From Opitutaceae bacterium (GTDB lineage Bacteria; Verrucomicrobiota; Verrucomicrobiia; Opitutales; Opitutaceae), in assembly GCA_015075305.1 (NCBI GenBank), contig JABTUS010000004.1, positions 302,679 through 366,678 of the forward strand: a stretch of DNA of 64,000 nt, given 5' to 3'. Below are positions 1 to 64,000 of the stretch, in pieces. Numbering within the stretch: the first letter of the stretch is position 1; every line of letters begins with the position of its first letter. The position numbers and the translations under genes were made by a program. The notes under the pieces were generated by a model. It made no database searches. It was not told where the DNA came from and was given only the letters and a program-made list of their open reading frames with translations.

Positions 1-345
1 ACCGTCACCAAGTTTACCAATGTTCTCGAAGGCAACGAAAAGAAAATTGCGGGAATGTTTGTGAAATCCAGCCTGAGCGGTCCGCTCATGCAGTACCGCA
101 TGGCGTTGGGGGAATACCCGTCGACTGCCGAAGGCATACAGGCGCTGATCGTCGCACCCGCAAACAAGAGTGAGCGCTGGGCGGGACCTTACATCGAGGC
201 GAAGGATGGCAAGGTGCCGCTTGATCCATGGGGCGAGCCCTATCAATACCGGTACCCTGGGACGAAGAACAAAGGCGGCTACGATCTTTGGTCGAAGGGG
301 CAGGACAAGGCTGACGGCACCGACGACGATATCGGAAACTGGTGA
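1..345 (+). CDS. gspG: Type II secretion major pseudopilin GspG, C-terminal part (5' truncated)
   Basis: The reading frame is open from base 1, so the N-terminal prepilin leader and hydrophobic helix lie outside the window. The 114 visible residues show the GspG globular domain: the segment MQYRMALGEYPSTAEGIQAL, then PLDPWGEPYQYRYPG, then an Asp-rich C-terminus ending DGTDDDIGNW. In the family this end forms the calcium site that stabilises the major pseudopilin. The protein would polymerise into the periplasmic pseudopilus that pushes folded exoproteins through the outer-membrane secretin. Its stop overlaps the GTG start of the next gene, so it is translated with the rest of the gsp operon. 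Identification is firm; only the 5' end is missing. Confidence 0.93.
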   Translation, partial: TVTKFTNVLEGNEKKIAGMFVKSSLSGPLMQYRMALGEYPSTAEGIQALIVAPANKSERWAGPYIEAKDGKVPLDPWGEPYQYRYPGTKNKGGYDLWSKGQDKADGTDDDIGNW

Positions 346-890
346 GGATTTCATTCACGGTCAGGCGCCCGCACCCTGCGCGCACGCAAGCGCGTCGAGT
401 CGCGGCATTCACGCTGATGGAAGTCCTGGTGGGTCTGGCGCTCCTCGGCCTGCTGGCCGGGATCTTTGTCAGCAACGTTGGAGCCCTTGCAGGTGATAGA
501 AAGGTGAATGTTGAGGACGTGTTTTGGAAGGCAGTGACCGAGGCGCGCAAGTATGCTCTGCTCCAGGGCATCGACGTCAGGCTGTCCTTTGACGCAAAGG
601 AGAAGGCCTTCAGGGCTTCGACGGCGGAGGGATCGCGAAGCTTTCCCGTGCCGATCGAGGGCGACCTTGAAATCGATTTCCTTGGGGTGACCAAGGGCGG
701 ACGCACGACGGTGCTCATCGGAGGCACCCTGGTGGAGACGCAGACGCTTCCCTACGTGACCTTTTACGCGGACGGCACCTGCTCGAATTTCCGCGCGCAG
801 CTTCGACAGGATCAGGGCGAGGCCCGTTATGTGAGGATCGATCCCTGGACGTGTGCGCCAATGCTTGCGCAAACGGACTCGAATTCCTGA
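342..890 (+). CDS. gspH: Type II secretion pseudopilin GspH-like
   Basis: A 182-residue prepilin-like protein starting at GTG, which overlaps the gspG stop (GTGA). It has a basic leader of about 22 residues, then a class III prepilin signal FTLMEVLVGLALLGLLAG with Glu at position +5 and a hydrophobic helix, then a beta-rich globular domain. The residue before the cleavage site is Ala rather than the usual Gly. Position between GspG and GspI and the length fit GspH, a minor pseudopilin near the pseudopilus tip. It could equally be called a generic minor pseudopilin, because the globular part is poorly conserved. Confidence 0.85.
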   Translation: MRISFTVRRPHPARTQARRVAAFTLMEVLVGLALLGLLAGIFVSNVGALAGDRKVNVEDVFWKAVTEARKYALLQGIDVRLSFDAKEKAFRASTAEGSRSFPVPIEGDLEIDFLGVTKGGRTTVLIGGTLVETQTLPYVTFYADGTCSNFRAQLRQDQGEARYVRIDPWTCAPMLAQTDSNS

Positions 891-895
891 AGACC

Positions 896-1351
896 ATGCG
901 CAGGTCGAGACAGGGATTCACGATCATTGAAGTGCTGGTGGCACTGGCGATTCTCGCGCTTGCGGCAATTGTCCTCGGCTCGTCCTACGCGAACGTCATC
1001 AACAGCTATTTCGTGATGAAGAAGTCAGTCCGGGCGGAGGCCGATTTCGGCTTCGCCCGATCCATGCTTCTTGCCGAGCCGGACCTGAAGAAAGTGGAGG
1101 AGGGGGCGGACTTTGCGACCATGGATGGACACCGCGTGCGGTGGAGCGCAACCGTGGAACCCACGACAATCGCAGATTTGTTCAGCGTGACCTTCCACTG
1201 TGAAGTCGCCGGCAGCACGCTTGAGGAAACGAGAACCACCGACCAGGTGTTCCGGCTGCTGCGTCCCACCTGGTCCGAGGCCGGCGAACGCGACAAGCTT
1301 CGCGCGGAGTCGCAGAAGCGGATTCTGGAAATGCAGGTGAAGAGACAATGA
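896..1351 (+). CDS. gspI: Type II secretion minor pseudopilin GspI
   Basis: A 151-residue prepilin-like protein. I chose the ATG at 896 because it gives a short basic leader (MRRSRQG) directly before the canonical cleavage site G^FTIIEVLVALAILALAA; the upstream GTG at 851 lies inside gspH. GspI forms the tip complex with GspJ and GspK. The stop overlaps the gspJ start in ATGA, which indicates translational coupling. The downstream globular region contains VRWSATVEPT and a Cys-containing beta segment, as in short GspI proteins. Confidence 0.88.
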   Translation: MRRSRQGFTIIEVLVALAILALAAIVLGSSYANVINSYFVMKKSVRAEADFGFARSMLLAEPDLKKVEEGADFATMDGHRVRWSATVEPTTIADLFSVTFHCEVAGSTLEETRTTDQVFRLLRPTWSEAGERDKLRAESQKRILEMQVKRQ

Positions 1352-2043
1352 ACACCCCTGCGAACGGGCATTGTGCAAATCGGGGAAGGGCCCGCGCCCG
1401 GGAATCGGCGTTTACGATCATCGAGGTGCTGATTGCGCTCGCGATCATCGGACTGATCATGATTGCGATGAACACGTTTGTGTTCTCGATGGGGGAGCTG
1501 TGGGGGCGCGGCGGCGACGTGCGGCTCTTTGACCTGCATGTGCGGAACGTGTCGCGGTTCCTTGAGCGCGAACTGCGGAGCGCTAGTTTTCCGCCAAATG
1601 TGGCTGCTGGTTCCGGAGCCGTATCGGTTCAGGAAATAAAGGCGGCCACAGGACTCGACAGCCCGCTGCTCACATTCGAAGTCAGGGAGGGCAATCGCCT
1701 GATGGTCTGGCCGGAGCGTGCGCTGCCCGAGGTTGTGTGCTCACTGGCCGTGCGAGAAGGAGATGGCCTGCTCCTGCTCTGGCATTCGAGGCTGGAAACG
1801 CGCTTTGATGACGATGCACCCCGGGAAACGACGATTTCACCCTGGGTCGCGTCGATGGCCTATGACTATTACGATGAAGATTCCAAGCTCTGGAAAACGG
1901 AGACGAATCTCCGGCGCACGAGCGGGCTTCAGGACAGCTATGACACGCCCCAGCGCCTGCGCCTGACCTTTCGGCACGGCAGGCTTTCGGAGGAGTCCAT
2001 CATCAGTCTTCCGCAGGTGGGAGAGGGCCTGCCGATGTTCTAG
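1348..2043 (+). CDS. gspJ: Type II secretion minor pseudopilin GspJ
   Basis: A 231-residue protein that starts in a 4-base overlap with gspI. Residues 1-21 form a basic leader; the prepilin helix FTIIEVLIALAIIGLIMIAM begins at residue 22. As in GspH here, the residue before the cleavage site is Ala (ESA^F). The globular part carries the GspJ-type pattern of an early RFLERELRSA helix and a late beta-rich domain. GspJ is expected to sit in the pseudopilus tip with GspI and GspK. The order G-H-I-J-K-L-M supports the assignment more than the globular sequence does. Confidence 0.88.
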   Translation: MNTPANGHCANRGRARARESAFTIIEVLIALAIIGLIMIAMNTFVFSMGELWGRGGDVRLFDLHVRNVSRFLERELRSASFPPNVAAGSGAVSVQEIKAATGLDSPLLTFEVREGNRLMVWPERALPEVVCSLAVREGDGLLLLWHSRLETRFDDDAPRETTISPWVASMAYDYYDEDSKLWKTETNLRRTSGLQDSYDTPQRLRLTFRHGRLSEESIISLPQVGEGLPMF

Positions 2044-2048
2044 GCGCG

Positions 2049-3263
2049 ATGCACCTGGTAAAATCCAACGGGCATCGCCATCGGCTGGGTGTGGCTGCAG
2101 CGGATCCGCATGCCGGGCGCGGTGAAGGCGGAACGGTGCTGGTCATCGTGCTCGTGACGATTCTTTTCACGAGCGTGGCGTTGTTTGCGTTCATGGAGAA
2201 GGCGAGCAATGATCTGCTTGTGGAAGTGCGCGAAGCGGACGCGCGCCGCCTGCGGACCGAAGCCATGTCGGCCATGGAAACGGTGCTGGCCGTGCTCGAG
2301 GATTTTCGCCGGGTCAACAGTGGCCTGCGCAGTCCGGCCGAGGGCTGGGCTGATCCGCTCGCCTTTGCCGGCTACGATCCCGGGCCGGACACGACAGTGC
2401 AGGTGGAGTTTGAGGACGAGAGCGGCAAGCTGTCGCTTCCCACGCTCGATTCCGTGGCGCTGATCCAGCTCTTTGTCTCCTGGGAGATGCCAAGGACCGA
2501 TGCGGAGAAACTGACCGACGCGCTTCTTGGATGGATGCGCCCAGACTACGTGCCGGCGTCGGCAAGCTCCCCGCGACCCGAGGATTACGAGCAGGGAGAT
2601 CTGCCCTATCAGCCTCCTGGCCGGGCGATGCGATCGTTTTCCGAACTCGCCGCAATTGAAGTTGCTCGCGATTTCTTCTTCGACGAGTCGGGCACGCCGA
2701 ACGCCAATTTCAAGCGCTTCAAGGATGCCGTATCGCTTTATCAATACAACAAGCCGAACCTGAACGGCGCGGCTGCCGACGCCATGGCCGCACTCGGGCA
2801 GCTTGATCCGAATCAACAGCGGCGCCTGGATGATTTTCGACGGGGGCTGGGTTCCTATGAACGCGATGGCCCGGGCTATTTCAAATCCGCAGCTGAAGCC
2901 GCGAGCCTGCTTGGACAGCAGGCGTCACCTGACGGCTTTGGCGTGGAGATACAGGCCCTGCGCATCCGGATAACCGTTTCACGAGGCGCCGCCCGGTACC
3001 AGCTTTCAGCAGTCGTGGCGCCGCCTGGCGGCGCTCAGCTCGTCAAGCCCGGCATCGTCACTTCGACACGGACTGGCAAGGCTTCTGCAGGCGCCTCGAA
3101 GGCGGCTCCAACCCCGACGCCAACACCCCGGCCAGCGCGCAGTGGCCGTGATGCGGGTGCATCAAAAAAGCTGAACTACCCTTTTACGCTCTTGGAAATC
3201 ACTGAAAACGTGGTGATGTCCATTTCCCACGCACCCAACACTGAACTCCAGCATGCCCTCTGA
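2049..3263 (+). CDS. gspK: Type II secretion minor pseudopilin GspK
   Basis: A 404-residue protein, longer than the usual 310-330 residues for GspK. The prepilin-type helix starts after GEGG (about residue 28): TVLVIVLVTILFTSVALF. It lacks Glu at +5, which is normal for GspK. The central domain contains the helix-rich K-type region with VEFEDESGKLSLPTLDSV and SAEAASLLG-like motifs. About 50 C-terminal residues are Pro/Ala/Thr-rich (around 355-370: PTPTPTPRPARSG), then a beta-like tail. The gene starts 5 bases after gspJ and overlaps gspL by 11 bases. GspK caps the pseudopilus tip. Confidence 0.87.
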   Translation: MHLVKSNGHRHRLGVAAADPHAGRGEGGTVLVIVLVTILFTSVALFAFMEKASNDLLVEVREADARRLRTEAMSAMETVLAVLEDFRRVNSGLRSPAEGWADPLAFAGYDPGPDTTVQVEFEDESGKLSLPTLDSVALIQLFVSWEMPRTDAEKLTDALLGWMRPDYVPASASSPRPEDYEQGDLPYQPPGRAMRSFSELAAIEVARDFFFDESGTPNANFKRFKDAVSLYQYNKPNLNGAAADAMAALGQLDPNQQRRLDDFRRGLGSYERDGPGYFKSAAEAASLLGQQASPDGFGVEIQALRIRITVSRGAARYQLSAVVAPPGGAQLVKPGIVTSTRTGKASAGASKAAPTPTPTPRPARSGRDAGASKKLNYPFTLLEITENVVMSISHAPNTELQHAL

Positions 3264-4419
3264 GCTTGAACCTCCGCCCAGTTCCCCCGTGTCCGCAGGG
3301 GAAGGGATGCCGACGACGCGTCGCGTGGTGCGTCTGCCTGACACCCGGTTTTTTGTGCGGACAATTCAGGTGGCGGCCGGCGCCACGAGTGCGGACGTGG
3401 CACCGCAAGTTGAACTCGCCCTGGAGGCCCTTTCGCCCTTTCCCGTCTCTCAACTCTACCATGGGCACTACTGGCTGCCCGGTGAGACATCGGCCCTCAT
3501 TTACGCCGCGTTCCGTCGTCGCTTCACGACTGCCGAGACCGACACCTGGCGGGATGCGGATCTGGTCATTCCCGAGTTCGCCAGCGTCCTGGGCCTCAGA
3601 CCGGAGCCAGACACTACGGTCATCCAGATGTGCGACGCCAGCGTGACTGGCGTGCACTGGGGGGCGGTTGGAGCTGTCCCCTCACGAGTGCTTGCGGAAT
3701 CACTGGCGTCAGACGCTTCCGATGAGGACCGCGCGCGTGTGCGTGATGGCATCATTCGCGAGCTTGGGGGCAGCTTGCGCATCATCGAGCTGGCGGGCCC
3801 CGCTCCGCTTGCCTCGGGAGACGACCCCGACCAGAGCGACTGCGATTTCGCCGTTGGAGAGGCCCATGCGGTGCTGCCGGAATCTGTGCTCGATTCCGTC
3901 GACATCCGGGACAAGGCCGAACTCGGCGCGCGGAGGAAGGCACGATCGCGGGATCTGCTGTTGTGGAGAATTTTGGTGGGATTGATCGTGCTGGGCATCC
4001 TGGCCGGCGCTCTTGAGGTTGGACTGATCGGCATGCGAACCTGGCAGAGGAGCCGCGTGCAGCGGGTTGAGGCGCAACGGGCCGAGGTCGAGCGCGTGAT
4101 CAGCAACGACACCCTGACCCGGCGGATCGCCCAGCTCTCCGAGACCCTGCGTCCGTTCGAGATGATCAACCTCGCCAATGACAAGCCGGACAGCATCTAT
4201 TTTCTGTCAACCGAGGCCCGTGATGTGAATGTTCTCATCATCGAGGCAACCACGCGCAATTCCGCCGACATCGGCGCCTACGAGGCGACGCTTCGAGCCA
4301 GTGCAGCGTTCGAAAAGGTGGACATGACTCCGCCCACAGAACGCGATGGAGTCTCCACTTTCCGCATCACCCTCAAGTTCAAGCCTGAGACGTTTCGCGC
4401 AGGCGCACCCAAGCCATGA
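3253..4419 (+). CDS. gspL: Type II secretion inner-membrane protein GspL-like
   Basis: A 388-residue bitopic protein. Residues 1-230 are a cytoplasmic domain resembling a degenerate GspL/PilM-type domain; one transmembrane helix lies at about 236-258 (LLLWRILVGLIVLGILAGAL); a coiled-coil follows at about 262-300, then a PilN/GspL-like periplasmic ferredoxin fold. GspL links the secretion ATPase GspE to the inner-membrane platform. The first 20 residues are Pro-rich and low-complexity. It overlaps gspK by 11 bases and gspM by 4 bases. Sequence identity to model GspL appears low, so the name rests on topology and operon position. Confidence 0.8.
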   Translation: MPSELEPPPSSPVSAGEGMPTTRRVVRLPDTRFFVRTIQVAAGATSADVAPQVELALEALSPFPVSQLYHGHYWLPGETSALIYAAFRRRFTTAETDTWRDADLVIPEFASVLGLRPEPDTTVIQMCDASVTGVHWGAVGAVPSRVLAESLASDASDEDRARVRDGIIRELGGSLRIIELAGPAPLASGDDPDQSDCDFAVGEAHAVLPESVLDSVDIRDKAELGARRKARSRDLLLWRILVGLIVLGILAGALEVGLIGMRTWQRSRVQRVEAQRAEVERVISNDTLTRRIAQLSETLRPFEMINLANDKPDSIYFLSTEARDVNVLIIEATTRNSADIGAYEATLRASAAFEKVDMTPPTERDGVSTFRITLKFKPETFRAGAPKP

Positions 4420-4955
4420 AGCGACTCAGGCAATTCTTCTTTGAACGGCAGCTGCGCGAGAAGGTCCTCCTCCTGGCCTTTGTATTGCTGGGTGTGGCTA
4501 TCTGGTGCTCGAATCTCAGTGATCGCGTGGCTCTCCAGGCACGCGAGATCAAACTGACGTCGATGGAACTCGACATGCAGCAGGGCTGGCTTTCTCGAAA
4601 GGCGAAGATCGAGGCTGATGCCAAGGCCGCATTGGAAAGCTGGGATCCGAAAAAGACGTTCAGCGCCGTGAAGCTCAACAGCGAGCTGTCCAGCATAGCC
4701 GCCAACGTGGGAATCCGGAGCGGCTATTCAATTGAAGCCGTTCCAACGAACAAGAGCGGCGGTTTCGGAACGATCCACACGGTTCGATTCATTGCGCGCC
4801 GGGTGGATTTCGGCGTTCTGGATTCATTCTATCAGGAAGTGATCAAGCGCGCGCCCTACATTGGCCTTGAGAGCGTCACACTCGCGGCGGATCGGTCGAA
4901 TCCGCATCAGTTGAACGCGAATTTCCTCGTCACCTCGGTCGAACTCGCCCGGTAA
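4416..4955 (+). CDS. gspM: Type II secretion protein GspM-like (PilO-like fold)
   Basis: A 179-residue bitopic protein: short basic cytoplasmic N-terminus, one transmembrane helix at about 17-32 (VLLLAFVLLGVAIWCS), a coiled-coil at about 35-65, then a small periplasmic domain. This is the GspM/PilO architecture. It starts in an ATGA overlap with gspL and is the last recognisable gsp gene. GspM partners GspL in the inner-membrane platform. No gspC, D, E, F or N is visible; some may lie left of the window. Confidence 0.8.
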   Translation: MKRLRQFFFERQLREKVLLLAFVLLGVAIWCSNLSDRVALQAREIKLTSMELDMQQGWLSRKAKIEADAKAALESWDPKKTFSAVKLNSELSSIAANVGIRSGYSIEAVPTNKSGGFGTIHTVRFIARRVDFGVLDSFYQEVIKRAPYIGLESVTLAADRSNPHQLNANFLVTSVELAR

Positions 4956-5083
4956 ATGATGCCCGTCGAATGGTCCCGGGTCATGGTCAAGACGATGTCA
5001 AACGGCCTGGGGAGCGTGATTCAGACACCGAGAGTGGTTGCCGGCGGATGGATTGCACGGCCAGATGGGATGCACCGGGTTTC

Positions 5084-6250
5084 ATGAGCCATCACCCCGC
5101 AAGGAGCTCCTTCGACCGCATACTTCCAACAATGGTCCTGCTGGGGCTTTGTGCTCCTCGGAGCGGACGCACGGAAAGTTTCATGCGCTACAAGTTTCAG
5201 TCGTGGCAGGAGGATGCAGGCAGGATCCGCGTTGATGCGCATTACGGCATGGTGGAGTCGGACCTGCCGCGGGAAGTCAGGCTCAAGCTGGTCGGATTGG
5301 TGGATGCCATTGCGGGTGCGACACCCACCGGGCAGCCGCTTCAGCCGGGCGCCACGCAGGTGCCGCTCACGCAGTTGACGGACAGGCGCAAGGCGTGGTC
5401 CGCAGACATGTCGCGCCAATTCGATCGGACCAACGTCGCGCTGACTTATGCGCAGAGTCGGGAGAGTGACTACCTGTCGAAGGCGTGGGCGGTGAATTCA
5501 CTCTCGGACTTCAATCAGAAGAACACGACCCTCCTCGTCGGATTTGCCCTGGCGGATGATGATGTGACCGCCCGCACGCTCGGCGCGCCGCGACGGAAGA
5601 AGAGCAGGGATTTCATTGTCGGCGTCGCCCAGTTGCTCAGCGCGCGCGCATCGCTCACGATCAATCTGACCCATGGCGTCGTCGACGGCTATCAATCCGA
5701 TCCCTACAAGGTCATTCAGAAGAACACCGAAGTGGTGCCCGGACTGTTTCTGCCCCTGACATACGCTGAAAATCGGCCGACCGAACGCGACAAATGGATC
5801 GGCTTCGCCTCGATGAACCTTGCCTTTCGAAATATTGAAGGTGCCGTTGAGGCGAGTTACCGCATCTTCCATGACGATTGGGGGACCACCAGCCATACGC
5901 TGGGCTTGGAATGGTTCCAGACCGTGCGCACCGGACTGACAGTTCGCCCCATGCTGCGTCTCTACCGACAGTCCGCTGCGGATTTCTACCGACTGTCGCT
6001 CGATGGATCATCGATCACTCCGGGTCCTTCCGCAGAGGGACATGCGCCTTATTTTTCGGCCGACTACCGGCTCTCGGAAATGGACACCTGGACGGCCGGG
6101 CTGAAAGTCGTCTGGGAAATCATTCCGGGGTCGTTGACCATTGATGCCGCCTATGAACGTTATGCGATGAATGGTCGTGATGGGGTCACGTCGAGGAGCG
6201 CCTATGCCGACGCAGACGTTTTTACGACCGGAATTCAGTATTCCTGGTAG
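5084..6250 (+). CDS. DUF3570-type outer membrane beta-barrel protein
   Basis: I chose the ATG at 5084 (388 residues), because a hydrophobic segment (ILPTMVLLGLCAP) near the new N-terminus can act as an export signal; the open frame extends back to 4970. The rest is rich in aromatic, alternating beta strands and ends FTTGIQYSW, a terminal-aromatic outer-membrane beta-barrel signature. FMRYKFQSWQED and the DAIAGATPTG stretch near residues 74-83 match the start of DUF3570 proteins. This family commonly occurs next to apbE, which follows 47 bases downstream here. The usual DUF4266 lipoprotein and thioredoxin partners are not seen. The function of DUF3570 is unknown; a redox-linked outer-membrane role is inferred from its neighbours. 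Confidence 0.78.
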   Translation: MSHHPARSSFDRILPTMVLLGLCAPRSGRTESFMRYKFQSWQEDAGRIRVDAHYGMVESDLPREVRLKLVGLVDAIAGATPTGQPLQPGATQVPLTQLTDRRKAWSADMSRQFDRTNVALTYAQSRESDYLSKAWAVNSLSDFNQKNTTLLVGFALADDDVTARTLGAPRRKKSRDFIVGVAQLLSARASLTINLTHGVVDGYQSDPYKVIQKNTEVVPGLFLPLTYAENRPTERDKWIGFASMNLAFRNIEGAVEASYRIFHDDWGTTSHTLGLEWFQTVRTGLTVRPMLRLYRQSAADFYRLSLDGSSITPGPSAEGHAPYFSADYRLSEMDTWTAGLKVVWEIIPGSLTIDAAYERYAMNGRDGVTSRSAYADADVFTTGIQYSW

Positions 6251-6297
6251 TTGCACCGTGTAACCCTTCGTGCAGTCAATCGTTCATCAAGGCAGCC

Positions 6298-7281
6298 ATG
6301 CTTCTCGCCACCAAACAACGCGACAGCCTGAAACCCAGTGCAACCGGACCGGCGGGCACATTACAGACAGCCTCGTGGCGGGCGCTTGGGACCGAATGCA
6401 GCCTTCAATTCGTCGCGCCTGACACGGCCATCGCGAACGCGTTCATCGGAGCGGCGCGGCAATGGGTCTCACAATTCGAGTCTCGCTATTCGCGGTTCAT
6501 CCCTGGAAGTGAATTGAGCCGAATCAATGCCGCGGCCGGAAGAGAGTGGGTGACGATTGACGAGGAAATGTCGCGCATGCTGGATCTCAGCGGATCGCTG
6601 CATTTCATGACACAGGGTGTTCTCGATGTCACGAGCCTGCCGCTGCTCAAGCTTTGGGATTTCCGGGCTGCGGTGCCAGGCATCCCGTCTGACGCGGCCA
6701 TAGCGGAAGCGAAGAAACGTGTCGGATGGGCAAAGGTGCAGCGCGCACCGGGAAGGGTGTTTCTGCCGGAACCGGGGATGGCGATCGATTTTGGGGGATG
6801 GGGAAAGGAGTTCGCCGTCGACGCAGTCGCGCAGATTGGCGAGGCCCACGGAATCAAGGCGCTGCTGGTGGACTTTGGCCATGACCTGCGGGCACTGGGG
6901 CTTCCGCCGGGAAAGCCTGCCTGGCATGTCGGGCTGGAGAACCCCGCCGCGCCGGGAAGCTGCTGGGGGAGCATCGCGGTGACGAATCGCGGCGTTGCCT
7001 CCTCGGGTGACTATGTCCGCGGCTTCACGCACAATGGCCGGCGTTACGGTCACATCATCGATCCTCGCACGGGCTGGCCGGTGTCGAACGGCTGCCAGCA
7101 GGTGACCGTGATCGCCCCCACCTGCCTGCAGGCGGGGGTGCTTTCGACGGCAGCCTTTGTGCTCGGAGCGGAATCGGGCATCCGCATGATTCAGGAAACG
7201 CTTGGTGCGGAAGGCTGCGTGGTGACTTCGCGCGGGCGCCACCAGACACGGGGTTTTTTCGGCTATGTGGTCGAGAATTGA
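6298..7281 (+). CDS. ApbE family FAD:protein FMN transferase, divergent
   Basis: A 327-residue ApbE-fold protein. Visible family motifs: ALGTECSLQF at 29-38, FESRYSRFIPGSELSRIN at 60-77, IDFGGWGKEFAVD at 163-175, VASSGDY at 233-239 and HIIDPRTGWP at 252-261. ApbE enzymes transfer FMN from FAD onto a Thr/Ser of target redox proteins in the periplasm. Two oddities: no signal peptide or lipobox is visible at the N-terminus, and the segment that usually reads ADALAT (its Asp binds Mg) reads AGVLST at about 279-284. The GGNIRALG-like stretch reads FGHDLRALG. It may be a diverged paralogue with altered or reduced activity. It probably forms an operon with the DUF3570 gene. Confidence 0.85.
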   Translation: MLLATKQRDSLKPSATGPAGTLQTASWRALGTECSLQFVAPDTAIANAFIGAARQWVSQFESRYSRFIPGSELSRINAAAGREWVTIDEEMSRMLDLSGSLHFMTQGVLDVTSLPLLKLWDFRAAVPGIPSDAAIAEAKKRVGWAKVQRAPGRVFLPEPGMAIDFGGWGKEFAVDAVAQIGEAHGIKALLVDFGHDLRALGLPPGKPAWHVGLENPAAPGSCWGSIAVTNRGVASSGDYVRGFTHNGRRYGHIIDPRTGWPVSNGCQQVTVIAPTCLQAGVLSTAAFVLGAESGIRMIQETLGAEGCVVTSRGRHQTRGFFGYVVEN

Positions 7282-7356
7282 GGCGAATCCGGCGAGTGCC
7301 GGCGGTGCACCCGGATCGGGAACCGGATGATGCGGTTGCGACTCATACTGTAACTT

Positions 7357-9180
7357 ATGATCAACGTCCTCGCCTGGCATCGGTTGCGGTGTCTGCACAT
7401 TCCCGTGGCGATTCTGTCGCTCCTGCTGCAGCGCGCGCCAATGCTTCGGCTTGGAATCAGTGCGGAGTCGGCTCTCTCCAACTCGATCGCGGCGATTCTC
7501 AAGGGGGTGTTTGGCGCCGCGGCACTTGGGTCGTATCATGCATTGGCCGGAGCAACGCAGCTTACGACAAACCCGGCTCCGCCGGTTTCCGGCACGGTCG
7601 GAGTTCCCCTCACGGTTGTCTTTGCCTTTACGGGGGGATCGGTGTCGAGCGGGGGCTCGTATGAGGTCAAGGGACAGTTTCCGCCCGGAATGACGGTCAC
7701 AGGCCTGCAGGGAGATCTCCTGAACGCCGATTTTGGGGAGCTTAAAGGCACACCGCTGACCGCCGGCAGCTATCGACTGAACATCCGCGGCTTCTCCGAG
7801 AGGAACAAGAAGGGAGTCGGTGGACAGATCACTTTTCCTCTGGATATCACGATACAGGCGGCGACGGCCACGGCGCCGTCGTTCACAACCCATCCGCTCA
7901 GCCAGTCTGTAATCGAAGGGCAGGGTGTGGTATTTTCAGTCGCAGTCACCGGCACTTCGCCCGTCGCTTTTCAATGGACGAAGGATGGAGTGCCGCTCGC
8001 CGGAATGACAATGGCGACACTCACGTTGTCGACGACAACCCTGGGTTCGGCGGGGGCATACCGTGTGACCGCCACAAATGGTGCCGGCTCGGTGACCAGC
8101 AATGCCGCCACGCTGACGGTCACTCCGGCAGTGGCTGCGCCGGTGCTCGTCAAGCAGCCCGTTTCGCAGACAATTTTGACAGGAGGGACCGTGGTGTTTG
8201 AGGTTGGCACAACCGGGTCCAACCTTGCCTATCAATGGGCTCGCAACAGCCAGCCCATTCCCGGCGCAACGTCATCCCAATTGCTGCTGAAAAATGCGTC
8301 CAATGCGCAGGAAGGCGACTACACGGCGACAGTCAGCAACTCCGGCGGCCAGGCAACCAGTGCGCCGGCTCACCTGACCCTGGTGACATCCACAACTCCC
8401 GGTCGGTTGATCAACCTTTCCGTGCGATCCTTCGCGGGCATAGGTGGCCAGACACTGACCGCCGGGTTTGTCCTGGCCGGCTCTGGCAATGGATCCATGG
8501 TGATTCGCGGAGTCGGACCGACGCTTGCACAATTCAATGTGCCTGATGTCTTGTCGGACCCCCAACTGGTTCTCTTCAATTCGGATCAAACGCCGATTCA
8601 ATCGAATGACAACTGGAGTGGGTCGGACGGTCGCGAGGTGGGCGGATTTGTCCTTCCCACCGGCAGCAAGGATGCGGTGCTGAACGTTTCAGTTGCGCCT
8701 GGAGGATACACCGCTCAAGTGGTTGGGACAGCGGGTGCGGTGGGGGAAGCCATGGCCGAAGTCTATGAACAACCCGGACCGCCGGATGCGCCGAGATTCA
8801 TCAATCTGTCTGCCCGGACGCAACTCGACGCCGGCCGCACCTTGATTGCGGGTTTTGTCATTGGTGGAAACACGAACCGAACCGTGGTGGTGCGTGCGGT
8901 GGGCCCTGGGCTCGATGACTTTCAAGTGCCGGGAACACTTGCCGATCCTCGATTGGGATTGTTTCGGGAAGGCACCTTGGTTGCTGAGAATGACGACTGG
9001 CTGGGCGGCAGTGTGCTGATCGATGCCATGGCGTCAGTGGCTGCGTTTCCGCTGAAATCAGCCACAAGCAAGGACTCCGCTCTTGTCATCACTCTGCCAC
9101 CCGGTGCCTATACCGCCAATATCACCGGACCGGCGGGAATTTCTGGCGTCGTGCTGGTCGAAGTTTACCTCATGCCCTGA
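7357..9180 (+). CDS. Secreted immunoglobulin-like repeat protein
   Basis: A 607-residue protein. After an N-terminal hydrophobic stretch (about 15-65, export start uncertain) comes a putative-Ig-type domain at 66-168, two classical Ig-like domains at 172-257 and 261-344 (each with a PxSQxVxxGxxVxF start, a central QW and a late GxYxxTxxN), and then two copies of a C-terminal module at 350-472 and 480-605. The module carries (L/F)INLSxR, TLxAGFV, RGVGPTL/RAVGPGL, DPxLxLF, NDxW and GxYTAxxxGxxG. I recognise such modules from secreted proteins of Opitutaceae; their function is unknown. Adhesion or glycan binding at the cell surface is plausible but is inference only. Confidence 0.8.
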   Translation: MINVLAWHRLRCLHIPVAILSLLLQRAPMLRLGISAESALSNSIAAILKGVFGAAALGSYHALAGATQLTTNPAPPVSGTVGVPLTVVFAFTGGSVSSGGSYEVKGQFPPGMTVTGLQGDLLNADFGELKGTPLTAGSYRLNIRGFSERNKKGVGGQITFPLDITIQAATATAPSFTTHPLSQSVIEGQGVVFSVAVTGTSPVAFQWTKDGVPLAGMTMATLTLSTTTLGSAGAYRVTATNGAGSVTSNAATLTVTPAVAAPVLVKQPVSQTILTGGTVVFEVGTTGSNLAYQWARNSQPIPGATSSQLLLKNASNAQEGDYTATVSNSGGQATSAPAHLTLVTSTTPGRLINLSVRSFAGIGGQTLTAGFVLAGSGNGSMVIRGVGPTLAQFNVPDVLSDPQLVLFNSDQTPIQSNDNWSGSDGREVGGFVLPTGSKDAVLNVSVAPGGYTAQVVGTAGAVGEAMAEVYEQPGPPDAPRFINLSARTQLDAGRTLIAGFVIGGNTNRTVVVRAVGPGLDDFQVPGTLADPRLGLFREGTLVAENDDWLGGSVLIDAMASVAAFPLKSATSKDSALVITLPPGAYTANITGPAGISGVVLVEVYLMP

Positions 9181-9193
9181 AAAACACACGGCG

Positions 9194-10138
9194 CTACCTT
9201 GCCCCCTGCAAACGTTCGATGCCTTGGCGCGCCGTGAGAAAGTTTGAGTCCAATTCGACTGCCGCGCGGTAGGCGGCCAGTGCACCGGAACGATTTCCAA
9301 TCTTTTCCCGGATTTCACCGAGCAGGGCATGGGCCTTGGCCTTGGTGGCGATTCCGGCCGGGGCCGGGTGTGACAGAAAAAAGAGAAGCGCGGCCTCGCC
9401 CCGATCGAGCTGCTGCCCGGAAGCCGCAGCCAGGCGCGCAAGCAGGTAGTTGAACTCGGGTTTCTCCGAGTGGGCTGGCTGCAGGGCGTCGATTTCCGCA
9501 AACGCCTGCGGCCAGCGTTTCTGGCCGAGATGAAGCGTGATGATGGCGAGCCCCCCCTGCAGGGGGTCGCGGCTGCGGATGGCCTCGGCCACGTCATAGG
9601 CTTTTTCGATGCCGCCGCCCGCGAGGCGGGGGGCGTGGACGTAAAAGTTCATCAGCCGGAGCCGATGAGTGATGTTTGCCGGCTCAAGCTTCACGGCCCG
9701 CTGATAGGCCGACTGTGATTTCCTGGCGAGGCTTACGCTGGAGATCCAGCCGGCTTGAAGCGCGGATGCGCCATAGGCGTCGCCAAGCTCGGCTTGATAA
9801 AGTGCGGATGCCGGATCCAGCCGGGTTGCCATCTCAAGGCGCCTGACGGCCTCGGGAAGCTCATTGCGCCGGAGCGCAAGGGCTCCGAGAAAGTAGAACG
9901 CCGTGGCATTTCGCGGATCGGCGGAGGTGATCCTTTCGAAAATCGGCTGGGCCTCCGCGTAGTGTTGATCCTGATACAAGGTGCGCGCCTTTTCAAAATC
10001 CGACTCCTGTCCGATGAGCGTGGCAGCCCCCATCGCGAACAGGATCAAGGCTGCGCCGGACACAGGCATGGTGGCGGGCCTGCAACGCGCCGGTCGGAGA
10101 CGATGCGATGGCTCCTGAAATTCGCCTGGCAGGCGCAT
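9194..10138 (-). CDS. Tetratricopeptide repeat protein
   Basis: I chose the ATG at 10138 (314 residues); an in-frame TTG at 10225 overlaps the radC stop, and a later ATG at 10069 starts just before a hydrophobic export-like segment (MPVSGAALILFAMGAATLIG). The mature part is made of TPR units: FEKARTLYQDQHYAEAQPIF, ATAFYFLGALALRRNELPEA, SALYQAELGDAYGASAL, a central region, and a final AKAHALLGEIREKIGNRSGA. TPR arrays mediate protein-protein contacts. It is probably periplasmic or membrane-anchored and co-transcribed downstream of radC. No specific function can be assigned. Confidence 0.75.
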   Translation of the reverse strand: MRLPGEFQEPSHRLRPARCRPATMPVSGAALILFAMGAATLIGQESDFEKARTLYQDQHYAEAQPIFERITSADPRNATAFYFLGALALRRNELPEAVRRLEMATRLDPASALYQAELGDAYGASALQAGWISSVSLARKSQSAYQRAVKLEPANITHRLRLMNFYVHAPRLAGGGIEKAYDVAEAIRSRDPLQGGLAIITLHLGQKRWPQAFAEIDALQPAHSEKPEFNYLLARLAAASGQQLDRGEAALLFFLSHPAPAGIATKAKAHALLGEIREKIGNRSGALAAYRAAVELDSNFLTARQGIERLQGAR

Positions 10139-10221
10139 GGCTGTGGACGTGCTCTTGATTGTCGAGATTGTGGAGTACGCGCATGGGGTTGCAAGCGGCT
10201 GAAATCCGCACGTGCCCGGAA

Positions 10222-10938
10222 TCAAAGTATTCCAGCCGTGCGAAAACTGTAGTGGCCGCGCCGCTGCGGATCCGCCTCGGGGCGTCCCAGGATGACATGA
10301 TCAAGCAGGGAAATCTCCACAGCACCCGCGGCATCGCGCAGCGAACGGGTGATGCGAATGTCCTGGGAGCTCGGACTGGGGTCTCCGCTCGGGTGGTTGT
10401 GCACGCAGATGATTCCGGAGGCCGCCTCGCGGATTGCCTCCCGGAACACCTCGCGCGGGTGCACAAGAGTGCTCGATGCGGTGCCGGAGGTCACCTCGAC
10501 CCGGCGTATGAGGCGTCCCTTTCGGTTCAGGCAGAGGACCCAGAATTTCTCGACCTCGAGTCCGGCGGCAATGGGAGCCATGTAGGCGGCGACGCTTTCA
10601 GCCTGATCGAGCATCGGCTCCTGGATCGAAGGCTGCCCCATGACTCGTCGCGCAATCTCCATGGTGGCCACCAACTGAAGAGCCTTGACGCGGCCTATGC
10701 CCTTGTGCCGCCGGAAATCGGACTCTCTCCAGGTGACCAGTCCGGCGAGGGAGCCCGATGCCTGGATCAGTCGCGACGCGAGTGTCATCACATCCTGTCC
10801 TCGGGTGCCATTTCTGACGAGCATGGCCAGCAGTTCGGTGTCGGCCAGGGCGGCGGGCCCAAGGTTCATGAGACGTTCCTGAGGACGCTCGTGGCTGGCG
10901 GTTTCCTGAAGGCGGTTGGGTGAGGCGACGAACTCCAT
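10222..10938 (-). CDS. radC: RadC family JAMM/MPN+ protein
   Basis: A 238-residue protein from the ATG at 10938, which aligns with the family N-terminus (RPQERLMNLGPAALADTELL). A helix-hairpin-helix-like region lies at 78-100 (HKGIGRVKALQLVATMEIA). The C-terminal JAMM metal site is intact: VHNHPSGDPSPS at 179-190 with His180, His182 and Asp193. Despite its name, RadC is not shown to be a core DNA repair enzyme; JAMM domains bind zinc and some are deubiquitinase-like peptidases. It is divergent from thuA with a 71-base shared intergenic region. Confidence 0.92.
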   Translation of the reverse strand: MEFVASPNRLQETASHERPQERLMNLGPAALADTELLAMLVRNGTRGQDVMTLASRLIQASGSLAGLVTWRESDFRRHKGIGRVKALQLVATMEIARRVMGQPSIQEPMLDQAESVAAYMAPIAAGLEVEKFWVLCLNRKGRLIRRVEVTSGTASSTLVHPREVFREAIREAASGIICVHNHPSGDPSPSSQDIRITRSLRDAAGAVEISLLDHVILGRPEADPQRRGHYSFRTAGIL

Positions 10939-11009
10939 ATGCACTGTAATTGCATTTATGTGCGTGGCGAGGGGTTTGTAAATGACGAATTTTGCCTCAT
11001 ACCCGGAGC

Positions 11010-11783
11010 ATGCCTGCGCTACGCATCGTTGTCTGGGGGGAGAATGTTCATGAACATCGCAACCCGGCAGTTGCCCGGATATACCCGAAGGGGATGCATC
11101 ACGCAATCGCCGCCGGGCTTCGGGATCAGCTTGCTTCGGCGAGCGTATCGACGGCCACGCTCCAGGAGCCGGAGCACGGCCTTTCTGCGGAGCGCCTGGA
11201 GCAGACGGATGTATTGACCTGGTGGGGGCATCTCGCGCATGGCGACGTGAGCGATGCCGTGGTGGACAGGATTCAGCAACGGGTCTTGGAGGGCATGGGC
11301 CTCATCGTTCTGCATTCCGGACACTGCTCAAAGATCTTTCGCCGGTTGATGGGCACGTCCTGCATGCTGACCTGGCGGGAGGCGGGGGAGCGCGAACGCC
11401 TGTGGGTGTGCAATCCGGGGCATCCCATTGTTGACGGACTCGGGGCGAGTTTTGAGCTTCCGGAGGAGGAAATGTACGGCGAACCCTTCGGGGTGCCGGC
11501 GCCGGAGGAGCAGATATTCATCTCCTGGTTTGAAGGCGGGGAGGTCTTCCGCAGCGGCTGCACCTGGCGGCGGGGCAATGGCAAAATCTTCTACTTTCGC
11601 CCGGGGCACGAAACGTATCCAACTTACCATGACGCGAACGTCCGGCGGGTGATCGCCAACGCCGTCGCCTGGGCCGCGCCGCAAGGGATGTGGGCGGATG
11701 TGGCCAAAGGAATCAATGCGGTCCGCCACATTGAACCCATCAAGGGAAGGCACTGGGTGCCCCCGCCAGAAGCACCGGCTTGA
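11010..11783 (+). CDS. ThuA-like trehalose utilisation family protein
   Basis: A 257-residue protein from the ATG at 11010, whose product begins [16 protein letters not shown] like other ThuA proteins; an in-frame TTG at 10992 is the only upstream alternative. Family motifs: [29 protein letters not shown] (the gatase-like elbow), [10 protein letters not shown], and the late [18 protein letters not shown] with a conserved His. ThuA proteins adopt a class I glutamine amidotransferase-like fold and are linked to metabolism of disaccharides and keto sugars. No signal peptide is seen, so it is cytoplasmic. The oxidoreductase and transporter at 11826-14261 are convergent and may serve the same pathway. 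Confidence 0.85.
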
Positions 11784-11825
11784 GAGGTTCGCGGACAATG
11801 TGCCGTGGGGACTGTCCCTGCGGGT

Positions 11826-13169
11826 CTATTCTTCCGGCAGCGGCTGGTCCTTGGTCTCCGGCAGCAGCGGCAGAACCAGCAGGCCGAGCAGCAGCACCAC
11901 CGAGACGATCATGCCCGCGGTGCGGAAACCCTCGATGTTTCCGCCCAGACTTCGCGTGAGCTGCCCGACGGTGAACGGCGCCGTGGCGGCTATCAGCCGG
12001 CCGACATTGTAGCAGAAACTGGTGCCCGTGCTTCGCAGGCTCGTGGGGAAAAGTTCGGGGAGGTAGATCGCGTAAACCGCGAACACCGACAACTGCCCGA
12101 AACCCATCAGCGGAATCATCCAGAAAATGTGGCTGAATTCGCGCATGCCCTTGAACACGAGGATGGTCGATGCAAAGGCGATGATGAGCGAGACCGCGAA
12201 GGCGAACTTGCGGCCCCGAACCTGGGCCACCTTGGCCAGAGTCATCATGCCGATGAACGCACCGATGTTCTGGAGCAGCAGTCCCATGGACGCCCAGAAT
12301 GTCTTTTCACTGGCGAGCTTCTCGGGGGAAAGGTTCTGCGCGGCCAGGTGGGTTTCAACGATCGTTCGAACTATCTTGGGATGAAAATTGCCCACTCCCC
12401 AGAGGCCGATGATGCCGGCGCTGCAAAGAGCGAGGCCCGCCCAAGCGTGACGCTTCCAGCGCGGGTGGGTGAGCAGGACCTTGTAGGATCCGAACTTGAC
12501 CCCGGTTTTTGCGCCCGCCGCCTTTGCATCGACCCATTTCTTGGGCTCTTTCAATCCCGCCATGATGAAGACGCATAGAAACGCCGGAGTTGCGCCAATG
12601 AGGAACATCAACTGCCAGCCTTTGAGACCGAAGGGAAGCAGTTCGCGCAGTGCGAGCAAACCAACGCCCATGCCGATGAGGCCGGCGGTGATGTTTCCCA
12701 CCGTGGAGAGCGACTGCAGCAGCCCGAGAGCCGGTGCGCGCGCCTTGTCGTGAACGGTGTCGGCGACCAGCGCAACAGCCAGTCCGAAGACGCCGCCGAC
12801 GCCTGTGCCAGTAAGGAAACGGTAGACGCAGAAATCGACGAAGCCTGTCGACAGGGCGTTCAAACCCGTGCTGATGGAGTAGAGCAGCACGGAAAAGGTC
12901 AGGATGCGGGCGCGTCCGAAACGATCGCCAAGCGCACCGAAGAACAAGCCCCCGATCGCCCAGCCAACCAGGAACACCGAGGTGGTGTAGGGTGCGTATT
13001 CAATCGCCATGGCCTTTGTGGGCATGAGCTGCTCCATGGCGCCGTCGCGGGCCAGGTTGAAGAGCTGCTGATCAAGGCAGTCAAAAAACCACGCGAGAGA
13101 TGCGATTGTGAAAACGAACCAATGTTCGCGAGTGAGAAGCCGCCACCAGGGTTGGGGTTGTTCAGTCAT
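11826..13169 (-). CDS. Major facilitator superfamily metabolite transporter
   Basis: A 447-residue integral membrane protein with about 12 hydrophobic helices. MFS motif A is clear between helices 2 and 3 (GALGDRFGRARIL), and a second signature YRFLTGTGVGG(V)FG lies in helix 4. A late ELFPTSLRSTGTSFCYNVGR motif is typical of the metabolite:H+ symporter and sugar porter groups. A central hydrophilic loop follows LKEPKKW. It starts 30 bases after the Gfo/Idh/MocA gene on the same strand, which suggests an operon and an organic-acid or sugar-derived substrate. The substrate itself cannot be read from sequence. Confidence 0.88.
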   Translation of the reverse strand: MTEQPQPWWRLLTREHWFVFTIASLAWFFDCLDQQLFNLARDGAMEQLMPTKAMAIEYAPYTTSVFLVGWAIGGLFFGALGDRFGRARILTFSVLLYSISTGLNALSTGFVDFCVYRFLTGTGVGGVFGLAVALVADTVHDKARAPALGLLQSLSTVGNITAGLIGMGVGLLALRELLPFGLKGWQLMFLIGATPAFLCVFIMAGLKEPKKWVDAKAAGAKTGVKFGSYKVLLTHPRWKRHAWAGLALCSAGIIGLWGVGNFHPKIVRTIVETHLAAQNLSPEKLASEKTFWASMGLLLQNIGAFIGMMTLAKVAQVRGRKFAFAVSLIIAFASTILVFKGMREFSHIFWMIPLMGFGQLSVFAVYAIYLPELFPTSLRSTGTSFCYNVGRLIAATAPFTVGQLTRSLGGNIEGFRTAGMIVSVVLLLGLLVLPLLPETKDQPLPEE

Positions 13170-13199
13170 GGGAGTGTTGATGGATATGGTTGCGAAAAG

Positions 13200-14261
13200 T
13201 CAGGCATCGACTCGGATGGAGCGACCAGATTCTGCGGAGCGATAGAGGGCCTGGATGATCGCGACTGCCTTTCGGGCCTCGGGTCCATCCACATCCAATG
13301 CCGTTCCGAAGCGAAGGTGATCCGCGAGATTGGTGATCTGGCGAAGGTGTCCCTCGTGGGACATCTGATCCGGTGCGCCGGCGCCGGAGCGCATGGAGGG
13401 ATCCGGGCGCGCGGCAAGAATTGCATCGTCACCGTCGCGAGGTTCGCGGAAATCCCAGCGCACGAGGCAGTCGTCCTCGAGCACCGCGGAGCCGCCTTCG
13501 CCGCAGATTTCGATGCGGCGCGCCCATCCCGGATGTGCTGCCGTCGTCGCCTCAATCGACCCCAGCGCACCGCAGGGAAACCGCAGTGCGCCGACTGCAG
13601 TGTCCTCCCCTTCGATACCCGTGTGCACGCGACGCGTGTTCCATGAAAAAACCTCGGCGGGCACGCCGGCAAACCATTGCAGCAAATCAATGCCGTGAAT
13701 CGCCTGATTGATGAGGGCTCCGCCGCCATCGAGCTTGAGGGTGCCGTGCCAGCTGTCCCTGTAGTAGGATGCGGAGCGATGCCATTTGACGTAGGCGCTG
13801 GCGAGAACGAGCCTTCCAAACCGGCCGGAATCCAGGGCGCCTTTCATGCGCATCGCGTTCGCGCCGGTGCGCGCCTGGAAGATGGGCATCAACACCACGC
13901 CCGCCTTTCGGACCGCTTCGAGCATCGTGTCGATGCGTGCGAGCGACACCTCAAGCGGTTTCTCCATGACAATGTGCTTGCCCGCCCTTGCGGCCTCCAG
14001 CGCAGGCTCCAGGTGCGCGCCGCTTGGAGTGACGATGCAGACGACATCAATGTCGGAGCGGGCGAACAGTGCAGCGGGGTCGGTTGTTGAAAAGTGGGCG
14101 GCGTGGCGTCGCGCAAATTCTGCCGTGCGATCCGCAGAACGACCGCAAACCCCGACGAGCCGGCAGTTGGGGGCGTCCTTGATGGCCCGTGCATGGAAGT
14201 CGGCGATCATTCCTGCGCCGATGATGCCGAATCCAAGCGTGCGATGGGATGCGCGTGACAT
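13200..14261 (-). CDS. Gfo/Idh/MocA family NAD(P)-dependent oxidoreductase
   Basis: A 353-residue protein from the ATG at 14261, which puts the dinucleotide motif GFGIIGAGMIADFHARAI at the N-terminus. It also has the family EKPLEVSL motif (VMEKP with catalytic Lys) and the C-terminal GGGALINQAIHGIDLLQW segment containing the conserved His/Asp pair. These enzymes oxidise sugar or polyol hydroxyls with NAD(P), often to 3-keto products. The longer open frame to 14465 is not used, because it lacks family similarity. It lies upstream of the MFS gene and is divergent from the YqeY gene. Confidence 0.9.
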   Translation of the reverse strand: MSRASHRTLGFGIIGAGMIADFHARAIKDAPNCRLVGVCGRSADRTAEFARRHAAHFSTTDPAALFARSDIDVVCIVTPSGAHLEPALEAARAGKHIVMEKPLEVSLARIDTMLEAVRKAGVVLMPIFQARTGANAMRMKGALDSGRFGRLVLASAYVKWHRSASYYRDSWHGTLKLDGGGALINQAIHGIDLLQWFAGVPAEVFSWNTRRVHTGIEGEDTAVGALRFPCGALGSIEATTAAHPGWARRIEICGEGGSAVLEDDCLVRWDFREPRDGDDAILAARPDPSMRSGAGAPDQMSHEGHLRQITNLADHLRFGTALDVDGPEARKAVAIIQALYRSAESGRSIRVDA

Positions 14262-14364
14262 TGGGCGTTGCGAGTTGGGACGCGTCGTTTCCCGAGTCAC
14301 CCGCGCGAAAACGCGGGGTCGAGTGGATTCTCGACAGCGCGCCGAAGGATGACAGAGTGGCGCG

Positions 14365-14814
14365 ATGTCGACCCAATATGAAAGGCTCCGCGCCGACATT
14401 GTCGCCGCGATGAAAGCCCGCGACTCCAGGACGGCGGTGATACTCCGCACAAGCGACGCTGCCATTCAGCGCGCATCGATGGATCTGGGCAAACCGATTG
14501 ACGATGCGCTTGTGACTGCGACCCTGCGAAAGGCGGTCAAGAACCTGACCGATGCTCGGGTAGAATTTGAAAAGGGTGGCCGGGCGGACCTTGCGGATGC
14601 CAACACCGCCGAAATCCGCATCCTCGAAAAGTACCTCCCCCAGGGCTTGGATCCCGCCAAAGTCGATGCGCTCATAGCTGACGCAATCCGAACGACGGGC
14701 GCACAGTCGAAGAAGGAAATGGGCAAGGTCATTGCGGCTCTCAAGCAGTTACCCGAAGCAGGGAGCATCGATTTCGGAGCGGTCAGCAGACAGATACAAG
14801 CGAAACTGACCTGA
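14365..14814 (+). CDS. GatB/YqeY domain protein
   Basis: A 149-residue stand-alone YqeY protein with the full family length. It shows YERLRADIVAAMKARDS, KPIDDALVTATLRKAVKNL, EIRILEKYLPQGLD and QSKKEMGKVIAALK motifs. The domain resembles the tail of GatB, the tRNA-dependent amidotransferase subunit, and is thought to interact with tRNA or tRNA-modifying complexes, but stand-alone YqeY has no settled function. A 156-base gap follows before the lipoprotein gene. Confidence 0.92.
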   Translation: MSTQYERLRADIVAAMKARDSRTAVILRTSDAAIQRASMDLGKPIDDALVTATLRKAVKNLTDARVEFEKGGRADLADANTAEIRILEKYLPQGLDPAKVDALIADAIRTTGAQSKKEMGKVIAALKQLPEAGSIDFGAVSRQIQAKLT

Positions 14815-14970
14815 ACGTTAAACTGCGGCTGGCTGCACTGGCTGGAAGGTCCCAGTGAAGCGCATTTTGTGCGGAGACTCATGCGGTCTGTTGCCAGAGC
14901 GTGGCGAACAGGGTCCCTGCGCCGGCATTGGATGGGCTGATTCACACTACTGAGTCAGCCAATTGTGCCG

Positions 14971-15405
14971 ATGGCTGGAGCTCCGGTGCCATCGAACCTT
15001 CAGTCAAGAGCGGCAGTACGGACTCCCCGTGCGGAGGCCGGATGCGCTTTGGCTGTGATCGTCGCCATTCTGGCATCCGGATGTTCAACGGCATCCCGCC
15101 AGGGCCGGAGTGAAGATGCGAGGTCGACTGCCCTTGTCGAAGTGGAGAATCGGACTTCCTACGTGTGGAAGCTGACATTCCAGCGGGATGGGCAGCGAGG
15201 GCGGGTCATTGCTGTGCCTGCGGGTGGAACGGTATCAATCGAGGTTGCGCCGGGCACCTACGCGATTGGGCAGGAGGCGGTGGGTTTTTCCGGCAACCGG
15301 GATCTTTCTCGCTCGATCGAGGAGAAATTTGAAGCAGGCCGGCACTATCGCTGGCCCCTGCTCACGCTCCTGTCCGAATCTGCGCCGCGACGCGGACTGC
15401 CATGA
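14971..15405 (+). CDS. Putative lipoprotein of unknown function
   Basis: A 144-residue protein from the ATG at 14971 (a GTG lies 6 bases upstream). After a 25-residue hydrophilic N-terminus there is a hydrophobic stretch ending in a lipobox LASGC with the candidate lipidated Cys at residue 38. The signal is long for a lipoprotein, so the true start may be internal. The mature part looks like a small beta-sandwich: VEVENRTSYVWKLTFQRDG, then VPAGGTVSIEVAPGTYAIGQ. Its stop overlaps the start of the 740-residue protein in ATGA, so the two are probably made together. Confidence 0.65.
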   Translation: MAGAPVPSNLQSRAAVRTPRAEAGCALAVIVAILASGCSTASRQGRSEDARSTALVEVENRTSYVWKLTFQRDGQRGRVIAVPAGGTVSIEVAPGTYAIGQEAVGFSGNRDLSRSIEEKFEAGRHYRWPLLTLLSESAPRRGLP

Positions 15406-17624
15406 GCACACTCAGTTCGAGCCGGGAGGAAAGCCAGCGGACTGTCGAAGTTCAGCAGAATGCGGACCCGCGTTCCATCCGTCGGGTGCGTGGCAGGCCG
15501 TTGACCCACTACTGGCCGTGGATTCAGCATCAGGCGCGTTCGCTGCTGCTTTCCCCTTGTGAGCGAGTCACGGATCGAAGCGTCAGCTGGATCTGGGACG
15601 AGCCTGGAGAGGCGGCGAATCTCTCGGCGGAGGAGCTCTCGCATTTGCGAAAGAGACTGCGGCGCATGGAGTCCGAGTTCACGGAGCTCGCGGAATCAAA
15701 CGAGGGAAACGCGGCCAACGAAGCACTGCTCGAGGTTCATTTGGCAATGTCCGCCGTGGCTGCTTCGTTGGCGGAAAAATCCGACCGGCAACTCGCTGCC
15801 TATGCCGCGCGCACCACGGGTGGAGTCATGATTCACAGCTGGGGTTCGTTGAAAGCTGCTGATCCGAGGGGTGTGCGAGAAAAGACAAGCCCTGCCACAG
15901 ACATTGTGCCGGCAGTCGGAGATCTGCGTGTGTCTGATCAACCTGCATTGAATGCTCGGGCAAATGAGGCGCCCGATTGGGGTGCGGATCAGCCGTGCCA
16001 GGGTGGTGCGATGCAGTCAGGTCGTCGCGGACGAGGCTGGGTAAGGAAGAGATGGCTTTGGGGGGTGGGGCTTGGCGTCGCAATGCTCACGCTCATGATT
16101 CCAGGCGTGCGCTACCACGGGGTTCCACGGCCAGGGGCAGTTCTGGAACGCCCAGTCCCGGAGACCTCGGATGCCTTGCCGGGAGAATCCACCCGGATCG
16201 TTCCGTCAGGCCGGGCGAGGATCGCCGCAGACCGTGATGAATCGGGAGACGGCTTGGGAGGATCCGCAGCCAAACCCCCTTCGTCGAGCACACCAGGATA
16301 CTTTGGGGGCGACCTTGAGTTGGAAGCGACTGGAAGCTTGAATGCTCCTGCATCGCCCGCGGCGTTGCGTGAGCGCGCGATGGTGTTTTCCAGTAGTGAA
16401 AGCCCAGTGACTGTGCAGGGGGAAATTGCCGCCGAACGGCCTCTTGTCTTTTCACCGAACAACAGCACCGTCCCAGTCCTCGGAGGAGCGGCCATGTCAG
16501 ATGCGCCGGGCCTGTCGATTGATGCCGGGCTGGGAGCGGGATCCGCATCACGGATTCGGGCCGACAGGACGCTGGGGAAGCATTCGATCGAACCATCGGA
16601 CAACGTGAAAGCGAATGATGGATTTACTTCGGGACAGGCCGATTTCCATTCCGATGCGGGAGTGGGGCGTTCCAGTGTCGGCCGATCCCTGTCATTGCCG
16701 GAGAACCCGAGGGCATCACACACAGGGCCAGACACACCTGAGGCAAATCAGCGATCCCCTGACGCAGCCCCGGTGAAGACCAAGCGAACGCGCGTTTCGA
16801 TTTCTGATCGAGAGGCTGCGGCATCGGCGGGACCTGGGGAGGTGTCGGAGGAGGGTGAGTCCGCCAGCGTCGGGACGGCCTCCAGGGCGGCTGCAGACGC
16901 GGCGAGTTCGGGATCGGTTCGGCATGGGGCCTTCGGCGCAGGCCTTCGCACGATGAAAATTGGGATTTCTCCCTGGACCTTTGAGCTTGTGCGCGACGCG
17001 GTGATTTCAACCCGCCCCGTCCCCCTTGGCTCGACAGATGATTCCGAGTCAATCCGGCGCGTGGTGCTCCAGGAGCGGCTTGCTCATGCCCCCCGGGCGC
17101 TTCGGGACGCAAAGTTCTCATGGGGCTTTGCCGTTGAGCAGACTGACGCATCCTTCGCCTTCGAATCCAGGCGTGCTCAAGGGGGAGACGGCCTGATCGT
17201 GTGGCGCGAGGGGAAAAGGGTGCTTCTTCGGTTCCCCGACGGTCCCACCCAGAAGGTGGAGCAGATTGAGTGGGTCAGCGACAGCGGGTCTGTGAGAGCC
17301 ATGACGATTGGCGTGGGTGCGTCGGGTGAGATCACAGTCGCTCTTGGCGATGGATTGCGCGCATCGGTCTGGATTTCAACCCAACTTGAGTCACCCGGCG
17401 ATCTTCCCGTCGAGCCGGATTCTGCGGAACTGCAAACGAGGCTGGAATGGATGCAGTTGCCGGCTCCGGCTTCCGTGGGCGACAGGATTGTTGGCCGGAT
17501 TGCCCCGCATCCATGGCTGGAGATTTCCTTGGAGGAGATGCGCGGAACGCAAATTCCGCTGGTGGTTTCTCTGATGGATCAGGACTCCGGCTGGGCCTGG
17601 ACATCGCAGCTTAGCATTCGCTGA
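15402..17624 (+). CDS. Unrecognised 740-residue single-pass membrane protein
   Basis: I do not recognise a family. Residues 1-150 are a soluble region with a helical, likely coiled segment at about 76-125 (LSAEELSHLRKRLRRMESEF). A single transmembrane helix lies at about 217-235 (WLWGVGLGVAMLTLMIPG) preceded by basic residues, so the N-terminus should be cytoplasmic. Residues 240-510 are low-complexity Ser/Gly/Ala/Pro-rich and probably disordered. About 515-740 is a folded-looking beta-rich domain with WTFELVRDAVIST and GLIVWREGKRVLLRF. The layout resembles an envelope spacer protein with a distal domain. It is translationally coupled to the upstream lipoprotein. Function unknown. Confidence 0.7.
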   Translation: MSTLSSSREESQRTVEVQQNADPRSIRRVRGRPLTHYWPWIQHQARSLLLSPCERVTDRSVSWIWDEPGEAANLSAEELSHLRKRLRRMESEFTELAESNEGNAANEALLEVHLAMSAVAASLAEKSDRQLAAYAARTTGGVMIHSWGSLKAADPRGVREKTSPATDIVPAVGDLRVSDQPALNARANEAPDWGADQPCQGGAMQSGRRGRGWVRKRWLWGVGLGVAMLTLMIPGVRYHGVPRPGAVLERPVPETSDALPGESTRIVPSGRARIAADRDESGDGLGGSAAKPPSSSTPGYFGGDLELEATGSLNAPASPAALRERAMVFSSSESPVTVQGEIAAERPLVFSPNNSTVPVLGGAAMSDAPGLSIDAGLGAGSASRIRADRTLGKHSIEPSDNVKANDGFTSGQADFHSDAGVGRSSVGRSLSLPENPRASHTGPDTPEANQRSPDAAPVKTKRTRVSISDREAAASAGPGEVSEEGESASVGTASRAAADAASSGSVRHGAFGAGLRTMKIGISPWTFELVRDAVISTRPVPLGSTDDSESIRRVVLQERLAHAPRALRDAKFSWGFAVEQTDASFAFESRRAQGGDGLIVWREGKRVLLRFPDGPTQKVEQIEWVSDSGSVRAMTIGVGASGEITVALGDGLRASVWISTQLESPGDLPVEPDSAELQTRLEWMQLPAPASVGDRIVGRIAPHPWLEISLEEMRGTQIPLVVSLMDQDSGWAWTSQLSIR

Positions 17625-17632
17625 GCTCCCCG

Positions 17633-17654
17633 CTGATCGTGATGTTGCGATCAG
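17633..17654 (+). terminator. Hairpin after the 740-residue gene, weak terminator candidate
   Basis: Seven-base arms CTGATCG and CGATCAG flank an 8-base loop, beginning 9 bases after the stop at 17624. No T tract follows, so intrinsic termination is doubtful; it may instead stabilise the transcript end. Confidence 0.3.
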
Positions 17655-17786
17655 GATGGCTGGCGTCACACCGGTGGGTACAAGCCAGCGTCACTTTGCA
17701 ATAAAACGCGGAGTTCCGTTGACGCATGGCGCAGCAACAGAATAGCGAGTTTACGGTCCGCATTCCAGCCCCAGTCTGCCTCGCTG

Positions 17787-18482
17787 GTGTCCCACAACAG
17801 TTTCGATCTCGTTGTTTTCGGAGCTTTTCTCGCGACGATTGTTGCGGTGGGCTTTGCGGCCGCACGCAAGGGCGGGGCCAATGACGACTATTTTCTAGTC
17901 AGCCGAAACCTGACCTGGTGGCTCATCGGCGGATCAATGATCGCCGCCAACATTTCGACGCATCACTTCATCGGGATGGGCGGCCTCGCCTTCCATGTGG
18001 GCCTGGCGGTGGCCAGTTACGAGTGGATGGCCGCCATTGTGCTGATCCTGTACGCAAAGTTCTTTCTGCCCTGCTACCTCAGGACACGGATCACCACGAT
18101 GCCGGAGTTCCTCGAGCGGCGGTTTGATCATCGCGTGCGGCTTGTCTAGGCCGTCATCTGTCTCATCGGCTACGTCGTGATCGAGCTTGCGGTTGTGCTG
18201 TACACCGGGGCGCTGGCGGTGCATTCGATCTTCGGCCTGTGACTTGAGTTTGGGCTGATGATTTTTGGCCTGGCAGGCGCCTACGCGATTTACGGTGGAT
18301 TCAGGTCGGTCGCCAACACCGACATCGTGCGGGCGACGGTGCCTGCGTCGGCGGTGGTGGACCATTCATCGTCCGCTGAGATGGAGGCGTTTCTTCGCAC
18401 CGTGCCCTGGTGGCGCTCGTTTGGATTGTGGTCCACCCTGCTGATAGCGTGTGTCATCGGGCTCTACATCCGTTTCTTCTGA
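17787..18482 (+). pseudogene. Decayed sodium:solute symporter (SSS/SLC5) pseudogene
   Basis: One reading frame runs through the whole interval and encodes an SSS transporter N-terminus: GGANDDYFLVSRNLTWWLIG, then IGMGGLAFHVGLAVASYEW and TTMPEFLERRFDHR. It is interrupted by TAG at 18147 and TGA at 18240, yet the frame after each stop still reads transporter sequence (VIELAVVLYTGALAVHSIFG, then AYAIYGGFRSVANTDI). After NTDI the frame jumps to a C-terminal-like end (WWRSFGLWSTLLIACVIGLY), so most of the middle and later helices, roughly 300 codons judged from the family length of about 550, are missing. Two stops plus an internal deletion show a non-functional relic. The downstream PmoA-like gene is intact. 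Confidence 0.88.
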
Positions 18483-18583
18483 GCTCAGTGGCGCAGGCCG
18501 GTTTTGCGCGCTTGCCTCGGTTCCCATCGCGGAGCACGGTGAGATGGCACCGGCCGTTCACTTCGACCCCTTTTGAATCCATC

Positions 18584-19633
18584 ATGCGCATCATGAACCT
18601 CTCGCTAATGCCCAGGACTTCCGCTGCACGCCTGCAGTCTTGTCGGGGAAATCTGTTCAGCACCGGTCTGCTGCCCGCTGCTTTCCTCGCGGCCGCAGTG
18701 TCGCTTTCGGCCGCGGCTCCGGCACCGGCGGTCAGGGTGACGCGCGGAGAGAATCGCGTGGCGGTCTCGGTTGAAGGGAAGCCTTTCACGGAGTTCATCC
18801 ACGGGCCGGATGCGCCGCGTTCGTATTTCTATCCCGTGCTGGCACCCGACGGCACGCGATTGACCAGGGATTTCCCGATGGCCAGCACGCCGGGTGAGGA
18901 GCAGGACCATCCGCACCATCGCTCCCTCTGGTTTGCCCATGGCGACATCAACGGAGTGGATTTCTGGCTGGAAAAACCCACATCGGGCCGGGTGGTGCTT
19001 GAGTCTCTGGATGAGACGTCCAGCGGAGACGTGGGCGTGATACGTGCACGGCACCGCTGGCAGACTTCGGAGAAGAAGCTGGTCGCCAGGGAAGAACTCA
19101 CGGTTCGCATCCGGGCGGTGCCGCACGGAAGGCTGCTCGATTACGAGATCACCTTTCACGCACTGAAGGATTCGCCGCTCGTGTTTGGAGACACCAAGGA
19201 GGGGTCGATGGCGGTTCGTGTGGCGCAATGGATGACTCTCACGCACAAACTCAAGGGTGCGGCGGTGCAGGGCCGCGGAAGCATCGTCAACAGCGCTGGT
19301 GATCATGATGCCGCCGCCTGGGGCAGGCGCGCCGCGTGGGCCGATTACCACGCGCCGAAAGACGGCAAGGTTTACGGCATCGCTATTTTCGACCATCCGT
19401 CAAATGTGCGGCATCCGACCTGGTGGCATGCGCGCGACTACGGATTGTTCGCGGCGAATCCTTTTGGACGGCATGACTTCGAGGGACTCAAGGACCAGCC
19501 TCACATCGGCGACCTGACGGTCCCGGCTGGAAAGTCACTGACACTAAAGTATCGCATCTACGTTCACGAGGGCGACACCGCGCAGGCGCAGGTTGCCGAA
19601 CATTACCGTGCTTATGTGGCGGGTGGGGAATAG
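18584..19633 (+). CDS. PmoA-like (DUF6807) secreted protein
   Basis: A 349-residue protein. The ATG at 18584 is followed by a long N-region and a hydrophobic signal segment (LLPAAFLAAAVSLSAAAPAPA), so export is likely. The open frame to 18410 runs through the pseudogene and is not used. Family features: RSYFYPVLAPDGTRLTRDFP, EEQDHPHHRSLWFAHGDING, and the late GIAIFDHPSNVRHPTWWHAR with DYGLFAANPFG. These match the PmoA/DUF6807 family, which is named after methane oxidation genes but is common in heterotrophic Verrucomicrobiota, Planctomycetota and Bacteroidota next to oxidoreductases and transporters. The biochemical role is unknown; a carbohydrate-related one is inferred from such contexts. 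Confidence 0.85.
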   Translation: MRIMNLSLMPRTSAARLQSCRGNLFSTGLLPAAFLAAAVSLSAAAPAPAVRVTRGENRVAVSVEGKPFTEFIHGPDAPRSYFYPVLAPDGTRLTRDFPMASTPGEEQDHPHHRSLWFAHGDINGVDFWLEKPTSGRVVLESLDETSSGDVGVIRARHRWQTSEKKLVAREELTVRIRAVPHGRLLDYEITFHALKDSPLVFGDTKEGSMAVRVAQWMTLTHKLKGAAVQGRGSIVNSAGDHDAAAWGRRAAWADYHAPKDGKVYGIAIFDHPSNVRHPTWWHARDYGLFAANPFGRHDFEGLKDQPHIGDLTVPAGKSLTLKYRIYVHEGDTAQAQVAEHYRAYVAGGE

Positions 19634-19698
19634 CAGTTCCGCAGCGTGGCTGCCGCGGCAACCGCGAGGCGTGTTGTAGTCAACCATGCGCGTTGCTC

Positions 19699-22254
19699 TC
19701 AACGCAGCAGCGCCTCCAGCTCCGCCTCCTTCCAGGGTTCGTCGCGGCCCTTGGTGGCTGCGCGAACCGCAGCGACCGCTTCCGGGCTTACCGCGGAGGC
19801 TGCGTGGCCCCAGGAGTGACGGATGTAGGTCAGAACCGAGGCGATCGTGGCGTCGTCCAGCGCTCCCAGCGGGGGCATCACCTGGGGAGGGTTTTCCTTT
19901 CCGTGCAGCACAATGCGGGCGAGAACTTCAGTCGGTCCGAGCACCCAGCGGGAATTCACCAGCGGGGGCGCGAGACCCGCGAGACCCTTCCCGTCGGGCT
20001 GATGACAGCCGGCGCAGATGGCGAAATTCTCCCGCCCTTTTTCGAACAGCGCCTTTTCCTGCTTGCTGAGCACGACTGCTGGGGATGCGCGGACGGAATC
20101 CTTGTGTCCCGGCCAGCGCAGGAGGCCGACTGCCTTGCGCACCCGGCTCCCAATCTCCGGGGCCAGGCCCTTGGCCGCTGACCATGCGATCAATCCATCC
20201 GGCACGACCGCAATTGTCAGGGCTGACGCCGTCTTTCCACCATCCTTCTGCTGAGCGTACTCAATGCCTTCAAGCAGTGAAAGCCGGTTTGCGGCGGATG
20301 TGCCTGCGCCGGGACTCAACAGGGAGAACAGCCTTGCCTGGGCTGCAGGGTCATCGCCAAGCACCACCGATGCAGCGGCGGTGACCACAACCGCCTTGTT
20401 TCTCTCCAGCTTCCGCGCGTTTGAGTCTCCAAGGACGGACTCGAGCAGTTCAAATTCGCGCCCAGCCAGGCTGCTGACGAGCGCTTCGTTAATGTAGGGT
20501 TGATCACCATGCGCACGAGCGAGGGCAAACAAGGCATCGCGCGCCTGAGTTGTTTTTGATTCGCCGAGTGACAAGGCGGCCTGCAGGCGCACGCTCGCGT
20601 CGCTGCTTCTTGTGAGGGCGATGACTGCGGCGGTGATCGATGCATCACCGGACTTCAGTCCGTCTTCCGCCACGCGGATTGCGGTGACCAGGACCCGCGG
20701 GTCTCGGTCCTGGAGCGCGGCCTGCACGGTGGGGCCGTCAAGCGCATCCATCCCATGGAGCGTCCAAAGCGCATGCACGCGCCCCAATGCCGTGTCTGCG
20801 GCGTTGGTGGCGGCCTTTCGGAGCAGCGGGATGGCTGAAGCATCATTCGCCTGCACGAGAAGCCGCTGAGCTGTGTCCCTCCACCATCCGCTCGCGCTGT
20901 TCAACGCGGAGACGAGCTCCGCGGTTGTCATTCTCGACGGCAGCCGTGAAGCCGGTGCGGTTCTGCCGCTGCTTTCAGGCAGGATCCGGTAGATTCGCCC
21001 CAGTCCGATCGGCGTGTCGAGATGACGGGCCTCGATCTGTCGTCGCAGATACGAAGTGACATAGATGCGGTGCTGGAGGATGCCGCGGTACATGTCGACG
21101 ATGTAGAGTGCGCCATCCGGTCCGGCCGTCAGATTCACCGGGCGGAATCTTTCGTCGGTAGACGTTAGGAATTCCGATGATCGGTAGGCGTTCCGCGCCG
21201 TCAGCACGCCATCGGTATTGGAAACAAGGATACGCTTGACCAGATTTGCCGCGGGTTCGCAGATGAAGACGCTGCCTGCAAACCCCGGAGGGAACAGCGA
21301 TTCCCGATAGAAAAGAGGTGCGCACGCAGCGGTGACCGTCCGCAGGATTCCGTCCTCACCGAGTGTGCGATAGCCGCGATTGATGCCAGGTGTGACACGG
21401 CTTGGAAAAAGCGTGATCTTTTCGGGTGGTGAAAGCGTGCGGTTGACTCCCTGTGAAAACGGCTGCGCGGGATTTCGAGCGAGGTATTCCGCCGGGAAGG
21501 CGTCGGCCTGCAGCGGCACGCTGTTGTTGTTGTAATAGAAATTGCCGAGGTTGTCCTCGGTGAGCCCCCATTGTCCGCGAAATGAGGTGGGCTGGCGCGT
21601 CCAGGTGCCGTCACGATTGCGACGAAACCGCGCCGTGAAATTCGCGCTGTATATCCAGTTGTCCAGCCCCCACGTCAAGCCGTTGGCAGTGTGCTCCGGA
21701 TTGGTCTGGCTGCCATAGTCGCCGGCCACCTCGACCTTTTCATCTGCGCGCCCGTCGCCGTTCGTGTCGCGCATGAACCAAAGGTGCGGAGGCTCCCCGA
21801 CAAGGATGCCGTCACCCACGCGCAGCAGGGCTCGTGGCATGACCAGGCCGGAGGCAAACTCGGTGCGCCGATCGGGTCGGCCGTCGCCGTCCGTGTCGTC
21901 GAGCACGGCTATCGTGCCGACGGGCTTGTTTTCGCCGACACCGTCGACATTCGGCATGAAGCCGCGCATCTCGACAATCCAGTAGCGGCCGGCCTCATCG
22001 ATCTCCAGGACGACCGGGTCGTGCAGCAGGGGTTCGGAAGCCACGGCCTCGATCCGAAATCCGGGCGCGACTTGAAAGGTCCGCAGCGCCTGATCGACGG
22101 GCAGGGCGGGCGCCGGCGGAATCACCAGATGGCTTGGAGGGTCGGCCTGTGCCTCGCCCGGTTTGTCGCCGCTTTGAGCAAATGCGCCGTGCCCCAGAAG
22201 CAGAAGCGCCATCGCGTGAAGGCTGAAGTATCGCATGAGGGTTGTTACGGTCAT
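19699..22254 (-). CDS. Secreted propeller-HEAT-cytochrome c dehydrogenase (PVC type)
   Basis: An 851-residue protein from the ATG at 22254 (another at 22236), giving a signal peptide with FSLHAMALLLLGHGAFAQ. Residues of about 50-400 form a beta-propeller of the membrane-bound dehydrogenase family, with repeated DTDGDGRPD and DTNGDGRAD calcium-like motifs and GLTWGLDNWIYSAN. About 430-680 is a HEAT-like helical repeat region. A C-terminal cytochrome c domain has CAGCH at 747-751 and the likely axial Met in QVMPP at 793. Such proteins are abundant in Planctomycetota and Verrucomicrobiota and probably oxidise sugars or similar in the periplasm. The substrate is unknown. It is divergent from the next gene. 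Confidence 0.87.
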   Translation of the reverse strand: MTVTTLMRYFSLHAMALLLLGHGAFAQSGDKPGEAQADPPSHLVIPPAPALPVDQALRTFQVAPGFRIEAVASEPLLHDPVVLEIDEAGRYWIVEMRGFMPNVDGVGENKPVGTIAVLDDTDGDGRPDRRTEFASGLVMPRALLRVGDGILVGEPPHLWFMRDTNGDGRADEKVEVAGDYGSQTNPEHTANGLTWGLDNWIYSANFTARFRRNRDGTWTRQPTSFRGQWGLTEDNLGNFYYNNNSVPLQADAFPAEYLARNPAQPFSQGVNRTLSPPEKITLFPSRVTPGINRGYRTLGEDGILRTVTAACAPLFYRESLFPPGFAGSVFICEPAANLVKRILVSNTDGVLTARNAYRSSEFLTSTDERFRPVNLTAGPDGALYIVDMYRGILQHRIYVTSYLRRQIEARHLDTPIGLGRIYRILPESSGRTAPASRLPSRMTTAELVSALNSASGWWRDTAQRLLVQANDASAIPLLRKAATNAADTALGRVHALWTLHGMDALDGPTVQAALQDRDPRVLVTAIRVAEDGLKSGDASITAAVIALTRSSDASVRLQAALSLGESKTTQARDALFALARAHGDQPYINEALVSSLAGREFELLESVLGDSNARKLERNKAVVVTAAASVVLGDDPAAQARLFSLLSPGAGTSAANRLSLLEGIEYAQQKDGGKTASALTIAVVPDGLIAWSAAKGLAPEIGSRVRKAVGLLRWPGHKDSVRASPAVVLSKQEKALFEKGRENFAICAGCHQPDGKGLAGLAPPLVNSRWVLGPTEVLARIVLHGKENPPQVMPPLGALDDATIASVLTYIRHSWGHAASAVSPEAVAAVRAATKGRDEPWKEAELEALLR

Positions 22255-22336
22255 CAGGATGGAGAGGTGTCGGCAGGATGGCTTTGTGCCCGCAATGTCG
22301 CAGCGGGCTTGTGCGCGAGAGTTTGAGAGAGGGATT

Positions 22337-22393
22337 GTTCCGCGGACATATTGAGTGGACGGGAGAGGCATGCACAATCCTGCGCAGCGGAAC
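22337..22393. promoter_or_regulatory. Inverted repeat in the shared region of two divergent dehydrogenase genes
   Basis: The 192-base gap between the divergent dehydrogenase genes contains GTTCCGC at 22337-22343 and its inverse GCGGAAC at 22387-22393. The left copy is itself part of a 13-base near-palindrome TGTTCCGCGGACA. This could be an operator controlling both genes. No clear -35/-10 pair was found. Confidence 0.3.
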
Positions 22394-22446
22394 ATCGGAA
22401 AATAACCTTGTTTGCATTCGCGCTCCCCCTGCCTTAGCCCCTCACC

Positions 22447-23898
22447 ATGCGAATTCTCCGCCATCCTCATTTTCTGCGCATTCCGCTCGTTGCAGCCGCC
22501 GTTTCCGCGGTTGCTGCATTTGGCCAGAAAGTGAAGGTCGAGGATGTCTATCAGCAGAATTGCGCGAGCTGCCATGGTGCCAGGCTTGAAGGAGGCTCCG
22601 GCTCGGCTCTGCTTGGGCCGGTTTGGAAGCACGGCGGGGACTCCGACAGCCTTTTCAAGGTGATAAGGGACGGCGTGCCCGACACGCCGATGATCGGGTG
22701 GGGAAGTCTCGGCGAAAGCACGCTGCGGGCACTGGCCATCTACATCCGCGAGCAGGCGTACGCGGCCGCGCAGGTGAAGCCGGAAAAGCGCGATGCTTCA
22801 GCGGACAGGAAGCCCGTGGTCACTAAGGAGCACACCTACCGGATCGAGACCGTGGTGACCGGACTCGAGAATCCGTGGTCGCTGGCCTGGCTGCCCGATG
22901 GAAACCGACTCGTCACTGAACGACCCGGACGACTCCGGATTCTCGACGGGAAAAACAAGCTTTCCGCTCCGGTCAAAGGAACGCCCAGCGTGTTTGCACA
23001 CGGGCAGGGCGGTCTGCTGGATGTCGCCGTGCACCCGGACTACGTGCGCAATGGCTGGATCTATCTTTCGTACAGCGACCCGCGCGAACTCGACGGCAGT
23101 GATGTCAGTCTTACGGCGATCGTACGGGGGAAAATCAGGAATGGGGCATGGGTCGAGCAGGAGGATGTCTTTCGCGCTCCACTCAAGTTCTATCAAACCA
23201 CGCGACATCACTTCGGCTGCCGGATCGTGTTTGATGGCGACCATCTGTTTTTCAGCATGGGCGAGCGCGGCCGGAGTGACCATGCCCAGGACCTGACGCG
23301 ACCCAACGGAAAGATCCACCGCATTTATGACGACGGGCGGGTGCCGCCGGACAATCCTTTTGTGGATCGCAAGGATGCCTGGCCCACCATCTGGTGCTAT
23401 GGAAACCGCAATCCGCAGGGCCTGGTCCGCCATCCGGCAACGGGAGATCTTTGGGAGACGGAGCATGGCCCGCGCGGCGGCGACGAATTGAATCTGATCG
23501 TGCGTGGAGCGAACTATGGATGGCCGAAGGCCTCCTACGGCATGAACTATGACGGTTCGCCGCTCACGCCTGACACGAGTCTGCCGGGCATGATGGATCC
23601 CGTCATCTACTGGCTGCCTTCAATCGCGGCATCCGGTCTCGCCGTGTACGAGGGGGATGCGTTTCCGAAATGGAGAAACAACCTTCTCGCCGGAGGTCTC
23701 GCGAAGCAGGAGGTGCATCGGCTGGTTCTCAAGGATCATCGGGTCGTCGAGCGCGAGGTCATCTTCAGCAACCATGGGCGTGTGCGTGATGTGCGCGTCG
23801 GCCCGGATGGGCTCGTTTATGTTTTGATCGATGCCACGGACGGAAAAATCCTGCGGTTGCGGCCGGAGCAGGTGAATTTGCCGCGGCGGAAATCCTGA
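22447..23898 (+). CDS. Cytochrome c-fused PQQ-type sugar dehydrogenase (soluble GDH-like)
   Basis: A 483-residue protein with a signal peptide (MRILRHPHFLRIPLVAAAVSAVAAFG). An N-terminal cytochrome c domain has CASCH at 39-43 and a possible axial Met82 (TPMIGW). From about 125 on is a six-bladed propeller of the soluble glucose dehydrogenase (GSDH) family: GLENPWSLAWLPDGNRLVTE, GQGGLLDVAVHPDY, TRHHFGCRIVFDGDHLFFSM, WCYGNRNPQGL, and WETEHGPRGGDELN. The conserved His and Arg residues for PQQ and substrate are present in these motifs. Such aldose dehydrogenases pass electrons to cytochrome c in the periplasm. PQQ would have to be made elsewhere or imported. Confidence 0.9.
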   Translation: MRILRHPHFLRIPLVAAAVSAVAAFGQKVKVEDVYQQNCASCHGARLEGGSGSALLGPVWKHGGDSDSLFKVIRDGVPDTPMIGWGSLGESTLRALAIYIREQAYAAAQVKPEKRDASADRKPVVTKEHTYRIETVVTGLENPWSLAWLPDGNRLVTERPGRLRILDGKNKLSAPVKGTPSVFAHGQGGLLDVAVHPDYVRNGWIYLSYSDPRELDGSDVSLTAIVRGKIRNGAWVEQEDVFRAPLKFYQTTRHHFGCRIVFDGDHLFFSMGERGRSDHAQDLTRPNGKIHRIYDDGRVPPDNPFVDRKDAWPTIWCYGNRNPQGLVRHPATGDLWETEHGPRGGDELNLIVRGANYGWPKASYGMNYDGSPLTPDTSLPGMMDPVIYWLPSIAASGLAVYEGDAFPKWRNNLLAGGLAKQEVHRLVLKDHRVVEREVIFSNHGRVRDVRVGPDGLVYVLIDATDGKILRLRPEQVNLPRRKS

Positions 23899-23954
23899 TC
23901 GAGTCCGGATCGCACCGCGCATCAAAAGGCGGATGCCGGCGGTCCTCGCGGCTG

Positions 23955-24701
23955 TCAGCGCGCCAGGTAGCCTCCGTCAACGACGAGGTCGCTGCCTGTC
24001 ATGAACGAGGATTCGTCGCTGGCGAGAAAAGCGACCGCGGAGGCAACCTCCTCCGGCCTGCCCTGACGGCCGAGGAGGTGCATGGCCGATGCGCGACGAT
24101 CCTCCTCCTCGATGTCGAGATTGAGCTTCTTGCAGGAGTTGATGAAGGCGGACGTGTAGATGTATCCCGGGCAGACGGTATTGACGCGGATGCCGAAGGG
24201 CGCGAGGTCCTGCGCCCAGCATTTGGTGAGCCCGCGCAGGGCGAACTTGGTGGCATTGTAGGTGGCAAAATTCGCCTGTCCCACGAAGCCGCTGACCGAG
24301 GAAAAGTTGATGACGCTGCCTCCCCCCGCCTCCTTCATCTGAATGACCGCCTGATTTGTCACCAGGGATGTGCCAATCACGTTGACGGAAAGGCTGTCGT
24401 GCCAGTCCGACAGGGTGGCGTCCACGCTCTTGAAGACAAAACGTGCGGCGCTGTTGACGAGAATGCGTATCGGCCCCAGACGGGTGCGCACTGCGGCACA
24501 CGCCGTTTCGATTGCGCCCGGATTTGTGACATCAACAGCCTGCGCATGCACGCCCATGGCGGCGAGTTTGCCGTCGCTGTCCGTTTTGACGTCGAACGCC
24601 GCGACCCTGCATCCCTCTTCAACAAGTCTCTGAACCGCCGCGAATCCGAGATCACCGAGTCCGCCGGTGACGAGCGCGACCTTTCCCTTGAGGCCCTTCA
24701 T
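23955..24701 (-). CDS. Short-chain dehydrogenase/reductase
   Basis: A 248-residue classical SDR. The NAD(P) motif is TGGLGDLG near residues 12-19; the NAG-like motif is NSAA; the catalytic Ser lies in NFSSVSG and the catalytic pair in YNATK (YxxxK). VCPGYIYT follows, and the C-terminus MTGSDLVVDGGYLAR is typical. An Asp after the second strand (AAFDVKTD) suggests NAD rather than NADP. It is the last gene of a four-gene minus-strand operon, overlapping the cyclase by 4 bases. The substrate is probably a sugar acid, polyol or similar alcohol; this is inferred from operon context. Confidence 0.9.
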   Translation of the reverse strand: MKGLKGKVALVTGGLGDLGFAAVQRLVEEGCRVAAFDVKTDSDGKLAAMGVHAQAVDVTNPGAIETACAAVRTRLGPIRILVNSAARFVFKSVDATLSDWHDSLSVNVIGTSLVTNQAVIQMKEAGGGSVINFSSVSGFVGQANFATYNATKFALRGLTKCWAQDLAPFGIRVNTVCPGYIYTSAFINSCKKLNLDIEEEDRRASAMHLLGRQGRPEEVASAVAFLASDESSFMTGSDLVVDGGYLAR

Positions 24702-25330
24702 GGCAGGATGGCCACGGCGCGAATGGGCGAACCGTCACGGCCCTTGAAGTTGAGGGGAAAGCCGCTGAAGACAAAACGCTCGGGCAGCTTGTCGAGATTG
24801 GTGAGCCCCTCGACGACGACAACCTCGGCGTCGTGACCCAGGAGAATATGGTGCACCTCGTACCAGTCGCGCCCGGGGGTCGGTGTGTCCATGCCCAGGA
24901 GCCGGATCTTTCGCGAAACCAGGTAGCGCGCCGCATCCTGAGTGAGACTGGGAAAATCGGAGAAATAGTTTTCCCTGCCAAACTGCCGGTGCCAGCCGGT
25001 TTCGTAGATCAACTTCGTGCCGGGCTGCAGGAGGTGTTCGATCCGCTGGAAGTCAGCAGGCACAATCTCCTCGCGCGGAGCCTTCGGTATGCGGAGAAGG
25101 ATCGCGTCGCCATAGAACCAATCAAGCGGCATCTGGTCGATGGTTTTGCCATCATCGAGAAAGTGGTACATGGCGTCCAGGTGGGTTCCCTGGTGTGTGG
25201 CCATGCTCACCTGCGTCATGTTGTATCGCAGCGTGCGCGTGGTCGAATGGGGGATGATGCTGAGCTTGGGATCGAACGGGAAGTTGTCCTGTCCGTGAAT
25301 CAAGGGGTGGGAAAGATCGACGAGCTTCAT
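24698..25330 (-). CDS. Cyclase family metal-dependent hydrolase (kynurenine formamidase-like fold)
   Basis: A 210-residue protein with the cyclase/kynurenine formamidase signature: DLSHPLIHG near the start and ATHQGTHLDAMYHFLDDG (HxGTHxD, the divalent metal site) at about 44-61. Later segments TGWHRQFGRENYF and LLGMDTPTP are also family-like. Members hydrolyse amides, lactones or ring C-N/C-O bonds. In an operon of dehydrogenases a lactonase-like step is plausible, but no substrate can be named. Both ends overlap neighbours by 4 bases. Confidence 0.87.
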   Translation of the reverse strand: MKLVDLSHPLIHGQDNFPFDPKLSIIPHSTTRTLRYNMTQVSMATHQGTHLDAMYHFLDDGKTIDQMPLDWFYGDAILLRIPKAPREEIVPADFQRIEHLLQPGTKLIYETGWHRQFGRENYFSDFPSLTQDAARYLVSRKIRLLGMDTPTPGRDWYEVHHILLGHDAEVVVVEGLTNLDKLPERFVFSGFPLNFKGRDGSPIRAVAILP

Positions 25331-26298
25331 GAGGAGGGAGTGAGGTGGGAGGAGTTCACGACATTGACAAGCGGTTCACCGCGAATTGCGCGCACGACCG
25401 CCTCGGCGCTCTTGCGCTGAAGCTCAGGCACGCTGCCGCCGCTGTACCATGCGGTGTGGGAGGTCAGGATCACATTCGGTGACTGGCGGATGGGATGATC
25501 CGCTTCGAGAGGTTCAGTTTCGAAGACATCCAGGCCGGCGCCGGCGATCCGCTTCTCAACGAGGTAGCGGGCAAGCGCACGCGTGTCGATCAATCCGCCC
25601 CGCGCCGTGTTGACGACAATGGCGTCGCTTCGCATGCGCGCGAGTGAAGCCTCGCCGACGATGTGGCGGGTGTCCGCGGTCAGCGGAAGGTGAAGGGAGA
25701 CCATGCCCGACTCGCTCCAGAGTTGCTCGAGGTCGAGTTGCCGCACCCCCGCTTTCGCAAAGGCGTCCGATGGCACAAAGGGATCATACGCGGCCAGCTT
25801 GAACCCAAAGGGTCTTGCGCGCTCGAGCACCGCTCGCGCGATCCGGCCGAAACCCGCTGTGGCGAATGTCGTCGAGCGGAAGGATGGAAACGCGGCGGGC
25901 GGAAGGATCTTCCATGTGCCGCCGCGCACGGCAGCATCCGTCTGGGGAATCTGACGGGCGAGCGACAGCGCGAGTGCCAGCGCATGGTCGGCCACCTCGT
26001 CAATGCAATAGTCGGGAACATTGCACACGGGAATTCCGCGGGCACCCGCCGCCTTCAGGTCGACATTGTCGACGCCGATGCCGTAGCGCACGATCACCCG
26101 GCAGTGACGGAGTGCGGCAATCACGCCGGCATTGATGGGCGCCCACTGCACGAGCAGCGCATCGGCGTCCGCACAGGATGCGGCAAGCACCGCAGGGTCC
26201 TTCGATTGAAGGACCACCAGGTCGCAGCCGGCGGCGGCGAGGAGAGCTTTCTCCTGTTCGATGGATGAGAAACCGTGGTCGGTCAGGACAACTTTCAT
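25327..26298 (-). CDS. D-isomer-specific 2-hydroxyacid dehydrogenase (CtBP-like)
   Basis: A 323-residue two-domain dehydrogenase. RYGIGVDNVDLKAAGARGIPV and NVPDYCIDEVADHALALAL are the typical entry to the NAD domain. The nucleotide motif reads FATAGFGRIARAV, with Ala replacing the last Gly of GxGxxG. Catalytic Arg is in NTARGGLID, Glu in GLDVFETEPLE and His in SHTAWYSGGS. The CtBP-like group acts on glyoxylate, hydroxypyruvate and various hydroxyacids. It overlaps both neighbours by 4 bases in the four-gene operon. Confidence 0.9.
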   Translation of the reverse strand: MKVVLTDHGFSSIEQEKALLAAAGCDLVVLQSKDPAVLAASCADADALLVQWAPINAGVIAALRHCRVIVRYGIGVDNVDLKAAGARGIPVCNVPDYCIDEVADHALALALSLARQIPQTDAAVRGGTWKILPPAAFPSFRSTTFATAGFGRIARAVLERARPFGFKLAAYDPFVPSDAFAKAGVRQLDLEQLWSESGMVSLHLPLTADTRHIVGEASLARMRSDAIVVNTARGGLIDTRALARYLVEKRIAGAGLDVFETEPLEADHPIRQSPNVILTSHTAWYSGGSVPELQRKSAEAVVRAIRGEPLVNVVNSSHLTPSS

Positions 26299-27323
26299 GA
26301 TGGATTTGAGGGCAGAAAAACGGCCTTTAGATCAGCGGGCCCGGGACGAAGCATGCGATGGAAGCCCCCGACGGAATTCTCCAGGGGAATGCGCTCTGTC
26401 CATGAAGTGACGTCCACCTTGCCCGACTGCATCAGCACCAGTGCCTCGGCGAGTTCCTCCTTCTTCGCCGCGTAGGTGCCGAAGACCTGTTTTTCAGGCA
26501 GGGTGATGTCGTAGGAATCGAGCTCCATGCGGTTCTCATGAAGCCCGATCCAGACCGCGGCCCCACCGGGGCGCAGTGCTGCGAGGGAGACCCTCTTGGT
26601 TTGAGCGGAGCCTGCGGCGTCGATGACGAGGTCCACGCCCTCGCCATCCGTCGATGCGAGGCATTCCGCCGCCACATCGCGTGTCCGTGCATTGAGGACA
26701 AGCGAGGCTCCGAGACGCTGGGCGACGGCGAGGCGGCCATCGGACACGTCCACAACGAGTGTGCGGGCTCCGCGCATGGCCTGCAGCGCCTGCTGGCACA
26801 TCAAACCGATCGGACCCGCGCCAATGATGAGGGCGGACTGAACCGGAATGTGCCGGGTCAGGTGGACGACGTGGACACCGTTTGCCAGCGGTTCGGCAAG
26901 GCATGCGGCGTGGGCGGGCAGGTTGTCCGGCCAGGGAATGAGAACATCGCACGGCACGCGGACAAACTCGGCAAACGCGCCGGGGCGGTGCATGCCGAAC
27001 ACCTGCCTTGCGGCGCAAAGGTGGGTGTCGCCCCGGCGGCAACGCACACAGTGACCGCAGGAAATCACTGAGTTGCTGACGAAACGCCGACCTGCAAGCC
27101 CGTGGTCCACTCCGGAGCCCGTCTGTTCGACGACTCCGCAGAATTCGTGGCCCATGACGAGCGGAGGCGTGCGACGCGGACTGCGAGTCTTGAATGTCTC
27201 GATTTCGCTTCCACACAGTCCGCAGGCGGAGACGCGAAGCAGGACCTCACCAGGCTCCGGCTGCGGAACTGGGAGATCTCGGACATCGAGATGATCGAAG
27301 GATGGGTATAACAATGCTTTCAA
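26295..27323 (-). CDS. Zinc-dependent medium-chain alcohol dehydrogenase
   Basis: I chose the TTG at 27323 (342 residues, KALLYPSFDHLDVRDLPVPQ) because the family N-terminus begins there; the open frame runs to 27431 without similarity. Catalytic zinc ligands are Cys37 (ACGLCGSE) and His59 (GHEF); structural zinc Cys residues are 89, 92, 95 and 103. The Rossmann motif IGAGPIGLMCQQAL follows. The family includes threonine, galactitol, L-idonate and sorbitol dehydrogenases. It is the first gene of the four-gene operon and is divergent from the DUF1080 gene. The exact polyol or sugar substrate is unknown. Confidence 0.88.
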   Translation of the reverse strand: MKALLYPSFDHLDVRDLPVPQPEPGEVLLRVSACGLCGSEIETFKTRSPRRTPPLVMGHEFCGVVEQTGSGVDHGLAGRRFVSNSVISCGHCVRCRRGDTHLCAARQVFGMHRPGAFAEFVRVPCDVLIPWPDNLPAHAACLAEPLANGVHVVHLTRHIPVQSALIIGAGPIGLMCQQALQAMRGARTLVVDVSDGRLAVAQRLGASLVLNARTRDVAAECLASTDGEGVDLVIDAAGSAQTKRVSLAALRPGGAAVWIGLHENRMELDSYDITLPEKQVFGTYAAKKEELAEALVLMQSGKVDVTSWTERIPLENSVGGFHRMLRPGPADLKAVFLPSNPS

Positions 27324-27612
27324 GAGTGATGTGGATTCAGTGCGGGGATGCAGACCGCCATTCCTGGCGAGAGCCTGTTGCGTGGGCGCAGATCCGGGCG
27401 GGTTTTGGGGCAGGCGAGCTGATAGCATCAATTTTCCGGCGGGGATGTTCCCGCAGGAATGGATGCGAATCAGGAGCGGAGCGAAATGTTCGAGTCAGAC
27501 CCAAAACGATTGAGGAAAAATTGTCGCGGGAGCGTGGTATTCACCCTCAACGCTCGATTTCAAATATGCAATTGCCGATCCCGCAAGAGGCGGATCTATT
27601 CGAGGCTTCACC

Positions 27613-28968
27613 ATGAAAATGCTTTCTCGTTGCGGATGGATTGTCCTGACATTAATACTGCTCAACGGTGGGGTGCCCGAGAGTCGCGCGGCGATTCCCC
27701 CGGGATTCACCTCACTGTTCAATGGGAGGAATCTCGATGGATGGCGGGGAGGAGCAACGCACGATCCCCGCGTGCTGGCTGCGATGTCGCCCGCCGATCG
27801 TGATGCGCAACTGGCGAAATGGAATGCCAGCCTGGTTGAGCTGCAGGATGGTCAGCCCCACTGGCGTGTGGCGGGAGGGGAGTTGATCAACGATGGCAAG
27901 GGCGGGTATGCGACCACGGTGGGAGATTACGGCGATTTTGAATTCGTGGTGGACTGGAAGATCACCAAGGGCACCGATTCAGGCGTTTATCTGAGAGGCG
28001 TGCCGCAAGTGCAAATCTGGGATCCCGCCAATCCGGATCCAAAGGGCTTCGGGAACGCCAGGGGATCGGGTGGACTCTGGAACAACGACAGGAATTCCCC
28101 GGGAAAGGATCCGTTGGTGAAAGCGGACAATCCCATTGGCACCTGGAACACCTTTCGGATCCAGATGGTTGGCAGTCGGGTGAGTGTCTGGCTGAACGGC
28201 AGGCTCGTCGTTGATCATGCCATCATGGAAAACTACTACGACCAAAAGCTTCCTGTGGAACAACGCCGGCCGATCCTGCCGCGCGGCCCGATTCAGCTGC
28301 AGACACACGGAGGGGAAACCCGCTGGCGCAACATCGCCATCCGTGAAATTGGCAGCGACGAGGCATGCCGGATTCTGGCCCAGCGCGACCGCGACACCTT
28401 CGGTCCGGTTTTCAATGGAAGGAATCTTGACGGCTGGTCTGGCGCGAGGGATGCCGTTGCGGTACGGAATGGCGCGCTCGTCTGGCAGAAAGGGAAGGGT
28501 GGGGTCCTCTACACTGACGACGTCTTCTCCGACTTTCAGGCTCGGCTCTTGTTCAAGGTTCCTCCGGCGGGCAACAATGGCCTGGCAATCCGGTATCCCG
28601 GCACCGGCAATCCGGCCTACGATGGCATGTGCGAGGTTCAGATCATCGACCAGGACTACGAAAAACACCGGGGCCCCATCGATCCCCGCCAGCAGAACGG
28701 ATCGGTTTACGGGATGGTTGCCGCCCAGCGCGGTTACCAGCATCCGACCGGGGAATGGAATTTCGAGGAAGTTACGGTCCAGGGCTCAAGGGTGCGGGTG
28801 GAATTGAACGGTACTGTCATTTTGGATACAGACCTCAGCCGGATCGACATGTCCAAGGTCCTGCAGAACAAGGCCCACCCGGGAAAGGACCTGAAGAGCG
28901 GACACTTTGGTTTTGCGGGGCACAATGATCCCGTGGAGTTCAAGGACATCCTTGTCAGGCAAATCTGA
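27613..28968 (+). CDS. Secreted tandem DUF1080 (3-keto-disaccharide hydrolase family) protein
   Basis: A 451-residue protein with a signal peptide (MKMLSRCGWIVLTLILLNGGVPESRA). Two DUF1080 domains follow at about 30-250 and 255-451; each begins with the same FNGRNLDGW motif. The second contains ARLLFKVPPAGNNGLAIRYPG and MCEVQIIDQDYEKHRGPID. The concanavalin-like DUF1080 fold is found in 3-keto-glycoside lyases and hydrolases that break oxidised glycosides. Two domains in one chain suggest two steps or a duplicated binding site. It is 14 bases upstream of a TIM-barrel gene and divergent from the four-gene dehydrogenase operon. Signal and copy number are seen directly; activity is inferred. Confidence 0.88.
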   Translation: MKMLSRCGWIVLTLILLNGGVPESRAAIPPGFTSLFNGRNLDGWRGGATHDPRVLAAMSPADRDAQLAKWNASLVELQDGQPHWRVAGGELINDGKGGYATTVGDYGDFEFVVDWKITKGTDSGVYLRGVPQVQIWDPANPDPKGFGNARGSGGLWNNDRNSPGKDPLVKADNPIGTWNTFRIQMVGSRVSVWLNGRLVVDHAIMENYYDQKLPVEQRRPILPRGPIQLQTHGGETRWRNIAIREIGSDEACRILAQRDRDTFGPVFNGRNLDGWSGARDAVAVRNGALVWQKGKGGVLYTDDVFSDFQARLLFKVPPAGNNGLAIRYPGTGNPAYDGMCEVQIIDQDYEKHRGPIDPRQQNGSVYGMVAAQRGYQHPTGEWNFEEVTVQGSRVRVELNGTVILDTDLSRIDMSKVLQNKAHPGKDLKSGHFGFAGHNDPVEFKDILVRQI

Positions 28969-28982
28969 GCATTCCCCGAATC

Positions 28983-29918
28983 ATGCTTACTCGACGCAAC
29001 TTCATCGAAAATGCCGTGGTTGGGTCACTCGCCACCACGAACCTGGCAAAGGTGCTGGCTGAGCCTGCATCCACCCCGCCATCTGCCGGCACTGGAATGC
29101 GACGCCATCAGAAGGCATTCATGTGGGCGACCCTTCGGAGCAAGACATCCGAAAAGCTGAGCGTGCTTGAAAAGTTCAGGCTGCTTGCAGCAGCGGGATT
29201 TCATGGCGTCGAGGTGCCAAGTGCGATGGACCAGGGCGAAGTGCTGGCTGCGATGAAGGCGACGGGATTGAAGGTCCCCAGCGTTGTCGTTGCCACGCAT
29301 TGGGTGAAACCCCTGACGGATCCCAGCGCGAGTGTCCGGGAGGTTGGGCTTGAAGGACTGAGACAGGCGCTGCACGACGCGAAGGCGTATGGAGCCACGT
29401 CGGTGCTGCTCGTGCCGGGCAAGGTGACAAAACAGGTTTCCTATGCTGACGCTTACACACGCTCGCAGGCGGAGATAGCCAAGGTGGTTCCTCTCGCCGA
29501 ATCCCTTCGTGTGGCGATTGCAATCGAAAACGTCTGGAATCAGTTCCTGCTCAGTCCACTGGAAGCGGTTCGCTACGTAGACTCATTCAAGAGCAAGTGG
29601 GTGCGCTGGCACTTTGATGTCGGGAACGTCGTCACCTACGGGTTCCCGGAGCAGTGGATAAGCAGCCTTGGGGAGCGCATTGTCAAAATCCACGTCAAGG
29701 AATACAGCCGGAAAATTCGGGACGAACGCGGCCCCCATGCGGGATTCCAGGTTGACTTGATGGAGGGTGATTCCGACTGGCCTGCTGTCATGCTGGCTTT
29801 GGATCACGTCGGCTATTCGGGATGGTTGATCACCGAGCAGTACCATCCACCCACCATGGATGACGCTTCCTGGCTTGAGCACCTGTCGACCAAACTCGAC
29901 GCCATCATCGCCGCCTAG
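28983..29918 (+). CDS. Tat-exported sugar isomerase/epimerase-like TIM-barrel protein
   Basis: A 311-residue protein. The N-terminus MLTRRNFIENAVVGSLATTN is a twin-arginine type signal (RRNF), followed by a xylose isomerase-like TIM barrel (AP endonuclease family 2). Barrel features: FRLLAAAGFHGVEVPSAMDQ, VAIAIENVWNQFL with a metal-ligand Glu, WHFDVGNVVTYG with a metal-site His/Asp pair, KIHVKEYSRK and DSDWPAVMLALDHVGYSGWL. Known 3-keto-glycoside systems pair DUF1080 proteins with such barrels acting as hydratases or isomerases. It follows the DUF1080 gene by 14 bases, so one transcript is likely. Confidence 0.87.
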   Translation: MLTRRNFIENAVVGSLATTNLAKVLAEPASTPPSAGTGMRRHQKAFMWATLRSKTSEKLSVLEKFRLLAAAGFHGVEVPSAMDQGEVLAAMKATGLKVPSVVVATHWVKPLTDPSASVREVGLEGLRQALHDAKAYGATSVLLVPGKVTKQVSYADAYTRSQAEIAKVVPLAESLRVAIAIENVWNQFLLSPLEAVRYVDSFKSKWVRWHFDVGNVVTYGFPEQWISSLGERIVKIHVKEYSRKIRDERGPHAGFQVDLMEGDSDWPAVMLALDHVGYSGWLITEQYHPPTMDDASWLEHLSTKLDAIIAA

Positions 29919-30162
29919 ATGAACTGGGTCTTGCGGAAATAGTTTTGGATACACCAGATTGGAGCATCCGGGGCAGATTCTCTTCGTGCATGGCCCAGCG
30001 TGTCACCCAGATCTGAAGCTCCGCCTCATGGCGGAGATTGTCCAGTGACTGACCAGGCGCATGTTCGCATTGCGCAATTATCTGAGCGTAGCACTCCACC
30101 TCCTCTTCAGTGGGCTGCAGGTCGGGGGAAAGGATTGGGAGCAGGGAAAAGATCGAAGTCAT
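29905..30162 (-). CDS. Short hypothetical protein
   Basis: An 85-residue open frame from the ATG at 30162, convergent with the TIM-barrel gene and overlapping it by 14 bases. The middle is acidic and helical (PTEEEVECYAQIIAQ, LDNLRHEAELQIWVTRW), which looks like real protein rather than a shadow; the last 15 residues are Arg/Ser-rich and may be non-essential. No family is recognised and no Shine-Dalgarno is visible. It could be spurious. Confidence 0.45.
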   Translation of the reverse strand: MTSIFSLLPILSPDLQPTEEEVECYAQIIAQCEHAPGQSLDNLRHEAELQIWVTRWAMHEENLPRMLQSGVSKTISARPSSSRRR

Positions 30163-30572
30163 GACCAAGGGGAGGGTTCATGAAAGGTTTCCAAACAAGG
30201 ATCGCTTTTGATATTGCCATGGGGGATGGCCGCCATGGCACCGATTGCCTGAAGAGACGCAGGCCGGGCCCGCGGATTTCGCTGAAAGTCTGGATGGCGA
30301 TTTTTTCAGCCTGATGCCGCCATGAATCCATTGATGTCAATGGAGCGGAGACAGTCCTTGGAGCTCATGGCGTTTTCAGGTGAAGCCTGTCGCGTTGCCC
30401 GCTGCGAAAGGGAGTGGCAGTCAAACAACGTGGGCGGGATGGTGGATTGATGATAGGGTAGGAAAGCCAGAGTGGCACAGATGTTCCAATTTGCGAGCGC
30501 TGCGCTTGAAATTCCCGAAGAATTCCAGCGGAAGTTTCGCCGGGGCCGGCGAGCGGCTGCGATGCCGTGCGG
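30163..30572. other. Non-coding stretch with no recognised feature
   Basis: About 410 bases between two small minus-strand genes. Several short open frames cross it in different frames, but none has recognisable protein features. I see no tRNA, clear hairpin terminator or repeat. Confidence 0.5.
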
Positions 30573-30779
30573 TCATGTCTCCCGATAACCGAGAATGCGA
30601 GCAGGCAGGAACAGGATCGCCCGTACCAGCGCGAGGAGTCCGCTCATGGCGGAGCCGATGATGCGAAACGGAATGGAGAGCAGCCAGAGTACGGGCCAGA
30701 GGATGAGAACGAGCACCGCCAACGGCCAGCACAGGGCCAGAAGAAGGGCCCAGAGTACAAGCGTCATCAGAACTTTCAT
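30573..30779 (-). CDS. Small two-helix membrane protein
   Basis: A 68-residue, strongly hydrophobic protein: MKVLMTLVLWALLLALCWPL and LAVLVLILWPVLWLLSIPF form one or two tight helices, followed by an amphipathic SGLLALVRAILFLPARIL and a charged end (GYRET). Composition and clean initiation make it a likely real membrane microprotein. No family or function is recognised. The outer-membrane protein gene lies 105 bases upstream on the same strand. Confidence 0.6.
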   Translation of the reverse strand: MKVLMTLVLWALLLALCWPLAVLVLILWPVLWLLSIPFRIIGSAMSGLLALVRAILFLPARILGYRET

Positions 30780-30884
30780 GGTTGCACTGACAACACGGGA
30801 GACCAGCTGGAAGTTGCACCCGGGTTTTTCAGAGAGATCGAGGACGGCCCATGTCCCCCCAGGCCGGGCGCGACAGGCAGCGGA

Positions 30885-32147
30885 CTAGAAACGAGTCGTC
30901 AGGCCCATCCGAAATCCGCCATGACCGCCTATATCGACATCGGCGGTGCGGCCGGCCAGGGACTGCTCGTATTTGCCGAGCTTCTCGAACGTGACCCCGA
31001 GGAAAAACCCGGTGCGCTGGGTGAGCCACCATTCAGCGTTCACCTCGGCGAAAGCGCCGTGGATAAGTTTGCTGTAGGTTTCCTCGCCCTCGAAGGGAAT
31101 GGAAAGCGTGTCATTGATGACAAGCGATTCCTTGACCCGATAGGTCGTGCCCAGATACGCGCCGGCATATCCGGCGCTTGCCGTGACGGCGAAATGCTCG
31201 CCGATGGGAATGCGAACCATCGGGCCCACCTTGAATAGAAAATAGGCTCCCTTGATCTGCCAGTTGCCGTCGATGTCAGCGCCATTGGCGGTTTCGACGA
31301 CGCTGCGCTGGAAGGGAATCGCCTCCAATGGCACTGTTGTTTCCAGGTTTCCACTGTAGATCGCGCCATTGTCACCGACAAAGTCACCGGACGAAGGAGC
31401 GGAATAGGGCCCGGATGGCGGCGCTACAATTCCGGATACACGATAGTAGTCGGTCAACGCTGTGAGGTTGGCCTTAACACGACTGGACTCCTTGGCATTG
31501 ATATCTGTGATGCCTGCGCCAAACATGACGCCCCAGTCGATGCGGCCGATTGAGCCGAGGCGGCGGCTGGCGGTGAGTTCGAAGCCCGGACCGGCTCCTG
31601 ATTCGGATGGCAACGACGCGCCCGAGCTGCTGGCGACATAGTCATGCATGGCGATCACGCCCGGCGAGGTGACCTGGGAGTCCGAAGCATAGGACCAGCT
31701 TCGTGTGCGGCCTGGTGTGTAGGCGAGGAAATCGGCGCTGACCTGCGTCTTGTTGCCCGTGCCGCCGGGATCGGCCGCGTCGGGAATCTTGTTTCCGTCG
31801 GCGTCAAAGATCTCTGCGCGAATCGAATAACGGCCGTAGGGTGTGCTTTTCGGTGTGCCGTCGGCATTCTTCTCATTGGCGCGCAGAGCGTCTGCGTGCA
31901 CAGAGCCATCAATGTAAACTCGGTCGACCACCCCGGCCTCAAGACCCTTTGGCGAAAACGATGAGGGAATCGAGCCAAGGCTGCCGAACTGCACGCTGGC
32001 TCCTCCGATGAAGCGAACACCCACTGAGAACGAGGTGTTCCTGATGGGGCGAAATTCGACTGGAATGTCCGCGTAGTTGATTTGCGCGTGCGCAGGGGCC
32101 ATAAGCGCCGTCGCGGCCACGAGAACAAGAAGGCGAATCGATTTCAT
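30885..32147 (-). CDS. Outer membrane beta-barrel protein of unknown function
   Basis: A 420-residue protein from the ATG at 32147 with a textbook signal peptide (MKSIRLLVLVAATALMAPAHA^Q). The mature part begins INYADIPVEFRPIRNTSFSVG and alternates beta strands; it ends in GGHGGFRMGLTTRF, a C-terminal aromatic outer-membrane barrel signature. Mid-protein motifs include RRLGSIGRIDWGVMFGAGIT and KVGPMVRIPIGEHFAVTASA. No enzymatic motifs are seen. A porin-like or structural barrel role is inferred. The open frame upstream of 32147 is ignored, because the signal peptide fixes the start. Confidence 0.8.
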   Translation of the reverse strand: MKSIRLLVLVAATALMAPAHAQINYADIPVEFRPIRNTSFSVGVRFIGGASVQFGSLGSIPSSFSPKGLEAGVVDRVYIDGSVHADALRANEKNADGTPKSTPYGRYSIRAEIFDADGNKIPDAADPGGTGNKTQVSADFLAYTPGRTRSWSYASDSQVTSPGVIAMHDYVASSSGASLPSESGAGPGFELTASRRLGSIGRIDWGVMFGAGITDINAKESSRVKANLTALTDYYRVSGIVAPPSGPYSAPSSGDFVGDNGAIYSGNLETTVPLEAIPFQRSVVETANGADIDGNWQIKGAYFLFKVGPMVRIPIGEHFAVTASAGYAGAYLGTTYRVKESLVINDTLSIPFEGEETYSKLIHGAFAEVNAEWWLTQRTGFFLGVTFEKLGKYEQSLAGRTADVDIGGHGGFRMGLTTRF

Positions 32148-32506
32148 GCAGTATGGTTTGAAAGTGAGACGTTGGACTACGGCAGCCGCTCCCATTCCTG
32201 GCATCGTGTTTTCACTGGGGTGCGTGACAAACTGCACGAGGTGTGTGAACCGAGGAAGCGGGCATCATGCGGAAAAGGGTTCGAGGGAAAAAGATACGGG
32301 CGACTTCGTCAAGCGGGCCGTGGCGTCAGCTTTCGGGTCCGGGGAAAAGCCCCGGGGGAGGCGGAGTCCCTGATTGGATGGAGGTTGCGCGAGGCACCCC
32401 GGAGATCAAAAGGCTGGCGACCGCTCCAGAAACGGGGACATGCAACGTTGCGGGTGCAAAGACATTCTGCGCTTGGCGTTACGAATTCCGTCCACACAAA
32501 CAGATC
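32148..32506. other. Divergent intergenic region with a GC hairpin
   Basis: A 359-base gap between the divergent outer-membrane protein and acyltransferase genes, so it should hold both promoters. The only structure I see is a hairpin at 32339-32355 (CCGGGG, loop AAAAG, CCCCGG) without a T tract. Open frames cross the region but lack family similarity. Confidence 0.45.
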
Positions 32507-33196
32507 ATGCCGTTGCCGTTACCACAGGATGACCGCGATATTCAGCGAGTGGGAGGCTGGAGACGGGTCGTCTTTGAAATCATTGGCAGAATTCTGCATC
32601 TGTGGGGAAGGAGCCTCCATTTTGAAGTAACGCCGGAGGATAAACGTGCCCTGTTCTATCATGATGTACCCATAGCGCTGACCCTTTGGCACAACCGACT
32701 GTTCCTAGGGGCTGAAATTTTTCGCCGTTTTCGCCGCCACCGGCCGGTCCACGCGCTGATCAGCTCGAGCAAGGATGGTGCCTGGCTGGAGGCATTTTTC
32801 GAGATCGTCGGGATGCGTGCTGTGCGCGGTTCGAGCAGCAGAGGAGGGCGCGAAGCCGCGACAGCGCTGGTCGACGTCCTTCGCCAGGGAAACGACATTG
32901 GCATCACTCCGGATGGGCCGCGCGGTCCTTGTTATGAAGTGAAACCGGGCGCATTGATAGTCGCCCGCCGCGCCCACACGCCGATGCTTCTGCTCGGCGG
33001 GATCTTTGAATCGGCCTGGCGCCTGCGGAGCTGGGATCGTTTTTTTCTTCCCAAACCCTTTTCCAGGGTTCGCGTGATCGGCGAAATCATAGATTTGACG
33101 GGAGCTGGTCCTCGCGAGAAGAGCATCGAAATTCTGGCCGATCGCTTGAAGCGGATAAACCGGGATGACTGGCCGCCGCCAAGCCGCGTGATCTGA
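32507..33196 (+). CDS. DUF374 lysophospholipid acyltransferase-like protein
   Basis: A 229-residue protein from the ATG at 32507. Family motifs: ALTLWHNRLFLG (the LWH acyltransferase motif), ALISSSKDGAWLEAFFEIVG, RGSSSRGGREAATALVDVL and GITPDGPRGPCYEVKPGALI. DUF374 proteins are close to KDO-lipid/phospholipid acyltransferases and probably act at the cytoplasmic membrane face on lipid A or phospholipids. The catalytic His is in LWHNR. It is followed by an epimerase gene after 10 bases, so the two likely share a transcript. Confidence 0.87.
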   Translation: MPLPLPQDDRDIQRVGGWRRVVFEIIGRILHLWGRSLHFEVTPEDKRALFYHDVPIALTLWHNRLFLGAEIFRRFRRHRPVHALISSSKDGAWLEAFFEIVGMRAVRGSSSRGGREAATALVDVLRQGNDIGITPDGPRGPCYEVKPGALIVARRAHTPMLLLGGIFESAWRLRSWDRFFLPKPFSRVRVIGEIIDLTGAGPREKSIEILADRLKRINRDDWPPPSRVI

Positions 33197-33206
33197 GGTG
33201 GTTCTC

Positions 33207-34124
33207 ATGAAATCAACGCTCGTTTCGGAGAATATGGAGGACTTTGGAGAACGCGGCAGGCAGATGCTGGTGCTTGGGGCGGGATACATCGGCGAGGAAC
33301 TCTGCCGTCTGGCAATTGGCAAGGGCATGGTGACGACCGCACTGACGCGGAACCTCGAAAAGGCGCATCGGCTGGCTGGCATGGGCGTGCGTTGCATTGT
33401 GGCCGACCTGGCGGACAAGGCCTGGCATGCCCAGGTCCCCGGAATTCCGGACTACGTTGTGAATTGCGTGAGTGCGGGTGGTGGAGGACTTGAAGGCTAT
33501 CGGCGCAGCTATCAGCTCGGAATGGAATCGGTGATTGCGTGGGCGCTGGCAGCGGGGGGCGCAGGCACGTTCGTCTACACCAGCAGCACTTCAGTTTATC
33601 CGCAGGGGGATGGACAGTGGGTGGATGAAGACGCACCGACCCAACCGGCGGCGACCGAGCGCGCCGAAATACTTCTGCGAGCCGAGGAGGCTGCGCGCGC
33701 ATGGCCAGGGAGGATGTTCATCCTTCGACTTTCGGGCATCTATGGTCCGGGGCGTCACCACCTGCTCGATGCCCTGCGTGCTGGTTCAACTGTACTGGCC
33801 GGAAAGGGAGATCATCGCTTGAATCTCATTCACAGGGACGACGTTGTATCCGGAATTGCCCTTGCACTGCAGGCGGGGCCTTCAATCCCGGGTCAGGTTT
33901 TCAATGTCACCGATGATGAAGCTGTGACCAGGGAGGATCTGATGCGCTGGCTGAGCGGGCGGCTGAAATGCCCGATGCCCTCATTTGACGGGCATATGAC
34001 CAGCGGGCGCCGATCGACAGTGCCCGACCGGATGATAGCCAACGCCCGGATCAAGAGAGTCTTGGGGTGGATGCCGCAATTTCCGAGTTTTCGGGAAGGC
34101 TATCGGCGCATACTTGAAGCTTGA
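33207..34124 (+). CDS. NAD(P)-binding extended SDR protein (YeeZ-like)
   Basis: A 305-residue protein from the ATG at 33207, which has a GAGGTGG ribosome-binding site 5 bases upstream; a GTG at 33198 is inferior. The nucleotide motif is LVLGAGYIGEEL; the active-site region reads FVYTSSTSVYPQGDGQWVDE, where Tyr is present but the usual Lys four positions later is not. RLSGIYGPGRHHLLDALRAG and NLIHRDDVVSGIALAL follow. Such proteins resemble epimerases but often lack classical catalysis. Substrate unknown. Confidence 0.82.
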   Translation: MKSTLVSENMEDFGERGRQMLVLGAGYIGEELCRLAIGKGMVTTALTRNLEKAHRLAGMGVRCIVADLADKAWHAQVPGIPDYVVNCVSAGGGGLEGYRRSYQLGMESVIAWALAAGGAGTFVYTSSTSVYPQGDGQWVDEDAPTQPAATERAEILLRAEEAARAWPGRMFILRLSGIYGPGRHHLLDALRAGSTVLAGKGDHRLNLIHRDDVVSGIALALQAGPSIPGQVFNVTDDEAVTREDLMRWLSGRLKCPMPSFDGHMTSGRRSTVPDRMIANARIKRVLGWMPQFPSFREGYRRILEA

Positions 34125-34184
34125 AGCCGTGGCCGGATTGCCTGTCTCTGACGCCTTGCACCGCAATTTTCCCATTTCATTCCC

Positions 34185-34493
34185 ATGGCCGGCGTAGGCA
34201 AACTTCTCAAGCAAGCCCAGAAAATGCAGAAATCGATCGAGAACCTGCAGGCGCAGCTCGAATCGAAGGAGTTCGATCTCACCGCGGCCGGAGGCGCGGT
34301 GAGAATCCGGATCAATGGCGCGGGGAAATTCATCGGACTGTCGCTTGACCCGGATTTTCTGAAGGAGGACGCCAAGGTTGTGGGCGACACTATCCTGCAG
34401 GCGATCCAGGACGCCGCGAAGCAGGCGAAGGAGCACAATGACGCCGAAATGCAGAAGATGACGGGTGCCTTTCAAATGCCCGGAATGTTTTGA
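34185..34493 (+). CDS. ybaB: YbaB/EbfC family nucleoid-associated protein
   Basis: A 102-residue protein with the family pattern GKLLKQAQKMQKSIENLQAQL, a beta turn VRIRINGAGKFIGLSLDPDFL and a C-terminal helix DTILQAIQDAAKQAKEHNDA. EbfC proteins bind DNA as dimers and compact the nucleoid. Its placement directly upstream of recR is the classical bacterial order. Start ATG at 34185 gives MAGVGKLLKQ, close to the usual N-terminus. Confidence 0.95.
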   Translation: MAGVGKLLKQAQKMQKSIENLQAQLESKEFDLTAAGGAVRIRINGAGKFIGLSLDPDFLKEDAKVVGDTILQAIQDAAKQAKEHNDAEMQKMTGAFQMPGMF

Positions 34494-34578
34494 TCGCGCG
34501 CCCCGCGGCTCGCCCGGGGGTTGGCACACGTTTCAAGATCCGCCGTGTTTTTCCTGGCAGCGGCACGACCCTGAACCC

Positions 34579-35175
34579 ATGGCATCAGCATTTGAACACC
34601 TTCAGCACCTGCTGAAACAGCTGCCCGGGCTTGGCTATCGGTCCTCCGAGAAAATCGCGCTTCACCTGCTGGTTGAGAAACCCGAGCGTCTTCCCGCGCT
34701 GGTCAACGCACTGCAGGAAGCCGCAAGGTCGGTTCGAAGATGCGTGCGATGCGGCAATCTGGCCGAAGGGGAACTGTGTGCCATCTGCGCAGACGATTCG
34801 CGGCAGCGCAGTCTCGTCTGTGTGGTTGAACAGGTCCCGGATCTGGCTGCATTGGAGCGCAGTGGAGCGCACCGCGGCGTCTACCATGTGCTGCACGGAA
34901 AACTCTCCCCGATCAACGGCATGGGGCCGGAGCAATTGAATCTCGCCGCGCTCATTGAGCGCATGCGCTCCGGAGAAGTCGACGAACTCATTCTCGCACT
35001 CTCAAATGACGTCGAGGGCGAGGCCACATGCCACTACCTGACCGCCCAGCTTCCAAGCGGGAGGGACATCCGGGTGTCTCGCATCGGCTTCGGACTGCCC
35101 AGCGGTGGCGGTGTGCTCTATGCGGACTCCGTCACCCTGAAGAACGCCTTGGAAAGTCGAAGAAAATATTCCTGA
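34579..35175 (+). CDS. recR: Recombination mediator protein RecR
   Basis: A 198-residue protein, the normal RecR length, from the ATG at 34579 (MASAFEHLQHLLKQLPGLGY). Helix-hairpin-helix LPGLGYRSSEKIALHLL is followed by a Cys4 zinc finger with Cys55, Cys58, Cys67 and Cys70, and a Toprim domain (VCVVEQVPDLAALERSG, ALSNDVEGEATCHYL). RecR works with RecF/RecO to load RecA at single-strand gaps. The ybaB-recR pair is conserved. It converges with ilvB, whose stop lies only 16 bases away. Confidence 0.96.
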   Translation: MASAFEHLQHLLKQLPGLGYRSSEKIALHLLVEKPERLPALVNALQEAARSVRRCVRCGNLAEGELCAICADDSRQRSLVCVVEQVPDLAALERSGAHRGVYHVLHGKLSPINGMGPEQLNLAALIERMRSGEVDELILALSNDVEGEATCHYLTAQLPSGRDIRVSRIGFGLPSGGGVLYADSVTLKNALESRRKYS

Positions 35176-35191
35176 CGAGTGCCGGGTGCGC

Positions 35192-36979
35192 CTACTTCAG
35201 GATCATGTCCTTGACGGTCCTGCCTGCCGGAATCATGGGAAGCACGTGCTCAGTGTAAGGGACGACGATGTCGAGGACGTATGGACCCTTGTGATCGAGC
35301 ATTTCCTGGATGGCGGGTCTGAGGTCGCCCTTTTTCATGATGCGACGACCCTTGATGCCAAACCCCTCGGCAATCTTCACGAAGTCCGGGTAAAGACCCG
35401 CAGGGTTGTCCGGGCCGCCGACGTTCTTTTCATCGCCAAGAATCGTATTGCCGCGGACGCTGCCGTAGAAGCGGTCCTCCCACTGCACGACCATGCCCAG
35501 GTGCTGGTTGTTAAGGATCATGGCCTTGGCGGCGATCTTCTCGATATGCGCCGTGGCGAGTTCCTGGATGTTCATGACGAACGAGCCGTCGCCATCGATG
35601 TCGATGACTTCCTTGTCCGGGCAGGCCACCTTGGCGCCGAGCGCCGCGGGATAACCGTAGCCCATGGTTCCGAGGCCCAGCGAGCTGATGTAGCGCCGCG
35701 GCTGGTCGAATCGATAGAACTGCGCCGCCCACATCTGGTGCTGGCCGACACCGGTCGTGATTATGGCGTCGCCCTTGGTGAGTTCATACAGGGTGGCAAC
35801 GGCCTCCTGCGGGAGAATGTGCGGGCTCTTTCCAAAGCCCGCGGATGAGTCAAAGGGGTACTCCTTCTTCCAAGTGGCGATCTGCTCCTGCCAGGCCTTG
35901 GTGTCGGGCGGCGTGAATTTGGCGGCTTTCGCCAGCTCCACGAGGCGTCCCAGCGCGTACTTGATGTCGCTGACAATCGGAAGCTGAGCCCGCTTGTTCT
36001 TGTTGTGCTCCGTGGCATCGATGTCGATGTGCACTATCTTCGCCCCGCCCGCGAACTTGTTGACGTCACCCGTGATGCGGTCATCGAAGCGCGCGCCGAG
36101 GCACAGCAGCAAATCGCACTGGTCCACAGCCCAGTTGCCAAAGGCCGCTCCGTGCATGCCGAACCAGCGCATCGACAGGGGGTGGGTCTCAGGGAATCCG
36201 CCGAGGCCCATCAATGTCGTGGCGACGGGAACATTGGTCGCCTCCGCGAAAGCCTTGAGCTCCTGATGTGCGTTTGAGGAGATGATGCCGCCACCGGTGT
36301 AGAGGACGGGTCGCCTGGCATCGGCGACCATGGCCAGCACCTGGCGGAGCGCGTCGTCGGACGCCTGATGCACCTCGCTGACGAGCGGATTCTTGAATTC
36401 GACCGTCGCAGGGAAGACCGGCTGGTAGCGGGCCTGCTGGATATCCTTAGGAATGTCGATGACGACCGGGCCCGGGCGCCCGGAACGCGCGAGATGAAAG
36501 GCCTCCTTGAAGATGCGGGGCAGATCGTGCACGTTCAGCACGAGGTAGGAGTGCTTGACGATCGGGAGCGTGATGCCGAAAAAGTCGGTTTCCTGAAACG
36601 CACTTTTGCCAATGTATTTGGAAAAAACCTGTCCCGTGATGGTGACCAGGGGCGTCGAATCCATGTATGCATCGGCGATGGCTGAAACCAGATTTGTCGC
36701 TCCAGGGCCGCTAGTGGCCATGCATACGCCCACCTTGCCTGTTGCCCGGGCATAGCCCTCGGCGGCGAAGGCGCCTCCCTGCTCATGGCGGGGGAGAATC
36801 ACGCGGACCTTGCCCGATCTGGCGAATGCCTGATGAAGCTCCTGGGAAGCGCCGCCGGGATAGGCGAATATCGCATCGACCCCCTCGCGAACGAGGCACT
36901 CGACAACAGAATCGGCACCGTTCATTTCACGGCCAATTTCAGGTTGCGGGAACGCGGAGGGCGAGGTTGTGGATTTCAT
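35192..36979 (-). CDS. ilvB: Acetolactate synthase large subunit
   Basis: A 595-residue ThDP enzyme of full length. N-terminal ThDP domain: [20 protein letters not shown] and [20 protein letters not shown] with the catalytic Glu; central FAD-binding-type domain; C-terminal ThDP/Mg motif [20 protein letters not shown] with closing NN ([19 protein letters not shown]). It catalyses condensation of pyruvate to acetolactate in branched-chain amino acid synthesis. An internal ATG at 36925 is an alternative start. No small regulatory subunit (ilvN) gene is in the window, so it would be encoded elsewhere. Confidence 0.94.
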
Positions 36980-37134
36980 TGATGGAAGTGGAGACGGAAA
37001 GGGTAAAAACTACTTGTCGCGCCGCCGGCTGGCAAGGGTGAAAACGGGGTCGCAAAGCCTGCCATCGCAAACGGTGGGGGAAAAGCGCGTGCCTCAAAAA
37101 CCGGGTCATCGTGTCGTCGTGCCGTCTCGTTTGA

Positions 37135-37166
37135 AAAATGAAAAAGCCGCACGGTGAAGTGCGGCT
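37135..37166 (-). terminator. Rho-independent terminator of the superoxide dismutase gene
   Basis: On the minus strand an 8-base perfect stem AGCCGCAC / GTGCGGCT encloses a 6-base loop and is followed by TTTT CATTTTT. It lies 27-58 bases after the sod stop. This is a convincing intrinsic terminator. Confidence 0.88.
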
Positions 37167-37192
37167 GAGACATGCTGAATATCGGGAGCGGA

Positions 37193-37822
37193 TCAGCGGG
37201 CTTTCTCGAAATTGCGCTGGGCTGCATCCCAGTCGACGACGTTCCAGAACGCTGTGATGTAGTCGGGACGACGATTCTGATAGTTCAGGTAGTAGGCGTG
37301 CTCCCAGACATCGAGTCCGATCACCGGCCTGCCCTCCAAGCCGGCAACAGCCTTGCCCATGAGCGGGCTGTCCTGGTTGGCGGTCGAGCCCACAGTGAGT
37401 TTCTTGTCCGCGCCGACGACGAGCCAGGCCCAGCCGGAACCGAAGCGAGTGGAGGCCGCCTTGGCGAATTCAGCCTTGAAGTTGTCGAAACTGCCGAACG
37501 CCGCGTTGATGGCGTCGGCCAGCCCGCCCTTGGGGGATCCTCCCTTGCCCGGACCAAGGATGGTCCAGAAGAAGGAGTGGTTGCTGTGACCGCCGGCATT
37601 GTTGCGGACGGCACCGCGGATGTTGTCCGGCACCTTGGATAGATCGGCGATCAATGCATCGACCGGCAGGGCGGCGAGCGCGGCGTGATCCTTGAGTGCA
37701 TTGTTGGCGTTGGTGATGTAGGCCTGATGGTGTTTCGTATGATGGATCTCCATCGTCTTCGCGTCGATGTGCGGCGCGAGGGCGTCATACGCATAAGGCA
37801 GTTTGGGAAGTTCGTAGGCCAT
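37193..37822 (-). CDS. sod: Fe/Mn superoxide dismutase
   Basis: A 209-residue SOD from the ATG at 37822, which has an AAAGGAA ribosome-binding site. Metal ligands: His27 ([13 protein letters not shown]), the second His in [13 protein letters not shown], and Asp/His in [23 protein letters not shown] with two Gly before the His resembles Mn-type or cambialistic enzymes. It detoxifies superoxide in the cytoplasm; no signal peptide is visible. The long upstream open frame is ignored. It has its own promoter and terminator. Confidence 0.95.
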
Positions 37823-37874
37823 TGAGTATTCCTTTCTTTGTTTCGTAACGTGTGATCTGACAAAGCAGAGGAAA

Positions 37875-37903
37875 ACAGTAGCGGACGCGAAAGCAGTCGT
37901 CAA
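37875..37903 (-). promoter_or_regulatory. Sigma70-type promoter of the superoxide dismutase gene
   Basis: Minus strand: -35 TTGACG (37898-37903), 17-base spacer, -10 TACTGT (37875-37880). Transcription would begin about 45 bases upstream of the sod ATG. It lies between the tadA stop and sod, so sod can be transcribed independently. Confidence 0.6.
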
Positions 37904-37917
37904 CCGGCATGCGCGGA

Positions 37918-38469
37918 TTAGGCGTCCGCCGAATCCGCCTCGGCCAACTTTGCATCGCGGCGCTTGACCTGGAAAAACGCCTGGAGCAGCGACCGGCATT
38001 CCGGCTCGAGCACGCCACCCGAAGTCAATTCGACATGGTGATTCACCTTGGGCAGATCGTTGAGGTTTGTCGCGCCGCCCAGGCATCCCATCCTGGGGTC
38101 CGGCACCGCGAAGCAGACGCGTTTCACACGCGACATCAGCATGGCGCCGGAACACATGGGGCAGGGCTCCTTGGTCACATAGACGGTGGCGCCGTCGAGC
38201 CTCCAGTCGCCGAGTGCGGCGGCGGCCTGCGTGAGAGCGAGCATCTCTGCGTGTGCCGTGGGATCCTTTGCGCCCTCGACGGTGTTGTGTGACGAGGCGA
38301 CAATTGTGCCATGGTGTTCAATCACGCACCCGATCGGCACCTCGTCCTCGCGCCAGGCATCGATGGCCGCGTTGAACGCGAGGCTCATGAAGTAAACGTC
38401 ATCCCTGACGAGTTCCGAAGGGAATCGCTTTTCGAAAGGACACGGGCGGGAGGCTTCGATTTTGGCCAT
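37918..38469 (-). CDS. tadA: TadA-type nucleoside/tRNA adenosine deaminase
   Basis: A 183-residue cytidine-deaminase-fold protein. Zinc site: His73 with catalytic Glu75 (TAHAEM) and Cys103/Cys106 ([10 protein letters not shown]). [14 protein letters not shown] downstream is characteristic of TadA, which converts adenosine-34 to inosine in tRNA-Arg. Start at 38469 ([12 protein letters not shown]); the extra residues upstream of 38469 are not conserved. The N-terminus has about 20 extra residues compared with the E. coli type. A guanine deaminase-like role is a weaker alternative. Confidence 0.88.
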
Positions 38470-38622
38470 GGAACCTGAATTCTGCTTATGCACTTCGTCA
38501 GGCGGACTGTGTCAGCAGCGCCTTGAAGCCAGGCTGTTTCAAGGGTTGATGACGGTCTGTGAGACTGGAATCAGTGGGTGGCATTCCCATGAACTCCATG
38601 GCTCTTCGGCTGCTTTGCACGT

Positions 38623-38895
38623 TCATTCGCAGCCGGGCCGCTGTCGCGCGGCGGGAGGCAGTGTGAGAAAAAGTTCCTCGACGCGAGACCTGGCCCAGGG
38701 CGTCTGTCGAAGAAACGTGAGGCTGGACTTGATGGACGGATTGTTCCGGAAACAGCGGATCGGCACTGCCTCCGCCATGCGTTTCCAGCCGAGATTCCGC
38801 TCAAGCGATTCCACCACATGCCTTAGGGTGACGCCATGCAGCGGATCAGCTGGATGCCTCCTTGAGGCGATTGAATCTGTCGGCTGACTGTTCAT
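38623..38895 (-). CDS. VF530 family (DUF2132) DNA-binding protein
   Basis: A 90-residue protein from the ATG at 38895. Family core: DPLHGVTLRHVVESLERNLG, then RCFRNNPSIKSSLTFLRQTP and WARSRVEELFL. The VF530 structure binds double-stranded DNA in vitro; its biological role is unknown. The open frame continues upstream of 38895 to 39147 but only the VF530 part is conserved. It is divergent from the DUF3300 gene. Confidence 0.85.
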   Translation of the reverse strand: MNSQPTDSIASRRHPADPLHGVTLRHVVESLERNLGWKRMAEAVPIRCFRNNPSIKSSLTFLRQTPWARSRVEELFLTLPPAARQRPGCE

Positions 38896-39004
38896 GGGTA
38901 AGTGTACGTACCTCGGTGATGGTTCAGGTATACCGCGGAGACGGTTGAAATCGGTGGCACATCGTGCGATGGTGGGTGTCGAAAGCTTGTAACCCCTCGA
39001 TCCC

Positions 39005-40369
39005 ATGAAAAGCCACCCGGTTCTTGCAGGACTTGCGATCGCAACATCCGTCATGGCGCTGGCCGTTGGCCAAGTGAGTGAGTCGGCAGTCGGTGTGATC
39101 CCGGATCCGATGCAGACGTCGGACGATGACCGCAGTGCGGCCGGCAATTCCTATTCCGAAAAGGAATTGGATGAGCTCCTGGCACCGCTTGCGCTGTATC
39201 CCGATCCGCTCATTGCTCTCATTCTCCCGGCATCGACGTCGCCTTCCGACATCGTTTTGGCCTCGCGCCATCTTGCGGCACAGCCAAAGTCAAATTCCTT
39301 CGACGATCAACCGTGGGAAGATGCGGTGCGCAGTCTCGCCCGCTATCCAGAGGTGATCAAGTGGATGGATGAAAATCTGGCGTGGACGAAGAGGCTGGGT
39401 GAGGCATTTCTTCGTCAGCCGGTCGATGTCATGAACGCGGTTCAGCGACTTCGTGCTCGGGCAAAGGCGTCAGGCGCGCTGGCGTCAAACAAACAGCAGG
39501 CTGTTGTGGAGGAGGCCGGGGTGATTCGCATCGTTCCGGCTCAGCCCGAGATCATCTATGTTCCCCGCTATGATCCCTTCAGCGTTTACATGGGCACATC
39601 CTTTGGCTGGCCGGGACCATTCATCAGCTTCGGAATTGGTTTTCCGCTGGGATACTGGGCGGCATACGATTGCGACTGGCAGCATCGTCGCGTCTACGTA
39701 GTTGGGCGGGAGTATCGGGTCCGGGTCTGGAATGCCTGCCGCACCGCGCGAATCCCGCTTTATCATTACCGAGCAGACCATCGCTACGCGTCCCATTGGA
39801 ATGTCTGGCATGCGGGACTGATTCCCCACGCATCCTCCGCCCGCCGTTACACACATGTGGAGGGGGGCACGGCGCGGACTTACTCCAGCTACAGGTCAAA
39901 TGCCTCCGCCCCAGTCACCCACTCGGGGTCCGCGTCGATTTCGGGCGCGCCGGGTGGATATTCGATGCGCCGCAATCCGGATCCAAACACAGGCAGAAAC
40001 CAACAGCCGGGGCATTCCCATTCCCGCGTTGCGATTGAACGGCAGGAGAATCAACCACTGCCGCAAGGCGGCATCGAACGCAGCCAGAGGCGCCCGCAAA
40101 TTCCGCAGCCTGGCCACCCCGACTTCATGGGCCCAATTGTATCCAGCGATCGGCAGCGGGTGCAGTCGAGTGCGGGTGTTCGCAGAATTGACGTTCCCGC
40201 GCACGCCCAGCCGGTGCGTCCCGTCACCTCGGAGCGTTACACTCCACAGCCGAGGCCCGAGTCACCACCTTCCTACCAGAGAAACAGCAGTCCCCAGCCG
40301 GCACAAGGGCGGGGGAACGCGGCGCGATTTGAGCAGATGCAGCGCTCCACTACGCAGCATGCCGATTGA
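39005..40369 (+). CDS. DUF3300 domain secreted protein
   Basis: A 454-residue protein with a signal peptide (MKSHPVLAGLAIATSVMALAVG). The DUF3300 domain spans about 48-270: ELDELLAPLALYPDPLIALI, VKWMDENLAWTKRLGEAFL-type and IIYVPRYDPFSVYMG motifs. A Pro/Gln/Ser-rich, probably disordered tail occupies the last 150 residues (Pro-Gln repeats). Function unknown; predicted periplasmic or envelope. It converges with trmO. Confidence 0.86.
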   Translation: MKSHPVLAGLAIATSVMALAVGQVSESAVGVIPDPMQTSDDDRSAAGNSYSEKELDELLAPLALYPDPLIALILPASTSPSDIVLASRHLAAQPKSNSFDDQPWEDAVRSLARYPEVIKWMDENLAWTKRLGEAFLRQPVDVMNAVQRLRARAKASGALASNKQQAVVEEAGVIRIVPAQPEIIYVPRYDPFSVYMGTSFGWPGPFISFGIGFPLGYWAAYDCDWQHRRVYVVGREYRVRVWNACRTARIPLYHYRADHRYASHWNVWHAGLIPHASSARRYTHVEGGTARTYSSYRSNASAPVTHSGSASISGAPGGYSMRRNPDPNTGRNQQPGHSHSRVAIERQENQPLPQGGIERSQRRPQIPQPGHPDFMGPIVSSDRQRVQSSAGVRRIDVPAHAQPVRPVTSERYTPQPRPESPPSYQRNSSPQPAQGRGNAARFEQMQRSTTQHAD

Positions 40370-40380
40370 GTGACGAATCC

Positions 40381-40401
40381 CGCTCCAGTCATGATGGAGC
40401 G
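40381..40401. terminator. Bidirectional hairpin between convergent DUF3300 and trmO genes
   Basis: Perfect 7-base stem CGCTCCA / TGGAGCG with a 7-base loop lies in the 48-base gap between convergent stops. No T tract is present on either strand, so it may be a weak or Rho-assisted terminator. Confidence 0.4.
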
Positions 40402-40417
40402 TCGGGGCGGTTGCATG

Positions 40418-41251
40418 CTATTCCGCGTCGGGCCAGTGCCTGAGGAAATCGAGCTGGGCCTCGCAGTCGACGATTCCGGATCGCTTGGGATCCACAAGAA
40501 ATCGATGCGGGTAGGCGGGCTGGATGGACTGAATGGTGACCCGCGCCTGCAGCACGATGAAAATCGCCCGCCAGACACCGCACCCGATTTCGAAGCCGCC
40601 CGATCGCCGTTTCCTGATGCGGCGGGAGCGATGCGGACTGGGATCGCGTTCGAGCAGCTCGCACATGCGACTTGAAAAATCGACTTTCCAGTTTGATAGC
40701 AACCATTCGCGCTGCCTGCGTGCCAGTGGGGCCCATGCAATCGAATATGAGGGGGACGTCTGTTCTTCCGTTTCAACTTCATCCCACCATCCGGCCTTTT
40801 CGTTTGGGAATGCATCGTAGGCGGGCAGATAGGGTTTGATGTCGAGAATGGGTGTCCCATCGAGGAGGTCGCAGGGACCAATGTGCAGGGTGAGACCCGA
40901 TATTTTCAACAACTGGACGGGTGAGATGCCGATGGGATTGGGGCGGTGAGGTGAACGTGTCGCAAAAACCCCGCGACGTACGGACGGACCGCGGGGTGGC
41001 AGCACCATTGGGCGCCAGTTCGGGTTGCGATGGAACCACCACACGAGCCAGATTCTGGAAAAGCCGTCGAGATCCCGAACGGCGCCTTCGAAGCGCTTCC
41101 CGTTCCGAAGCTCAACGCGGCTTTCCTCCGGAAGGGTTTCCCTGGGTTGGTGAAGAGCGTGGAACTTGAGCCGCTTGACCGTTCTCAGGTATCCGATGGG
41201 TTCGACCGAGAGGGCGGTGTGAGAAACTTCCATGAAATGCGGAATCGTCAC
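40418..41251 (-). CDS. trmO: tRNA (t6A37) methyltransferase TrmO (TsaA-like)
   Basis: A 277-residue TsaA/TrmO protein: PIGYLRTVKRLKFHALHQP at the start, then FSRIWLVWWFHRN and the diagnostic GVFATRSPHRPNPIGISPVQL, then LDGTPILDIKPYLPAYDAFP. TrmO methylates N6 of threonylcarbamoyladenosine-37 in tRNA-Thr using SAM. The C-terminal half contains the family's second domain, ending VDCEAQLDFLRHWPDAE. Length is slightly above the 235-residue E. coli protein, as in many TrmO homologues. Cytoplasmic. Confidence 0.9.
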   Translation of the reverse strand: MTIPHFMEVSHTALSVEPIGYLRTVKRLKFHALHQPRETLPEESRVELRNGKRFEGAVRDLDGFSRIWLVWWFHRNPNWRPMVLPPRGPSVRRGVFATRSPHRPNPIGISPVQLLKISGLTLHIGPCDLLDGTPILDIKPYLPAYDAFPNEKAGWWDEVETEEQTSPSYSIAWAPLARRQREWLLSNWKVDFSSRMCELLERDPSPHRSRRIRKRRSGGFEIGCGVWRAIFIVLQARVTIQSIQPAYPHRFLVDPKRSGIVDCEAQLDFLRHWPDAE

Positions 41252-41372
41252 TCGATGCTCGATGACGTTGCAACCCGGCGGGAAATGATCAACCCTTTGC
41301 GCAACTCATCCGGCTGGCGCATCCGTCCGCCAGCCGATGCTCGATAAATGACGGTGCATGTTCCAAAAAATT

Positions 41373-41819
41373 ATGAGTAATACCTATGTTCCCATGATTC
41401 CGTGCAATGTCGCCGGACCGCTCGGCGTGATTCATCTTCCGCGGCTCTGGCTGAAGGTCTCGCTCGAGGCGCGCGGCAAGCTGGCACCCGGCTATCCTGG
41501 AATCGGAAAGGGATTTGATTCGATGGTCATCGCCGGTCTCGGCCTCTCACCCGATGCCGTGAAGAAGTTCATCACTGACAAGCGGCCCAGCTACGCTGAG
41601 TTTGAGGCCTGGATCAAGGCCCAGCCCGGGGTGAAGCTGGACCGCGCGTCAATCTACAAGCTCAACCAGTCCATTCTTGGTTATCACCACCGTGATGAAG
41701 TCCGCACCGAGATCCTGAAGACAGCGGGATACCCGGACGATGGATCCGTCCAGGGGTCGGCGGTTGAGTTGAATGCGCTCGATGACTGGGCGGCATTCCA
41801 TGCCAGTGTCTTGAAATAG
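41373..41819 (+). CDS. DUF5069 family protein
   Basis: A 148-residue protein from the ATG at 41373 (MSNTYVPMIP); an alternative ATG at 41358 adds five residues. GVIHLPRLWLKVSLEARGKL and KGFDSMVIAGLGLSPDAVKKF are the family's core, and YAEFEAWIKAQPG follows. DUF5069 proteins are found mainly in Verrucomicrobiota and related phyla; function unknown. A strong terminator follows at 41861. Confidence 0.8.
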   Translation: MSNTYVPMIPCNVAGPLGVIHLPRLWLKVSLEARGKLAPGYPGIGKGFDSMVIAGLGLSPDAVKKFITDKRPSYAEFEAWIKAQPGVKLDRASIYKLNQSILGYHHRDEVRTEILKTAGYPDDGSVQGSAVELNALDDWAAFHASVLK

Positions 41820-41860
41820 CAGCAGCCGACCGGCTCCTCCCGGAGCGGGCGGTCGATCAC

Positions 41861-41890
41861 GCCGTGGTGCAGGACGCACCACGGCTTTTT
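41861..41890 (+). terminator. Rho-independent terminator after the DUF5069 gene
   Basis: A perfect 10-base stem GCCGTGGTGC / GCACCACGGC with the 5-base loop AGGAC, followed by TTTTT. It lies 41 bases after the stop at 41819 and insulates the purL gene. Confidence 0.93.
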
Positions 41891-41966
41891 GTTCCCCGAG
41901 CCTGCGTATTCGGACGGTGCCTTGCCTTGACCGCCCGGAGGCGATGCAGAACATCGCTCTTCATCC

Positions 41967-44900
41967 ATGCTCACTCTCCGCGGGTCATCCTCCCTCTCAA
42001 CCTTTCGCCGGCAAAAGCTGCTTGAGGATCTTGCCTCGGCAGGGATCCCGGTCACGGACTTGAACGCGGAATTTGTGCACCTGATCTCGCTGGTTGATCC
42101 GAAAGCGCCACTCACGGCGCGGGAGCATGCCATTCTCGAGCAACTGCTCACGTACGGTCCGCGCGACAAGCGAAGCGCTGTCGGTGGAGTGACACGCGTT
42201 GTGGCGCCGCGACCCGGCACGCTGTCCCCCTGGTCCTCGAAGGCGACCGACATCGCGCACATCTGCGGCCTTGCAGGCATCAGGCGAATTGAGCGGGTGA
42301 CTGTTTATTCGTTTGCCCATGAAGCCATCGAAACGGATGCCGGCAGGGAGAAATTCGATCGTGAAATAGCGGCGCGCATACACGACCGCATGACGCAGGC
42401 GGTCTTTCCTTCGATCGACAATTGCTCCATTCTTTTCAGGCGGGAGACACCAAGGCCGTCGACGCGGATTTCCGTGCTTCGCAACGGCCGTGCCGCGCTG
42501 GAGGATGCGAACCGGACGCTTGGCCTCGCTCTTGCAGGCGACGAGATCGAATATCTCGCGAAGGCGTTTCAAGGTCTGGGGAGGGATCCCTACGATGTCG
42601 AGCTTATGATGTTTGCGCAGGCGAATTCGGAGCACTGCCGCCACAAGATCTTCAACGCCACCTGGGAAATCGACGGATCGCAGCGCGACAGGTCGCTCTT
42701 CCAGATGATCAAGAACACCCATCAGCTGCATTCCGAAGGAATTCTTTCCGCCTATCGGGACAATGCGGCGGTGATGAAGGGCAGCATCGGCGGGCGTTTT
42801 TTTGTGGATCCCGCGACGGGGCTGTACCGTGCGGTGCGCGAGGAAATCGACCTGCTGTGCAAGGTGGAAACCCACAATCATCCGACGGCGATATCGCCGT
42901 TTCCCGGAGCGGCGACGGGGTCCGGCGGAGAAATCCGAGACGAGGGCGCCACGGGCCGCGGATCGAAGCCCAAGGCGGGCCTCACCGGCTTCACGGTATC
43001 CAATCTTCAACTACCCGGTGCCAGGCAGCCTTGGGAGAAGGACAATGGCAGGCCTGGAAGGATCGCGTCGGCGCTCGAAATCATGATCGACGGGCCGCTG
43101 GGCGGCGCGGCGTTCAACAATGAATTTGGAAGACCCGCGATCTGCGGGTATTTTCGCACCTTTGAGATGGAGGTCGGCGGCCCCGCCGGGCTGCAGCTTC
43201 GCGGCTACCACAAGCCGATCATGCTGGCGGGTGGTCTCGGCAACATCCGGCGCAGTCATGTTCAGAAGGGCGAAATCGTGCCGGGAGACGCATTGATCAT
43301 TCTTGGCGGTCCGGCGATGCTCATCGGGCTGGGCGGGGGGGCGGCGAGCTCTCTCGCGAGCGGTTCCGGCCAGGAGGACCTCGATTTCGCGAGTGTTCAA
43401 CGCGACAACGCCGAGATGCAGCGACGGTGCCAGGAGGTGATTGATCGATGCTGGGCGCTGGGTGAGAGGAATCCGATATCCTTCATCCACGACGTCGGTG
43501 CGGGCGGGATCTCCAACGCGCTGCCCGAATTGGTGAATGACGGCGGACGAGGCGGGAGCTTCCAGCTTCGCAGCGTCCCCAATGACGAGCCCGGAATGAG
43601 TCCGCTCGAGATCTGGTGCAACGAGGCGCAGGAGCGGTACGTGCTGGCCGTCCCCGTCGACCGTCTCGATGCGTTCGAGGAGCTGTGCCGGCGGGAGCGC
43701 TGCCCGTTCGCCGTTGTCGGGCACGCGACGGAGAAGAAGCGGCTTGTCCTTGAGGACTCCCATTTCAAGAACACGCCGATTGACCTTCCGCTCGAGGTTC
43801 TTCTGGGCAAGCCACCGCGCATGCATCGGCGGGACGCCTCGCGGGCGGCGGTGCTTCAGCCGCTCAATCCGACCGGCATTTCCCTCTCCGAAGCTTTGAG
43901 GAGGGTCGTCATGCATCCGGCTGTGGCCGACAAGACCTTCCTGATTTCAATTGGCGACCGTTCCGTCACCGGACTTGTCGCCCGCGACCAGATGGTGGGT
44001 CCGTGGCAAGTGCCGGTCGCCGACTGCGGGGTGACGGCGGCGACGTTCGACTCCTTTGCCGGAGAGGCGATGGCAGTGGGAGAGCGCACCCCGGTGGCGC
44101 TCAATAACGCGGCGGCGTCCGCCCGGCTCGCCGTTGCCGAGGCGCTGACCAATCTGGTGGCTGCGATGATCGGCGGGATCGGAAAGGTCAATCTATCGGC
44201 GAACTGGATGGCGGCTCCCGCACAGGCAGGAGAGGGTGCGGCGCTCTATGAAGCGGTGCGGGCGGTTGGCATGGAGCTCTGTCCGGCGCTGGGAATCACG
44301 ATTCCCGTGGGCAAGGACTCCATGAGCATGAGCACGATCTGGCATGATCGCGGCATCGAGAAGCAGATGACGGCGCCGGTGTCGCTGATCATCTCCGCAT
44401 TTGCCCCCTGCCTCGATATCCGACGCACCCTTACCCCACAGCTGCGCAAGCCGGGTGATCGTGATTCAGACGGCGGCTTGGTGGGTGAATCGACACTGGT
44501 GTTGATTGACCTCGGTCGAGGCAGGAACCGCCTCGGTGGATCCATATTCGCCCAGGTGCAGTCACAGCTCGGCGAGGCTCCGCCCGATGTTGACTCGCCA
44601 GCGGATCTCAAGGCGTTCTGGAATGCCATCCAGGCCCTAAACGCCTCGGGCAGGATCCTCGCCTATCACGACCGCTCGGACGGCGGCCTGGTTGTGACGC
44701 TCATGGAAATGGCCTTTGCCGGACACGTTGGCGTGGATCTGGATCTTCCAAATGCCAGCGGCGATCTCCCGGCATTGTTCTCCACACTCTTTTCCGAGGA
44801 AATCGGCGCGGTTGTCCAGGTAAGGAACAGGGAGATTGAAGCTGTGATGTCAGTGCTCAGCGAGGAGGGACTCGGCGACTGCTCTCGGATCATAGGAAGG

Positions 44901-45920
44901 CTCAACCCGACCCATGCCCTGCGAGTCATGGACGGTGAAACCGTGCTGCTGGAGCAGAGTCTTTCGAGCCTGCGCGACCAGTGGTCGGATGTGACGCACC
45001 GCATGGCGGCATTGCGCGACAATCCGGACTGCGCTCGGGCTGAGCACCAGGGACGCCTTGCCCATGACGATCCAGGAATCAAGCCGAGACTAACGTTTCC
45101 CTATCCGTTTCCTCCGTCGCAATCCTCTCGAAACCCGGTGAAGGCACGTCCGTCGATTGCCATTCTTCGGGAGCAGGGAGTCAATGGCCAGGTGGAGATG
45201 GCTGCCGCGTTTGATCGCGCTGGTTTTGACGCTGTCGATGTTCACATGACCGACATCCTGAGTGGACGCAGGTCGCTCCGCGAATTCCGCGGCCTGGCTG
45301 CCTGCGGCGGCTTCAGTTACGGCGATGTGCTGGGCGCGGGCCAGGGCTGGGCGAAAAGCATACTGTTCAATGCGCGCGCACGGGAGGAGTTTGAAGGCTT
45401 CTTTGCACGCGCGGACACATTCGCCCTCGGTGTCTGCAATGGCTGTCAGATGATGAGCAATCTGCGCGACATCATTCCCGGTTCCGGACACTGGCCCCGG
45501 TTTGTGCAGAACCTGTCTGAACGTTTTGAGGCGAGGTTTGTATCACTCAGGATCGATCCAAGTCCGAGCCTTCTTTTTCGCGGGATGGAGGGTTCGGTCC
45601 TGCCGGTTGTGGCGTCGCATGGAGAGGGCTGCGCCGAATTCGTCGATGTCGCCGCCGCGGACGCCTGCAGTCGATCGGGTTATGTTGCGGCGCGCTATGT
45701 CGACAATCATCACCGAGTGACCAGCTCCTACCCGTTGAACCCCAACGGTTCACCCCATGGCATCACGGCGCTTACGAACACGGATGGACGCGTGACCATC
45801 ATGATGCCGCACCCCGAGCGCGTGCACCGGACGTCAGCGATGAGCTGGCATCCCGTTGACTGGGAGGACGACAGTCCCTGGATGAAACTCTTCTACAACG
45901 CCCGTGCGTGGGTGGGCTGA
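41967..45920 (+). CDS. purL: Phosphoribosylformylglycinamidine synthase, fused PurL-PurQ type
   Basis: A 1317-residue FGAM synthase of the large single-chain type, containing the synthase domains and a C-terminal glutaminase. N-terminal part: [21 protein letters not shown]/substrate core: [40 protein letters not shown] and [20 protein letters not shown]. The glutaminase (from about residue 1050) has the nucleophile Cys1157 in [13 protein letters not shown] and the His/Glu pair in [10 protein letters not shown]. It catalyses the fourth step of purine synthesis. The last 28 bases overlap the convergent small membrane protein gene. Confidence 0.96.
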
Positions 45921-46165
45921 ACCGGACGGTTCACCGGTCCCTTGAGCTCGGCATTGACCTCCACCTCACGGGCGACAACATCGATGACATCACCCGATTC
46001 ATGAGTGACCGGGTACTGTCCGCTCCGGCTGCGCCCGGAACGGCCCAGTCGCTTTTTGAACGAACCGATCAGTGCCATGATGGCGAGCGCGATCGCGCCG
46101 ATCAACGCAGCGGCGAGGGCAAAAAGCCCGACTACGACGGCAATGAGCAATTGCAGGAAGCGCAT
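45893..46165 (-). CDS. Small membrane protein of unknown function
   Basis: A 90-residue protein with one or two N-terminal hydrophobic helices ([36 protein letters not shown]) followed by a basic segment and an acidic tail [16 protein letters not shown]. The hydrophobic N-terminus and balanced tail suggest a real membrane protein. It converges with purL and overlaps its end by 28 bases. No family recognised. Confidence 0.6.
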
Positions 46166-46484
46166 GGACAGTAGGACACCGAAAAACAGGGAAGGTTGCG
46201 CACAGGCGATGCAGGTTCAAGTGATCACACGCGCGCCACGGGAATCTTTCAAATTCTGAAACGAACGATTGCGGTTGCGTTTCCGGCTCCTATCCTGTTC
46301 GCAGAAAATCAAACGTGTCCGCTCATGCCCGTGAGCTCGGGCCCGCGCCGGATGCACGCCACCCACCCACGTGTGTCCCATGGTGCGGTTCCGATTCCTG
46401 GAAGCACGGCTCCACCTTCCAGGAAACACGCATTCCGTCAGTTTCCGTCCATCGTTCAAGAACCCAAAAACAGAAAAAGTCATC
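46166..46484. other. Divergent intergenic region with no recognised feature
   Basis: About 320 bases between the small membrane protein and the DUF2934-like gene. It should hold both promoters. I see no convincing -35/-10 pair, hairpin or repeat. Open frames crossing it lack recognisable features. Confidence 0.45.
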
Positions 46485-46874
46485 ATGAATGTTGAGAATA
46501 CGCACCACGGAAAAATTCTGACCCATGGGAAGGGATCTGGAGGGATTTCGTCGGACGAAATCGAACGACGTGCCGAGGAGATCGCAGTCATTGAGGGGAA
46601 ACTGGATGGGGCCTCCGCGGATGTTCGCCGCATGGCCAGGGACGAACTGAGAGGATCAGGCCTCCTGGGCGTTTCAGAGGACGAGGGGCTGAGCACCACC
46701 TCCATCAATCGGGACCCGGGTGATCCCGTGTCCGTGCACGGTCATCAGGTGCCGCTGCTTTCAGACGATGACGAGCAGGAAACCATCGAGCGGCTTGCGA
46801 TTGAGGGGGTGGAGGAGGCGCAGCATGAACAGATGCTCGCTGACCGCCTTCGCAACCGCGGTTATTCGGGTTGA
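46485..46874 (+). CDS. Hypothetical protein, possibly DUF2934-like
   Basis: A 129-residue hydrophilic, acidic protein from the ATG at 46485. The segment SSDEIERRAEEIAVIEGKLD resembles the DUF2934 start, but the usual Trp-rich continuation is absent, so this link is weak. The C-terminal part (DDDEQETIERLAIEGVEEAQ) is helical and charged. No signal peptide. Function unknown. Confidence 0.6.
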   Translation: MNVENTHHGKILTHGKGSGGISSDEIERRAEEIAVIEGKLDGASADVRRMARDELRGSGLLGVSEDEGLSTTSINRDPGDPVSVHGHQVPLLSDDDEQETIERLAIEGVEEAQHEQMLADRLRNRGYSG

Positions 46875-46902
46875 CGGCTGGTGCGGCACGGCCGCGCTAC
46901 CG

Positions 46903-47691
46903 TCAGTGACGTGACTCTGTGGCGCCTTGTGTTGCAGGCCGCAAGTCACCTTCCCCCAGCTTGCGGCGGAAGAATGAGACCGCCATTCCCATTGTCAGGT
47001 GGGCGAGTTCCGGATCGTAGCGATAGCCCTCATCCCTCAGGAATGCGTGGGCTCCATTGAATTCATGCCAGGTGAAGTTGGCATTGGCGGCGGCAAGGGC
47101 CGCCTGTATGCGTGATCGACCCTCGGCGGGCACGTGTGGATCCTGCCGTCCGAAAATCATGAGCAGCTCGCCCTTGATCTCGCCAATCCTGTCGAGGGAG
47201 TTGTCGTTCATGCCCTTTCCGAGTCCCCGCTTGTGGATGTCCGTGGCATAAAAGCAGACTGCTGCGCTGACCTCCGGATTCATGGCGGCCCGAAAGGAGA
47301 GGTGTCCGCCAATGCAGATGCCAATCGATCCGACCTTTCCGGTTCCGCGGTCATGCGATTTCAGATAGCGGATGGCTGCGCGGGCGTCGTCGTCATAGCT
47401 GGAGAGTTCCTTCGTTGTCTTGAGGGCGTTGCCCTTGTCCGCTCCGGCCTGATCGTAAGCCAGCACGGTGCCCGCCGGCAGGAATTCATGGTAGATTTCG
47501 GGGACCGCGACGATGAATCCGTGCCCGGCCAGAAAGGCGGCGGTGCGCCGGATGGGCGCTGTAACCTGGAAAATCTCGGAAAAAAGCACGATCCCCGGAT
47601 AGCGCCCCGGGGCGGTGGGCATGTAGAGGTAGGTGCGCATAGCGCCTGTGCCAGAGGGGATGTCAACGGTGACGGGCTCGGTGATGGTCAT
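46903..47691 (-). CDS. Dienelactone hydrolase family alpha/beta hydrolase
   Basis: A 262-residue hydrolase with the DLH triad: Cys126 in GSIGICIGGHLSF, Asp184 in IFGRQDPHVPAEG and His215 in FNGAHAFLRDEGYRYD. The N-terminus (TAPGRYPGIVLFSEIFQ) and YFAT-like region match the family. DLH proteins hydrolyse dienelactone and related lactones or esters; the in vivo substrate is unclear. It begins 9 bases beyond the terminator of the upstream bacillithiol operon, so it has its own promoter or is reached by readthrough. Confidence 0.92.
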   Translation of the reverse strand: MTITEPVTVDIPSGTGAMRTYLYMPTAPGRYPGIVLFSEIFQVTAPIRRTAAFLAGHGFIVAVPEIYHEFLPAGTVLAYDQAGADKGNALKTTKELSSYDDDARAAIRYLKSHDRGTGKVGSIGICIGGHLSFRAAMNPEVSAAVCFYATDIHKRGLGKGMNDNSLDRIGEIKGELLMIFGRQDPHVPAEGRSRIQAALAAANANFTWHEFNGAHAFLRDEGYRYDPELAHLTMGMAVSFFRRKLGEGDLRPATQGATESRH

Positions 47692-47699
47692 GTGAATTG

Positions 47700-47725
47700 A
47701 AAAAGATCTGGTTCAAGTGAACCAG
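47700..47725 (-). terminator. Rho-independent terminator of the bacillithiol-type operon
   Basis: Minus strand: palindrome CTGGTTCACTTGAACCAG (47708-47725), which folds as a 7-base stem with a 4-base loop, followed by ATC and TTTTT (47700-47704). The glycosyltransferase TGA stop codon (47713-47715) lies inside the hairpin. This marks the operon end. Confidence 0.82.
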
Positions 47726-48831
47726 TATCCGGTCGAGAAAGCGACCGTGGAAAATGCGAGCAGAGCGGTGGATAGGATGGTGAAGGGAAGCTCAAGAAAC
47801 GGACGGCGCTCAACCCATGCGCCGAGAATGATGTAGAATGGGACTATGACACTCATGTATCTGGGAATCGCCTCGAGCACCCCGGTCGAGGTGTACAGCA
47901 CGACATAGGCTGCCGCCATGGCGAGATAGGCTCCGCGAATCCTCAGGAGAAGGCCGGCGCCAATAAGCACGGCCGCCAGTATCAGGGCTCCAATGAACCA
48001 GGCCTTGTAGACATCAGGCAGGGAGGCGACATTGGGATGAAGGAAAGTTTCCCAGAACGGCATCAGTTTGCGCCCCCAAAAGATCTCCGCCTTGCGGTAG
48101 ACCAGGGGATCGCCGAATTTCATCGCCATGTAGGCCATGTACGTGAGCGTTCCCGCAGCAGGCAGGCCTGTGCAGGCGAGGCGGATCCAGCAGCCCAGGT
48201 TCCGCCACGAGAAATCCTTTCGCTCCTGCGCCAGAAACTCCATCGCAAGCGGGATGACCATCAGCAGGCCCACGCTTCGCGTCAGCGCAGCCGCATATCC
48301 CGCCGCGCCCGCCAGCCACCAGCGGCGCGTGCGCGCTCCAAAGAGGCTGGCGGCCACGAAAAGGACAAAAGTCCCTTCGGAATAAATCGTGGAAAAGAAA
48401 AAACTCACGGGTCCGAACAGGAAAAAACGAACGGCCATGTCAGCCGTTCGCTCGGTGTGATCAATCCGGGCCAGGTGCCAGATCAGCATCGCCGCGCCAA
48501 ATGTGCAAAGATTGGAAACCAGGAGGCCGCCGTGGGTGAGCGACAGGACTCCCAGCGAGCCGACATGCATCAGAAGCGGATAGAGCGGAAAGAACACGAC
48601 GTTGCTCTGGTCATTCGGGATGAACTCGTAGCCGTGGCGTGCCAGCTCAAGGTACCAGTTTGAATCCCAGCGAAGAAAGGGTGCGATGAACCCGTGCTTT
48701 GCCTGCTCCGGCGCAACGAGAATGATGCCCGTGCTCAGATAACCGATGGCCAGGATCAGCAGCCGGCTGAAAACGAAGGCGCAAAGCGTGCCACGGAATC
48801 CTGGAACGGAGAGAATGGATCGCGGATTCAC
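47713..48831 (-). CDS. PIG-V-like integral membrane glycosyltransferase
   Basis: A 372-residue protein from the GTG at 48831, which begins just before the first hydrophobic helix (FRGTLCAFVFSRLLILAIGY). About ten transmembrane helices follow. FLRWDSNWYLELARHGYEFI with WDSNWY is the luminal acidic motif of PIG-V/GT-C mannosyltransferases; VVFFPLYPLLMHV and EAIPRYMSVIVPF are also typical. GT-C enzymes use polyprenyl-phosphate sugars and act at the periplasmic face. Its place 67 bases after bshA in one operon is unusual. The open frame upstream of 48831 is not conserved-looking. Confidence 0.8.
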   Translation of the reverse strand: MNPRSILSVPGFRGTLCAFVFSRLLILAIGYLSTGIILVAPEQAKHGFIAPFLRWDSNWYLELARHGYEFIPNDQSNVVFFPLYPLLMHVGSLGVLSLTHGGLLVSNLCTFGAAMLIWHLARIDHTERTADMAVRFFLFGPVSFFFSTIYSEGTFVLFVAASLFGARTRRWWLAGAAGYAAALTRSVGLLMVIPLAMEFLAQERKDFSWRNLGCWIRLACTGLPAAGTLTYMAYMAMKFGDPLVYRKAEIFWGRKLMPFWETFLHPNVASLPDVYKAWFIGALILAAVLIGAGLLLRIRGAYLAMAAAYVVLYTSTGVLEAIPRYMSVIVPFYIILGAWVERRPFLELPFTILSTALLAFSTVAFSTGYWFT

Positions 48832-48898
48832 GGTGAAACAACAATCATGAATGGATCGCGGGACGGCACCATCATGAATGCAGCCGGGTTTTTGGATT

Positions 48899-50041
48899 TC
48901 AGTTCGGTGGCGCCTGCATCGCTCGCTGGTAGACCTCAAAATACGCCGGCACGATGCGTTCTGCCGAAAATTCCGAGGCTGCCCGCTTCCTGGCATTGAT
49001 CCCGAGGCGCCGCAGCTCATTTGGGTTGGCAATCAGCGCTTCAGTCGCCCGTGCAAGCGCCGCGGCATCGCCGAACGGCCGAAGGATCCCGGAGACGCCG
49101 TCCTCGATCACTTCCGGGATGCCCCCGACCTCCGTGCTGACCGTCGGGCAGCCGAACGTCATCCCTTCGAGGATGCTGAGACAGAAGCTTTCATATTCCG
49201 AGGTGATCAGCCCAAGGTCAGCGGCGGCGAAATACTCTTCGACCGACGTCACACTCTCCAGCACGATGACGTTTTCCCGCAATTGAAGCCGTTCGACCGT
49301 CTCCTGGTATGGCTTGAAATCCCCACCGGCAATGATGAGCAGCTTGAAGGATTTCCTTGGGCGGATGAGCGAGGCCGTTTCCAGGAGCAGGTCGATGCGC
49401 TTGACCCTGCGCAGATTGGAAACGTGGATCAGCAAGGTGTCGTCGTCGGACACGCCCAGATCCCGGCGAACCTGTGCGCGGGGGCGCGTTGGAATGCCAG
49501 GCGCGAAGAAGTTTGGAACCACCGTGATGTCGTGCCCCGGTTCGACAAGCCGTGCGGTCTCATCCTTGAGAAAGCGTGAGACGGTGGTGATGGCATCCGA
49601 GTGCACCAACGCATGCCGAATGACGGGCTTGTAGGAGGCATCCCGCCCGAGCAGCATTGTGTCGGTGCCGTGAAGTGTGGCCACCACCCGGGGCCTGATC
49701 TTTTCTGGAAGAAACTCGCGCGCGAGAACCGCCGCGGTTGCATGCGGCACGGCGTAGTGGGCATGCAGGATGTCCAGACCGTCCGACTGGCAGACCGCCG
49801 CCATCTTCACCGCGAGGGGAAGGGTGTAGTCCGAAAGATTGAAGATCCCGTAGCCATGCATCGGAACCTGATGGAAAAACACGCCGGCATCCTGCAGGGG
49901 CAGGCGCACGGGGCGTTCGTAGCTGAAGAAGTGAACCACATGTCCCCGTCGTGCGAGATCGATGCCGAGCGATGTCGCCAGGATGCCGCTGCCACCCACT
50001 GATGGGAAGCAGGCAATGCCGATGCGCAGTCTTGATTGCAT
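48899..50041 (-). CDS. bshA: N-acetyl-alpha-D-glucosaminyl L-malate synthase BshA
   Basis: A 380-residue GT4 glycosyltransferase. BshA-specific N-terminus IGIACFPSVGGSGILATSLG, then HFFSYERPVRL and DILHAHYAVPHATAA, TLHGTDTMLLGRD and ISEYESFCLSILEGM-type donor-binding (SEYESFCLSILEGM). BshA joins UDP-GlcNAc and L-malate, the first step of bacillithiol synthesis. Length and start match characterised BshA proteins. It lies 24 bases after bshB1 in the same operon. Confidence 0.94.
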   Translation of the reverse strand: MQSRLRIGIACFPSVGGSGILATSLGIDLARRGHVVHFFSYERPVRLPLQDAGVFFHQVPMHGYGIFNLSDYTLPLAVKMAAVCQSDGLDILHAHYAVPHATAAVLAREFLPEKIRPRVVATLHGTDTMLLGRDASYKPVIRHALVHSDAITTVSRFLKDETARLVEPGHDITVVPNFFAPGIPTRPRAQVRRDLGVSDDDTLLIHVSNLRRVKRIDLLLETASLIRPRKSFKLLIIAGGDFKPYQETVERLQLRENVIVLESVTSVEEYFAAADLGLITSEYESFCLSILEGMTFGCPTVSTEVGGIPEVIEDGVSGILRPFGDAAALARATEALIANPNELRRLGINARKRAASEFSAERIVPAYFEVYQRAMQAPPN

Positions 50042-50065
50042 GCGGGATGCGAACGGCGGGGCGTG

Positions 50066-50794
50066 CTAGAAATGGCGGGCGCCGCGACCAAGCTGGCCCA
50101 GCCTGGCAATCAGCGTGGGATCCGCGGGGTAGAGCGCCTGGGCATATTCCACGCCGGCCCGAAGTCCGAGCAGACGGGCGCGCGTCAGTTGAAGTTCGAC
50201 ATACCGGCGGGTGCGCGACTGCGTTTCATGGGCTGCCATGGCGTTCTTCCAGAGTTCGACGATTGCGGGGTCAGAGACATCATACCAGACCGCGCCCGCT
50301 TCGGGCTGTTCCCCTTCGGGCCCGACCGCGTAGTAGAGGAGCTGCTCGATGCTGTGTGGCGGGAATTCCCTCAACTCGGCGACGCCTCCGTAGCGCGCGA
50401 GGCGGGCGCCGTCCTGCACGAGGGACCCCAGCACCGCGTGGTCAGGATGCTGGTTCGTCCTGGGGGTCGGGCAGAGCACCCAGTGCGGGGTCGTGCGTCG
50501 GATGACTTCGGCGACCGTGAGTGAGCCCCGGACCGATCGCTCAAAATGAGCATCGCCGCCGATGTTGATGAATTCGATGCCCACCCCCAGAATCGATGCC
50601 GCCCTGATTGCCTCCTCGCGGCGCCGGAGAGGCGTGCCGCTCGTGGCGGACTCGCCTTCGGAGCAGACGACAAATTGAACCGAGGTTCCCGCGCGGGCTT
50701 CACTGGCGATGATTCCGCCGACTCCGAATTCGATGTCATCGGGATGAGCGCCGAAGACGAGCAGCCGGCGGGTGTCAGAAGGGGTAGTCGACAT
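50066..50794 (-). CDS. bshB1: N-acetyl-alpha-D-glucosaminyl L-malate deacetylase BshB1
   Basis: A 242-residue PIG-L (LmbE) deacetylase. Zinc site: FGAHPDDIEFGVGGI (His, Asp, Asp) and TNQHPDHAVLG with the third His. SEGESATSGTPLRRREEAIR and the RSRTRRYVELQLTRARLLGL tail match BshB1. It removes the acetyl group from GlcNAc-malate to give GlcN-malate, step two of bacillithiol synthesis. I chose the ATG at 50794 over 50803. It overlaps the BshC-like gene by 20 bases. Confidence 0.92.
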   Translation of the reverse strand: MSTTPSDTRRLLVFGAHPDDIEFGVGGIIASEARAGTSVQFVVCSEGESATSGTPLRRREEAIRAASILGVGIEFINIGGDAHFERSVRGSLTVAEVIRRTTPHWVLCPTPRTNQHPDHAVLGSLVQDGARLARYGGVAELREFPPHSIEQLLYYAVGPEGEQPEAGAVWYDVSDPAIVELWKNAMAAHETQSRTRRYVELQLTRARLLGLRAGVEYAQALYPADPTLIARLGQLGRGARHF

Positions 50795-51551
50795 AGGCTT
50801 CATCGGAACGATCTATGGAATCTCGCGTCACGTAGATGATCCCGGGGGCGTCCGCCTTGTTGAGATAGGCCTGTTCACCCGCACCCGTTATGTAGTGCGT
50901 GCAATGCAGGACGGACTGCATCCATCGAAGCCTCGAGTCGCGGGTGGGGGAAATCTGACGCTTTGACCATGGGGTGAAGGGGAGCTCAAGATACGAATCG
51001 CCTCCCTCGTGCAAGGCAAGAGATCCATTTCGGAAACGTGCCCGCACGATTTCACCCGACAGGGGGACGTCAACGTAGCAGTCGTCGATCCCGCATGCCG
51101 ACTCGCGAACGGCGGGATCACTGGAACGGACGATTTCGATGTCATCGAGGAGGCCTTGGGACCGCATCTGTTCCAAGCAGAAATCAGCGATTGTCGCGGC
51201 GCTGTTTCGGCGAAACGCCTGCACCGCCGCTTCCGATACATAGGCAGGAAGCTGCCGGGTTGTCTGATGCTTCCAAGCCTCGGGAATCCGCTTCAGGTAG
51301 AGCGGGGAGAACTTCCTCTGAATCTTGTTCTCGAACGCGAAGTTCAGCCAGTGCAGCTCACCTGTCTTCCTGTGCCGCAGTCCGGTCTGGGTTTCCCGCG
51401 GATCGTGGTCGCTGTCATGATAGAAAAAGACAATGCGACCGCCTATCTCCCCTCTCAGGCGTCGTGCAGTGATGATCTTGGCCTGAAGGAACCGGCGGGG
51501 GAAGATCCCGCAGGGCTGCTGACCGAAGGCAATTACGGGATCGGAGCTCAT
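50775..51551 (-). CDS. Compact BshC-like putative cysteine-adding enzyme
   Basis: A 258-residue protein from the ATG at 51551, in a 4-base ATGA overlap with the symporter stop. Three features resemble BshC: IAFGQQPCGIFPRRFLQAKI at 8-27 (the GQQPG entry), FFYHDSDHDPRET at 42-54 (compare EDHD), and SPTRDSRLRWMQSVLHCTHY at 201-220 followed by ITGAGEQAYL (compare the C-terminal GGPGEIAY). Canonical BshC is about 500-550 residues and includes a long helical insertion; here that region is missing. BshC adds cysteine to GlcN-malate to make bacillithiol. Family relation is likely; activity is inference from motifs and the flanking bshB1/bshA genes. Confidence 0.65.
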   Translation of the reverse strand: MSSDPVIAFGQQPCGIFPRRFLQAKIITARRLRGEIGGRIVFFYHDSDHDPRETQTGLRHRKTGELHWLNFAFENKIQRKFSPLYLKRIPEAWKHQTTRQLPAYVSEAAVQAFRRNSAATIADFCLEQMRSQGLLDDIEIVRSSDPAVRESACGIDDCYVDVPLSGEIVRARFRNGSLALHEGGDSYLELPFTPWSKRQISPTRDSRLRWMQSVLHCTHYITGAGEQAYLNKADAPGIIYVTRDSIDRSDEAYVDYPF

Positions 51552-53263
51552 GCGGTGGCAGTGACTGGCCGCCCGGCGGGCGGAGTGCGCAAAAACGCCT
51601 GGATCAGGGCGCTGAACACCATGCATGCAAAGCAGCCGATCAGATTGTACCACAGATAGCTGATCTTGAGATTGGCGAAACAGACAAGGACGCCAGTCTG
51701 AGCCAGGATCGCCCCCCAGAACGCGGCATGCCCCTGAACCCGGCGGAGGACGAATGCGACGAGGAAAAGGCCGAGAATGACGCCGTAAAATAGCGATCCG
51801 AGAATGTTGATCGCCTCGACGAGGTTCTCGACGACGTTTGCAAAGAGGGCAAACAGGATGCCGACAACACCCCAGCCAGCAGTGGCGATCTTGGACACAA
51901 GCAATGACTGGTTGTCCGAGCCCCTTGGATTGATGACGTGGTGGTAGATGTCGATTGATGTCGTCGTGCCGAGTGCGCTCATTTCGGCGGAAAGCGAGGA
52001 AAGAGCCGCGGCAAATATCACGGCGATGAGGAGGCCGACCAGCCCCACGGGAAGTTGTTCAAGGATGAACGTGATGAAAACGTAGTCGGAGTCCTTTGTC
52101 TTCACGGCCGGATCCCTGGCGAGCAGGGTGGCCTTGGCTTCCGCGCGAACCGCCTGGGCGGCGGCGTGGGCGGAACGAACCGCGGCAAGCGCCTTTTCTG
52201 TGGCGCTGGCATCTCCGTGGGATCGGGCGTCGAGCCACGCGCGCAGCGCGGCGCGCTTTGTCTCCATGCGGTCGGAATAGCTGGTCTCGTAGGCCTTCAG
52301 GACCTCTCCGCCCTGCGCATTCACGTGATGCTTCCACGTGGTCTGATCGAAAAAGACGGGGGAGGGTGCGAACTGATAGAACACGAAGAGCATGACGCCG
52401 AGCAGGAGAATGAAGAACTGCATCGGAATCTTCATGACAGCGTTGAACATGAGCCCGAGGCGGCTTTCGCGCACCGAGGTTCCTGAAAGGTATCGCTGAA
52501 CCTGGGACTGGTCCGTTCCGAAATAGGAAAGGGAGAGAAAAATGCCCCCGAACACGCCCGACCAGATCGTGTAGCGCTGATTCAGATCGAGCGAGTAGAC
52601 GACCGCGTTCAGCTTGTCGAAGCCTGCAGCCACGGCAAAGGCCTCCCGCACCGAGACCTCCGCCGGAAGCTTCAGGAGGAGCACGGCAAACGCCGTGGCC
52701 ATGCCGACAAAGATGACAGCCATCTGGTATTTTTGTGTGATGTTGACCGCATCGTTTCCTCCGACAGCGGTGTAGACGATGGTCAGGATCCCGGTCCCAA
52801 GGATCGTCAGGTCCAGATCCCAGCCCATGACGGTGGAGAGCACGATTGCCGGGGCATAGATCGTGATTCCCGATGCAAATCCGCGCTGAAGAAGGAAGAG
52901 CGCGGCACCGAGCAGTCGCGTCTTTCCGTCAAAGCGCCTGCCCAGATACTCATAGGCGGTGAATACGCCGCTGCGGCGGTACAACGGCAGAAAGACGGCC
53001 GCCACGATGATCAGTGCGAAGGGCAGACCAAAATAGTTCTGAACAAATCCCATTCCGCTTTCGAAGCCCTGGCCAGGCGTGGACAGAAACGTCACTGCGC
53101 TCGCCTGAGTTGCCATTACAGACAGCCCGATGGTTCCCCAGCCGACGTCCTTTTGCCCGCTCAAGTAGCCCTCGAGTGTCGCGCGATTGCGCGAGCGCCA
53201 GACTCCATACGCGGCGATGCCCACCATCGAGGCCACGAGCACAAGATAATCGAGCGGCCTCAT
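51548..53263 (-). CDS. Sodium:solute symporter (SSS/SLC5 family)
   Basis: A 571-residue transporter with about 13 helices. The SSS region includes GYLSGQKDVGWGTIGLSVMA near the start, and LSYFGTDQSQVQRYLSGTSV midway, plus the late AALSSLSAEMSALGTTTSID with sodium-site Ser residues. A hydrophilic, helical Ala/Lys-rich insertion of about 85 residues lies between helices, at about 310-395 (RAEAKATLLARDPAV). Substrate unknown. It overlaps the small membrane protein by 4 bases upstream and the BshC-like gene by 4 bases downstream, so it belongs to the bacillithiol-type operon. Confidence 0.9.
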   Translation of the reverse strand: MRPLDYLVLVASMVGIAAYGVWRSRNRATLEGYLSGQKDVGWGTIGLSVMATQASAVTFLSTPGQGFESGMGFVQNYFGLPFALIIVAAVFLPLYRRSGVFTAYEYLGRRFDGKTRLLGAALFLLQRGFASGITIYAPAIVLSTVMGWDLDLTILGTGILTIVYTAVGGNDAVNITQKYQMAVIFVGMATAFAVLLLKLPAEVSVREAFAVAAGFDKLNAVVYSLDLNQRYTIWSGVFGGIFLSLSYFGTDQSQVQRYLSGTSVRESRLGLMFNAVMKIPMQFFILLLGVMLFVFYQFAPSPVFFDQTTWKHHVNAQGGEVLKAYETSYSDRMETKRAALRAWLDARSHGDASATEKALAAVRSAHAAAQAVRAEAKATLLARDPAVKTKDSDYVFITFILEQLPVGLVGLLIAVIFAAALSSLSAEMSALGTTTSIDIYHHVINPRGSDNQSLLVSKIATAGWGVVGILFALFANVVENLVEAINILGSLFYGVILGLFLVAFVLRRVQGHAAFWGAILAQTGVLVCFANLKISYLWYNLIGCFACMVFSALIQAFLRTPPAGRPVTATA

Positions 53264-53406
53264 TCAGCTAGATACGGCAGAATGCTCAGGATGGCGACGA
53301 AAAGAAGGAACATGCCGGCGACAAACAGATAGACTGCGCCCCAGGAGCGAAAGCCCGGCACTCCGGGTTGTTCGTCGGGCATTTCAGATGACTTCGGTTC
53401 CACCAT
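53260..53406 (-). CDS. 48-residue single-pass membrane microprotein
   Basis: A short gene from the ATG at 53406 to a TGA overlapping the symporter ATG (ATGA), 22 bases after the PIG-L gene. Product: an acidic, Pro-containing N-terminus (MVEPKSSEMPDEQPGVPG), then one hydrophobic helix (WGAVYLFVAGMFLLFVAI) and a short end. The overlap, the hydrophobic helix and the lack of alternative coding suggest a real protein. Small single-pass subunits accompany several SSS symporters; a similar accessory role is plausible but unproven. Confidence 0.75.
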   Translation of the reverse strand: MVEPKSSEMPDEQPGVPGFRSWGAVYLFVAGMFLLFVAILSILPYLAE

Positions 53407-53428
53407 GGTTCAAGGGGTCTTGGGCTGG

Positions 53429-55966
53429 TTACTTGCCGAGCGAAAGCAAATTGGCAAACAGCCGGTAGGCACCCGGAACCCCTGCGGGCAGTTCGCGAAA
53501 GAATGAGAGTCCGGTGTAGACGAAATACCCCTTGCCGTGCCGTGCCACCAGCAGCGCGCCCTGAAGCTGCGGCTCCCCGGCGTCGGCACAGGAAAGAATC
53601 GGCGTGAAATGGCTGTCCCATCGACTCGGAAAGTAGAGGCCGCGCTCCTGCACCCAATGATCGAAGTCCGCGTCAGAGATGAGGTTTGGTTGTGTCATCG
53701 CCGGATGATCCTTCGCGAGCACCGTGACTGCAGCCGATTCATCGACCACGCGCTCACGTGACAGGGTCAGATCGTACGGCGCAAAACGGGAGGACTTGAG
53801 TTCCGCTGTCGTATTGTACTGCACGATCACGGTCCCCCCGTTGCGCGCATACTCAAACAATGCGGGGAGAATCTGCTCAATGTCAGCCCGCGTATTGAAT
53901 GCGCGCACACCCAGCACCACGCTGTCGAACGCACGGAGTTGTTCGACAGTGAATCCCGAGGTTTCGAGCATCGTGACATCATAACCCATTCGCCGGATGC
54001 CATCGGCGACGAGATCACCAGCTCCGGGAAGATAGCCAACTGACTTTCCCTTGATGGCCAGCTTCAGGCAGACGAGACGCGCCTCGGCAGGAGGCTGCAG
54101 AAGCTGTGCGGGAATATGATCATGGCGGATGTCGATCCGACTCGTGCGAACGACCGCTCCGTCGAGGATCGCGCGAGCGCCCAGTGTTCCTGTCGCCGGT
54201 CGATCGGGAGCCGTGAGGGTGAAGGACATCCGTGCGCGCGCACCCCGATCCTTGAGATCGAAGGGCTGCGACAGCGGCTGCACCGTCCACCCGTCGGGCG
54301 CATCCAGGAGCAGGCGGCCGTTTGCTCGGGCGCGCGTGGCGGACACTTCAACCATCACCACCTTGGATGCACCAGGAGAGAGGAGCTCCAGGTCCTGGGG
54401 GAAATGAAGCGTGACAGGTGGAACAACTTGGACCTGGCGACGAATTTCCCCTCGTATGGGATCGTCGATCACCTCCACTACGGAGTCTGGCACCGACATG
54501 AGTTTCCCGTTGATTTCCAGGTCATGCGCCACCGGCATCACCGGGCTGTTTTCAGGAGTGCCTATCAGGCGGGCGTCGTCCACCCGGAAAGTGCCTTCGT
54601 CGCCCCGCTCCCGCAGCCAATACGGTGTGCTGGGCGGCGCATCCGCCGCGATTGCTGGCGAAGCCGACTGCTCTGCAAAGCGCCCAAGGGCCAGCGTTTG
54701 ATCCGCCTTGACTGCCTCACCGCTTTGCAGGAGGCGACTCCGAACCCAGCGCACGTGCACTCCCTGAGACAGACTGCGCACGAGGACCCGGAGCTTCACA
54801 GGCACGCTTTCTCCAGCCAGGACTTCGGCACGAGGTGTTGTCGCTTCAACAAACAACCCAAGACAGGCGAGTATGATCCTGTCGAGTTGGGCCCGCTTGT
54901 CCGCCAGCATCGCCGGGCTTTCGGGGTATGCCAGTTTGATGAGTTGCTCACGCACATCAAGCAGGCCGGGAATGCTGGCCGCCGGATTTCCCGGTAGAAA
55001 TGTCTTCATGACCCGCTGCATGGATTCCCCGATTCCCGCGCCTCCGGGAATGCGGGCCCAGGATGTCTCAATCCCATCAAGAATGTCGCGCTCCGCAGGT
55101 TTTCCGGCGATCAGCGTGAACACATCGGATCCTGAAGCGCGGTTGGCAACGGAGCCGAATCCCTGGCTCTTGTGCTGGCTTCTGCTGCGGGCGGCAATCT
55201 CGCCGAACGATTCTCCCAGGAGCGGATTGTAGACGCCGGAATCCACCTGGAGCGCAATGACCGGAGATTCACGGTTTCCACCCCGCATTCCCGCGGAAAA
55301 GGAATTCCAAAGCAGCCGGGTCGGCTTCCAGACCTGCAGGCCGTCCAGCGCAATCTGCTCCGGGAAGGCATCGGGTTCCCCGGCCATTTTGAACGCCTCG
55401 CCGGCAAGTATCGCGGAAGCGGTGTGATGCCCATGGGTCGTGCCTGCTCCCGCTGAAAAGCGCGTTATGATCACATCGGGTTGAAATCTCCGGATCACTC
55501 GCACGACATCCGAAAGCACCGCCGTCCGGTCCCAAATGTGCAGGGTTTCCTCCGGCGTCTTGGAGAATCCAAAATCGTTTGCCCGCGTGAAGAACTGCTC
55601 CGCACCGTCTATTCTGCGCGCCGCGAGAAGCTCCTGCGTGCGGATGACGCCGAGTTGGTCGCGCAGTTCCGGACCCACCAGATTCTGTCCGCCGTCCCCT
55701 CGGGTAAGCGAAAGATATCCGGTCGCATACCCACGGCCGCGGGCAAGGTAGGAGAGGAGCCGCGTGTTCTCGTCGTCAGGATGCGCGGCGACATAGAGCA
55801 CGCGTCCAAGCTGAAGAAACGAATTGAGGTCCTGCAGGATGGCACCCGTGTCCATTGGCATCGCCGAAACCTGCGCGCGGTACGGACTGGAGTCCGCGGC
55901 CATTGATTGGGAAAGCGTGATCACGGCGAAGGCCACGGATGCGGTCAGAACCTTGTGGGAGGACAT
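53429..55966 (-). CDS. Large secreted PIG-L family deacetylase-like protein
   Basis: An 845-residue protein. The ATG at 55966 gives a signal peptide (MSSHKVLTASVAFAVITLSQSMA); an ATG at 55987 adds seven residues. An N-terminal PIG-L domain (about 45-270) has VLYVAAHPDDENTRLLSYLA and the later His motif TTHGHHTASAI. The middle is beta-sandwich-like, and the C-terminal third contains a Rossmann-like region (AIKGKSVGYLPGAGDLVADG, FDSVVLGVRAFNTR) ending with FVYTGLSFFREL. Similar large PIG-L proteins are frequent in Bacteroidota and Verrucomicrobiota next to a symporter and bshB1. Substrate unknown; probably periplasmic. Confidence 0.87.
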   Translation of the reverse strand: MSSHKVLTASVAFAVITLSQSMAADSSPYRAQVSAMPMDTGAILQDLNSFLQLGRVLYVAAHPDDENTRLLSYLARGRGYATGYLSLTRGDGGQNLVGPELRDQLGVIRTQELLAARRIDGAEQFFTRANDFGFSKTPEETLHIWDRTAVLSDVVRVIRRFQPDVIITRFSAGAGTTHGHHTASAILAGEAFKMAGEPDAFPEQIALDGLQVWKPTRLLWNSFSAGMRGGNRESPVIALQVDSGVYNPLLGESFGEIAARSRSQHKSQGFGSVANRASGSDVFTLIAGKPAERDILDGIETSWARIPGGAGIGESMQRVMKTFLPGNPAASIPGLLDVREQLIKLAYPESPAMLADKRAQLDRIILACLGLFVEATTPRAEVLAGESVPVKLRVLVRSLSQGVHVRWVRSRLLQSGEAVKADQTLALGRFAEQSASPAIAADAPPSTPYWLRERGDEGTFRVDDARLIGTPENSPVMPVAHDLEINGKLMSVPDSVVEVIDDPIRGEIRRQVQVVPPVTLHFPQDLELLSPGASKVVMVEVSATRARANGRLLLDAPDGWTVQPLSQPFDLKDRGARARMSFTLTAPDRPATGTLGARAILDGAVVRTSRIDIRHDHIPAQLLQPPAEARLVCLKLAIKGKSVGYLPGAGDLVADGIRRMGYDVTMLETSGFTVEQLRAFDSVVLGVRAFNTRADIEQILPALFEYARNGGTVIVQYNTTAELKSSRFAPYDLTLSRERVVDESAAVTVLAKDHPAMTQPNLISDADFDHWVQERGLYFPSRWDSHFTPILSCADAGEPQLQGALLVARHGKGYFVYTGLSFFRELPAGVPGAYRLFANLLSLGK

Positions 55967-56220
55967 TGGCTTGAAAGTTTGCGGCACAGCGCAACGTGAG
56001 TCCAGAAGCCGGCGGGTATCATCACGTCGCAGTCAGAGCGGAAAATCATCCAAGATGCCTGCTGGAATAAGACGAGGAAGGAATCGCCCTTGCGGGGAGA
56101 TTTTCTGAATGATTTCTGTAACCAGGTGTGACAATGCGGCGTCTGCGCGCTCTGCCGGACCCTGGCTCCCGGGGAGGGCGGGATACAACCCAATGGACCC
56201 GTGCGCCCCAGGGCATGCCG

Positions 56221-57339
56221 TCAATCGAAAGCAGCCGGATGCACGACTGACGGAGGGGAATCCTCGATTCTCCCCGCGCTGCCGATCACGGCGCAACCGA
56301 TCTCCTGGGCGGTGACAGGCCGGGCACTTGCACCATTGCACCATTTGCTCTCGATCAGGATCAACTTGGGCCTGTCTGGAATGCCCCTTTCGTGACGCAG
56401 CAGTTGACCCGCAAGCATGTCGAGCGCCGCCGACCCTATTCCCTCGGCATCCTGAACAATTCCGGCGATTGTTCCATCAGGCTTGTCGACATCAAGATCA
56501 GCATAGGAGGCGTCTTTCGGCACCCTTCGTCCGCTCGCGCGAAGCCAGTTGAGGATGCATGCATCCGCCCCGACAACCGCATCAAGCTTGTTGCGGCCAA
56601 ACCAGTCGAGGAATGCCGTCTCTTCAAGTCTGGCAGGCTTGTGGATGCTTGCAGCATCCGACCGGCCATCATCAAACATTTGCAGCAGGTATCCGGCGGT
56701 CCACAGGCCCATCACACGGCGATCATGCTCTCGCGAAAGCGCAAGTCCGATTCTGCGGTGTCCGCCGGCGGCAAGCGCCCGCACTGCCGTGCGAGCGGAA
56801 GCGACATGATTGTCGCTCGCGCGATGAAGTCGAGGTGCGGTCAGCGTGTATGCGATCGCAACAGCGGAGAACTGGCTCCAGTCGAGCGCCATTGCGTCCG
56901 GTGCCGGAAGCGGCGCGATCATGACTCCGGTGATGCCGCGGGTGGCGATGATGTCGCTGAGCCGGGCGGCATGCCCGTCGGCATCACCGAGCCAGAAATG
57001 CTCAAGGTGATACCCCGCCGCCATCGCACGCGCAACCGCGCCTTCATGGACGCGACGAAAAAAGGGGAATCTTTTCCAGCCATCCCTGCGGGGATGTGCG
57101 GTGACCCATGCGAGCGTCACCCGTTCAGTCACCGGCTGGCCGGAGCGAATCGCGCTCATCGCCTCGGCAAGGAGCGGATTCGGCTTCCAACCCAGGTCGA
57201 GTGCAAGTTGCTGCAGTCGCGTCCGGGTGGCTGCGGGAATGCGTGGGTGATTTCGAAGAGCCATTGAAACGGCGGCGACGGAGACACCCGCACGCTGCGC
57301 GATTGAACGAAGTGAAGGACCGGATGCGTGGCTTCGCAT
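56221..57339 (-). CDS. LacI family transcriptional regulator
   Basis: A 372-residue LacI/GalR-type regulator: HTH at 9-60 (LRSIAQRAGVSVAAVSMALR, then RIPAATRTRLQQLALDLGWK) and a periplasmic-binding-protein-like effector domain (GITGVMIAPLPAPDAM, VRALAAGGHRRIGLALSREH, LDAVVGADACILNWLRASGR). It likely represses sugar genes on binding of a sugar or derivative. Target genes are not evident nearby; a candidate operator lies upstream at 57584-57597. It follows the histidine kinase gene on the same strand by 265 bases. Confidence 0.9.
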   Translation of the reverse strand: MRSHASGPSLRSIAQRAGVSVAAVSMALRNHPRIPAATRTRLQQLALDLGWKPNPLLAEAMSAIRSGQPVTERVTLAWVTAHPRRDGWKRFPFFRRVHEGAVARAMAAGYHLEHFWLGDADGHAARLSDIIATRGITGVMIAPLPAPDAMALDWSQFSAVAIAYTLTAPRLHRASDNHVASARTAVRALAAGGHRRIGLALSREHDRRVMGLWTAGYLLQMFDDGRSDAASIHKPARLEETAFLDWFGRNKLDAVVGADACILNWLRASGRRVPKDASYADLDVDKPDGTIAGIVQDAEGIGSAALDMLAGQLLRHERGIPDRPKLILIESKWCNGASARPVTAQEIGCAVIGSAGRIEDSPPSVVHPAAFD

Positions 57340-57583
57340 GGGAGGAACCCCTGTTCAACAGGTTGAATTACCGCGTTCCGGTGCTCCCTGTCGGTGCGGA
57401 ATGGGAGATGCCTGAACCATCTGATCCAGCGGCAGGGCGGATGTTTCGGACCGGAAGAGAATGAGCCGCGCAAGGGCCATCAGGGTGGAAATCGTTGTTC
57501 ATGGATGGATCCAGCGGGCGCTGGCCGCGCGGAATCAATTCGCACAGACATGAATCTCAAACCTGCGTTGAGCGCAAACCTTT

Positions 57584-57597
57584 GCTTAACGTCAAGC
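57584..57597. promoter_or_regulatory. Candidate LacI-family operator upstream of the LacI gene
   Basis: GCTTAACGTCAAGC is a 14-base near-palindrome with one mismatched pair and a central CG, the usual form of LacI-type operators. GCAAACCTTTGC (57574-57585), an inverted repeat with a CC centre, overlaps its left end. Both lie between the kinase stop and the LacI gene, 245 bases upstream of its start, so autoregulation is possible. Confidence 0.3.
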
Positions 57598-57604
57598 GCT
57601 GGAT

Positions 57605-60600
57605 TCAGGATGAGCGGAGAGCGACACCTCCGCCATGATCCGCAAAATGCTTCCTGATGATCTCCGCAATCTCATTGATTTTCACGGGCTTGGTCACGTA
57701 GTCATCCATACCGGCGGCCATGCACGCCTCGCGGTCACCCTGCAGCGCGTTGGCGGTGAGTGCGACTATCACCGGCTGCCGCGACTTGGGGAAGATTTCA
57801 CGTATTTTTCTGGAGGCCTCAAATCCATCCATCTCCGGCATCTGGAGGTCCATGAACACAAGATCGTGCGGATGCTGGGTGAGTGCAGTCAGCGCCTCCA
57901 GCCCGTTGCCCGCGGTTGCTGCGCGATAGCCGAGTCGCTCCAGAAATCGAAGGGCAACCTTCTGATTCACCGGATTGTCCTCCACAACGAGCACGCTGAT
58001 GGGGACCTCGCCGGCAAGGATCTGGGCTTGGGCTGGCGGCACGGCTGGACTGGGGGCATCCGTCCGACTTGCCGCCATCACGCTGGCCAGTGCGCGGATG
58101 AGCGACTGCGTCTTCAGGGGTTTTGCCGCGGTTGCGAGCGAACTCCGCTCTCCGACCTGCCCGGATTGCGCGCCAACCGGCACAAGCACGACGGTTGGCA
58201 GACGGAGCGAAGCCAGGCGTGCGGAGAGGATTTCACCCGCCTCGGATGCGAGGATCCCCTGGTCGACTATGGCGGCAAAGGGCTTTCCCGTCGTGAGCAG
58301 CCTCAATGCCTCACCAGCGGACTCGGCGGGTTCAGCGACCACGTCGCCCGTGCGCAGGATTCGAGCGAGTCGCCGGAGCGTTCGAGTCTCATTGCCCGCA
58401 CAGAGCACGCTCTGGTACTGAAGTTCGCGCGGTAGAGGAATCGGTGCGATGCCGTCCGGCGCAGGCACCGGCTCGATGGGGATGGTGAAGGAGAAGACTG
58501 AGCCTTGGTTGATTGCGCTCTCCACTCGAATTTCTCCACCCATGAGGGCTGTGAGACGCTGGCAGATGGCAAGCCCGAGTCCCGTGCCGCCGTACTTTCT
58601 CGTGGTTGACGAATCGACCTGGCTGAAGGGCTTGAAGAGCCGGTTGACGCGTTCCGGCGGAATGCCGATGCCGGTGTCGTGCACCGCAAAGCATGCCCAG
58701 ATCCGATTCTGGTTTTCAGGCGCGCCTTCCGGTGGATCCGCCCGGGACACCTCGACCGCCACACTGCCCTGGGGGGTGAATTTCACCGCGTTGTTCACAA
58801 GATTGACAAGGACCTGCCGCAGGCGGGTGGCGTCACCCGTGATCCAATCCGGGACGCCCTCATGGATGTAGTAGGTCAGCTCGACTCCTTTTGCCGCGGC
58901 GGCCATGGCGAAAAGGTCGAAGGCCTCCTCGACACAGGCCTGCAGATCAACGGGCTGCTGTTCGAGCTCCATCTTGCCCGATTCAATCTTTGAAAAATCC
59001 AGGATGTCGTTGATGATCGTCAGCAACGCCTCGCCGGAAGTGCGTATGGTCGCAACGTAGTCCGACTGCTCGGGTGAGAGCGGCGTTTCAAGCAGAAGGC
59101 TGGTCATGCCGATCACCCCGTTCATCGGAGTCCGGATCTCATGGGACATGGAGGCCAGGAATTCGCTCTTCGCGCGGGAGGCGTCGTCGGCTTCCGCCTT
59201 GGCCCGGCGCAGCGCGGTTTCAGTGGCCACGCGGCCCGTTATGTCGGCTTCAATGGCAATGAAGTTCTCCAGCACTCCCTGTTCATTGCGGACAGGCTGG
59301 ATCTCGAGATGGACATGGTACTTTCTTCCTGTCTTCGAGTAATTGACGAGATCGGTTGAAATGCCTTCACCGCGCTCCATCGCCGACTTGACGCGCCGGA
59401 CAATGCGGGGGTCGCTCTCAGGCCCGGTCATGAAAAACTGGGGGCCACGTCCGACCACCTCGGCGAGTGAGTATTCCATTATCCGGAGGAAGGATTCGTT
59501 GACCCATTCGATGGTGCCGTCCGGCTTGGCGATTATGACCATGTTGTCGGTCCGCGAGGCAACCAGCGAAAGCTTGCGTGCGGCGGACTGACTTTCACGA
59601 AGCGCGTGCTCCGCAGCCTTTCGAGACGTGACATCCTGGATGGTGCCGATGATGCGGACGGGCACACCCGGCTGATCGTTGGCGGTAAACGCCCGCGATC
59701 GCGCATAGACCCAGCGCCAGGAGCCGTCCGCAACGCGAATCCTGTATTCTGGATCGATCAGATTGCGCTCACCGCAGAGCTGGAGGTTCCAGGCTTCACG
59801 GTATCGCTCGAGATCATCGGGATGCACAAACGTCTCCCATACCTCAAAGGTGAGGGGAGTGGACGCCGGATCGTGGCCGACAATGGACCAGATGCCGGGA
59901 CTGTAGTAGACTCGATTCGTCGCGAGCTGCCACTCGAAGATGCCCAGCAGGGTGGAGTCGAGGGCCAGCCTAAGCCGCTCATCCGAAACCTTCAGCATGC
60001 CTTCCACCCTCCGTCTCTCGTCGTTCTCGGCAAGCAGGCGCCTGTTCGATTGTTCGGCTGCCCTCAGCCCCGACCTGGCAGCCCGGGCAAGATGCACGGA
60101 AAGCCCTAGCAGGAGTGTGATGCCGATTCCCGCAATCAGCGCGAGTTCCGGCAGATACCGCCGGTTTGAAGCCAGAAGCGCCTCTGTCGGAGAGAGCTCA
60201 ATGTGCACGCGCCGGTCATGCACGGTGAAGGCTTTGATAATGGCCTCCTCAGGAACACCTGGAGCATCATCCATCGGCGGATAGACCCTGACGCCATCAA
60301 TCGACACTGTGCAATGATAGCGCCCCGCCAGTTTTGCCTTCATGTCGATTGCACCGAAAAAGCGTCTGTAGGTGAACTCGCCACCCACATAACCAACCAC
60401 GCGATTTCCGTTGAGCAACGGGGCAAAGATGGCAAATCCGGGCCCCATGCCAGGAATGACAATGGTGCCGGAAAGCGCGGATCCCAGCGTCTTTTGAGCT
60501 ATGTCCAGTGTCTCACGTCGAACCGTTTCCTTGTCGAACGACACACCGAGCGAGCCCTCGTTTCCGCGCAGAGGATAGACGTGGATGGGATTCCGTGCTG

Positions 60601-61540
60601 CATCAAGCAGAAGTATGGCGTGTGCCCCGGGTGAATCCGCAAGGTACGCTGCGGCGTCAGCCTCGCGCACCGAGGGTGCGGGATCCGCGTTCTCCCCCCA
60701 ACGCCTGCCGAGTCGCGCAAAAGCGCCCAACTGACGGTCGAGTTCGAGATCCATCGCACTCGCAAAGCTGTTCAATTGATATTCCGTGTTGGTGCGTCCA
60801 AACTCCAGCTCACGGGTTCTCAGACCCGCGGAGAAAATCAGAGTCAGCGCCAGCGATCCCACGATGACCGGAAGCGGGATCCACGGCGGGGCGCCGGGGC
60901 GGACCTTGGCGCTCTCCCTCCAGGCAAACATCATTCCGGCGCACCCAAGACCGACCAGGGTTGCTGCGCTGATCGGGGCCGACTCGGAGGAAGAGCCCCA
61001 ACTGTAGATGGTGGGGAGCTTGAGAATGTAGCCGATCGTCGTGGCGAATCCCACGGCAAGCGCCATGGAACCCAGCATCGCAAGCGCGAGCGTTCGAAAG
61101 CGGGGGCGCTTGCGCTGGCCAAGCCATGCAACAACCAGTCCACCGCAAAGGAAGGCAGATGCCACCATCAATGGAATCTGCCGGGATGCGGCGCTCGGAA
61201 GATGCATCGACCTGTTCTGGATCTCGCCTCCGAGCATACCCGCGTGATAGGAGAGAAATTCCCAAACCGCCACCCCACCGAGAATTGCCGGAGCCAGCGC
61301 GAGCCACGCCGCCCGACGAAGGTCCAGATGGCAGCCCAGCAGGGCGACACCGAAAAATATCAAACCGGCTCCGGACTTCATCCTTACCGAAAACTGGGTG
61401 TCTTGAACCGCCGCGATCAGCTCCGGCATCGACAACCAGCCTGAAAGGATCGCCACACCCAGGCCCACCAACGCAACCGCAGACAGTGCGGACAGACGTC
61501 GCAGCCATTGGATCTGGGGCAGTGTCGGGAGAGATGCCAT
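57605..61540 (-). CDS. Hybrid sensor histidine kinase (membrane, CHASE-like, PAS, PAS, HK, two receivers)
   Basis: A 1311-residue hybrid kinase. Residues 15-240 hold about seven transmembrane helices; 245-460 form a CHASE-like extracytoplasmic sensor; a last helix is at 463-485. PAS domains lie at about 520-645 and 655-770. HisKA has phospho-accepting His800 (SMSHEIRTPMNG); the ATPase domain is at about 900-1025 (NNAVKFTP, HDTGIGIPPERV, GGTGLGLAI). The first receiver (about 1040-1155) lacks the acidic pair at its start and looks degenerate. The second (1181-1305) is intact: Glu1187/Asp1188, phospho-acceptor Asp1231 and Lys1284. The ligand and output are unknown, and no output regulator is adjacent. 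Confidence 0.92.
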   Translation of the reverse strand: MASLPTLPQIQWLRRLSALSAVALVGLGVAILSGWLSMPELIAAVQDTQFSVRMKSGAGLIFFGVALLGCHLDLRRAAWLALAPAILGGVAVWEFLSYHAGMLGGEIQNRSMHLPSAASRQIPLMVASAFLCGGLVVAWLGQRKRPRFRTLALAMLGSMALAVGFATTIGYILKLPTIYSWGSSSESAPISAATLVGLGCAGMMFAWRESAKVRPGAPPWIPLPVIVGSLALTLIFSAGLRTRELEFGRTNTEYQLNSFASAMDLELDRQLGAFARLGRRWGENADPAPSVREADAAAYLADSPGAHAILLLDAARNPIHVYPLRGNEGSLGVSFDKETVRRETLDIAQKTLGSALSGTIVIPGMGPGFAIFAPLLNGNRVVGYVGGEFTYRRFFGAIDMKAKLAGRYHCTVSIDGVRVYPPMDDAPGVPEEAIIKAFTVHDRRVHIELSPTEALLASNRRYLPELALIAGIGITLLLGLSVHLARAARSGLRAAEQSNRRLLAENDERRRVEGMLKVSDERLRLALDSTLLGIFEWQLATNRVYYSPGIWSIVGHDPASTPLTFEVWETFVHPDDLERYREAWNLQLCGERNLIDPEYRIRVADGSWRWVYARSRAFTANDQPGVPVRIIGTIQDVTSRKAAEHALRESQSAARKLSLVASRTDNMVIIAKPDGTIEWVNESFLRIMEYSLAEVVGRGPQFFMTGPESDPRIVRRVKSAMERGEGISTDLVNYSKTGRKYHVHLEIQPVRNEQGVLENFIAIEADITGRVATETALRRAKAEADDASRAKSEFLASMSHEIRTPMNGVIGMTSLLLETPLSPEQSDYVATIRTSGEALLTIINDILDFSKIESGKMELEQQPVDLQACVEEAFDLFAMAAAAKGVELTYYIHEGVPDWITGDATRLRQVLVNLVNNAVKFTPQGSVAVEVSRADPPEGAPENQNRIWACFAVHDTGIGIPPERVNRLFKPFSQVDSSTTRKYGGTGLGLAICQRLTALMGGEIRVESAINQGSVFSFTIPIEPVPAPDGIAPIPLPRELQYQSVLCAGNETRTLRRLARILRTGDVVAEPAESAGEALRLLTTGKPFAAIVDQGILASEAGEILSARLASLRLPTVVLVPVGAQSGQVGERSSLATAAKPLKTQSLIRALASVMAASRTDAPSPAVPPAQAQILAGEVPISVLVVEDNPVNQKVALRFLERLGYRAATAGNGLEALTALTQHPHDLVFMDLQMPEMDGFEASRKIREIFPKSRQPVIVALTANALQGDREACMAAGMDDYVTKPVKINEIAEIIRKHFADHGGGVALRSS

Positions 61541-61608
61541 CAGTGGATCGTCCTAAATCACTATTAGCGTCACATCAGATCCTTTGCTGAGAAATTGTGG
61601 GGTGCGAG

Positions 61609-61651
61609 CCGGCGGTTGCGATCTCTGGTTTGAAAGGGTCGAAACCGCCGG
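61609..61651. repeat. Inverted repeat upstream of the histidine kinase gene
   Basis: CCGGCGGTT at 61609-61617 and AACCGCCGG at 61643-61651 are perfect 9-base inverse copies separated by 25 bases. They lie 69-111 bases upstream of the kinase start. They may be a regulatory site or an RNA hairpin. Confidence 0.35.
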
Positions 61652-61777
61652 TGCAACTGCTGCTGGATTGCATCATATGAACCACATCATGATTTCCAAT
61701 TCTCTGAAGGTGCCAACCCCCCAATCAATTGAGGTGCCCCTCCTCGAACTATCGGGGATCCTGACGCATTGAAGGCA

Positions 61778-64000
61778 TCATTTTCCGGAGGGATTGACCG
61801 GCTCCACGGGGCTCCCATTGCCACCGCGCAGCGCGCGCAGGAAATTTGACGGTCCGTACACGAAGCTCCAGTTGGGATTGTCAAGCGGACCGGTGAGCTT
61901 GAACTCAAGAGCCTCGGAAAGCGGCGTAAGCACGAATCCGAGAGCATTGCTGAGTATGAAGCTGCTTTGCTCGAACGGATAGAGTTTTGCGGTTGCGTCC
62001 AGCATCTTCCTGTCGAGCAGATAGTCACCCTTGGCGTCTATTGCCGCACGCGGCCCCGTCACGCGAATCTGCGGAAAATGGATTTTGGGCCCATGAATCG
62101 AAAAGTTGGCCTGCATTGCATCCAGCTTGAGGGTGCTGAAGTTGAACAAGGTGCGTCTCAGCACCTGGGAGAGAACGCCGAACAGATGAATCTCGGCCAG
62201 GTCCGCTCCGGTCAATTCCGCGTTGCCCTGACCTTGGTAACTCAACAGGTCCTCAAACATCCCGTCCGCCGACATCGCCAGATCAATCCGGCCGGCGGCA
62301 ATCTGCTCCTGCAGCCTGCTCTGCTTCGGAGGTTCGCGTCCCGCGCGCTTTGCCGCGAAATCCTCCAGGATCCGTATGCCCTCGCCAAGCGCGGCATTCT
62401 TCAGTCGCAGATCAAATCCGAGTCGTCGCGATGGGTCCTCGCCGCTCAGGTGAACGCGTCCCTCCGCGGTCCCCTGCGCGAACCCCGTGGCAATCGGATC
62501 AAGCACTATGTCGTCGTCGTTGATTGTGCCGTTCACTGAAATGTCCTTCAGCGGAAAGTCGTGGTACGAGCCGGGTCCCGCCGCATAGAAGGCAAGATTC
62601 ACCCTCCGATGCCCGCCCTTGGACGAGCCCGGGCCGTCGATCTGCCCGGAAAGCCGGAGCTGGGGCGGCTGAGAAAACTTGAATGGCTCCACGATTCCGA
62701 GGCCCTCGATTCCAATGACGCGGGCCGCCTCGTTCAAATCCATCGTCGAGGTCGCGTCGAATTCCAGCCGGGACCAGGACCTGCTTTCCCAGTTCACCGT
62801 CCGCGCAAACGTTCCGTGGGCGAATCGCGGTCCCTGGTCCGCGCGGAAGAAAAGCGCGTCATAAAAGTGCGGACGGACAAACAGTCGTGTGCGCACATGG
62901 TCAAACTGGACGCCGCGGATTGCAGTCCGGCCGTTTTCCGCGGCCACGAACACCGACAGGTCCGAATTGCGCCCCCATTGACCCCGGACGTCAACCGACG
63001 CGGATGGAACGGAGCGCGAGAAGTCGAAATTTAGCCAGAAATCCGGCCACCATTCATGAAACCAGCCGCCTATTCCGGAAGGCTCAAGCCTGCCGTCCAG
63101 CAGGAAGCGAAAGTCATGCGACTGCGTATCCATCCAATAACTACCACGGGCGATGCTCGGCCCCTGTTCCAGCGTGATGTCTTTGAAGCGGAGCGTGTGG
63201 CCTGCACACTCAAACTCCGCGCTCGCACCATCGAGCGCAACCGTGTGCGCGACCACCGCATCGACCGCGACGTGTCCGCTGAAACGCTCGGGCCTCCAAC
63301 CTGCAGCCAGGTCGACTTCAGCACGCAGGTGCGGGTCCGACCGGAGGCTGATCTCCTTTTCAAGGGGGTGTCCAACTGCGTTGCCGACCCAATGAATAAA
63401 CTGGGTCGATATGTCCCCGCGGACGCTCAGCCGGGAGGCGCCGGTTTGGAGATTCAAGGAGTCAAAACTGAGGCTCCAGAGCTTTCCTGCGAAAAGCGCG
63501 CTGAGGGAGGGTGCGACCCGGGGGAGGCTTGTCTCCATGGTGATTGCCCGGGCGGACCAGGGGGCGGCCACAACGGTGCCGATTCGGGATTTCAGGGACT
63601 TTGGCGCCAGCCGAAACGATGCGGGGTCCAGTGTGACTCCGACCACGCAATCAACATCGTCGACCTTTCGTTCCTCCGGTGCCTCGATGTGCGCCACCTC
63701 GCACCGAAGCTGCAGATCCGAAGGCCTGCCTCCTCCGATCGGAAACGTCGTCTTGAGGAGGATGCCATCAAGGATGAGAGGTTCCGCCAGTCCGCGGACC
63801 GAGTTTCCAGGCAGCCTGAAACGCCGGGCAATAAGATCGAGATCCGCCATTGCCATGGCTTTCTTGTCCGCACTCTCACTCAGATTCACCAGCAAGGTTG
63901 CCCCTTCGAGGCGATTGATCCACTCGAGCGGTCCCTGCAGCTGCCTCATCAATCGCAGATAGGCATGAACACCTTCGGCCCACATCTCGTGAAGACTCAT
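61778..64000 (-). CDS. AsmA-like C-terminal region protein, partial
   Basis: At least 740 residues; the frame is open to the right window edge, and the Met at 64000 may be internal. The sequence shows repeated amphipathic beta strands typical of AsmA/TamB-like lipid-transport proteins, for example GRVHLSGEDPSRRLGFDLRL, and a C-terminal AsmA-like region with EIHLFGVLSQVLRRTLFNFS, DAMQANFSIHGPKIHF and PFEQSSFILSNALGFVLTPL. Such proteins bridge inner and outer membranes and affect envelope lipid homeostasis. The N-terminal transmembrane anchor would lie outside the window. Confidence 0.8.
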   Translation of the reverse strand: MSLHEMWAEGVHAYLRLMRQLQGPLEWINRLEGATLLVNLSESADKKAMAMADLDLIARRFRLPGNSVRGLAEPLILDGILLKTTFPIGGGRPSDLQLRCEVAHIEAPEERKVDDVDCVVGVTLDPASFRLAPKSLKSRIGTVVAAPWSARAITMETSLPRVAPSLSALFAGKLWSLSFDSLNLQTGASRLSVRGDISTQFIHWVGNAVGHPLEKEISLRSDPHLRAEVDLAAGWRPERFSGHVAVDAVVAHTVALDGASAEFECAGHTLRFKDITLEQGPSIARGSYWMDTQSHDFRFLLDGRLEPSGIGGWFHEWWPDFWLNFDFSRSVPSASVDVRGQWGRNSDLSVFVAAENGRTAIRGVQFDHVRTRLFVRPHFYDALFFRADQGPRFAHGTFARTVNWESRSWSRLEFDATSTMDLNEAARVIGIEGLGIVEPFKFSQPPQLRLSGQIDGPGSSKGGHRRVNLAFYAAGPGSYHDFPLKDISVNGTINDDDIVLDPIATGFAQGTAEGRVHLSGEDPSRRLGFDLRLKNAALGEGIRILEDFAAKRAGREPPKQSRLQEQIAAGRIDLAMSADGMFEDLLSYQGQGNAELTGADLAEIHLFGVLSQVLRRTLFNFSTLKLDAMQANFSIHGPKIHFPQIRVTGPRAAIDAKGDYLLDRKMLDATAKLYPFEQSSFILSNALGFVLTPLSEALEFKLTGPLDNPNWSFVYGPSNFLRALRGGNGSPVEPVNPSGK

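Follow-up and report, generated by a model that had tools for sequence, protein, structure and literature searches.

Which protein would complete a bacillithiol-type pathway in a bacterium that carries BshA and a BshB1-like deacetylase without a canonical BshC, and do the transporter and hydrolase genes linked to them belong to the same system? Verrucomicrobiota, bacteria of soil and water, raise this question through one locus in an Opitutaceae bacterium (assembly GCA_015075305.1, contig JABTUS010000004.1), studied here within a window of 64,000 nucleotides (the whole stretch analysed). The genome has no BshC matching PF10079, and the slot before bshB1-bshA is taken by a short reading frame, hereafter sC. 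A 2018 survey of complete genomes reports no low-molecular-weight thiol for Verrucomicrobia, whether documented or predicted, and asks for work on partial pathways (PMC6282198). The search rules quoted from this survey and a second one (PMC12719100) demanded a BshC of similar length, and in one case also more than 80% coverage, so both should miss sC. No account of such an operon was found in the literature that we searched.

Organisation and conservation of the operon

The initial annotation described a run of seven minus-strand genes with three short overlaps, gaps of 22-67 bases and a terminator overlapping the last stop codon. A check of the reading frames and translations in the window returned all of these frames and coordinates (Table 1), with neighbouring genes overlapping by 4, 4 and 29 bases or separated by 22, 24 and 67 bases, and with the hairpin in place. 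The hairpin is weak on its own: the scanned region holds 12 terminator-like sites, against 8.3 +/- 2.9 in shuffled sequences. Consensus scans for sigma-70-like sites in 46800-56400 gave none (2.2 expected from shuffles).

Table 1. Features of the operon, with positions in the window.
Feature	Position	Strand	Model or method
LmbE/PIG-L hydrolase (long PIG-L), 845 aa, probably exported	53429..55966	-	
48-aa protein, one hydrophobic stretch, possible small SSS partner	53260..53406	-	
SSS sodium:solute symporter, 571 aa	51548..53263	-	
sC, half-size BshC-like, 258 aa, proposed GlcN-malate amino-acid (cysteine) ligase	50775..51551	-	
BshB1-like GlcNAc-malate deacetylase, 245 aa	50066..50803	-	
BshA, GlcNAc-malate synthase, 380 aa	48899..50041	-	TIGR03999
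PIG-V-like membrane glycosyltransferase, co-directional, not a conserved operon member	47713..48831	-	PF04188
Terminator-like hairpin overlapping the PIG-V stop codon	47708..47725	-	consensus scan

As judged from its matches, the identity of BshA is clear: it scores 383.9 bits against TIGR03999 (cut-off 273.7) and matches the solved chains of the GlcNAc-malate synthase 5d00 (E 1.7e-79) and of 2jjm (E 1.5e-84), the latter named only as a glycosyltransferase. BshB1 matches TIGR04001 with E 1.8e-32 and 112.9 bits, under the curated cut-off of 182.5; among solved chains it lies closest to 6p2t, a GlcNAc-malate deacetylase (E 1.2e-20). In two other genomes, BshB1-like proteins were either not found at E 0.001 (G257) or weak (G274).

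Diverged genomes, with sC identities of 53-79%, retain the gene order. Neighbours were counted in 42 related loci, setting aside for each gene those short of flank; the loci come from two genome collections, so the same species may be counted twice. SSS precedes sC in 41/42 loci, bshA follows it in 41/41 and bshB1 in 36/40, and the long PIG-L is present in 32/38. Besides the four loci with flank that lack bshB1, it is also missing from L036, where bshA directly follows sC. The conserved core is thus the PIG-L hydrolase, SSS, sC, bshB1 and bshA, often with the small membrane protein. The gene order, whose conservation the initial annotation suggested checking, is thus kept across Opitutaceae-like genomes, and its reading as a bacillithiol-type operon that is inherited together with a transporter is supported. 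The long PIG-L is absent from six of the 38 loci (in L048 together with SSS, in five more alone), and the envelope arm formed by these two genes is therefore not obligatory. Pairwise distances of sC correlate with those of bshB1 (rho 0.81) and bshA (0.78), and less with those of SSS (0.62), a value that may be lowered because some SSS pieces probably barely overlap (the largest SSS distance is 1.0).

A half-size relative of BshC

The window sC matches neither of the BshC models, PF10079 and TIGR03998. We aligned it with sC from 30 of 42 further loci (L009-L050), leaving out the partial L013, L016, L020, L026, L029, L032, L033, L036, L039, L047 and L050, and L017, where the frame as delimited ran into a stop. 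Among these 31 members, PF10079 weakly matches two and TIGR03998 likewise two (best E 6.5e-4). The L024 protein reaches 22.5 bits against PF10079 (cut-off 27), with residues 20-152 collinear with profile positions 107-245. A search of PDB sequences with the sC profile gave no match. When the alignment was compared by hhalign with five BshC sequences, the whole BshC comparison set, the probability was 18% (E 0.0014), for the C-terminal motif alone; taken by block, the N block gave 10% and the C block 71%. The real scores lay above every column shuffle, for the whole protein (0/100) and for the N and C blocks (0/200 each); the blocks were chosen after the motifs had been seen, a choice of which the whole-protein shuffle is free.

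The relationship is clearer in the predicted fold. The AlphaFold2 model of sC (pLDDT 92.6), built from the window protein and 24 of the 26 loci of the related-locus scan (without L047 and L050), has as its best solved match the BshC of B. subtilis, 4wbd (Foldseek E 1.8e-10). The two superpose with Z 19.9 over 242 of 258 residues (rmsd 2.8, identity 16%), the next entry having Z 14.3, and the match spans residues 81 to 520 of the 4wbd chain. sC has 258 residues against 541 in BshC and thus lacks nearly 300. Its longest modelled helix has 17 residues, and a full-length BshC with its coiled-coil domain is not what we find; that helical domain is, according to a 2015 review, required for BshC dimerisation (PMC4360819).

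Twelve residues invariant in the five BshC recur in sC in three collinear blocks: G10, Q11, Q12 and K25; D48, H49, D50 and E53; R207, G223, E226 and Y229 (that is, GQQ, K, DHD..E and R..G..E..Y). The best block offsets (79, 85 and 127) give four identities each, against three, two and two for the second-best, in blocks that were hand-picked after the motifs had been seen and that recover only 12 of the 47 columns invariant in the five BshC. One residue sets the two groups apart: Cys14, in the motif GQQPCG, is invariant in 31/31 sC, whereas the five BshC have GQQAG there. Taken together, the model and the alignments indicate that sC keeps the core fold and key residues of BshC without nearly 300 of its residues. 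The label "BshC-like" had been given to the window protein by the initial annotation and by no family model; fold and motifs agree with it. That annotation missed the half size and the taking of BshC's place, which are the main novelty. According to the same 2015 review, no in vitro activity of BshC had been demonstrated by that date and its mechanism was unknown (PMC4360819); a half-size protein with the same key residues would be a direct handle on this mechanism. A B. subtilis strain deleted for bshC has been described that makes no bacillithiol and can be complemented with an ectopic bshC copy (PMC12288471).

Pfam matches of sC to DUF6980 and Peptidase_C5 were discarded as chance (E 0.009-0.04, under cut-off, in two and three of 31 members). 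A BFVD search with the sC model had a 240-aa unnamed viral protein as its top match.

Distribution of sC and BshC

We found BshA in 19 of 288 Verrucomicrobiota genomes (called at E up to 1e-60, all 19 above the cut-off). Seventeen of them have sC and no BshC, two have BshC and no sC, and none of the 288 has both sC and BshC or BshA alone. A search with the sC profile returned the same 17 genomes, the next match having E 0.026. The family sample of 61 genomes, 44 of which lie outside the 288 covered by the PF10079 search, gave BshA in 36 and sC in all 36; a further genome, G351 (84% complete), has sC with no BshA match, which brings the sC genomes of this sample to 37. In the two BshC-bearing genomes the order is bshC-bshB1-bshA, with BshC in the slot that sC takes elsewhere. 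In the sampled BshA genomes that lack BshC, sC replaces it. Neither SSS nor PIG-L was found within about 9 kb of the canonical loci L079 and L080. As a side observation, a frame that looks by eye like a methyltransferase precedes bshC in the canonical loci L051 and L052.

The transporter and the hydrolase

The symporter scores 210.2 bits against TIGR00813 (cut-off 184). Among its relatives of known structure are multivitamin, monocarboxylate, iodide and glucose transporters, so that no single substrate is predicted. The 48-aa protein, which is possibly a small partner of SSS, has no family match in the Pfam and NCBIfam searches and was not detected at every locus; it aligns with six relatives at 36-65% identity.

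The long PIG-L (PF02585, E 1.5e-17) has a hydrophobic N-terminus, an LmbE domain at about 52-302, a beta-sandwich region and a C-terminal STM3548-like domain. It is probably exported, to judge from this N-terminus (signal peptides and hydrophobic stretches were assessed by eye). It shares the LmbE fold and metal-site motifs with Mca, MshB and BshB but differs from them in its 845 residues, hydrophobic N-terminus and further domains, and its best NCBIfam match, the mycothiol conjugate amidase Mca (TIGR03446), gives 46.8 bits, far under the cut-off of 277.15. The motifs AHPDDE and HG[HQ]H occur in 29 of the 32 copies found; L036, L038 and L041 have no motif in the frame scanned. In a model built from the window and 13 loci, the LmbE domain is closest to MshB and LnmX (tied, Z 20.3-20.4).

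Proposed pathway and alternatives

It is likely, in our assessment, that the operon makes a bacillithiol-type thiol, with sC as a BshC-like ligase and with an envelope arm of SSS and PIG-L. BshA would join GlcNAc to malate, BshB1 would deacetylate GlcNAc-malate, and sC would attach cysteine to the free amine of GlcN-malate. From fold, motifs and distribution we conclude that sC probably acts as a minimal BshC would, joining cysteine or another amino acid of similar kind to glucosaminyl-malate. Mca and Bca cleave the amide of thiol conjugates (PMC4360819); the probably exported hydrolase would most likely cleave the amide of the exported thiol or of thiol conjugates, and SSS, with its small partner, would take up a piece, either glucosaminyl-malate or a cysteine conjugate. 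More tentatively, and with less than even chances, Verrucomicrobiota may use a thiol made by a minimal half-size BshC-like enzyme (with Cys14 in GQQPCG) and cycled through the envelope by an exported amidase and a symporter, by analogy with the periplasmic glutathione cycle. The linked symporter and hydrolase would open thiol export and salvage to genetic study.

The redox partners of bacillithiol bear on the nature of the product. Among 62 order-level genomes, four of which (G000, G010, G039 and G048) are known to have sC, none matched bacilliredoxin (PF06491) and none matched YpdA (TIGR04018) above its cut-off, weak generic matches to the latter occurring in 61. Of 14 controls only B. subtilis has PF06491; Thermus and Deinobacterium are without it. 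BrxA/B and YpdA are not universal partners in the bacillithiol pathway. The absence speaks against a standard bacillithiol cycle and is compatible with sC ligating another amino acid to glucosaminyl-malate, in which case the product would be something other than bacillithiol and perhaps no thiol at all. The structural identity of 16% and the invariant Cys14 point the same way, but the BshC invariant residues are kept in register in sC, and wherever a BshA genome among the 288 lacks BshC, sC occupies its place; we regard this alternative as unlikely. A smaller probability still attaches to an operon that takes up and degrades glucosaminyl-malate or thiol glycosides of foreign origin, mainly through SSS and PIG-L, with BshA, BshB1 and sC scavenging: the operon is indeed headed by a hydrolase that is probably exported and by a symporter, yet the equivalog model whose cut-off BshA exceeds is a biosynthetic one, and L048 has sC-bshB1-bshA with neither SSS nor PIG-L, as five other loci have it with no PIG-L. 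Glycosylation of the thiol or a precursor by the PIG-V protein (PF04188, E 6.2e-10), which the initial annotation drew from the extra membrane glycosyltransferase, is the least probable of all and was dropped together with its operon membership, since the gene, although co-directional, 67 bases after bshA and followed by a terminator-like site, adjoins the operon in just 4 of the 37 loci with enough flank and was not found in the other 33.

Relation to known systems

The operon shares with the BshA-BshB-BshC pathway of bacillithiol its BshA, a BshB1-like deacetylase and the slot before bshB1-bshA; it differs in the 258-aa relative found instead of a canonical BshC and in the linked SSS and PIG-L. 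With the N-methyl-bacillithiol system of Chlorobi (bshA-C and nmbA; PMC6282198) it shares the expectation that bshA/B and an enzyme adding cysteine would yield a bacillithiol-derived thiol, but no methyltransferase is among the operon genes of the window.

Mobility and other thiols

A plasmid or phage origin of sC found no support, searches of plasmids (at E 10) and of phages (at E 1) having given no match. Plasmid searches with the long PIG-L and with SSS, aimed at whether these genes accompany bsh genes elsewhere, matched 32 and 102 records, respectively. Glutathione was considered as a complementary thiol of the genomes without sC. GCS2 (PF04107), with no match in the window genome, occurs in 12 of the 61 family genomes, 7 of the 37 with sC against 5 of the 24 without, and on the distribution of this one glutamate-cysteine ligase family the candidate was abandoned.

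Conservation of the operon

The operon is real and conserved. All seven co-directional genes that the initial annotation had claimed were found in the window, which lies in a genome of 4.87 Mb, and three of their junctions are overlaps (4, 4 and 29 bases), the other three being gaps (22, 24 and 67 bases). Consensus scans, which are weak evidence, gave a terminator-like hairpin overlapping the final stop codon and no sigma-70-like site at 46800-56400 of the window.

The gene order was compared across 42 related loci (26 from genome contigs and 16 from further relatives), and loci with a contig ending too early were set aside in the counts. The SSS symporter gene lies 5' of the gene of the BshC-like protein (hereafter sC) in 41 of 42 loci, bshA lies 3' of it in 41/41, bshB1 stands between the two in 36/40, and the long PIG-L hydrolase gene is upstream in 32/38. 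Conservation of the gene order, proposed as a check in the initial annotation, was found for SSS-sC-bshA and mostly for bshB1 and PIG-L, but not for the PIG-V glycosyltransferase (4 of 37 loci). One locus (L048) has sC-bshB1-bshA with neither SSS nor PIG-L. The upstream LacI and histidine kinase genes and the downstream dienelactone hydrolase gene keep their position in some loci only, chiefly where the genes are most alike. The 48-residue protein, not detected at every locus, may be a small subunit of the transporter.

Features located in the window and in related loci
Feature	Location	Remarks
48-residue protein	window 53260-53406	one hydrophobic stretch; precedes SSS transporter; alignable with 6 relatives
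putative methyltransferase frame	L051 738-1493	directly 5' of canonical bshC; seen by eye
putative methyltransferase frame	L052 699-1493	directly 5' of canonical bshC; seen by eye
sC match of genome G099	L017 1501-2262	reads through a TGA

Five loci lack bshB1 between sC and bshA (L082, L085, L036, L039 and L041), including one too short to be counted, in which bshA directly follows sC (L036). The long PIG-L gene is present, whole or in part, in the four of them with upstream sequence (L036, L041, L082 and L085), so its product may supply the deacetylase in some species. At E 0.001, no other BshB1-like protein was found in the genome carrying L082 (G257), and those in the genome carrying L085 (G274) are only weak matches.

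In the search of genome contigs, the sC-bearing records nearest to the window's genome carry the names Opitutaceae, Verrucomicrobia or Verrucomicrobiota. Others are labelled Rokuibacteriota, Alpha- or Betaproteobacteria or Paceibacterota (L034, L036, L037, L038, L039, L041 and L048); such records may have been misbinned or misnamed, since the neighbourhoods are Opitutaceae-like, L048 excepted.

In the genomes sampled, sC mostly accompanies BshA in place of BshC

Among 288 evenly drawn Verrucomicrobiota genomes, BshA (counted at E of at most 1e-60) occurs in 19, each time over the model cut-off. Seventeen of these have sC and no PF10079 (canonical BshC), and two (G046 and G126) have PF10079 and no sC; all genomes of the 288 with either sC or BshC have BshA too. 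Searching with an sC profile recovered the same 17 genomes, the next match having E 0.026. In a family sample of 61 genomes, 44 of them new, BshA is present in 36 and sC in 37, which include all 36. The sole genome with sC and no BshA (G351) is 84% complete, and in another (G332) both genes are present, yet on separate contigs. In G099, the profile match has slightly shifted bounds and no stop, so the TGA is probably the sC gene's own stop.

The gene order of G046 and G126 is bshC-bshB1-bshA, and sC therefore occupies the slot of BshC. No relatives of SSS or PIG-L were found within about 9 kb at these loci. Pairwise distances of sC correlate with those of bshB1 (rho 0.81) and bshA (0.78), and more weakly with those of SSS (0.62). 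The methyltransferase-like frame preceding bshC in the loci of both genomes (L051 and L052) may be NmbA.

sC is a predicted half-size relative of BshC

No BshC model of Pfam or NCBIfam matches the window's 258-residue sC. Of 31 sC members, the window's among them, PF10079 matches two; the better of these (L024, E 8.4e-5) scores 22.5 bits, under the cut-off of 27, with residues 20-152 aligned to profile positions 107-245. TIGR03998 likewise matches two, at best with E 6.5e-4. Since sC does not pass these curated models, it is not classed as BshC on their basis. The sC profile has no match among PDB sequences. With hhalign, sC aligned to five BshC sequences at E 0.0014 with a probability of only 18%, and hand-cut blocks gave 10% (N) and 71% (C); column shuffles reached the real score in 0/100 (whole), 0/200 (N block) and 0/200 (C block) cases.

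A confident AlphaFold2 model of sC built from 25 sequences (pLDDT 92.6, pTM 0.90) has BshC (4wbd) as its top solved match (Foldseek E 1.8e-10; Z 19.9, with 242 residues superposed at 2.8 A), followed by class I lysyl-tRNA synthetase (Z 14.3), the remaining entries listed having Z of at most 9.2. Twelve residues invariant in the five BshC compared and conserved in at least 90% of sC are shared; they fall into three collinear blocks, each with a single best offset. The solved-structure match, the collinear residues and the alignment scores argue that sC is a diverged, half-size relative of BshC, and its predicted function is that of a BshC. An unusual feature of sC is Cys14, invariant in its GQQPCG motif (31/31), whereas the five BshC have GQQAG. 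The longest helix of the model has 17 residues, so the helical coiled coil of BshC seems absent; PMC4360819 states that this coiled coil is required for dimerisation and that BshC activity had never been shown in vitro. An unnamed viral protein of 240 residues in BFVD (A0A6J4EHY4) has a fold similar to the sC model (Foldseek E 6.8e-8, 12% identity).

A predicted bacillithiol-type pathway in Verrucomicrobiota

From its genes and the fold of sC, the operon is predicted to make a bacillithiol-type thiol via a minimal BshC-like enzyme. It would be a new version of a known pathway. For this phylum, PMC6282198 reported no documented or predicted thiol in 2018. The ortholog search of that study required similar length and the survey of PMC12719100 more than 80% coverage of BshC; the main text of PMC12719100 does not contain "Verrucomicrobi", yet the two genomes with canonical BshC found here indicate that a small number of the phylum's members should pass the latter kind of survey. 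The matches listed from the open-licence literature, mostly titles and abstract starts, include no paper describing a short BshC or a symporter linked to bacillithiol.

Some results weigh against the proposed system, among them the locus with neither SSS nor PIG-L (L048). Neither bacilliredoxin nor YpdA over its cut-off was found in 62 order-level genomes, four of them known to have sC (G000, the window's own, G010, G039 and G048); bacilliredoxin is also absent from the Thermus and Deinobacterium controls. The window's BshB1 scores under its model cut-off. GCS2 proteins occur in family-sample genomes both with sC (7/37) and without it (5/24), so sC is not tied to a lack of this family.

The proposed envelope arm

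We propose an envelope cycle of the thiol, in which the long PIG-L would be an exported amidase or deacetylase and SSS a symporter for salvage. Comparison of SSS with solved relatives gives no single substrate. In the long PIG-L, a hydrophobic stretch was seen by eye ahead of the LmbE domain wherever the start is visible, and the LmbE motifs AHPDDE and HG[HQ]H are present in 29/32 copies, the frames scanned in L036, L038 and L041 having no motif. Of the NCBIfam models, Mca matches the long PIG-L best but far under the cut-off. In the structural model (pLDDT 76.7), MshB and LnmX are the joint best matches of the LmbE domain (Z 20.3 to 20.4), ahead of diacetylchitobiose deacetylases and BshB, and the C-terminus resembles STM3548 (Z 11.2).
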